This document shows positions 1 to 31,961 of a stretch of DNA of 31,961 nt, piece by piece. The position numbers and the translations under genes are program-made. Every line of letters begins with the position of its first letter. The stretch's first letter is position 1. The DNA is taken from the IMG/VR virus record IMGVR_UViG_3300006072_000027, positions 1 through 31,961 of that record; one strand, written 5' to 3'. The notes beneath the pieces were generated by a model. It was not told where the DNA came from. It made no database searches and saw nothing but the letters and a program-made list of their open reading frames with translations. The DNA comes from a virus.

Positions 1-90
1 TTTGGCCATGCGGCTTGGGGCTTTTTAGTCGCAGGCGCTATTTTCTTTCCCATCGGAATCCTCCATGGGTTTTATATTTGGTTTAACTAG
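1..90 (+). CDS. C-terminal end of a small membrane protein (partial)
   Basis: An open frame enters from the left edge in frame 1 and ends at TAG 88-90, leaving 29 residues. They are almost wholly hydrophobic or aromatic (FLVAGAIFFPIGILHGFYIW) and look like the last transmembrane helix of a small inner-membrane protein. The stop lies 8 bases before the next start and the spacer carries an AGGAG, so it looks like the upstream member of the same plus-strand operon. The N-terminus is outside the window, so the function cannot be assigned. Short phage membrane proteins with this kind of ending exist, but that is only a general resemblance. Confidence 0.55.
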   Translation, partial: FGHAAWGFLVAGAIFFPIGILHGFYIWFN

Positions 91-98
91 GAGCAACA

Positions 99-341
99 AT
101 GACAAAATTAATTAAATTAGAAATCGATCCATATGACTTACCTTTTATTAGGGTAGCTATTTTAGGAAGAGCACAAAACATTCTTGATTACATAGATCTT
201 TGTATAGAAGATTATGTGAATGAACCGGATGAGATTAAAGATGTAGCCATAGACAACTTCAAATCTGATATTGAAGAAATGATTGAAAAACATCAACCCA
301 AAAAAGTAGGCAGACCAAAAGGAAGTAAAAATGCAAAATAA
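99..341 (+). CDS. Small protein with C-terminal AT-hook-like motif
   Basis: This 80-residue protein is acidic and helical in its middle (about residues 25-65). It ends in a short basic tail with GRPKGSK at residues 71-77, which matches the core of an AT-hook (GRP flanked by K/R), a minor-groove DNA-binding motif. A good Shine-Dalgarno (AGGAG, about 90-94) precedes the ATG. Its end overlaps the next gene's start (331), so the two are probably translationally coupled. The motif suggests DNA binding or a regulatory role, but a single hook on a small acidic protein is weak evidence and the partner is unknown. It belongs to a plus-strand module of small genes opposed to the late genes. Confidence 0.7.
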   Translation: MTKLIKLEIDPYDLPFIRVAILGRAQNILDYIDLCIEDYVNEPDEIKDVAIDNFKSDIEEMIEKHQPKKVGRPKGSKNAK

Positions 342-561
342 ATTTTTAACTGAAAACGATATCAAGCAAATATTTTTTGCTTCACAAATGGACAATGTTG
401 AGGGCTATGACTTAGATGAACTGTTGGATTTTGCCGACAAGGTAATCTTAACTGTTGCTGAAGATGTTGCCAGACGTGAGCGTGAGCTTTGCATTGATTT
501 TGTCAAAAGTCTAAACACTGAAGTTGCTAAAGCTCTAAGGGAGAAACGGGGCAACCTATGA
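331..561 (+). CDS. Hypothetical small phage protein
   Basis: This 76-residue protein begins inside the last codons of the upstream gene. A GGAAG sits 6-10 bases before the ATG. It is predicted largely helical, with an acidic N-terminal half (around YDLDELLDFADKV) and a basic stretch near residues 46-50 and at the C-terminus. I recognise no catalytic motif. Its TGA overlaps the ATG of the following gene (ATGA, 558-561), which indicates one operon of small genes. Genes of this size and arrangement are commonly early or accessory phage genes, but nothing in the sequence fixes a function. Confidence 0.65.
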   Translation: MQNKFLTENDIKQIFFASQMDNVEGYDLDELLDFADKVILTVAEDVARRERELCIDFVKSLNTEVAKALREKRGNL

Positions 562-779
562 ATGCCAAAGAGTTTGTCTCAGAACTCATTGGTAGTCAAT
601 GGGAGGAGCATATCCTTCCGTACCTTTTAGAGTCCCTCAAGCGTTCGATGTTAGATGCACAAAGATATGACTATATCCGAGACTATGCAAAAAATATGTC
701 GTTTAATGAGGAACCAAGGTCACGTGTAGAAATGCACAAGTTTGATGCAATGCTAGACGCTAGAAGGATGGATGACTGA
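558..779 (+). CDS. Hypothetical small phage protein
   Basis: This 73-residue protein is joined to the preceding gene by an ATGA overlap, so it is probably made by coupled translation. It is rich in Arg, Asp, Met and aromatic residues (for example AQRYDYIRDYAKNM near residues 34-47) and probably helical. I see no signal peptide, membrane segment or known motif. It is the last gene of the left plus-strand module. Its stop at 777-779 abuts the A-tract of the hairpin that terminates the facing minus-strand late transcript, so the two modules converge here. Function unknown. Confidence 0.6.
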   Translation: MNAKEFVSELIGSQWEEHILPYLLESLKRSMLDAQRYDYIRDYAKNMSFNEEPRSRVEMHKFDAMLDARRMDD

Positions 780-805
780 AAAAAAGGGGGGCACTAAGAC
801 CCCCC
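779..805 (-). terminator. Rho-independent terminator of the minus-strand late genes
   Basis: A GGGGGG (786-791) and CCCCCC (800-805) pair around an 8-base loop. Read on the minus strand, the stem is followed by a run of seven T (complement of the A-run 779-785), the standard intrinsic terminator layout. It lies 20 bases beyond the stop of the last late gene (825). On the plus strand the stem is followed by AAAAC, so it should be directional. Confidence 0.85.
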
Positions 806-824
806 AAAACCCTCTTTGCAACTG

Positions 825-2570
825 CTAGGGATTCGTTTGTATTGGTGGCTCTAGATCGGGTTGAGCACCTTGGATGCCACCCAATGCAGATAGACCACCG
901 GTCACATAAGGTGATGCCTTCTGAAAGACTTCAGGCCGCTTAGTGGCTAAGTTAGTCAACATCTTCATTCCTACTGGGGAATAAGCGCCAGATGCAATAA
1001 GGGATTTGATTGCTAAAGCCCCTAGAGCAGGCGATCCAACACCAGTTGCTCCTGCACCACCAAGCCCCATGGCCAGTTTCTGCCACATAGCCCTATCTGC
1101 GGTATTGCTGTTAGGAACAGTTCCACCCATGACGTTTTGTGCAAGCTTTGCCTCGTTAGAAAACTTGCCCAAGCCAGACGCTGTTTGTTTGCGTCCTGCG
1201 GCTTGTTGTACGGCACTGCTAAATTGGTCAGGCGAGAATACTCCTTCGTCTGCACCTTTTCTAGATGACGCAGTTTCAAGCACCTTATTATTCTTAAATA
1301 CCTCGTGCGTATTGGCAATTTGTTTTGCAACAGCAGGGTTTTGATATGCCATTTCAGACCGGAGACTTCTTAAAATACTCTCATAGCCAAAACCAAGGTC
1401 TTCGTGACCCTTTTCAAAAGCTTCGTTTGCCCTACTACTCAAATACTTTTCCATTGAGCGATAGTCCTTGCCACCAATTAATTGACCCTTTTGCATCGGT
1501 TCAATAATGTTTTTGATGACATCTTTTTTCAACTGAGATGCGTAGTCTGGGATAAACGGCGAATAGTTATTCAGCGCCTCCTCTATACGTCCAGAAGTAG
1601 TTTTTCCAGTCGAGTCAAGTAAATTGGTTCTAAAGACATTGTTGTTTGCTATATCGTCATATGACTTATTAATTTGTTCATTAATAAATTGATTAGTTTC
1701 ATGTCCTGCTTTAATGTTTTCAGGAACAGTAATTCCCAAAGGAGCTAGAGCTTTGTTGGCTATGGCTTTATTGAATCCCTTAAACGTGTTTCTAACGCCA
1801 CTGGCCATGATGTCACCCAATATAGGCACACTGGACATTTTCTTTTCACCTTCACGCAAAGCACCACCAACAATAGGCATATCACCCATTAATTGACCGA
1901 TTGTGAATCGATCCATGCCCATGTCCATCAACTTCTTGATTTCATCTGAAACAACAGGCTTTGTCAGCATTTGACCGACTTTACCAAGCCCTGCACCCAT
2001 AGCCGTTGATGAAGCTAGTTGCATTGGCTTTTCTTCTGAGAACTCGCCTTTTCCTTCAGTTGGCGTTAAAGCACCCGCTGTAAGACCGCCTGCACCTGAT
2101 TTGAATAAGGTAGATCCACCCAAGGCAGGAACCTTGCCTGCTAACTGGAATGCCTTGCCTGCCACGGGGCCAACAGTTGCGCCCTCGCCAATCATAGAAC
2201 CCAAAGAAGAAACAGCAGGATAAGAAATGTCGGCGGCGTGTTGCTTGGCCTCCCGAACCATCTGGGCAGGCTTTCTGTATCCAACATACTCAGCCAATGC
2301 CGCAGGTATAGATGCCGCCCCTGCCAAACTTGACTCACCAAGAGCCATGGGTATATTTGCAGATCGCTCTGTGTCTTGCACAGCCCTGCGGCCAGTCATT
2401 TGAGGGAACACACCAGTCGCGGCTCCTCCACCAGTAGTTTCTACTGGAGTTGCTGTTTTCTTAGCATTAGGGAGAATATCTGTTTCTATGGCGTGGGTGA
2501 TCTGCTTGTCACTGAAATTATCAGGGAAGTCAACATCACCAACACCCTCAACGTGTACTGTTTGTGCCAT
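825..2570 (-). CDS. Putative internal virion / ejection protein
   Basis: This 581-residue protein is the last gene of the minus-strand series. Its N-terminus has a short element (GVGDVDFPDNFSDKQITHAI, residues 10-29) of a type I recognise from large phage virion proteins. The middle (about 75-210) is rich in Ala, Gly and Pro and amphipathic. Residues about 317-500 are helical and contain a segment (GVFSPDQFSSAV, then a short basic stretch, then KFSNEAKLAQNVMGGTVPNS) like a region recurring in large phage internal proteins. With its three upstream neighbours it forms an ejection-protein-type cluster after the nozzle gene, as in short-tailed phages. This would place it inside the head, released with the DNA. 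No lytic motif is evident. The role is inferred from composition and position. Confidence 0.6.
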   Translation of the reverse strand: MAQTVHVEGVGDVDFPDNFSDKQITHAIETDILPNAKKTATPVETTGGGAATGVFPQMTGRRAVQDTERSANIPMALGESSLAGAASIPAALAEYVGYRKPAQMVREAKQHAADISYPAVSSLGSMIGEGATVGPVAGKAFQLAGKVPALGGSTLFKSGAGGLTAGALTPTEGKGEFSEEKPMQLASSTAMGAGLGKVGQMLTKPVVSDEIKKLMDMGMDRFTIGQLMGDMPIVGGALREGEKKMSSVPILGDIMASGVRNTFKGFNKAIANKALAPLGITVPENIKAGHETNQFINEQINKSYDDIANNNVFRTNLLDSTGKTTSGRIEEALNNYSPFIPDYASQLKKDVIKNIIEPMQKGQLIGGKDYRSMEKYLSSRANEAFEKGHEDLGFGYESILRSLRSEMAYQNPAVAKQIANTHEVFKNNKVLETASSRKGADEGVFSPDQFSSAVQQAAGRKQTASGLGKFSNEAKLAQNVMGGTVPNSNTADRAMWQKLAMGLGGAGATGVGSPALGALAIKSLIASGAYSPVGMKMLTNLATKRPEVFQKASPYVTGGLSALGGIQGAQPDLEPPIQTNP

Positions 2571-2571
2571 G

Positions 2572-4221
2572 TTATTGCTCCACTAAGCCTTTACCTTGAA
2601 CGTAAACTTTTCTTTTAGGTGCTCCAGTAGGAGTTGGTGTACTTGACTTGCCTTCAGCGTCAGGTTCGCCATAAACTGGTTTTTCACCACGCTGAATGCG
2701 TTTAATATTTTCCATACCTTGATCCATCTTTTTATTGATGTAATCAAATTGCTTTTCTTGTTCGGCATAAGAAAGTCCGGGATCGATTGCCGCAAGTGCA
2801 TTGGCAACCTGTGCTCCCTCTTTATTAGACAAAGCACCCAAACCACGCATTTGCTGTACTTGCGACAAGAACGCTTGGCTTTTTAATACGCCAACATTGG
2901 CCATAAAACCATATTGGCTTGTGCCTCTAACATTTTGCAAAGGATTGTAAGAAGTCAAACCACTCATGCGTCCTTCATGACTTCTGACTTCGTTTACTTT
3001 ATCCTTCATGGATTGCATGGTTTGATACTGTGTTTCTAAAGCTTGATCACGTTTTTCTTGTTTTTCATCTTTTTTGTCTTGTGCGGCTTGTTTTGCTAAA
3101 TCAAGCCTTTCTTTGGCCATAGACTCCATAATAGCCTTGCCCTGACCTTGTAAAGCCAAACTCATGTTCTTAAAGGTTTCATTAGAAGCCAATTGAGCAT
3201 TTTTATCCATGCTTGATGTAGCCATAGACAACAGATGTTGGGCAAGCGTATTGGCCTTATCCTCGTCCATGATGCCACTCTTATATTGCTTGGCGTACTG
3301 TTCTGCGGCTTGCTTTATTGCAGGGCCAGATTTGCCCAATTGATCTGCCATCAATGATAAAGCATCAAAAGGCGTACCCGTACTGGCGCTTGTGGCCAAC
3401 ATACCATTCTTACGCATTTCGCCCACTGTTTTAGCATACTTCTCAGCAGATGCCAATGGATCACCAGTGAGTCTGGCGTAGTCTTGGAAGGCCATAGGAT
3501 TGAGAGTAAACCCAACTTTTGGCTTGCCGTTCTCGTCCATTGTTGTGGTAGATTCCAACACTTTTGAGCCTGCTTCTTGCAAAGCTCGTTGTTTTTGCTC
3601 TGTTTGAGCTTGTTGTAGAAATTTGGGGTCTCTGAGAACAGATGCCAATCTCATGGCAATTCTTGGATCCATTTCTAGACCAGTCTTGCCTTCCTTGTAC
3701 AACTGACCCATTAAGTTTTGAGATTCTTTTTCGCGCTCATTCTCAGAGGCGGCCTTGGCCAATGCCATTCGAGCTTGCACATTAGAGATGTCATTCTTTT
3801 GCATCTGACCCTGTGCATTGCCCACCTCTTCGGCCACATTACCAAGGGATTCAGAAAAGCTACCAGTCTTAGTGGGTCTAAAAAAGCCACGAGACATTGC
3901 CAACCCCATAGGATTGAAAGTATCTTTTTGGCTTAATAAGTCCTGAAGCTTACTTTGAGCATCTTCAAAAATCTTGTCGTATTTGTTGGTGTATGGCTCA
4001 ACTCCTGTTGCCAAAGGAGCAGAAGCAACTGGAGGTGCAACTTGAGGCTCAACTGCAGGCTGTGGTGGAGGTGCAGGAGGAGTCAATGGCGGCTGTAGTG
4101 GAGGCTGTCCACCCATAGGTGGAGCGCCAGTCACTTGGCTCATGATGTCGTTACTAGTTGAGAAGAGAGCCTTATTAGGATCTCCACCACCGATAAGATT
4201 GGGTTGAATAGGTAATGGCAT
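2572..4221 (-). CDS. Putative internal virion / ejection protein, proline-rich N-terminus
   Basis: This 549-residue protein has three visible parts. Residues about 33-70 are a Pro/Ala-rich linker. Residues about 80-450 are a long, highly charged and Gln/Ala-rich helical region likely to include coiled coil. Near the C-terminus is the segment QMRGLGALSNKEG followed by an Ala/Asp/Glu helix, a pattern I associate with phage DNA-injection-type proteins. It lies 1 base upstream of the 581-residue gene and 9 bases after the 366-residue gene, so all are co-transcribed. I infer an internal capsid or ejection role. There is no signal peptide and no catalytic motif. Confidence 0.6.
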   Translation of the reverse strand: MPLPIQPNLIGGGDPNKALFSTSNDIMSQVTGAPPMGGQPPLQPPLTPPAPPPQPAVEPQVAPPVASAPLATGVEPYTNKYDKIFEDAQSKLQDLLSQKDTFNPMGLAMSRGFFRPTKTGSFSESLGNVAEEVGNAQGQMQKNDISNVQARMALAKAASENEREKESQNLMGQLYKEGKTGLEMDPRIAMRLASVLRDPKFLQQAQTEQKQRALQEAGSKVLESTTTMDENGKPKVGFTLNPMAFQDYARLTGDPLASAEKYAKTVGEMRKNGMLATSASTGTPFDALSLMADQLGKSGPAIKQAAEQYAKQYKSGIMDEDKANTLAQHLLSMATSSMDKNAQLASNETFKNMSLALQGQGKAIMESMAKERLDLAKQAAQDKKDEKQEKRDQALETQYQTMQSMKDKVNEVRSHEGRMSGLTSYNPLQNVRGTSQYGFMANVGVLKSQAFLSQVQQMRGLGALSNKEGAQVANALAAIDPGLSYAEQEKQFDYINKKMDQGMENIKRIQRGEKPVYGEPDAEGKSSTPTPTGAPKRKVYVQGKGLVEQ

Positions 4222-4230
4222 TATTAATCC

Positions 4231-5331
4231 TTAATCAAATCCAGTTATGACTTCTTTTCCAGTTGAATCTACAGTTTCGCCAGTCACTGGATCAATATGC
4301 ACTTCCCCAATAGGATTGCTTCCACCTGCGTGAGTTAGATCTGTAGGAATTACCGTACCGGGTGTAGTCACCCCTGAATTAAAGTTTGACAACAATGTAT
4401 TTGGATCATTTTTACCAGTCAAACCAAACGCACTCAAAAGCCCTTGTGCGGCACTTGTTCCACCACTATTAGAGCCAAACAACGAAGCCAAACCTGCAAT
4501 CTGTGACAATGGCGATGCACCATAGCTACTGGCAGGCCCAGTCGAGGTTGTATTCGTAGTAGTGGGAATCGTGTAGCCTCTAAGCAACTGAGCCACATTT
4601 GTAGCATTGCTCAAGGGTGCATTAATCATAGCTTGAGTCTGAGCTTGACCTTGAGAACCCAAAGTGGATGCCTCATTCAAACCTGCAACCGTGGCATTCA
4701 TTGTGCCCGTACCAATGTTACCTTGAGTGCCTGCAATACTTCCAAGATTTTGTTGGTTTTGCAAAGCATTAGTAGCGGCTTGATTATAGGCGTTGTAGTT
4801 GTTTGTGGCCTCTTGTCCTAGCAAACCTGTCTGAATGTTACCCAAAGCTTGCCCAGTGGCGTTTAAGGCGCGGCTTGAGCCTGCATTGCCTGAACCTGCA
4901 AAAAAGGACTGTAGACCCGGCAACACCGTTTGGTTAATGTTATTTGTATTTGCAGTCTCTAAAGCCTTATTGAGGTTGGCCACCTCGGGGTTATAAAGAT
5001 TAGAAATTGCGGTTGGACTAAATGCATTTGTTGCATTTGTTGCTGTGGCGGCCGCAGAAGTAAGTGGACTCAACGCACCTTGTAATGCATTGGCTGAATT
5101 GGCTTGTCCTAATTCAGTGCCAAAAACTTGATTTTGTAAGGTAGTTAATGGTGCAACTAAAGGCTGACCTTCGGCTATATTGCCTGCAAGTGTTTGTTGA
5201 GGGTTTAGAGCTTGCGTTCCTGCTGTACCCAATGCGCTTAAAAAACCCGCATATTGAGATGGCGCAATAGTTTGCGATGTACCTGTGGTAGTTACATTGG
5301 GAGGTGCAATGCCTGAGAAAATGTCTGCCAT
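4231..5331 (-). CDS. Putative ejection / internal virion protein, Ala-Asn-Gln-rich
   Basis: This 366-residue protein is dominated by Ala, Asn, Gln, Thr and Gly, with few charged residues over the first 300. The central part (about 115-230) reads as helical repeats containing many NQ and NA pairs. A Gly/Ser cluster (FFAGSGNAGSSRALN, about residues 138-152) sits in the middle. The Asp-rich C-terminus includes HIDPVTGETVDSTGK. Its ATG overlaps the stop of the upstream 936-residue gene (TAATG at 5329-5333), indicating coupling. Small Ala/Gln-rich helical proteins at this place in short-tailed phages are usually ejected internal proteins. That is an inference from context. Confidence 0.55.
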   Translation of the reverse strand: MADIFSGIAPPNVTTTGTSQTIAPSQYAGFLSALGTAGTQALNPQQTLAGNIAEGQPLVAPLTTLQNQVFGTELGQANSANALQGALSPLTSAAATATNATNAFSPTAISNLYNPEVANLNKALETANTNNINQTVLPGLQSFFAGSGNAGSSRALNATGQALGNIQTGLLGQEATNNYNAYNQAATNALQNQQNLGSIAGTQGNIGTGTMNATVAGLNEASTLGSQGQAQTQAMINAPLSNATNVAQLLRGYTIPTTTNTTSTGPASSYGASPLSQIAGLASLFGSNSGGTSAAQGLLSAFGLTGKNDPNTLLSNFNSGVTTPGTVIPTDLTHAGGSNPIGEVHIDPVTGETVDSTGKEVITGFD

Positions 5332-8141
5332 TATTTTTTCCTACCTTTCAAGTAATCTAAGGGTGATTTTAGAGCATCTGGGGCTAAATCGCTAGGCTTT
5401 GCCGACCTAGCTCTGTTCCTGATGGAATGCATCATTTCGTACAGTTTTTGAGTTCCTGCCTTGGTAGATCCATTGCCAAGGGCGGCCACTACGTCAGCAG
5501 GAAAGACAAACTCCCCATCAGCCAACATCGCAGGGATATCGTCTGAAGTGCCATCCCCATGGCCTGCCACATGAGCACCATGCCTAAAGTCGTGCCTGCC
5601 ATCTGGCCTTGGTATTGACCCTAAAGGGGTAGGAACGCCACCCGTTTTGAGGGGTTGTCCTTCCATAGAAGGAGCTTGATAGTTCTCAGTCAACATCTGT
5701 TCAACAGAAGGCAAATTCTGCCCATATTTGTAATATGGCTGTTCACCTTGAGCTTGGGATCTTTGTTGAAGCATTTGGAGTAATTTGGGATCAATGTTAT
5801 CTTGCATGGCTTTCTCGCTTGTTTGTCCTTTGGAAACGATATCCTGTAGTCCTTTTAGGACATTTTTGAAAGAATCTTGTGTCATCAATGTATGTAGTAA
5901 ATGGGGGCTTAAATCCAAAGGCGTTGGAGCGCCACTTACACCACTTGGTTGCGTTGAGGCCGATAGTGATGGAGTTACTTTAGTTGTAGAAGTAGGAGTT
6001 GGTGTCGGAGTAGGCGTTGGAGTAGGTGTAGGGGTGGGGGTAGGTGTTGAGGTTTTTGTGTCAATCTTTGTATCAGGTTTTGTATCAATTACTGTGTTGT
6101 CTATAACAGTATCTGCAGGCAACTTTTGACCAGTAACAGTAACATTATTTAATTTAAGAGCATTAGGATCTTCAGTAACATCAGGGTTGACATAAACTCC
6201 ATCCACAGTGTCATTGGCTAATTTTTGACCAGTAACGGTAACTTGCCCCAAATCAGGCACTGATTTTCCAGTAACCGTTACAGGATTTAAAACAGTATTA
6301 TCAGTTGTGTCATCAGCTAATTTTTTACCAGTAACTGTAACTTTTGGTATGCTCAAAGCATTGGGGTCAGCAACAACATTATCTGTAGATTCAGTTCCAC
6401 CAGTACCACTAACCACAACAGGTTCTGCAGAAAGTGAAGTTTGATTACTAGGTGTAACCTTGGTATCTAAAATTGCGTCATTTTCAGCCAAGTTAGCATT
6501 GCCACTTGTTGACTTGGTATCTAATATGGCATCATTGGCCTTCATTTCAGTGTTGGCATTGGCCTCGGCTTTAATTAATGCTTTGACCTCATTAGTACCT
6601 GCGGCAATGGCGGCATTGATGGCTGTCTGTGTTGGATTTGCTCCTGCAAGAGTTCCACCAATAATTTTGTTAACAGCAGATTGCGCCGCAGGACTCAGAG
6701 TGCTGTAGCCGGGTATCTGTGCTCCCACCATAGGTACAGCAGAACTTATACCTCCTGCCAACAATGCTGTGAGTGGGTCTGCTTTCCCCTGAGTCATAAT
6801 CTCAGCAGATGTTAATCCTTTGGTTGCACCAGATGCAATCGTACCCAAGTTATTAGCTATTGCACCGTTTGGCAAAATGTCAGTAAGAGTATCACCAACA
6901 AAATTGCCAACCGTATTGGGAACACCTTTTTTCAACAAAAGTTGTGCTTCATCTGACATATCAGCAAAGCCGGGTATTAATGAGGCAGAATTTCCCAATC
7001 CAGTCGTAAGCGCACTTAGTCCTGCACTGGTCAAACCTTTGGCTAGATTACCAGTTTCGATGGCTGTTGTTGCACCACTGACTAAAGGCAAAAATTCAGG
7101 CGCAAAGATGGCAGTGGCTATCGAGGGAATTGGCCCCAAGTCTTTGAGTGTATTTTTAATGAATCCACCACTTTGACCGCCCTGAGAAATGACTTGCTTA
7201 CCATAATCTTGAATAGGAGAAACTATTCCAGTGCTAGGATCTGCCAATACAATAGTGTGAATAATTCCACCATCAGATGAATATGTCTGCAAATCATATT
7301 GATTGTCGCCAAGCGGCTTTATGGTATCAACAGGCAATGGTTTACCATCTGGGCCAAGTAAAGCAGGCGTATCACTTGTTGTTGATATACCAGTCTCAGG
7401 ATCAGTTGAGACTACAGGATTTGTTCCTATTTTCGTGTTGCCGTATTGAATGGCTTGGTAAGTTGTAGCAAAGTTAGGAACAACACTTGCAGTGTGTGGA
7501 TCTGTTTGAGTAGGAGCACCTGAATATTCAGCAGTTTGTGATCCAGTTGGACTTGCAATGTTGTATTGCTGTTGTACGTAATCTTGATTTATATTCAATG
7601 CAGTTGCCAATTGACTTGGACTAATATGATTCTTGTCCATTGCACTGGCAACATCAGCATAAGTACCGCCACTATCCAATATAGACTTTGCTGTACTTGC
7701 AATTTGATCATTCAATGATGGTGCAGGTGTAGGTGTAGGGGTTGGTGTAGGAGTTGGACTGGGCGTAGGAGTAACTAAGTTTCCTTTTCCAACCATGCTT
7801 TCAAACTGGCTCATCGCAGGAGATACAGGCGTTGGAGTAGGCGTTGGAGCGGGTAATCCACCCAATGCAACTTGATTTGCATATGATGGAGCTTGCGCCT
7901 GAGATATATTCCCACTAGAAAGGCCATTAAGAACTGAGGCGGCGGTTAGAGGGGGCGCTCCAGTTAAAGAATTGTAGTTACTACCAATAGTTCCCACATC
8001 AGTCCCATAATGCTGTGCAAGAGCTTGGGACATATCAGAAGTTAATCCACCATTGGATTGCACTGCCTTGGCAACATCTGATGTTGATGCAGTGGGGTTA
8101 GCCGCAAAATATTGGGCAACAATGTCTGAAGTTGTTGTCAT
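5331..8141 (-). CDS. Large mosaic virion protein with Pro-Thr linkers and VTVTG repeats
   Basis: This 936-residue protein appears modular. An N-terminal helical domain (1-60) and a related-looking one (about 145-195) are separated by Pro-Thr repeat linkers. A central Gly/Ala/Leu-rich, moderately hydrophobic region (about 330-540) could insert into a membrane. A repeat zone carries four VTVTG(K/Q) units at about residues 599-670. A long PT linker follows near residues 700-715. The C-terminus (about 850-936) has a compact motif, DGTSDDIPAMLADGEF then ALGNGSTKAGTQKLYEMM, of a kind I recognise at the ends of phage virion or ejection proteins. It overlaps its neighbours by ATGA (8138-8141) and TAATG. 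Probable internal/ejection protein; the exact role is unknown. Confidence 0.6.
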   Translation of the reverse strand: MTTTSDIVAQYFAANPTASTSDVAKAVQSNGGLTSDMSQALAQHYGTDVGTIGSNYNSLTGAPPLTAASVLNGLSSGNISQAQAPSYANQVALGGLPAPTPTPTPVSPAMSQFESMVGKGNLVTPTPSPTPTPTPTPTPAPSLNDQIASTAKSILDSGGTYADVASAMDKNHISPSQLATALNINQDYVQQQYNIASPTGSQTAEYSGAPTQTDPHTASVVPNFATTYQAIQYGNTKIGTNPVVSTDPETGISTTSDTPALLGPDGKPLPVDTIKPLGDNQYDLQTYSSDGGIIHTIVLADPSTGIVSPIQDYGKQVISQGGQSGGFIKNTLKDLGPIPSIATAIFAPEFLPLVSGATTAIETGNLAKGLTSAGLSALTTGLGNSASLIPGFADMSDEAQLLLKKGVPNTVGNFVGDTLTDILPNGAIANNLGTIASGATKGLTSAEIMTQGKADPLTALLAGGISSAVPMVGAQIPGYSTLSPAAQSAVNKIIGGTLAGANPTQTAINAAIAAGTNEVKALIKAEANANTEMKANDAILDTKSTSGNANLAENDAILDTKVTPSNQTSLSAEPVVVSGTGGTESTDNVVADPNALSIPKVTVTGKKLADDTTDNTVLNPVTVTGKSVPDLGQVTVTGQKLANDTVDGVYVNPDVTEDPNALKLNNVTVTGQKLPADTVIDNTVIDTKPDTKIDTKTSTPTPTPTPTPTPTPTPTPTSTTKVTPSLSASTQPSGVSGAPTPLDLSPHLLHTLMTQDSFKNVLKGLQDIVSKGQTSEKAMQDNIDPKLLQMLQQRSQAQGEQPYYKYGQNLPSVEQMLTENYQAPSMEGQPLKTGGVPTPLGSIPRPDGRHDFRHGAHVAGHGDGTSDDIPAMLADGEFVFPADVVAALGNGSTKAGTQKLYEMMHSIRNRARSAKPSDLAPDALKSPLDYLKGRKK

Positions 8142-8380
8142 GATGAACTTGTTACTCTCATTGAATTAGATAAAGCAAACGCCCAATCTTGCCAAGTTTC
8201 AAATCCTCTAGAATCTGGTACGCCTGATTGTGAAAAATAGCCAATACCACTAATTGCATCAGCCCAAATTTGCCATTGATCTTCTGGTATGGTTCCAAGT
8301 TGATTGGCCGCAAATTGCTCTGCAGTCCGCGCACACCACAAGTCCCATTCCATGTTTCTAGGATCAAGTGTGACGGCCAT
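8138..8380 (-). CDS. Small tail-cluster protein of unknown function
   Basis: This 80-residue protein is Trp-rich (seven Trp), with segments MEWDLWCARTAEQFAANQLG and SGVPDSRGFETWQDWAFAL. It looks like a small soluble helical domain. It is fixed between the nozzle gene (TAATG overlap at 8378-8382) and the large mosaic protein (ATGA overlap). I recall similar small genes next to nozzle genes in related phages, so it is probably a virion or assembly factor, but no biochemical function is known to me. A second frame with its own ATG inside this stretch is a shadow. Confidence 0.65.
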   Translation of the reverse strand: MAVTLDPRNMEWDLWCARTAEQFAANQLGTIPEDQWQIWADAISGIGYFSQSGVPDSRGFETWQDWAFALSNSMRVTSSS

Positions 8381-10374
8381 TATGGGTTTCCAGTCCCACG
8401 TACATCGCCAACTGTGAAGGAAATCAAAACTTTACCCATTTGGTAATTGCCGCCATATGTGTTTGACTCAAAATGCAACCGCATCTCACGGCGTTGCTCT
8501 TTCATGTCAATCTTTAATGTGCCGGGATCAAAGTTATACATCACAGAAGGTTGATCAACATCATCTGCATAACCTCTACCTGTAATCACCAATTGCATAG
8601 TTCCATACTGTACAAAGTCAGGCTCAACTCGCTCCACTCTTGACCATAGGTTATCGCCGGGTTGCTGTGTCGTACCAACTAAAGATCCCAAATAACCAAT
8701 TGCGGGAGTCTCAAAATAACTACGAACAGCATCAACAGTGGTCAAATAAACCCTATCTGCACCAGATTCATGTTGCCACAATGGATAAACATAAATGTAC
8801 ATGGCCGTAGAGGTAATGGCAGTATAGGAATTATTAAGCGTATAAGTTCCTGTATTTCCTGTTCCTGTACCTAAAGCAGTGATGTATGTGTTTATTTGGT
8901 ATGGATTACTGGTTTGACTTGAAAAAGTAATAACCTGACCAACACTGAGTGTGCCTTGGGTAACTGCAGTCACCGTTAAGGTTGTGCCGGAAATACTACC
9001 TGTAAAAGTGGTTGCTAAAATTGGGTTTGTATCTCCCCAAATAGGCTTTGGAAAAACTTCTGTATAAGTTCCTGCTGATCTCTGCGCTCCAATAGCCTGA
9101 CCTGCATCGTACCAAGTCTTCTCTCTGACGTTATAGACAATTGCATCTGTACACTCAGTAGCCGTACCACGTGGGTAAAACCACCAAATCTCACCATAGC
9201 GACTGACCTTAGTACACCAAACTTTTTGTCTTTGTGCAAAGTTAATATTGTCAAAGAAATAGTTCTGATTGACTGCATTGGGGATCTCTTGTACAACACC
9301 GTTATACATTAGGAATCGGTCAATACCTACCCAATAAAAGATACCATCATATTCAATGACTGAACTTGAAGACATAATGGATGTTTGACTAGAAATCAAG
9401 TCATAAGTCCAATACGAGGTCGCTGTAGTGCCTCCAACCGTAATTGAGGTGGGGGCATAGGCAACCCTAATTAAAGCGTCCAAAGCCCAGAATAGACCCG
9501 ATGGCGAGGTTGTACCGCCCCTAACAGGCAGACCCTTGACAATCTTACCTGTGGCCACGTTATTGGCGTTAGAGACGGCAGAACCAAAGTCTGTATAGTC
9601 TGCCGATCCACTATTTTGAATTAATCCGTTATTGCCAAAAACAAATAAGTAAGGATGGATAATTACTGCGCCACCTGAAACAGCTATGTTGTTATCAAAT
9701 GTTACCGTGGTGGATCCAGAGCCAGTTGCGGCGGCGCTCATGGTAACTGTTGTACCAGAGACTGACACCACATAAGCTCCTGTTGCCATATAGGTTCCAG
9801 TAAGCGTCTGGCCTGATGCAATTCTTATATTGGATGCACTTAAAGTTAAAGTGGTTGTACCGTTGGCCGTAGCTGTTTGGGTAAAAACACCAACTTTGCT
9901 CATCGAGAGCGAACCAGTGCTACCGGGAAACGAGCCATACAGAACAGGCGTATTGACCGTAGAGTCAATTGCTGTCAAATTCTGGCCGGGATGGGCAATC
10001 AGTGTATTGGCACCGCTACCAGAGGAGTTGTATCCAATATCAAACTGCCACAGATTGTTTAAATTGTATGAGAAATTAGTTAATGAATACTCGTATGGGC
10101 CAGTTCCAGTTCCATCATTGTTTCCTGTGACCCATTGCTCTAAACCATTGGCGTTACCAGATACAAGGTAGTTAAGTCCATTAGAGGATGACATCAACAT
10201 ACCGCGAGAAATGCCAGAAGCATTTAAGAAAATAGCTTTGTATCCACCCATCTTACGAGGTCTGCCACGCTGAAATCTGACCCATTGCCCATCAACATAC
10301 ATGGGCGAGTCAAATTGCGTCCCGTCACGCTGTATGCCGGGCTGTATTTGTAAGGCAACAACCTTAGCGGTCAA
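8380..10374 (-). CDS. Tail nozzle / P22 gp10-like DNA-stabilisation protein
   Basis: This 664-residue protein starts with a diagnostic segment. [20 protein letters not shown] is followed by [15 protein letters not shown], at about residues 12-45, as in the phage nozzle proteins related to P22 gp10. The rest is beta-rich with repeated short strands ([32 protein letters not shown]), consistent with the propeller of that family. Thr/Gly-rich segments at about 165-225 and 455-525 look like inserted beta-sandwich decorations. The nozzle sits below the adaptor and closes the tail channel. The adaptor gene lies two genes upstream. It overlaps the preceding fibre gene by ATGA (10371-10374). Confidence 0.75.
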
Positions 10375-11585
10375 AATACACCCCCAGATATTCCATTGGC
10401 GACATACAAACCTGTTGAAGAAAGGGTTGCCGCCTGCGAACCACTGACGGTAAATCCAATAACATTACTCGATGGCATATAAAGGCCAGTCGTTGTATTC
10501 CCAGTAAACGTCAAGGATGGGGTTGATACAGAGCCAAGAGATAACGTGACCAAACCAGATACAGTTGTATTTGATGTTGTACTATAAACATTTGTACCGT
10601 CACAAACTGCAAAAGCAGTTGTACCCTGAGCAACAGCCAATGTTGTACCGCTTCCTGCTGTCTTAAAAGTGACTGTGTACGATCCAGAAGTACCGTTTTG
10701 TAATGTGTATAGTTGAACTGTAGAAGGTAAAATAACTGTTGCATTTGAAGTCAAGGTTCCCACGTATTCCTGTACTACGTTTGAACCTTCAGCAGAAGTT
10801 AAAGTTACAGTACCACCGGTGATAGATTTAGTTAGTTGAGTGAAAGCAAATTGATTTGAGCGGCCATAAGCATAGGTATTGAATCCAGATGATCCATTGG
10901 AAACAACAACCAAAGACTCAGTCAATTGCAATTGTTGAGTTGCATTACCATCAATAGTATCTGAACCACTGGGTGTTATGGTTAAAATCCCAGTTCCTGC
11001 ATTTCTAATAACAACAAACCACCCTGCGCCTACACTAGAGGCTGTGGGTAGTGTGAATGTTCCCACACCGCTAGACCATACTTGGAATGATGCTCTATTG
11101 GTAATCGAAAGAGCCGTACTGGAATAAACCAATGAAACGGGTAGATTTTGATTTAAAGTTGTGCCAAGTGCTGTTAGGCCATAACCTGCAAGGGCAGAAG
11201 CATTTGCAGAAGAAGTACCTGCGCCAAGGGTAACAGTAGCCCAAGTTCCATTAATTGTGGTGTTATCTGTCAACCAAATGAATTGAGCAATACCGCTATT
11301 AATCGTAATAATTGTGTTGCCAGAATTGTCTGTAACGGTAAAAGGATTAGATCCTATGTTTCTGACTAAAACCGTTTGGCCAGTTGATACTTGAGTTGCA
11401 GGAGGTAGCTCTAACAATAATCCTGTGGTGGTTGCAGTACAGTCAATAATTGAACTTGCAGGTATGTTTGTGTTTCCATTAATCGGCCACTGTAGCGTTG
11501 TGTTGCTACTAATTGTTAAGTTTTCGTAGCTGACTGATGATGGGCTAATTGTTTGCCCAGTAAAAGGATTTGTATATGTGGTCAT
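10371..11585 (-). CDS. Putative tail fibre / spike-like structural protein
   Basis: This 404-residue protein is made of Thr/Ser/Asn/Gly-rich beta strands. Several segments have the repeated pattern of a beta-structured fibre (for example [20 protein letters not shown] and [20 protein letters not shown], two related units near residues 93-112 and 191-210). The C-terminus ends in ANGISGGVF, like the end of the 740-residue fibre encoded at 22117-24339. It sits between the adaptor and nozzle genes, so it may be a fibre or collar component attached at the adaptor-nozzle junction. The sequence does not show whether it has enzymatic activity on a glycan. Confidence 0.6.
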
Positions 11586-11587
11586 GT

Positions 11588-12226
11588 TTAAGAGTCCTGT
11601 ACAACTGTTTGACGATCCCCAATACGTAGGGTGTCCTCTGATTTAAGTGAAGCCATTGCTTGGTCAAACAAGGCGTTCCACGTAGCTAGGCGAGGATCAT
11701 CCTTCAAAAATGGTGCGGTTTGCTTCAAAACACCAAATAACAATGCATTTGGCGCATTTTGAGTTAACCAGTTAGTTTGGTTATCAGAGGCTAATGGCTG
11801 TAAACGAGTATAGCAAATTGCCTCAAAAGCATACGCTTGATCAGGCGTAGGCGCTACAAACCAATGATCCCAATCGTAATCGGCATAGTAAAGTGGCTGT
11901 CCAGTGACTGATACATTAGGAGCATATTCGTTCAAATACTCTAACTTACGCAATAGGATAGGTTGCTTACCAGAGGCAGTTGTGAGCGTCATAGAGACCG
12001 TTTTACGCCATCTAGCAGGCTTGGCAATGACTGGGTTGCCTGCATTCATGTTGCTGTCTACAACGACCATTTGACCTAGGGTTTTAATCTCTTGGGCTAT
12101 CTCAAACTCTGCCAAAGTAATGGCTGTAGGTATAAAGTTTACAACAGCGGTGTCTGATCGCTCTAAGTATTGCAATACCAAAGAGGTCAAATTATCGTAA
12201 GTTAAGACGTAAGAAGGCGTAGTCAT
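11588..12226 (-). CDS. Head-tail adaptor protein, SU10-like
   Basis: This 212-residue protein has the order expected of the phage SU10-type adaptor family. An N-terminal helical part (LTSLVLQYLERSD to FEIAQEIKTLGQMVVV) is followed by a beta segment with ARWRKTVSMTL, then DHWFVAPTPDQAYAFEAICY (about 124-143). It ends with NWLTQNAPNALLFGVLKQ and APFLKDDPRLATW helices (about 157-190). Such adaptors form a ring under the portal and receive the nozzle, which fits the nozzle gene two genes downstream. AAGGGC precedes the ATG. This is the first gene of the second minus-strand block, after the isolated plus-strand gene. Confidence 0.7.
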   Translation of the reverse strand: MTTPSYVLTYDNLTSLVLQYLERSDTAVVNFIPTAITLAEFEIAQEIKTLGQMVVVDSNMNAGNPVIAKPARWRKTVSMTLTTASGKQPILLRKLEYLNEYAPNVSVTGQPLYYADYDWDHWFVAPTPDQAYAFEAICYTRLQPLASDNQTNWLTQNAPNALLFGVLKQTAPFLKDDPRLATWNALFDQAMASLKSEDTLRIGDRQTVVQDS

Positions 12227-12267
12227 TCTTTGCCCTTATTAGCAGTTGCACATTGCAATTTTAGTCT

Positions 12268-12295
12268 TTGTTTGAATGTCAAGCAAGAATAAAAT
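12268..12295 (+). promoter_or_regulatory. Candidate sigma-70-type promoter for the isolated plus-strand gene
   Basis: TTGTTT (12268-12273) and TAAAAT (12290-12295) are spaced by 16 bases, and a start would fall near 12302, about 70 bases before the ATG at 12375. The -10 matches five of six consensus bases and the -35 about three of six. It fits the gene's orientation and its isolation from other plus-strand genes. The surrounding 148-base gap is AT-rich, so chance matches are possible. Confidence 0.4.
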
Positions 12296-12374
12296 CTTTG
12301 TGAAAACCCAGTATTTATGAACCTATTGTCACAAATTTACTCCAAAATGAAGTTTTTAACCAAAGGAGCTTGCC

Positions 12375-12638
12375 ATGAAATACGAAGTGAAAATGAATGA
12401 TTGGATTCTAGGTTTGGACTTGACCATCGAAGCAGATGACTTTGACTTGATTTCTGAGATACAAATGGCCGTTGAAGCCATTGTTGATTCTTTCCATGAG
12501 TCTGTTGCTGAAGCAGAAAATGAGACTGAAGAGACTGAAGAGAGTGAAGAAGAATCTATTGATTTTGTAGAAGATGATGCTGATGATGTAACCATTGAGG
12601 GTACACAAGGTACAGTGGTTATCATTAATACCAAATAA
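12375..12638 (+). CDS. Small acidic protein, isolated on the plus strand
   Basis: This 87-residue protein begins after a strong AAAGGAG and is the only plus-strand gene inside the long minus-strand late region. The first 50 residues look like a small folded domain (YEVKMNDWILGLDLTIEA, then a helix). Residues 52-76 form a very acidic run of Glu and Asp, followed by a short beta-like end (GTVVIINTK). It has its own candidate promoter and a terminator just downstream, so it looks like an independently expressed cargo gene (moron-like). Highly acidic small phage proteins sometimes mimic DNA or bind host factors, but this one has no recognised family and its function is unknown. Confidence 0.65.
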   Translation: MKYEVKMNDWILGLDLTIEADDFDLISEIQMAVEAIVDSFHESVAEAENETEETEESEEESIDFVEDDADDVTIEGTQGTVVIINTK

Positions 12639-12639
12639 T

Positions 12640-12694
12640 CTAACATTACAAGTGTTAGTTTTACCTTAAAAAGGGGGCTTTTGCCCCTTTTTTT
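12640..12694. terminator. Bidirectional terminator between convergent genes
   Basis: AAAAAGGGGGC, a TTTT loop and GCCCC followed by seven T span 12668-12694. The flanking A and T runs let it work for the plus-strand gene ending at 12638 and for the minus-strand phosphoesterase gene, whose stop (12693-12695) lies inside the T-run. A weaker hairpin, CTAACA/TGTTAG, sits just before it (12640-12658). Confidence 0.8.
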
Positions 12695-13646
12695 ATACTT
12701 TGATCACTTTTCCTCTGAACTCAATGTGATCTTTGTCATAGACTGAAACCAATTCTGGATATAGCAATCTACCTTTATGGAAAGTTAAGACAGCAAATCC
12801 AGAGCGCCAGTTGAGTGGAGCTTCTTCTGTGTAATCCCTAAACTGAGGGCCTAAAGGGTCAGCCAATGTTCCGGTATCCACGCCATAGGTCGTTCCATTG
12901 AAATTTGTGTGCGGTATAACCTTCATGCTATGAAGATGCCCAGTCACAAAATTAGTCCCCGAATGGAGTGTATTGTTGTATACAGCAAAATTGCCACCCT
13001 TCCATCGGTGCTTAACAACAGTTTGCTCGTTCATCCACACCGACCAACAGGGTTGCCAAGAAGGGAAATGGTCTTTTAGGCTGAATCCCTTGACGTGCTC
13101 ATAGTGAGGGGCATTGGCCGCCAAAAACGTCTCAAAACGAGCGTCATGGTTACCCATGGGCCATATCAATTTAATGCTTTTGTTTACATTTTTGGCTTCA
13201 TCTTCAATTTCACCCATTGCCAATTCGCAGGCTTTTAGCTCTTCAATGACTGATGGTGCTTTGCTCCAACCAATGCGTGGATGCCTGCTGATACCGCCTG
13301 CACCATCAAAGACATCGCCATTTGCAACCACCGCTTTAAGGTCATCAAACTCTTTGATTGCCCAAATAAGGCCATCATATGCCGTTGACCTGAGACCGGG
13401 GAAAAAGTGCGCGTCCGAGAACACCAATACCGTCCCATTTAAAATACCCAAATCCAATCTTTGGGGGGCAGGATCAACCCTATCCTTGATTTGAATTGTA
13501 AGCAAATGTATTCCGTATCTACCTTCTAAAGAATTTCGCCTTGCTTGTATACCTCTGATTGACAATCCCGTATCATTTGACATTGAAGCGGGATTTCCGT
13601 ATAGCTGAAATAGCGTTATAAACTCTTCATCAGATAAATAATTCAT
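12693..13646 (-). CDS. Calcineurin-like metallophosphoesterase with N-terminal HTH-like segment
   Basis: This 317-residue protein carries the full set of metal-binding motifs of the calcineurin-like phosphoesterase superfamily. SDAH gives D78 and H80, GDVFD gives D111 and D114, and GNHD gives N167 and H168. H228 and GHLH (H237, H239) follow. It should therefore be a di-metal phosphodiesterase or nuclease. Residues 5-45 (including NDTGLSIRGIQARRNSLEGR) read like a helix-turn-helix, which suggests recognition of nucleic acid. The substrate is unknown; relatives include nucleases and nucleotide phosphatases. Its start overlaps the acetyltransferase stop (ATGA, 13643-13646) and its 3' end is at the shared terminator. 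Confidence 0.85.
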   Translation of the reverse strand: MNYLSDEEFITLFQLYGNPASMSNDTGLSIRGIQARRNSLEGRYGIHLLTIQIKDRVDPAPQRLDLGILNGTVLVFSDAHFFPGLRSTAYDGLIWAIKEFDDLKAVVANGDVFDGAGGISRHPRIGWSKAPSVIEELKACELAMGEIEDEAKNVNKSIKLIWPMGNHDARFETFLAANAPHYEHVKGFSLKDHFPSWQPCWSVWMNEQTVVKHRWKGGNFAVYNNTLHSGTNFVTGHLHSMKVIPHTNFNGTTYGVDTGTLADPLGPQFRDYTEEAPLNWRSGFAVLTFHKGRLLYPELVSVYDKDHIEFRGKVIKV

Positions 13647-14083
13647 AACTTCTTTCTAAAGTAAAGGGTGCCTTTAGCACCCCAAGGATGTAGGGGTTCG
13701 TATAACTTAAATCCACAAGAAATCAGAGAATTTGATGATGGTGGGTTATCGTAGGTACTTGTGATCAAGTACTCCCATCCTATTTTTTTTGCAAAAGTTT
13801 GGCGCACTCGAATAAGTCTCTTCTGAACCCCGCGCCCACGAGCAGAATAAATAACACCTGCACGGCAAAGATAACCAGTATCAGCCCACCTAGCAGAAGG
13901 AACAAGACCCGCGAAACCAATTGGAATGCCATCTTGATAAGCAATCCACCAATTTCCTTCGCTAACATCAAACGGTTTATCATAAGGAAGAATCTTCTTC
14001 TGCATAGACAACAGAAGTTCCTTATTAACTTCAAGTGATGCGTCTATGTGCTTGATTTTCATGCAGTAATGGTATTGTTTCAT
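13643..14083 (-). CDS. GNAT-family N-acetyltransferase
   Basis: This 146-residue protein has the GNAT core. A strand containing GNWWIAYQDGIPIGFAGLVP (residues 43-62) is followed by LCRAGVIYSARGRGVQKRL (72-90), where RGRGVQ is the acetyl-CoA pyrophosphate-binding loop. DNPPSSNSLISCGFKLYEP (112-130) matches the C-terminal part of the fold. The substrate cannot be told; GNAT enzymes in phages may modify host proteins or small molecules. The start is uncertain. ATG at 14083 and ATG at 14062 (residue 8) are both possible and neither has a clear Shine-Dalgarno. A perfect inverted repeat spans this very region. It is coupled to the phosphoesterase gene by ATGA. Confidence 0.75.
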   Translation of the reverse strand: MKQYHYCMKIKHIDASLEVNKELLLSMQKKILPYDKPFDVSEGNWWIAYQDGIPIGFAGLVPSARWADTGYLCRAGVIYSARGRGVQKRLIRVRQTFAKKIGWEYLITSTYDNPPSSNSLISCGFKLYEPLHPWGAKGTLYFRKKL

Positions 14084-14090
14084 TACTGCA
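14062..14090. repeat. Perfect 10-bp inverted repeat at the acetyltransferase start
   Basis: TGCAGTAATG (14062-14071) and CATTACTGCA (14081-14090) are exact reverse complements separated by 9 bases. The right arm contains the ATG ending at 14083 and the left arm touches the alternative ATG at 14062. It could fold in RNA as a stem that hides the start, or act as a dimeric DNA operator. No T-run follows, so it is not a standard terminator. Confidence 0.7.
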
Positions 14091-14103
14091 CAATTATGAC
14101 AAG

Positions 14104-14700
14104 CTAAGATAAAATTGATAACGCTTTTGTAGTAAGCGATATCCTTTCCTGCAAACCAAATGTACCGCCATTGATACGTTTGGTTAAGCCCTCCCAGTTT
14201 TGGGCTTCAGCAAGCTCATTACAGCCATGAGTCTTCCAGAACCACCCTGCACTTAGGGCGGCATACATGGGAGATGCTACCAAGGCAGTATCACCAGTGA
14301 CAAAGTTTTGATTCACTGCTTGGCCAAAGTGCCAATAGTTATCGTGGCCAGTCAGTTGGATACAGCCTCTGCCGTGGAATTTCCATCCGTCTCCCGAAGA
14401 TTCATCACGATTTCCCATTCGATTAGCATAAATCCGATTGGCAATTTTCTCTGGATGGTGAGCGTAAACGGCAATCTCTTCTGGCTTAAATTTATGTCCG
14501 AAGAGCTTTTCCAAGGTTTCTGGTCTGTAGTTAAGGTTTTCTTCCAATGTCTTGAAATGGTTGCACTCATGCGAGCACTGTCCGATAAAAGCGGCCATTT
14601 TTTTGGCATCATTCATCCCAAACGTGGTAAATGTTGTAGTTAAGGGTTCTGACCATTCAGCACCTATACCTAACGCATGGAGCTTTTCAGGACTGATCAT
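14104..14700 (-). CDS. Endolysin, GH19 chitinase/lysozyme-like
   Basis: This 198-residue protein matches the glycoside hydrolase 19 fold as used by phage endolysins. AAFIGQCSHECNHFKTLEEN (residues 37-56) contains the expected catalytic Glu, E45, and a second acid at E53/E54. YANRMGNRDE and GDGWKFHGRGCIQLTGHDNY (91-122) form the conserved centre. It should cleave the glycan strand of peptidoglycan. There is no signal peptide or SAR helix, so it needs a holin to cross the inner membrane. Its ATG overlaps the stop of the i-spanin gene (ATGA, 14697-14700), and all the lysis genes lie directly upstream. There is no separate wall-binding domain, which is usual for Gram-negative hosts. Confidence 0.85.
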   Translation of the reverse strand: MISPEKLHALGIGAEWSEPLTTTFTTFGMNDAKKMAAFIGQCSHECNHFKTLEENLNYRPETLEKLFGHKFKPEEIAVYAHHPEKIANRIYANRMGNRDESSGDGWKFHGRGCIQLTGHDNYWHFGQAVNQNFVTGDTALVASPMYAALSAGWFWKTHGCNELAEAQNWEGLTKRINGGTFGLQERISLTTKALSILS

Positions 14701-15260
14701 TTGACACCCTCGTTGACTGTCTGTCTTACTTGGTTGTATTGGGTAATACAGGCGTTGAGGCTTGTGATGGCGTTGTCTCCTTCTGTTGCGATGGAGATAA
14801 GAGCTTTGATAGTCTCTCGCTCAGATTCGCTTGGAGGGGCTGTATCTCCTCCGCTAGGGGCGGCATTTGTATTGGCTTGTACACCACAGGAGGAGGGGAG
14901 GCGCAACTCACCAGAGTCAGCCCTAGCATCAAGGCGAGCTTTGTTTGAATTAATTGCATTTCTTTCCTTCTGTAGTGAACTACTCAAATTTTTTACTTTT
15001 GTAGTTAGCTCTGCTTCTTTTGCCCGAGCTTCGCCATTAAGTCGCTCAATTTCGACTTGATCTTCTGTAACTCTTCTTTGATAACCGTGATGATCTGCGA
15101 CATAGTAACCTCCTAAAATCATTAAAATAACACTGACAATCTGTACTGGGAACTTATATGTACCCAACGGAAACACGTAAGACACTACGTGTACCAAAAT
15201 TGAACATATAAGTACACAATATGCAATATAGAGGAAAATGTTAGCGAAAAATTCAATCAT
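14697..15260 (-). CDS. Rz: i-spanin (Rz-like), inner-membrane subunit
   Basis: I place the start at ATG 15260 (187 residues), because it has GAGGG upstream and overlaps the previous gene by only 8 bases. The open frame extends further upstream but would overlap that gene by over 150 bases. The N-terminus has hydrophobic segments at about 8-28 and 38-54. A charged coiled-coil-like region follows (about 62-112, rich in Glu, Lys, Arg and Gln), then a Ser/Pro linker and a C-terminal helix. Canonical Rz has one membrane segment, so the two hydrophobic stretches are unusual. The nested lipoprotein gene in another frame confirms the spanin assignment. Its role is disruption of the outer membrane at the end of lysis. 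Confidence 0.7.
   Translation of the reverse strand: MIEFFANIFLYIAYCVLICSILVHVVSYVFPLGTYKFPVQIVSVILMILGGYYVADHHGYQRRVTEDQVEIERLNGEARAKEAELTTKVKNLSSSLQKERNAINSNKARLDARADSGELRLPSSCGVQANTNAAPSGGDTAPPSESERETIKALISIATEGDNAITSLNACITQYNQVRQTVNEGVK
14726..14959 (-). CDS. Rz1: o-spanin (Rz1-like) lipoprotein nested inside Rz
   Basis: This 77-residue reading frame lies wholly inside the i-spanin gene in a different frame. It begins MQLIQTKLALMLGLTLVSC, a lipoprotein signal peptide with lipobox LVSC (C19 would be lipidated). A Pro-rich mature part follows (SPPPVVYKPIQMPPL and later TPSQASTPVLP), as in Rz1 proteins. AAGGA lies just before its ATG. Rz1 anchors in the outer membrane and binds the periplasmic end of Rz. 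The nested arrangement is the classic lambda-like architecture and explains the Pro/Ser-rich linker of the enclosing gene. Confidence 0.8.
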   Translation of the reverse strand: MQLIQTKLALMLGLTLVSCASPPPVVYKPIQMPPLAEEIQPLQANLSERLSKLLSPSQQKETTPSQASTPVLPNTTK

Positions 15261-15729
15261 TGACGCTATCCCTCGCATGAGCCATTCTAAGTCTTTCCTC
15301 GTCATCTTCCAAGACAGGTGGGCCTGACGGAGGGGGTGGAGGTGTCCAATTCTGGAATTGAACATTAGACTGTGGCATTGCCCCAAAAGGTTGCGACATA
15401 GCCCCAAAACCCATAGGCTGTCCGAAATTGGGGTAGCAAGGGGGCATCTGAGGTGTTGTGGCTTGTTTTATCGATCCCAAAGAACCTGCTATGCCCCCCG
15501 CTACTTTTTTGCCTGCAACGCCTCCTATTGCCCCCACAAGGAGGAGCACGATGTCGTTGAGCATCTTTGTATACGCTTGGTCAATCGGGGCCATAGCTTT
15601 AATAGGCTGAACCACAAAAGTGACGGAATAAAGAAGAGCAATAACAATGAAAAATAAAATGGCAGTAATAGATAGGACAACAATCGCCCAAACACGAGTG
15701 ACAATTTCTTCATCTGTTAATCTATTCAT
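15253..15729 (-). CDS. Membrane protein, holin candidate
   Basis: This 158-residue protein has a long hydrophobic segment at about residues 13-38 (VWAIVVLSITAILFFIVIAL) and a second, Gly-rich one at about 58-80 (DIVLLLVGAIGGVAGKKVAG). A Pro/Gln/Phe-rich cytoplasmic-type tail follows, with PPPPPSGPP and an acidic end. Its place directly upstream of the spanins and endolysin makes it the best holin candidate in this block. The long soluble tail is unusual for a holin, so an accessory membrane role is possible. It overlaps the lipoprotein gene by ATGA (15726-15729) and the i-spanin gene by 8 bases. Confidence 0.55.
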   Translation of the reverse strand: MNRLTDEEIVTRVWAIVVLSITAILFFIVIALLYSVTFVVQPIKAMAPIDQAYTKMLNDIVLLLVGAIGGVAGKKVAGGIAGSLGSIKQATTPQMPPCYPNFGQPMGFGAMSQPFGAMPQSNVQFQNWTPPPPPSGPPVLEDDEERLRMAHARDSVND

Positions 15730-15887
15730 TTCACTGGCGCGGTCAAGTACTCAGGACAAGTCTGACTAAACTCGCACTGAGGATGCTGACACTCTTTCTC
15801 ATTAAAATGGGCAAAGTCTTGACACTTGTACCTGTAAGCATCTTTACAGGAAACTAGTAAAAGCGTGAGAATAATTACATATCTCAT
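15726..15887 (-). CDS. Short cysteine-rich lipoprotein
   Basis: This 53-residue gene is shorter than usual cut-offs. It begins MRYVIILTLLLVSC, a lipoprotein signal with lipobox LVSC at residues 11-14, so C14 would be the lipid anchor. The mature part is small and has four further Cys (22, 33, 38, 44), suggesting two disulphide bonds in the periplasm. Its ATG (15885-15887) forms an ATGA overlap with the frameshifted stop of the upstream gene, and its TGA forms an ATGA overlap with the holin-candidate gene. This perfect packing on both sides supports it as real. It may be a lysis accessory or an exclusion lipoprotein; function unknown. Confidence 0.7.
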   Translation of the reverse strand: MRYVIILTLLLVSCKDAYRYKCQDFAHFNEKECQHPQCEFSQTCPEYLTAPVK

Positions 15888-16434
15888 TCAATGACACCTT
15901 TGCTTTTTTGGTAGTCTAGATGAATACCATACATGAGTACGGAGAAAATAAATATCCATGTAACCACGCCCGTAGCCAAAGCCACTCGAACTTTCCATTT
16001 ATCGATAAACTGGCGGCGCTGAAGGGCAACCAACTCACGGGCTTTTTTTCGTCACGCTCGATTTTTTCTCGCTCTTTTCGCACAATTTCGCGCATTTCTG
16101 TGAACTTTTGCCATAAACCGGGCATCCCGACCTGATAAATGATCATTTCTCTTAACTCAGTCTCCATCTGATCGATCTGCTGTTGGCGCAGAATTCTGTT
16201 CATTGCCTCTTCGTTGATGCTGATATTCTTGGGCAATGGGTTCTTCTTGGCTTCTTTCTCTGCTTCTTTGAAAGACTCTTGGTGAGTAAAAAATGCGCCA
16301 AGGTTTTTCCCAATATCCCCGACAATATCACCAACGTCTTTACCGTCCCGCTTGAAGTCTTGATATAGATCAATGCACTCACGAATCCCTGCATGAGCCG
16401 CCTTACACGCCGCAAAGATGGTGATTGGATCCAT
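15884..16434 (-). CDS. Helical protein with C-terminal membrane segment, read through a -1 frameshift
   Basis: The zero frame (stop at 15916) gives 172 residues. It begins MDPITIFAACKAAHAGIREC and continues with a charged helix rich in Lys, Glu and Arg. After residue 131 it turns into an odd Trp/Ser/Phe-rich tail. At 16042-16048 lies A AAA AAG. A shift to -1 there continues the charged helix (ARELVALQRRQF, then IDKWKVR), then a membrane segment (VALATGVVTWIFIFSVLMYG), and stops at 15884-15886. The product would be 183 residues and the stop overlaps the next ATG by ATGA. The membrane-ended version makes more sense for this membrane-protein block. Either programmed shifting or a lost base in the A7 run explains this. 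Function unknown. Confidence 0.65.
16042..16048 (-). promoter_or_regulatory. Slippery heptamer A AAA AAG (candidate -1 frameshift site)
   Basis: On the minus strand the codons read GAA AAA AAG, so A AAA AAG is in the exact phase required for -1 slippage. This heptamer is among the most efficient in bacteria. The six bases GCCCGT directly after the slip (16037-16042) are complementary to ACGGGC at 15968-15973, a possible but weak downstream stem with a long loop. Confidence 0.55.
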
Positions 16435-16628
16435 TAGATTCCAAAGAACTTGTGGAAAAACTGAGCCGCCACACCCGGCCCAAACATCACCATGGCCATC
16501 ACAGCATAGATCAAATACTCGATCTTAGTCATGCGTCTTTCGCCATTCTTTAACGATGCTTCAATGTTGCGATAGCGCTCATCGCAAACAGCAATGTGGA
16601 CGGCTAGGTCTTTCTCGGTATCGCTCAT
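16434..16628 (-). CDS. Small membrane protein, XhlA-like topology
   Basis: This 64-residue protein has a charged N-terminal helix (to about residue 36, with heptad-like spacing around DERYRNIEASLKNGERRMTK). A single hydrophobic segment follows (about 38-57, YLIYAVMAMVMFGPGVAAQF). This layout, a coiled coil then a C-terminal membrane anchor, is that of XhlA-type lysis accessory proteins, so it may help the holin. It overlaps the upstream gene by ATGA (16625-16628) and the downstream gene by TAATG (16432-16436). The resemblance is in topology only. Confidence 0.6.
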   Translation of the reverse strand: MSDTEKDLAVHIAVCDERYRNIEASLKNGERRMTKIEYLIYAVMAMVMFGPGVAAQFFHKFFGI

Positions 16629-16855
16629 TCTTCACCTATGATTGCTGTTGATGTTTCTCTGTTAATGGTCATTTTACCTTCGCAGGTAAAGTTCCAATCT
16701 TCACTTCTAGAGTCTTTTTCAGTCTTTGAGGGTACATTTATTTCAACATTCTTGAATAAATATTCCTTTTCTCCCTCAAAGACTCTCCAACAATGGTCTT
16801 TTGAACCCCTTCCAGTTGCTCCCCTAGATTTGTTGAATCTGATTGAATACTTCAT
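16625..16855 (-). CDS. Conserved-looking small phage protein, function unknown
   Basis: This 76-residue protein begins MKYSIRFNKSRGATGRG and includes DHCWRVFEGEKEYLFKNVEI (residues 20-39) followed by a beta-rich end. It looks like a small all-beta soluble domain. I recall similar short proteins near fibre genes in aquatic phages, but no function is known to me. It is coupled by ATGA to the oxygenase gene upstream (16852-16855) and to the membrane-protein gene downstream. Confidence 0.6.
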   Translation of the reverse strand: MKYSIRFNKSRGATGRGSKDHCWRVFEGEKEYLFKNVEINVPSKTEKDSRSEDWNFTCEGKMTINRETSTAIIGEE

Positions 16856-17577
16856 ATCACCTCAGCCTCTGGTGGCGTGGTAATAGTCACTAGATTATTA
16901 ACTCTAACACCAATATTGAAGTGAATAAACTTCAAAGGCTTTAAGGATGCATGGCGAGTAAAAGAATGGGGTGCCCAAGCATTGGCAAAAAATATCATCC
17001 CTGCCTCTGGCACAAAATTAATCATGTTACTAGCCTGAGTTGCTTCGTTCATATTGGATTCAGGAATATGAGCCATGACCTTACCGGGTCTAGGATCATG
17101 AACTACAACCCTTGATGACTCTGGCGGCACTTCAATAAAGTAGAAACCAACAATCTGCGCCCCATAAGGATGAACGTGCTCGTCCATTGCCGAATGTCTG
17201 TGGTGCTCTTGCCCCCAAAACTCAGTGAAAAATGTGACCTTATCATCCATTTTGTAACCCTGAGATTGCAAAATGTTCCAAGCAGTTGATGCAATGTAAT
17301 TGCAAGCCTCTTCCAATCTTGGATCACCAAACAAGTTTCCAGTCATGTGAACTGGGTATAACTTGTCCAATAATTTATCGGTCTTACCCTTCTTCTCTTT
17401 TTTAATTAACTTTATGTTTTCGTTGAAAACAGCAGTGGCATCTTTGAGAAATTCTTTTTTCTTGATGGTATATACGGCTGTAGGGAAGTAAAAGTGAGCA
17501 CTTAATTGCTGTTCAATTGCTTCTTGGTTTACTTCCTTAACTTCACCAACAATTTCAACAGAGTTTTCGTCAAACAT
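16852..17577 (-). CDS. 2OG-Fe(II) oxygenase-like protein
   Basis: This 241-residue protein has a C-terminal double-stranded beta-helix of the 2OG-Fe(II) oxygenase type. MDEHVHPYGAQIVGFYFIEV (131-150) supplies the first metal ligands (H134/H136). VVVHDPRPGK lies at 157-166, and PEAGMIFFANAWAPHSFTRH (190-209) supplies the distal His (H204). FIHFNIGVRV (218-227) follows and may bind 2-oxoglutarate. The N-terminal half is a helical extension. Members of this superfamily occur in aquatic phages near tail genes, where a hydroxylase could modify virion or host proteins. AAGGAAG precedes the start. It follows the fibre cluster and opens the small coupled operon leading into lysis. Confidence 0.75.
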   Translation of the reverse strand: MFDENSVEIVGEVKEVNQEAIEQQLSAHFYFPTAVYTIKKKEFLKDATAVFNENIKLIKKEKKGKTDKLLDKLYPVHMTGNLFGDPRLEEACNYIASTAWNILQSQGYKMDDKVTFFTEFWGQEHHRHSAMDEHVHPYGAQIVGFYFIEVPPESSRVVVHDPRPGKVMAHIPESNMNEATQASNMINFVPEAGMIFFANAWAPHSFTRHASLKPLKFIHFNIGVRVNNLVTITTPPEAEVI

Positions 17578-17628
17578 AATCTTCCTTTGATAGTTAACAA
17601 TAAGTTAGATTATGCACCATAAATACTA

Positions 17629-17910
17629 TTAACGACCAATAATAGCCATTATTTCAGCCTCTGTAAGTCCAAGTGCTGTAAGTTTTGCAATTGCAGATTC
17701 CTTTTCTGCAATTGTAGGATCTACAACTGGCGTTGGTGTTACAGGTGCTACAAATGTCTCATTAGAATATGTATAACCTATACCAATTGTTATACCTTCA
17801 ACATTAATTGCTGTATGAGTATTGGGAGCAGACCAAGAATCACCACCATCCCAAAGAATTACATTGTCTACAACATTTGTTTCTTTATTAATTAATGCGT
17901 ATTTATACAT
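17629..17910 (-). CDS. Small tail-fibre-associated protein
   Basis: I take ATG 17910 as the start (93 residues, MYKYALINKETNVVDNVILW). A longer frame would need a TTG at 17922. The first half is a small beta domain (VVDNVILWDGGDSWSAP, then GIGYTYSNETFVAP). It is followed by a Pro linker and a C-terminal helix (KLTALGLTEAEIMAIIG). I recognise this arrangement from small proteins encoded right after phage fibre genes, possibly fibre-tip or assembly factors. It overlaps no gene and lies 5 bases from the preceding adhesin-like gene. Confidence 0.6.
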   Translation of the reverse strand: MYKYALINKETNVVDNVILWDGGDSWSAPNTHTAINVEGITIGIGYTYSNETFVAPVTPTPVVDPTIAEKESAIAKLTALGLTEAEIMAIIGR

Positions 17911-17915
17911 TTTGA

Positions 17916-19145
17916 TTACCAACTTCTAACAATAATTTGACCGTTTCCACCCTTGGCGCCTGCTCCACTGGCTCTTGAATTTCCAGTAAATCCTGCTCCC
18001 CCGCCACCACCACCACCACCGCCGGGTGTAGCTCCGCAACCACCTTTACCACCGGCATTTGTTGCACCGCCACCGCCGCCTCCAGAACCACCGCCGCCAG
18101 AACCAGTTTTAAACACAACGCCATTTTGTCCTACTCCTCCGGGTGCAGTTCCTCTTGTTGCTTGACAAGAAGCACAAGTTTGATACCCTTGACCACCTCC
18201 TAGACCTCCGGCTGTTGCCGCACCCGATGTGCAATTTGTTGTACCGCCACCACCGCCACCACTGGGGCCAAAAATAGAACTACCTGCATTGTAAGGGACA
18301 GCGCCATTAATTGGTGTACCACCAGCACCACCACCCCATTCTGCACTGCCTCCACCACAGACTGATGAACCGGCACCACCGCCCCCAACTGTATTAAAAT
18401 TAGTTGTAGAACCAAAATAAGTGTTAGAAGGATAACCACCGTTTTTACCTGATGAAATTGCGGTTGGAGTGATACCAGCGCTACCAGAACCACCGCCACT
18501 ACCACCCGGAGCTTGTGCGGCACCCACGACACCTTTGAATCCACCGCCACCACCATAAGATTTTGCATAAGCGGTTGCAAGTGTTGATCCAAAGTATGTA
18601 TTACCTCCTACAACTCCAGAATTACCATTAGTTGTACAAGTTACCGATGCCCCACCGCATCCACCTGCACCAATTGTTACGTTAACTGTTGAAGTTAAAC
18701 AAGCCGCTGAAAATATTGATTGAACTCTTGCGCCTGCGCCTCCTCCACCACCTCCGGGCTTTCCGCAAATACTAGCATATGAAGCGCCACTACCACCACC
18801 ACCACCTGCACCCCAAACACACACTTGAACATAAGTAATACCTGCGGGTTTAGTCCAAGTACCTGAAGAGGTGAATGTTTGTAAGTTTGCACTAGAAGCC
18901 GATACGCAAGCCCAAACAGGAGTTCCTGCGCCTGCTGATTTCAAATATTGACCAGAAGTACCTGCGGCTGTTACTCCATGTGCAGTACCTGTTCCATAAA
19001 TAATTGCGCCCGCTGTTGGCGTTGCAGTAGAATTTGTACCGCCATTTGCAATTGGTAACGTACCACTCACACCAGTTGTCAATGATGCTTGACCTGATGT
19101 ATTTAGATTGTCGGCAAATGCGCCTAAATTACGAGGTTGTGTCAT
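17916..19145 (-). CDS. Glycine-rich tail fibre / adhesin
   Basis: This 409-residue protein has an N-terminal fibre part (about 1-85) with GTLPIANGGTNSTA and TSGQYLKSAG, elements common in phage tail fibres. From TFTSSGTWTKPAGITYVQV onward (about 90-108) it is a glycine-rich domain with many runs of five or more Gly separated by short Cys, Asn or Thr loops. Such Gly runs can form a polyglycine-II sandwich, as in the receptor-binding tips of some phages, so this is probably a host-recognition module. About 14 Cys are scattered in the loops. The end IIVRSW closes the domain. Confidence 0.7.
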   Translation of the reverse strand: MTQPRNLGAFADNLNTSGQASLTTGVSGTLPIANGGTNSTATPTAGAIIYGTGTAHGVTAAGTSGQYLKSAGAGTPVWACVSASSANLQTFTSSGTWTKPAGITYVQVCVWGAGGGGGSGASYASICGKPGGGGGGAGARVQSIFSAACLTSTVNVTIGAGGCGGASVTCTTNGNSGVVGGNTYFGSTLATAYAKSYGGGGGFKGVVGAAQAPGGSGGGSGSAGITPTAISSGKNGGYPSNTYFGSTTNFNTVGGGGAGSSVCGGGSAEWGGGAGGTPINGAVPYNAGSSIFGPSGGGGGGTTNCTSGAATAGGLGGGQGYQTCASCQATRGTAPGGVGQNGVVFKTGSGGGGSGGGGGGATNAGGKGGCGATPGGGGGGGGGAGFTGNSRASGAGAKGGNGQIIVRSW

Positions 19146-19154
19146 TGTCTTTCC

Positions 19155-19631
19155 TTACGTTAAAGCAACCCAAGTTGCTGTTGCAAAATCAAATTTATAT
19201 TGTTTACCATCATCTGGATATGGTGGACGAACAACCCAAGAATTTGTTGTGCCTTGCCAGAAATAATTACCATCTGTTGGTCTTGGCGTTGGAGGAACAT
19301 AAGCACAGGTAGCCTCGTCAAATGTCCATGCAGAGAAATTATCACGATTTGGTAGGGCTGACCAAGCATCTTTTACTACTTGTTGTGCTTCAGCCTTTTC
19401 TGTATCCGTCATGTCACGCAAAGCCCAAACATCAGTCCACACACCATTGACTTTTTGATAAGTTGGATCTGGTGAAGCAAGCACTTGATAAACGGTAGGA
19501 ACAGGTCGTTCTACACGAATGAAGGGCTCCCACTCTGATGGGATAGATCCAAAAGCCTGAAGCAAGTTGTCTTCAAACGCAGGGTGATCAATTGTGTTTC
19601 CGTTACCGTCTGTTTTAATATAAAGATTCAT
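19155..19631 (-). CDS. Tail-fibre-associated protein
   Basis: This 158-residue protein begins MNLYIKTDGNGNTIDHPAFE. It contains VYQVLASPDPTYQKVNGVWT, DVWALRDMTDTEKAEAQQVV and PTDGNYFWQGTTNSWV. This mixed alpha/beta sequence with repeated short W-rich strand motifs at the C-terminus resembles small proteins found beside fibre genes in cyanophages and similar viruses. It may be a fibre chaperone or tip protein. It lies between the two Gly-rich adhesins, 9 and 14 bases from each. Confidence 0.6.
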   Translation of the reverse strand: MNLYIKTDGNGNTIDHPAFEDNLLQAFGSIPSEWEPFIRVERPVPTVYQVLASPDPTYQKVNGVWTDVWALRDMTDTEKAEAQQVVKDAWSALPNRDNFSAWTFDEATCAYVPPTPRPTDGNYFWQGTTNSWVVRPPYPDDGKQYKFDFATATWVALT

Positions 19632-19645
19632 TTTCTACTCCAAAA

Positions 19646-21076
19646 TTAAGGCGATCCAACGCAAGTTGATGGGAATTGTCGGGTAGTTCCCGGCCAGACG
19701 ATACGTACAGCACCTGTTGCGCCACATCCTCCTGCGCCATTTGGAGCAATTGTGGCGTTACCGCCACCGCCGCCACCTCCGTAACTACCGCCATTGCCAC
19801 CAATTTTTGTTGTTGCGGTTACACCTGCACCGCCACCACTTCCACCGCCACCGCCATGACTGCAACCGCCACCACCAGCGGCTCCAGCAGTGCCGTTAGA
19901 CCCTTGACCAAATAGGCCAGTGCCGCCACCACCACCGCCACCAAATTTACAACCGCCATATCTATCCATACCGCCGCCGCCGCCACCACCCGATCCTGCG
20001 GTGGGATATAAACCACCTGTGCCACCGGTACCAGAATATCCTCCTGCGCCTCCACCACCTCCCGGTGCCAAATACTGACATTCAGGTTCACTGCCTCCAC
20101 CACTACCACCACCACAACCATGCGCTCTAACACCGCCACTAGCCGTGCCAGTGTAATTAACAATTCCACCACCACCTGCACATAAAGTTGCAGTACCAAT
20201 CCAGAAACTATTGCATCCAACAAGTCCTGTAGCCCCTGCACCTCCTCCTGCTCCTTTTGCGGCAACTTTTAAAGAATAACTGTTTCCGGGCGTTACAGAA
20301 AAATTGTTAATATAACCTAAAGCGCCACCACCGCCACCACCACCTCCATTGGGGCCTGCACATTGGAAGCCGCCACCACCGCCACCGCCGCCGCCAATTG
20401 CAACTACAGAAACAGAAGTTACGCAAGCAGGAGCAACCCAAGAATAAGTGCCGGGTGTTGTGTAAGACTGTGAACTTGGAGCAATGGGCGTAGTAACACT
20501 ATTACTATTGCCACTATAAGAACCATATCCAACAGAATTTTGTGCTCTAACTTGGAATGTGTAACTTGTAGATGCTGTTAAACCTGATACTGTAATTGGG
20601 CTACTAGCTCCTGTAGCCGTAATGCTTCCGGGGCTTGATATAGCTTGATAGTTTGTAATAGTTGCGCCACCATTAGAAGCAGGGGCTGTAAATGCCACTG
20701 TTGCCGTAGTTGCGCCAGTTGCTGTTGCCGTTCCAATAGTGGGTGCGCCGGGAACAACAGCAGAAATAGTAGCAGTTGTGTTTGAGTTTGCATTTATACT
20801 GCTAATAGCATTAGTCGCTGTAACTGTAGCGTAAAGAGTATTTCCAACATCACCTGCAACTAATGTATATGTACTTGATGTTGCACCGCCAATAGCAGTG
20901 CTTGGGCTTCTATACCATTGATATGTGTATGTTGGTGTCGGTACACCTGTCCATGTTCCTGTTGTAGTCGTTAAAGTTGACCCAAATGAAGTTGTTCCCG
21001 TAACAGCAGGAGCAACCGTATTTACGGGTGGTGAGCCATAACTACCACCAACAAAGGAATTAAGAATGCCACTCAT
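19646..21076 (-). CDS. Tail fibre with Ig-like, FN3 and glycine-rich domains
   Basis: This 476-residue protein is modular. Residues about 15-105 form an Ig-like domain (TYTYQWYRSPSTAIGGATSS, then TLVAGDVGNTLYATVTATN). Residues about 108-196 form a fibronectin III domain (PGAPTIGTATATG to SYTFQVRAQNSVGYGSYSG). Residues about 205-460 form a glycine-rich domain with long Gly runs, ending in GAVRIVWPGTTRQFPST. The Ig-like and FN3 units would bind carbohydrate or extend the fibre. The Gly-rich tip is like that of the 409-residue neighbour. Its start overlaps the stop of the upstream fibre gene (ATGA, 21073-21076). It is probably a receptor-binding protein. Confidence 0.7.
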   Translation of the reverse strand: MSGILNSFVGGSYGSPPVNTVAPAVTGTTSFGSTLTTTTGTWTGVPTPTYTYQWYRSPSTAIGGATSSTYTLVAGDVGNTLYATVTATNAISSINANSNTTATISAVVPGAPTIGTATATGATTATVAFTAPASNGGATITNYQAISSPGSITATGASSPITVSGLTASTSYTFQVRAQNSVGYGSYSGNSNSVTTPIAPSSQSYTTPGTYSWVAPACVTSVSVVAIGGGGGGGGGFQCAGPNGGGGGGGGALGYINNFSVTPGNSYSLKVAAKGAGGGAGATGLVGCNSFWIGTATLCAGGGGIVNYTGTASGGVRAHGCGGGSGGGSEPECQYLAPGGGGGAGGYSGTGGTGGLYPTAGSGGGGGGGMDRYGGCKFGGGGGGGTGLFGQGSNGTAGAAGGGGCSHGGGGGSGGGAGVTATTKIGGNGGSYGGGGGGGNATIAPNGAGGCGATGAVRIVWPGTTRQFPSTCVGSP

Positions 21077-22107
21077 GTCACATTAGTCCCTGTTAATAGC
21101 CATTGAGTTGTAGCAATCTTGATACAGTTTGCTATGCCATATTGAGCCAAAGTCCTAGATCCAGTTCCACCACCTTGCGCCCAAGTTAATGTGTCTGAAG
21201 TAATAGAGATTGTCACTGCATTTGCTGACATATTAATGAACTGAATCACTGTGCCAATTGGATATGCAACTGAAGCATTGGCGGCAATAGTGAAAGTTCT
21301 TGCATTTGCATCGCTTGCAGGGTGGAATATTGCATATCCAGAGTCTGCCAAAACAGTCGTGTAGTTTGCGCTTTGGCTATTCTGGGGAATATTTTGGTAG
21401 CCCAGAGTGCCAGAAACAGGCAAAGTTACAGAAGTTGCCGCAGTAACGGTAACAGTCGTTGCAAATGCACCGCTGAATGTTAAGTTTCCACCTGTTGTGA
21501 ATGTTCCACCAGTAGAAAGATTACCGCCTACTGTGATTGTATAGGAGCCATTATTAACACCTGTACCGCCATAAGTGCCACCTAAAGTTCCCCATGTGGG
21601 TGACCCTGTACCACCAGATAGAAGTGGCTGTCCAGATGTGCCTGCGGCAGTGAATAAAGTCGTACTTGCGGCTGATTGGTAAGGCACGACACCTGCTGAA
21701 CCACCAGAAATATTTGTGGCATTTCCTATAGCAGTTGTGTTATAGGCTATAAATTCAACAATATCTCCCGCGCTCGTGCCTGTTGCAAGAACAACGGTCG
21801 TACCATTTGTTGCCGTGTAGTCAGCACCATTTAAAAATGAGCCGTTCAAGTATACTTCAACGTATCCAACCGTGTAGGTCACAGTGAATGTAGTTTGACT
21901 GGCACTGGCAGTTATGCTTGTTCTGGTATAAGTTGAGCTTGCTCCACCACCACTGATACTTTTAATGGCTGAACCATTGTTGTAGTACAAAACACCATCA
22001 GCATAATTAAGTGCCAACTCGCCAGTAGTCAAATTAGACGTGGTAGGCTTATTTCCAGTGGTTCCACTGTTAAAAAGAATGATTGGGGTGTAACCTGATG
22101 CCGCCAT
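21073..22107 (-). CDS. Tail fibre protein
   Basis: This 344-residue protein starts with LFNSGTTGNKPTTSNLTTGE followed by LALNYADGVLYYNNGSA (residues 11-47), a segment typical of phage fibres that face the virion. A repeat-like beta unit follows (TFTVTYTVGYVEVYLNGSFL, then DIVEFIAYNT). The C-terminal part is a Thr/Ala-rich beta region (YPIGTVIQFINMSANAVTIS). AAGGA precedes the start. The whole looks like a slender beta-structured fibre, co-transcribed with the other fibre genes. No enzymatic motif is visible. Confidence 0.7.
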   Translation of the reverse strand: MAASGYTPIILFNSGTTGNKPTTSNLTTGELALNYADGVLYYNNGSAIKSISGGGASSTYTRTSITASASQTTFTVTYTVGYVEVYLNGSFLNGADYTATNGTTVVLATGTSAGDIVEFIAYNTTAIGNATNISGGSAGVVPYQSAASTTLFTAAGTSGQPLLSGGTGSPTWGTLGGTYGGTGVNNGSYTITVGGNLSTGGTFTTGGNLTFSGAFATTVTVTAATSVTLPVSGTLGYQNIPQNSQSANYTTVLADSGYAIFHPASDANARTFTIAANASVAYPIGTVIQFINMSANAVTISITSDTLTWAQGGGTGSRTLAQYGIANCIKIATTQWLLTGTNVT

Positions 22108-22116
22108 GATTAATCC

Positions 22117-24339
22117 TTAGAAAGTTCCACCATTAATACCTGCTGTTAAGGTATTATTAGTGTAATTGTATGTCAATAATGTGTTTGTGGTAAGGGGTTG
22201 ATTACCTGTTGCAGTCGCTGAAAATGTCAAATAATTGGTTGCGCCAGTACCTGCGGCCAAGGTCACATTGGTTGCCGTTCCTGCTGTAGCGGCATTCAAA
22301 TTTGCAACTTGAGTTGTACTGGTAACAGTCAAAGGTGCTGTACCTGTAGCAACGGTCGAAACAAGCGTATTTCCAGTGACTGCTTGCGTTGATGTAATTG
22401 CCGAGCCTGTACTTAAAGTATTGGTAGACCAAAAAGTACTTGATGGAATTGATGCATGGGAATCCCAAGAACCTGCGGCTGTTGAATTACTCAATAAACT
22501 TACAGTTACAAATGCACCAGCTTGAACAGTAACAATTGTGGTGCTTGAGTTATTCTTGACAACAATAGTTCCACTACTTTGGTTGTTGTTAAATGTGAAA
22601 TCTGCTCCATTTGGAAGCGTAGTTGCATCAGGCAATTGATAAGTTTGGCCACCAGAGCCAGTAACAACATAATTTGGTACTGAAGATGCTGTAAGTACAG
22701 TGGTTGTACCTGCGGCGGCTACGCTTGAATAACCTTCAAAAATTGAATTTGTATTAATATTGCCATTAGCATCTTTGACAACAACACCGCTTACGGCATT
22801 GGTAGTATTGCCTAAAGCAGTAGCAACTCCAGTTCCTAAGCCACTAACACCAGTGCTAATTGGTAATCCAGTGGCATTAGTTAAAGTTGCAGACGATGGC
22901 GTACCGAGTGCAGGCGTCACCAAAGTAGGGCTTGTGGATAAAACTACGTTTCCAGAACCAGTGGTGGAATAAGAAGCTCCCCAAGATGTACCTGTAGAAT
23001 TAGGTATTCCTGAACTAGGATAAATCATCCCACTAGGTGCAGATTGCCATGAGGCGGTACTGCCATTTGATGTCAGTAAGTACCCACTTGCTCCAATAGG
23101 CAATCTGGCGGGCAAATTAGACACATTCCCAATTATCAGGTCACCTTGAGTGGTAATAGGTGAAAGATTTGAAAATGCAGTGGATGCAGTTGTTGCGGCA
23201 GTTCCACCATTAGCGATGGGGACAACGCCAATAGCAATTGTTCCAGTGCTTGTAATTGTGCCGCCAGTTAAACCAGTTCCTGCTGTGATTGATGTAACAG
23301 CACTAACCCCTGCCACGGCTGTATTTACAAAGGCAGTCGTTGCAATTTGTGTAGAGTTTGTTCCGGCTGTAGCTGTAGGCGCAGAAGGAGTTCCCGTGAA
23401 TGTTGGGCCTGCACTAAGAACAACACTTCCTGATCCAGTGCTTGTAGTTGTTCCAGTTCCACCATTATTAACATTTAACGTACCGCCCAATGTTATAACG
23501 CCAGTTGTTGCAGATGCAGGCGTTAATCCTGTGGTTCCACCCGCAAAAGAAGCTACACCCGCAACACTGCCTGAAATTTGATTCAGAACAAATGCTGTTG
23601 TGGCTACTTGTGTAGTATTGGTATTAAGGGCGGCTGTAGGCGCTGTAGGCGTTCCAGTAAGCGCAGGACTAACCGCCAATACCACCGCACCAGTTCCAGT
23701 TGTTGATGCATTAGAGGCTGATGTAGCGCGTCCATAGGCATCAAAAGTAACTGTAGGCAGGGTATAAGAGCCTGCTGTTACTGCGGTCGTTGCAAGGCTG
23801 ATTTGGGGGCTTGTAGACCCATTGGCAACCGATATTTGACCACTGACACCAGTTACTGACACGGTGCTGAGTGCTGTACCGCTAATGGCTAACAATCCTG
23901 TGCCAGTAGTTCCTACAAGGTTTTGTAGTACCGTGGACAATGAAATTGTGGGGTTTCCAGTCGTGCCATCTGGGTTTGTAATTGTTAAGCCAGTACCTGA
24001 CGATGCAATTTGCACATTGGTCAGTGTTGATCCGCTTGTTTTAACTTGAATGCCATTGCCAGAACTAATCAGGGATGACAAGGCACCTGTTACAGCAATT
24101 GTGTAGCTACCTTGTGCGCCACCATCTGTAAATGTTAGACCAGTTGATACTGCAATTTGGCGGCTATTGGCCAAACTAGTCTGTTGTCCAACAGTTAAAA
24201 ACGGTTGGGTTTGTGTAGGCTGTACAGAAATCGCACCAGTTGTCGTCTGGACTGTGACACCATTTTGCACAATCGGCACTGATTCCAAACCCGTGAGAGC
24301 ACTGGCTAATGGTAATTGCGTTATGGTTACATTTGACAT
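22117..24339 (-). CDS. Long tail fibre, repeated beta modules
   Basis: This 740-residue protein is mostly Thr, Ser, Gly, Ala and Val, with repeated strands. Pairs of units such as TGTPTAPTAALNTNTTQVAT with TTAFV and TGTPSAPTATAGTNSTQIAT with TTAFV (about 230-340) are near duplicates. ITAGTGLTGGTITSTGTIAI and GVVPIANGGTAATTA follow. The C-terminus is TAGINGGTF. These are familiar elements of phage tail fibres. Upstream is the Cys-motif gene (2 bases away) and downstream the 344-residue fibre. Confidence 0.7.
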   Translation of the reverse strand: MSNVTITQLPLASALTGLESVPIVQNGVTVQTTTGAISVQPTQTQPFLTVGQQTSLANSRQIAVSTGLTFTDGGAQGSYTIAVTGALSSLISSGNGIQVKTSGSTLTNVQIASSGTGLTITNPDGTTGNPTISLSTVLQNLVGTTGTGLLAISGTALSTVSVTGVSGQISVANGSTSPQISLATTAVTAGSYTLPTVTFDAYGRATSASNASTTGTGAVVLAVSPALTGTPTAPTAALNTNTTQVATTAFVLNQISGSVAGVASFAGGTTGLTPASATTGVITLGGTLNVNNGGTGTTTSTGSGSVVLSAGPTFTGTPSAPTATAGTNSTQIATTAFVNTAVAGVSAVTSITAGTGLTGGTITSTGTIAIGVVPIANGGTAATTASTAFSNLSPITTQGDLIIGNVSNLPARLPIGASGYLLTSNGSTASWQSAPSGMIYPSSGIPNSTGTSWGASYSTTGSGNVVLSTSPTLVTPALGTPSSATLTNATGLPISTGVSGLGTGVATALGNTTNAVSGVVVKDANGNINTNSIFEGYSSVAAAGTTTVLTASSVPNYVVTGSGGQTYQLPDATTLPNGADFTFNNNQSSGTIVVKNNSSTTIVTVQAGAFVTVSLLSNSTAAGSWDSHASIPSSTFWSTNTLSTGSAITSTQAVTGNTLVSTVATGTAPLTVTSTTQVANLNAATAGTATNVTLAAGTGATNYLTFSATATGNQPLTTNTLLTYNYTNNTLTAGINGGTF

Positions 24340-24341
24340 AA

Positions 24342-24680
24342 TTAGCTCAATGAAAGGTTGTCAAGGTTGCCATTTTGGGCAGGATTTGAAGTGGTTTGCT
24401 CAGGAGATATAACAGCATTTGAATACTCGCCAGTTTGCAAGTTATTATTTGTTGTTGCCACATCTTGATCTGGTCTTGGAAAACGAATGTTGATACGTTC
24501 AGTCTTCCGAGCCGCAAGTCGATATGGGTCTTTCTCGTCAGCACAGCCTTCGTTGCATACACGCAAACCGGGAAAGTTTGGATCGTTTCTCATCACCGCA
24601 TGAGGACGCTTCATCTTGCACCGATCACAAATCGCAATCGATATTGTAGACATTCCACGTGTATCAAGGAATATAGGCAT
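24342..24680 (-). CDS. Small protein with a CxxC...CxxxC metal-binding motif
   Basis: This 112-residue protein has C18 and C21 (CDRC), C42 and C46 (CNEGC), spaced like a zinc ribbon. Between them is HAVMRNDPNFPGLRVC. The C-terminal part (RINIRFPRPDQD, then an Asn/Gln/Thr-rich tail) is likely disordered. GAGGTAATT precedes the start; an internal ATG at residue 10 would keep all the Cys. I recall this small gene lying next to adaptor and fibre genes in other phages, so it may be a virion or assembly protein, but its job is unknown. Confidence 0.65.
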   Translation of the reverse strand: MPIFLDTRGMSTISIAICDRCKMKRPHAVMRNDPNFPGLRVCNEGCADEKDPYRLAARKTERINIRFPRPDQDVATTNNNLQTGEYSNAVISPEQTTSNPAQNGNLDNLSLS

Positions 24681-24682
24681 AA

Positions 24683-25756
24683 TTACCTCGTATACACAGA
24701 GATATTAGGTGCAAAGTATTCTGGTGATTTGTCGCGTTCTTCTTGTTCGACATCATAAAGATGCTTATCTGCCATCTTTTCAAGATACATGATTCTTTGA
24801 ATGTCAACTGCAGGAAACTCCAAGCTCATTTTGTGAGCTAGTAAGTTAATTACAGCCTCATACCAACGATTCGGTATGGCCAATTGCCCCGAAAGGGCAC
24901 CAACGTCTTGGATATAGGCTGAATACCATACAGTGACCTGCACAAATGAAGTAGAGGGGACTGGCCAAAGCGCCAAAGTGGGATTTGGTATTGTTCTTTC
25001 AAAATAATATTGAAAAGGTTGGTTGGCAGTAAAGTTTTTGTTAGGCAAATTGGTGTAATCGTCCCTATTTAGACGTGACATCTCAATTTCTGTGCTCATG
25101 TTTCCAAAATATAGCTCTCGCAACGCCAATGTAGTGCCATTAAATGCCAAAATACGGTAGTAAATGACATTGGATCCGGGATCTATGTCTTGCCAAATCC
25201 ATTGGCCATCAGTCACCGTGACTGCAGTAGCCGTATATAGCGTAGTCCAGTTTGTATTATCGCTCGAAGACTGTAAGTAATAGCTCCAAGTAGACGTTCC
25301 CCCCCCAGAAATGTAGGGCATGATGCCAATTGAGCCTATATACTGAGGATTACTTGTGCCGTAATTGATTGCAAAGTTTCCATTTGCGCTTGTTTGTTGG
25401 CAATATGTACTGACATCTTGGTCATACAAGTTGGAAACAGTACCGCCTGCGCTAGAAGTATAGCTACCAGAAGGTTGCTTCATTTGCCGATATAAGACGT
25501 TTAGAGCGTCATTTGCACCCGCAGGCAGGGTGTACATATACTGGTTTGCATTACAGCCTATAACGGTCTTAGAAATGGCAAAATACTGTATTCCACGGTT
25601 CATCATGTGCGACAAAAGGAAAAAAAGGTTTTCCCTAGCCGCTAACTGAAGCTCAGAACTTATCTCTTCGGCCAATTTTCCGCACCTACGCGCCGCATGA
25701 TCAATTACGGTTTGTACGGTAACTACGGTTTGACCTACTGTTCCTGAGTATGCCAT
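24683..25756 (-). CDS. Adaptor-like virion protein with an inserted discoidin-like domain
   Basis: This 357-residue protein starts with a helical part (GTVGQTVVTVQTVIDHAARR, LQLAARENLFFLLSHMMNRG) and ends in helices (IPNRWYEAVINLLAHKMSLE, IMYLEKMADKHLYDVEQEER). That matches the outline of ring-forming head-tail or tail-tube proteins such as T7 gp11. Between them, about residues 100-218, lies an insert resembling a F5/8 type C (discoidin) domain. It has NLYDQDVSTYCQ, IGSIGIMPYI, STWSYYLQSSSDNTNWTTLY, YYRILAFNG and LALRELYFGN in the expected order. Such domains bind glycans. It would make this a connector with a surface-exposed binding module. Identification as adaptor is by outline only. Confidence 0.5.
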   Translation of the reverse strand: MAYSGTVGQTVVTVQTVIDHAARRCGKLAEEISSELQLAARENLFFLLSHMMNRGIQYFAISKTVIGCNANQYMYTLPAGANDALNVLYRQMKQPSGSYTSSAGGTVSNLYDQDVSTYCQQTSANGNFAINYGTSNPQYIGSIGIMPYISGGGTSTWSYYLQSSSDNTNWTTLYTATAVTVTDGQWIWQDIDPGSNVIYYRILAFNGTTLALRELYFGNMSTEIEMSRLNRDDYTNLPNKNFTANQPFQYYFERTIPNPTLALWPVPSTSFVQVTVWYSAYIQDVGALSGQLAIPNRWYEAVINLLAHKMSLEFPAVDIQRIMYLEKMADKHLYDVEQEERDKSPEYFAPNISVYTR

Positions 25757-25765
25757 TTAATTTCC

Positions 25766-26287
25766 TTACCAACCGGGACAGTTCCAACGCTTTAGTGATG
25801 CCTTAGCTCTTGGCGCATCTCCACTTGCGTGTTTTACTACCCCAGACATTCTTGCACAAAATGAATCCTTGCGTGAACCACCTTGGGGCTGTGGAGCCTT
25901 TAAATGGCTTCCTGTCTCACGGTTGTACTTAGCCCTGCCTTTAGCTGTGAGTCCCGCGCCTTTGTCTGTCGATAGTTTTTCACCTCGTCCGACAGCCAAT
26001 GACACGCCACCACCATCTTTGTGCTTTGCAGTTTTAGCTGATTCTTTGAAAGCTTCAGCAGTTGGGGCACCCTTTGAACCAACTTTTCGCATTTTTTCAT
26101 GAGATCCATGGGCAATCCTCTCTTGTTTTGCATGAATATTGGCATACAAGCCGCCTTTGGCCATTTTCTTCCCCTCATCAGCTTTGACAAATTCTTTGCC
26201 GACCTTCTGAGGAACACCACCAAACCCACCTTTTGTGTGGGCGGCGGCTTCCATCAGCCTGTGTTGAGCAGGTGATTTACTTGGCAT
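25766..26287 (-). CDS. Small basic virion-cluster protein
   Basis: I start at ATG 26287 (MPSKSPAQHRLMEAAAHTKG, 173 residues), because the earlier ATG at 26344 lies inside the upstream gene and the first 19 residues look out of place. The protein is very basic and Gly/Lys-rich. Conserved-looking pieces are KMAKGGLYANIHAKQERIAH, RKVGSKGAPTAEAFKES and the C-terminal GLTAKGRAKYNRETGSHLKA, SFCARMSGVV and RWNCPGW. I recognise this last pattern from short phage proteins of unknown function. It may bind DNA or pack inside the head. It is coupled to the large structural gene (stop 26289). Confidence 0.6.
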   Translation of the reverse strand: MPSKSPAQHRLMEAAAHTKGGFGGVPQKVGKEFVKADEGKKMAKGGLYANIHAKQERIAHGSHEKMRKVGSKGAPTAEAFKESAKTAKHKDGGGVSLAVGRGEKLSTDKGAGLTAKGRAKYNRETGSHLKAPQPQGGSRKDSFCARMSGVVKHASGDAPRAKASLKRWNCPGW

Positions 26288-26288
26288 A

Positions 26289-28922
26289 TTAAGCTTGTGA
26301 CTCTTGCCAAGATAAACGGGCAAATGCAGTACCGTTTGAACCAATTTGGCTAACCGTTACATACAAAATATCAGGACCATCAGGATAAGTTCCCGCTTGG
26401 CTTGTAGGCACAGTGTTTGACAATCCACCACCCAATATGCAATTACCAAAAGGTGCAACTGCAGTTAAGTCTAGAGTTGTTTGGCCTGCTGTATTGGTAA
26501 AGAATGCCGCAATGGACTCACCGCCAGTGATGGTGGTTGCTGTATTGGTATTCGTAGCCACTTGCACAATTGAACTTGTATTGGTGTTGTTTTGTGTTGG
26601 AGAAGCAAAAGAAGTGAATCCACTTGTTCCACCAATAACACCATTCAAGATGAACTGAACAAGATAACTTGTAGTAGTCAACATAGCAATCTCACGCATT
26701 TGCAACTGCAAGCGATTGATAATCTCTTTGACCCCCAATGTACCCACAGTGCCGTTATCCACCGAAGGAGCCACGCGAATAGCCATAATTGGCACAGCCG
26801 TAGTGCTTGAAGTAGATACAGCCGAAGTCATACCGTAGTTAAAAATCAACGATATGTCATTGGTAAATCCACCGTCCATAACCACTGATGAACCCCAGTG
26901 AGATAGTTGAGCGGCAGTATCAGGAGATGCATACTCAACAGCAATTGGAGCAGTTGCAGAATAGGTAAATGCAGTAGCGGCGGCACCACCTGTTGCGCCC
27001 CTTGTAGCGCCTGTCAGAGATGTAGATGTCAATCCAGTATAAGAAATATACTCAATGACTCCAGAAGTACCATTACCAATAATACGAGCACTTCCACCTG
27101 CAGGGTTGAATCCTGATGTGCTACTCACATTAATCGTAGTGTCAGAAACGCCAATACTTGATGTAATGGTTGTCAATGGCAATATACTGTTTTGCTCATA
27201 GTGTGATGGCAAGTTTCCTGAACGCATATATGCTTGATATTGCACATTGTTGTTCTGGAATCCATAAACATAAATGATTGCACCACTTGTTGCCCTAAAT
27301 CCAAATCTAGCTACACCTGCACCGTACCAAGAATAGTCCATGTAGAACATTTGTATTTTGGTCAAGTCTAGGTTATATCCAGATGGATTAGATGCAGATC
27401 CAGAACCATCACACACATCCCACCATTGTGATTGTGGAATCTTAGTCTCAACAACCCTTGAAACTAGAGCATTCGCAATGGTTGCACCACGATACTCAGG
27501 AGTTATATAAAGTTGTGTGTCGCTAGTGATAGTCAAAACTCTGTAAGTTTGGCCGCGAATGGTAATATAGTCACCAACCACCAATTGGGTTGTAAATTGA
27601 GTACTGCTACCAGTTACCAATGAACTGTTTTGTGTTGCAGTAACTGTTCCAGTAATTTGGTTAACGCTATTACGCAATACGCAATATAGTGTTTGGCCAT
27701 CAAATTGGAAGAAGATACCGTTTTGGCTATCAAAGAATCCAATCTTGTTGCTTGATCCATACCAAGAATATGGGCTAACGTGAGGGATAGAAGGTACAGT
27801 AGATGTGGCTGTAGCCGCTGTTGGAGTTGACAATGCGGTATAAGTAAATGTCAACGCTGTAGGTACACTGGTAATTCTAAAAATACCATTGTAGGCAGAC
27901 TGATCAAATCCATTAACTTGCACATAAGTGTTAATAGTAAAATTATGAGGAGTCTTACTTGTAACAGTTACTGTTGTTCCAGATGAAGTTAATGAAGTAA
28001 ACGCAATCTGTGGTTTTAAAATAGTACCAGTAGAGAACTGAATACCTTTACCAGACTGGTATCGGAAATAACGTCTTGTCTGTCTGAACAGTTGCTGATT
28101 AGGAACGCCTGCACCCGCAGTAAAGTTTACAGAGCCATCATAAGCATGGCAATCCACCCAACCCACTGGACGGGCATAAAGATTAGATTGACCTGCCGTG
28201 TTAGCAATAGTCGTAGATGGTGTTCCATTCACGTTTGTAAACGTGAAGGTTGTTGCTGAAGGTGTTGTTGCTACAGTTTGTGCGCCATTGATCTGTGTTG
28301 CAGTCGATGGTCCTGTTGTTCCAGTGATGTAAATGGAAGAACCTGCTGACAAACCATGTGGGAATGAAGTTGTACAAGTTACTGTAGAACCAGAAAATGT
28401 AAATGCAGTCGTGCCAGTCAAGGCAAAAGCGCAATTTGAAAACGTGTAGCCTTGATAGCAATAGGTAGTAGCCGCAGAATAGTTGTTGACAGTAGTAACT
28501 GGATTGGCAACTTGAACGGTAATAGATGTACCTGCGCTAACACCTGCGACTACATATGCCCAACCTTGAGCATTAGGATCAATTGTGTCCTCAATAAAGA
28601 AAGGCGTACCAGTTGCAACAGTCACATTTGATGCAAACGTAATGACTAGCTGATATGTATTAGCTTGATTGCCTGTAATAGCAGACACTGGCAATGCCGC
28701 AGAGGGCAAATAATACAATGATTGACGATTGTTTTCTAGAGAAATTTGCTCCCACTTGGTAGGCTGTTGGCCATACTCAAAGTCGGTATCAATCAAGGAT
28801 TGGGGCGTAGATACACGCATTTTGTCTACAGCATCATAGGCTCCAGACCTTTGTGCCTGCTGAAGACGTAATTGATTGTCAGTATTTGACGTTGGGCCAG
28901 TGTAAACTGATAATTCAGACAT
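26289..28922 (-). CDS. Large virion structural protein
   Basis: This 877-residue protein opens with SVYTGPTSNTDNQLRLQQAQ and DKMRVSTPQSLIDTDFEYGQ (about residues 31-50), a segment I recognise from virion structural proteins of aquatic phages. The rest is a series of Thr/Ser/Val-rich beta modules (for example SFPHGLSAGSSIYITGTTGP, TPHNFTINTYVQVNGFDQSA and ISSIGVSDTTINVSSTSGFN). There are aromatic stretches such as SQWWDVCDGSGSAS and FYMDYSWYGAG. The C-terminus contains LGVKEIINRLQLQMREIAML. It could be a large fibre, collar or whisker protein. AGGTGGAAT precedes the start. The nearby upstream gene is the His-rich protein. Function is not determinable. Confidence 0.6.
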   Translation of the reverse strand: MSELSVYTGPTSNTDNQLRLQQAQRSGAYDAVDKMRVSTPQSLIDTDFEYGQQPTKWEQISLENNRQSLYYLPSAALPVSAITGNQANTYQLVITFASNVTVATGTPFFIEDTIDPNAQGWAYVVAGVSAGTSITVQVANPVTTVNNYSAATTYCYQGYTFSNCAFALTGTTAFTFSGSTVTCTTSFPHGLSAGSSIYITGTTGPSTATQINGAQTVATTPSATTFTFTNVNGTPSTTIANTAGQSNLYARPVGWVDCHAYDGSVNFTAGAGVPNQQLFRQTRRYFRYQSGKGIQFSTGTILKPQIAFTSLTSSGTTVTVTSKTPHNFTINTYVQVNGFDQSAYNGIFRITSVPTALTFTYTALSTPTAATATSTVPSIPHVSPYSWYGSSNKIGFFDSQNGIFFQFDGQTLYCVLRNSVNQITGTVTATQNSSLVTGSSTQFTTQLVVGDYITIRGQTYRVLTITSDTQLYITPEYRGATIANALVSRVVETKIPQSQWWDVCDGSGSASNPSGYNLDLTKIQMFYMDYSWYGAGVARFGFRATSGAIIYVYGFQNNNVQYQAYMRSGNLPSHYEQNSILPLTTITSSIGVSDTTINVSSTSGFNPAGGSARIIGNGTSGVIEYISYTGLTSTSLTGATRGATGGAAATAFTYSATAPIAVEYASPDTAAQLSHWGSSVVMDGGFTNDISLIFNYGMTSAVSTSSTTAVPIMAIRVAPSVDNGTVGTLGVKEIINRLQLQMREIAMLTTTSYLVQFILNGVIGGTSGFTSFASPTQNNTNTSSIVQVATNTNTATTITGGESIAAFFTNTAGQTTLDLTAVAPFGNCILGGGLSNTVPTSQAGTYPDGPDILYVTVSQIGSNGTAFARLSWQESQA

Positions 28923-28944
28923 TATTCCACCTATAAATCATGAA

Positions 28945-28964
28945 GTGGGAGCCGTAGCCCCCAC
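28945..28964 (-). other. Strong intergenic hairpin with UACG-type loop
   Basis: Minus-strand RNA can form an 8-bp stem (GTGGGGGC paired with GGCTCCCAC, one G-U pair) closed by C and G around a UACG tetraloop, a very stable type. It lies between the His-rich gene (28970) and the structural gene (28922). No T-run follows on the minus strand, so it is not a standard terminator there. It may be a processing, stability or attenuation element. Confidence 0.5.
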
Positions 28965-28969
28965 TTTTC

Positions 28970-30646
28970 TTACTTTTTGATACTGCCACCACGCTTTTTA
29001 GGTGGTACAACTGTAGTTGATTTTACAGTTTTAGTCACGCTACCTGATGGAGGCGCTCCAAATCCCAAAGCATTCTTGACCATGTTGTATCCACTTGTTA
29101 GCGGCTTCAACATCATGTCACGCATTGCTATATTGTCGGCCTTGTCTTGTTTTGCAACAGAGTCATAGCCTCCATGAGATTCGTCAGTGGTAGAGCCACC
29201 ACCATCAAACTTTTTTACGTGGCCACCCTTCTTGAACACACCCGACAACTCATTGATCCGAGTAGCTCTTGAAGGAGGTTTGTTAGCTTGGGGCATTACC
29301 ACGGCAGAACCCTGTTTGTTAACAGAGCCCCCCGTGGCGAAGTGCTTTTTTGCGTGGCCACCTCGCTTGAATCCACCTGCATTAGCTTCTTTCACCTCAC
29401 CAGTTTTGGTGTGTGATTTGCCCTTGGGTGTAGTATCAACATTGTAGTTGGTGAAGTGACCTTCATTGCCTTCAATGGTGCCCTCTAGATCAACCATGCC
29501 GCCTTTAGCATAGTGGTGCTTCTTAGCCTTGCCACCGTGCTTGAAACCGCCGTCATTGGCCATATCAACTTGGCCTGTACCGCGAGCTTTTCTATCAGGC
29601 ATTGCAGTGTGCAAATCAGTGTTCTCGTAGTAGTGCTCATTACCCTCGATAGTTCCACCCATGACTGACTTGCCACGTGTTTCGCTCTCGTTGGTCTCAC
29701 TAGGAATACGTGAACCAATTGCACCGCCACTAGCGTACTTGCCGCCTGAACACATAGCTTTATGGTGCTCCATCATCTTTTTGTGATGAGCAGAACCACC
29801 TTCTTTGTGCATTTTGGCATGGTGTTTAGCCATGTGCTTGTGGTGCTCAATAGAGCCTTCAGGATGGCCAGATTTATGGTGAACCTTACCACCATGCTTA
29901 AAACCACCTGCATTGCCCTCTTTGATTTCACCAGTACCGTGTGCTGTATCACGACCTGCACCAACAACCTTGGTTTTGACAAAAGGCTTTTGGTTGTTTT
30001 CAATGGTATTTTTTGTTTCAAAACTATCCATTTCCTTCCCGCCGTCAACCTTGCCACCCTTGGCATAATGATGTTTAGATCCACCAGTTTTGCATTTTTC
30101 CAAATGCTCCATGGCTTTATCTAGATGATGAGCACCGCCACCTTCTTTGTGTTTCTCAAGGCAAGCTCTGGCTTTAGCAAGATTCTTCATGCGCTCAGAA
30201 GCAGAACCACCTGCGGCCATACCTTTGTGGGCTAAGTGAGCAGGCATATGCTCGTGATGACGCAACTCTTTTTCAATCTTCTCAAAGCGTTTGTCTTCAG
30301 CTTCTTGCTCTTTACGAGTTTCGATCTCACCGCCGACAGCCTTGTGAGCCTTGCCACCTTTTTTCATCAAAGGAGTAGCCATTGCCTTGCGGCGCATAGC
30401 CATGCTAGGACGCATAGGAGCCGCACCTGCCATTGCAGGAGCCATGCCCATAGGACGTGCCATAGGCATTCCGCTCATTCCACCCATAGCGTGGTGTTCC
30501 ATTGACTTGTGGCCGTGCTCTTCCTTGCTTTCATGCTTTTTGGAAACATGACCGCCTTTTTTGAGCTTCAGAATAACTGAAGGCTCGTCAGTCATCATTT
30601 TGGGCATTTGGACGAATCCAGTTGCACCCTTCATTGCTTTTGCCAT
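28970..30646 (-). CDS. His/Gly/Lys-rich repeat protein in the head-gene region
   Basis: This 558-residue protein is extremely rich in Lys, His, Gly and Met. It carries many KxGG and HxGG elements (LKLKKGGHV, HYAKGGKV, FKHGGKAKK). Three related segments at about 213-256, 331-377 and 389-435 share the pattern TIExN, then GTGE/Q or KTGE, then A-N-(A/D)-G-G-F-K-(H/R)-G-G. Around 50-105 it is Met/Pro-rich. It has no membrane segment. The composition suggests a basic, possibly metal- or nucleic-acid-binding protein. Its place two genes after the probable capsid protein makes a head location possible. No family with known function is recognised. Confidence 0.55.
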   Translation of the reverse strand: MAKAMKGATGFVQMPKMMTDEPSVILKLKKGGHVSKKHESKEEHGHKSMEHHAMGGMSGMPMARPMGMAPAMAGAAPMRPSMAMRRKAMATPLMKKGGKAHKAVGGEIETRKEQEAEDKRFEKIEKELRHHEHMPAHLAHKGMAAGGSASERMKNLAKARACLEKHKEGGGAHHLDKAMEHLEKCKTGGSKHHYAKGGKVDGGKEMDSFETKNTIENNQKPFVKTKVVGAGRDTAHGTGEIKEGNAGGFKHGGKVHHKSGHPEGSIEHHKHMAKHHAKMHKEGGSAHHKKMMEHHKAMCSGGKYASGGAIGSRIPSETNESETRGKSVMGGTIEGNEHYYENTDLHTAMPDRKARGTGQVDMANDGGFKHGGKAKKHHYAKGGMVDLEGTIEGNEGHFTNYNVDTTPKGKSHTKTGEVKEANAGGFKRGGHAKKHFATGGSVNKQGSAVVMPQANKPPSRATRINELSGVFKKGGHVKKFDGGGSTTDESHGGYDSVAKQDKADNIAMRDMMLKPLTSGYNMVKNALGFGAPPSGSVTKTVKSTTVVPPKKRGGSIKK

Positions 30647-30659
30647 GAATTATTCTCCT

Positions 30660-31712
30660 TTAAGCTTGGGTGATGCCAAGCAAACCAGTTGCTGTAGCGT
30701 TAGGGCCAACCTGAATTGCAGTCAAACCTAACTCAAGTACCAAACGGGCTAGACCGTTCAGAGTGCCGCCGGGTGCATAAGTGCCGCGCACATCAGGTGT
30801 TACTGAGGTAGAAGTAAACTGGGGAACCAAGCTCATACCAGAGGTAATTGTTGTGCCGCTAGTAGCAACATAAGTACCTGCCAAGTAGTTGGCTTGAGTT
30901 GTAGACAATTTACCAGTTGTACCGTTAATCTTTGTCCACCAGTAAGTAGTGTTCAATGAAACTCCGGTCAAAGTACCCAAAGCACCAGTCAACTGAATCA
31001 AAGTACCACTCTCAGGAGCATAGGCCACGGTGATAACGCCGGGCGTAGCTGATGTGAAGTTAGTAATTGATTGAGTATTGTAGTTAGTGGTGTTGCTGTA
31101 ATAGCCACTCAAGTAAGTACCTGAATCAAATGCAAGTGATCCAGTAAACTTGTTAGAAAGGATATAACTAGCATCGCTCATACGAGCAGGCAAACCGAGG
31201 ATATTTGTTGTATCAACAGACACTGCAACAGTGGTTGCGGCTGAATAAGCAACTGAATAAACTTGGAAGAAAGCCTTGCGACCACTGGTAGTTGTTGATG
31301 CAACAGTACCAGACTGAATGATTTCAGTCATTGATTGGCCGTAATAGTCATAACCAGTGATAGTTATAACTGAATTGGTGGGTGATCCTGATGCTGTGGT
31401 TACAGATACTGCACGTGGATAGTCAAACTGAATAACAGAAGTACCATCTGAACGAATAACAGTAGTTGTTCCTGCAGTAGCAGAAGCAGTGGCAAGTGCA
31501 GTACCACTATAAGTGGTTGCAGTTGTAGGTGTCTTGGCGGCCAATACAGCGGCAGTAGTGGCAACAGCAGGAGTTGTATCATATAGATACACACGTCCCA
31601 TTGGGCCAAAGCCAACTGACATTGGGGAAGGATTCTGAAAGGCGCTGTTGGCGTTTGTGCCAACGTACGCAGGTGCATTGCCTAGAAATAGGTCATCTGA
31701 AAATTGGGGCAT
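30660..31712 (-). CDS. Putative head decoration / capsid-associated protein
   Basis: This 350-residue protein begins MPQFSDDLFLGNAPAYVGTN and includes SVGFGPMGRVYLYDTTPAVA. It is Thr/Ser/Ala-rich with alternating strands (SVIQFDYPRAVSVTT, SVITITGYDYYGQSMTEIIQ). The C-terminal part holds the segment TPDVRGTYAPGGTLNGLARL, which I recognise from virion proteins encoded next to capsid genes. GGAG precedes the ATG. Only 28 bases separate it from the terminator behind the capsid gene. It probably binds the capsid surface. The exact class (decoration or minor head protein) is inferred. Confidence 0.55.
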   Translation of the reverse strand: MPQFSDDLFLGNAPAYVGTNANSAFQNPSPMSVGFGPMGRVYLYDTTPAVATTAAVLAAKTPTTATTYSGTALATASATAGTTTVIRSDGTSVIQFDYPRAVSVTTASGSPTNSVITITGYDYYGQSMTEIIQSGTVASTTTSGRKAFFQVYSVAYSAATTVAVSVDTTNILGLPARMSDASYILSNKFTGSLAFDSGTYLSGYYSNTTNYNTQSITNFTSATPGVITVAYAPESGTLIQLTGALGTLTGVSLNTTYWWTKINGTTGKLSTTQANYLAGTYVATSGTTITSGMSLVPQFTSTSVTPDVRGTYAPGGTLNGLARLVLELGLTAIQVGPNATATGLLGITQA

Positions 31713-31740
31713 GATCTTTACTCCATGAAAAGTTGATCAA

Positions 31741-31773
31741 TTAAAAAAAAGGGGAGAGGTTTTGCCCCTCCCC
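31741..31773 (-). terminator. Terminator after the capsid gene
   Basis: On the minus strand GGGGAG (complement of 31768-31773) pairs with CTCCCC (complement of 31751-31756) around a 10-base interior containing a further GG/CC pair. A run of eight T follows (31743-31750). It lies just after the stop of the gene entering from the right edge and 28 bases before the next gene, so some readthrough is expected. Confidence 0.75.
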
Positions 31774-31782
31774 ACTTTGGCA

Positions 31783-31961
31783 TTAAACGCCTGCTGTACC
31801 AAACAACGCGCGTGGATCAGTCCAGTTAGGAATGTAACGCTCAGTTGCTTTATAACGCATTGAATCAGTCTCGAAATCACCTTCCATGGTTTTCTCCAAA
31901 CGTCTACGCATCATGAGCTTCATGCCCTCTGGCGCATCAGTCTGAACCCACCATGCAGTGG
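31783..31961 (-). CDS. Probable major capsid protein, C-terminal end (partial)
   Basis: The last 58 or so residues enter from the right edge and end at TAA 31783-31785. They include TDAPEGMKLMMRRRLEKTME, FETDSMRYKATERYIPNW and TDPRALFGTAGV. The pattern of a basic helix, then (F/D)-xD-x-x-RYKATERY, then W-T-D-P-R-x-x-x-G, matches my recollection of C-terminal ends of phage major capsid proteins. The strong terminator right after it and the following decoration-like gene fit that role, since capsid genes often have a terminator behind them. Only the tail of the protein is visible, so the assignment is probable, not certain. Confidence 0.5.
   Translation of the reverse strand, partial: TAWWVQTDAPEGMKLMMRRRLEKTMEGDFETDSMRYKATERYIPNWTDPRALFGTAGV

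Follow-up and report, generated by a model that had tools for sequence, protein, structure and literature searches.

What does a long protein rich in histidine, lysine and glycine do among the head genes of a virus, and which of its properties are constant enough to reveal its role? We addressed this question for one open reading frame in a 31,961-base virus record, the whole of which we call the window. The product of this frame, referred to below as the KGG protein, is encoded in a block of genes arranged as follows.

31783..31959, minus strand: major capsid protein (MCP), C-terminal 58 residues, cut at the window edge
30660..31712, minus strand: 350-aa protein, putative decoration or cement protein, located between MCP and KGG protein in every case with both visible
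28970..30646, minus strand: KGG protein, 558 aa with an ATG start, a Lys/Gly-rich mosaic of the head module predicted to be mostly disordered
26289..28922, minus strand: 877-aa virion structural protein (phrog_5838); a 250-aa gene occupies the same place in other relatives
25766..26287, minus strand: small, basic DUF6321 protein with MAKGG and KxGG; called from TTG at 26344, likely start ATG at 26287
24683..25756, minus strand: tail adaptor (SU10_adaptor), with which the conserved block ends

About 90 IMG/VR contigs keep a fixed order of portal, three genes, MCP, 350-aa gene, KGG gene, 877-aa or 250-aa gene, DUF6321 gene and adaptor. The sequence-only reading had placed the gene beside the capsid genes, which this order and the MCP C-terminus at the window edge confirm. 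Its interpretation holds in part: the position between MCP and tail adaptor and a net charge of +37, histidines not counted, fit a basic, probably virion-associated protein of the head region. The MCP group includes Caulobacter phage RW and Roseobacter, Pelagibacter, Planktothrix and Alcaligenes phages. The RW capsid protein is 77% identical to that of uncultured phage MW202545 from Manatee Spring, whose protein UOF78453 is a true relative with the same locus, N-terminal peptide, modules and C-terminus. Since no KGG protein is found between MCP and adaptor in RW, a shell of this type can do without it. Planktothrix phage Pag-Yong1, phage DSL-LC04 and Pelagibacter phage HTVC023P encode small basic proteins with KGG (xKGG) motifs and/or DUF6321 between their capsid and adaptor genes, but these are short and are not aligned with the window protein by tblastn.

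Several neighbouring genes deserve a brief comment. The 877-aa protein resembles phrog_5838 and virion structural proteins of T4-like cyanophages (~39% identity over 90% of the length), and by this similarity the gene is an exchange between very different phage groups. Stretches similar to the DUF6321 protein occur in 549 phage records, mostly of cyanophages and pelagiphages, none with a known function. Residues 100-180 of the tail adaptor give a weak F5/8 type C-like match under the Pfam cut-off. In one set of annotated relatives (L080, 14187-14642; L161, 6311-6742; L162-L166), every member has a gene for a GroES-like co-chaperonin between portal and MCP.

The composition of the KGG protein (Gly 14.7%, Lys 13.8%, His 7.9%) is as the sequence-only reading described it. 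The three related segments that it had noticed are real repeats: local alignment scores against 1000 shuffles were 91 for modules 1 and 2 (z 11.6), 90 for modules 1 and 3 (z 10.3) and 120 for modules 2 and 3 (z 17.7). The many KxGG elements also stood up to scrutiny, with 10 copies of [KR]xGG compared with 2.1 expected (2000 shuffles, maximum 8). A second repeat family, formed by residues 149-188 and 264-301 (z 6.9 against shuffles), had been overlooked. AlphaFold2, run with a 65-sequence alignment, returned a model of low overall confidence (mean pLDDT 53.6), in which the three modules appear as disorder (block pLDDT 34-44) and the second repeat family as two helical hairpins, accompanied by a C-terminal helix. 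Because only the hairpins and this helix are ordered in the model, the KGG protein is predicted to be a flexible chain bearing helical beads and not to fold as a repeat protein. Its parts, all on the minus strand, map as follows.

30545..30616, minus strand: conserved N-terminal peptide, residues 11-34 (FVQMPKMMTDEPSVILKLKKGGHV), from an alignment of 123 relatives
30083..30202, minus strand: helical hairpin 1, residues 149-188, Cys/His-containing, without the SilE-like motif; pLDDT ~87
29879..30010, minus strand: module 1, residues 213-256, ending in NAGGFKHGGKVHH; predicted disordered
29744..29857, minus strand: helical hairpin 2, residues 264-301, His/Met/Cys-rich, a cassette that many relatives lack; pLDDT 92-94
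29810..29842, minus strand: HxxMxxxHxxM, residues 269-279, in helix 1 of hairpin 2, from a pattern search
29753..29785, minus strand: HxxMxxxHxxM, residues 288-298, in helix 2 of hairpin 2, from a pattern search
29516..29656, minus strand: module 2, residues 331-377, ending in NDGGFKHGGKAKKHH; predicted disordered
29342..29482, minus strand: module 3, residues 389-435, ending in NAGGFKRGGHAKKH; predicted disordered
29204..29245, minus strand: SG[TV]FKKGG joint, residues 468-481, after which the exchangeable C-terminal cassettes of relatives follow
29069..29170, minus strand: C-terminal helix, residues 493-526, a variable region, from AlphaFold2 and comparison of relatives
28973..29026, minus strand: C-terminal tail with the last KxGG (PPKKRGGSIKK)

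The window protein matched nothing in Pfam, PHROGs or NCBIfam, and a search of 84,980 genomes confirmed no bacterial homologue of either the full-length protein or the hairpin. Designed ankyrin-type proteins (PDB profile, best E 0.008) and DnaK lids and other helical hairpins (Foldseek, all E above 1) were judged to be compositional or generic matches.

To separate constant from variable features we turned to relatives gathered in two scans of viral contigs; the related contigs are not independent of one another. Among 127 distinct sequences, 123 could be aligned at the N-terminus; F, K, T and E of the pattern F-x4-K-x2-T-x-E-P are present in all of them and P in 122. The other nearly invariant columns are the module endings, GTG...NAGG[FY]KxGG. 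A stricter form of the joint, [YF][KR]xGGx[VAIT], occurs in 99 of 100 KGG proteins, with 355 copies compared with 1.3 in shuffles. As aligned and modelled, the constants of the family are thus the locus, the N-terminal peptide and KxGG modules predicted to be disordered. The window protein has the three features by which we define the family here: the locus, the N-terminal peptide and [YF][KR]xGG joints above chance.

The rest of the chain varies quickly. When nine head-module genes were compared over their full length in phage pairs with MCP identity of 97% or more, the KGG protein came out as the least conserved (median identity 0.52); the median for the 350-aa protein is 0.65. Over aligned residues only, the KGG median is 0.66 and the first pre-MCP gene is similarly diverged (0.65). 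Whole segments differ as well: L053 and L130 have MCPs that are 99.3% identical, yet only one of them has the hairpin, which is cleanly missing from the other, while another cassette shows the reverse distribution. Beyond the SGTFKxGG joint, different relatives carry different insertions. One cassette of ~70 residues, found in L085 and others, has a match in phrog_7884, and its model is a folded beta-beta-beta-alpha unit (pLDDT 84). Similarity extends to 18 Pseudomonas phage records; the two T7-like Pseudomonas phage genomes inspected have its homologues as small ORFs that precede the RNA polymerase gene, in the early region. Foldseek gave no usable match for this cassette (best E 0.29). Some relatives carry instead a KSDAELKYI... 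domain, for which no match was found among phages, and a GRKISGKEAKAIHSLLKGR segment matches an unannotated stretch in a small-gene cluster of Rhizobium phage RHph_Y1_11. Judging from these comparisons, cassettes are gained, lost and exchanged at the KxGG joints while the capsid protein hardly changes.

The strict motif also turns up in further head-module proteins. We counted it in the non-redundant ORFs of the related contigs and found it in 20 of 187 small ORFs between the KGG and adaptor genes (20 motifs, 0.44 expected) and in 14 of 53 ORFs before the portal (16 motifs, 0.36 expected); composition therefore does not account for it. In both groups it tends to lie at the C-terminal end, within 45 residues of the C-terminus for 18 of 20 and 12 of 16 motifs, respectively. 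No copy was detected in 550 shell, scaffold, portal and adaptor ORFs or in 356 tail-side ORFs, so that 34 of 240 candidate head-module ORFs stand against 0 of 906 shell, portal, adaptor and tail ORFs (Fisher p 1e-24). The signal is strong only for the stricter motif over many contigs, since plain [KR]xGG across the whole MW202545 head module shows a weak excess (9 v 5.2 expected). Small proteins between KGG and adaptor genes in eight relatives (L027, L043, L048, L055, L083, L090, L111 and L126) have K[VI]ST...KNxKHKxxW-type tails after YKKGG. A similar SKIST...NY ending is found on some KGG proteins (L067, L072) and forms a second C-terminal element in common.

The ORFs before the portal include GP88 proteins and, in the three relatives examined, proteins with ART-PolyVal domains, candidate injected ADP-ribosyltransferases (ARTs) whose genes lie just before a GP88-type ORF and the portal.

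L177, 11586-14579: ART-PolyVal protein
L179, 5508-9584: ART-PolyVal protein
L182, 17077-19725: ART-PolyVal protein

The strict motif is on the ORF adjoining the portal, and the ART-PolyVal ORFs themselves have looser xGG forms only. T4 Alt is the injected prototype. ART-PolyVal domains belong to the polyvalent class of proteins, predicted to be injected together with phage DNA (PMC5512222).

How might these features fit together? We tentatively favour, as somewhat short of probable, a reading in which the KGG protein is a virion-internal carrier of accessory cassettes that is released with the DNA and works in the manner of T4 internal proteins. The KxGG motif and/or the N-terminal peptide would dock proteins on a common partner in the head interior, the basic chain would lie with the packaged DNA, and the protein would be packaged and then delivered together with that DNA. 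In the new host the cassettes would act as T4 internal proteins do, the His/Met hairpin being one such cassette. This proposal draws on the conserved locus and N-terminus, the flexible chain, the exchange of cassettes and a motif common to head-module proteins only, and it is supported by the ART-PolyVal genes before the portal in three relatives. Several observations count against it. The N-terminal peptide is confined to the KGG protein (156 hits to its pattern in these phages, the single other hit being a truncated KGG ORF), the common element is the C-terminal-type motif and is present in only 34 of 240 ORFs, Caulobacter phage RW manages without the protein, and a Lys/Gly-rich chain could equally sit outside the shell. 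Of the head genes tested in the module, none was recognised as a prohead protease.

The internal proteins of T4 have a conserved targeting sequence, are otherwise highly diverse and are injected (PMC3012670, PMC12373910). IPI-IPIII resemble the KGG protein in being Lys-rich head proteins in which a conserved N-terminal peptide precedes very variable content while the capsids remain similar, and some neighbouring relatives encode ARTs, as T4 encodes Alt. The differences are that T4 has several small proteins, whereas here there is one long repeat protein, and that the T4 targeting sequence (CTS) is common to several packaged proteins but the KGG N-terminal peptide is not. Because no sequence similarity to T4 internal proteins was found and the N-terminal peptide is not common to other phage proteins, the KGG protein is, on these comparisons, not a member of that group. 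Polyvalent proteins (Iyer et al. 2017, PMC5512222) offer a second parallel, as they are multi-domain, shuffle their domains and are encoded among head genes, and the ART-PolyVal genes of relatives lie a few genes upstream. The KGG protein, however, is predicted to be mostly disordered and, by Pfam, has no known polyvalent domain; membership would call for at least two recognised effector domains in one polypeptide, and some relatives carry one cassette family of unknown function.

A bolder extension of the virion-internal reading, which we consider rather unlikely, is that [YF][KR]xGGx[VAIT] acts as a hitherto undescribed tag that sorts accessory proteins into the heads of a group of freshwater phages. 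This gene would then make a multi-tag carrier, whose effector and metal-binding cassettes pass between phages with nearly the same shell. A literature search found no paper describing such a motif or protein. The tag and the cassette array, which lay outside the reasoning of the sequence-only reading, are the most interesting result of the analysis. If the extension is true, the tag would provide a simple sequence rule for predicting packaged and delivered proteins in abundant uncultured freshwater phages, a counterpart to the T4 targeting sequence for T-even phages; the cassettes would become a list of candidate host-takeover or anti-defence domains, and the hairpin a phage-borne metal-binding element.

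The same gene position can be read from the outside of the head. The N-terminal peptide could attach to the shell or to the 350-aa protein, with the cassette chain projecting outward to bind metals, polysaccharide or humic matter. The gene follows those for MCP and the 350-aa protein, a place at which cement or minor capsid proteins are annotated in related phages. Rapid variation is typical of surface appendages, and it extends to the neighbouring genes, as the divergence of the 350-aa protein and the alternation of 877-aa and 250-aa genes illustrate. External decoration is nevertheless unlikely in our judgement, as the resemblances of two cassettes point to small accessory or early ORFs of unrelated phages and not to surface domains, the motif is common to ORFs adjoining ART-PolyVal proteins predicted to be injected, and a search of KGG proteins for sugar-binding or Ig-like domains found none.

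The motif copies themselves suggest another use. With ~8-10 short copies on a disordered chain and single copies on other head-module proteins, the KGG protein could be a flexible, scaffold-like or condensate-forming assembly factor that brings head-module proteins together by multivalent KxGG contacts, without necessarily remaining in the particle. We regard this as quite unlikely: a separate three-gene block directly upstream of MCP holds the usual scaffold position, domain-like exchangeable cassettes are unexpected in a scaffold, and phage RW has no KGG protein at this place.

The remaining explanations rest on histidine, whose abundance the sequence-only reading had linked to binding metals or to buffering or condensing packaged DNA. 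In the 126 relatives that reach 300 residues, His content falls mostly into two classes, 1-3% or 6-17%, and spans 0.3% to 17% at the same locus; 42 of the 126 have at most 5% His with the same N-terminus and modules. UOF78453 is likewise His-poor, with 8 His in 449 residues (1.8%) and, unlike the window protein, without the His/Met hairpin. Lys (about 10-17%) and Gly (12-17%), by contrast, keep to one range in His-rich and His-poor relatives. Pairs of phages with 96-99% identical MCPs differ strongly in His; at 97-99% identity, His numbers were 30 v 13, 42 v 9, 38 v 8, 43 v 9, 44 v 7 and 49 v 1, a 2- to 49-fold difference. On an MCP tree the distribution of the two states requires 13 changes, although support is low and the MCPs are nearly identical. 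We therefore rejected His-richness as a core property and regard it, being bimodal even between phages with 99% identical capsid proteins, as a variable, lineage-specific overlay. Habitat as its cause was not supported either; contigs that share a sample number (3300032223, 3300032240) are of both kinds. Even if the virion-internal reading is wrong, the naive step from a His-rich protein to a metal or DNA buffer is corrected, with histidine as an overlay on a conserved KxGG protein.

The part of the metal proposal that survives concerns the hairpin. HxxMxxxHxxM occurs twice in hairpin 2, once per helix, and is absent from hairpin 1; across the family it is found 84 times compared with 1.45 by shuffling, counts that come from related sequences and are not independent events. 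The pattern is identical to motif 2 of SilE, a silver-binding sponge that is disordered and in which His and Met bind Ag+ and drive the formation of helix (PMC5008109, PMC10080550), and several hairpin positions alternate among H, C, M or Y. On this pattern we propose metal binding for the hairpin cassette alone, with a soft or borderline ion (Cu, Ag or Zn) as the probable partner. The likeness to SilE/PcoE consists of HxxMxxxHxxM on helices in an otherwise disordered chain, but the KGG protein has no signal peptide or comparable operon context, has the pattern in hairpin 2 only, and neither it nor the hairpin gave an NCBIfam, Pfam or PDB match indicating homology to these proteins. A Cys/His zinc site in the hairpins (C-x3-H ... 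H-x3-C in hairpin 1) was considered and dropped because the Cys residues are not conserved across hairpin copies.

That the whole protein exists as a metal store or buffer, whether in virions or in infected cells, is very doubtful despite the enrichment of the SilE-type pattern in both helices and the alternation of metal ligands. The 42 His-poor relatives mean that metal storage cannot be the family function, and the hairpin is a minority cassette by locus, can be lost between near-identical phages and in its first copy lacks the motif. Least probable of all is that the protein condenses DNA or buffers charge or pH through His and Lys, since, for all its positive charge and the contacts of T4 internal-protein lysines with packaged DNA (PMC3012670), His content varies at the same locus over the whole range given above, Lys is the constant basic residue, and the conserved pattern (N-terminal peptide and GTG...NAGG[FY]KxGG) is sequence-specific, more than charge.

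Glycine-rich proteins are also encoded elsewhere in the window: two tail-region proteins on the minus strand (17916-19145 and 19646-21076) contain 27-31% Gly, and the second has an fn3 domain.
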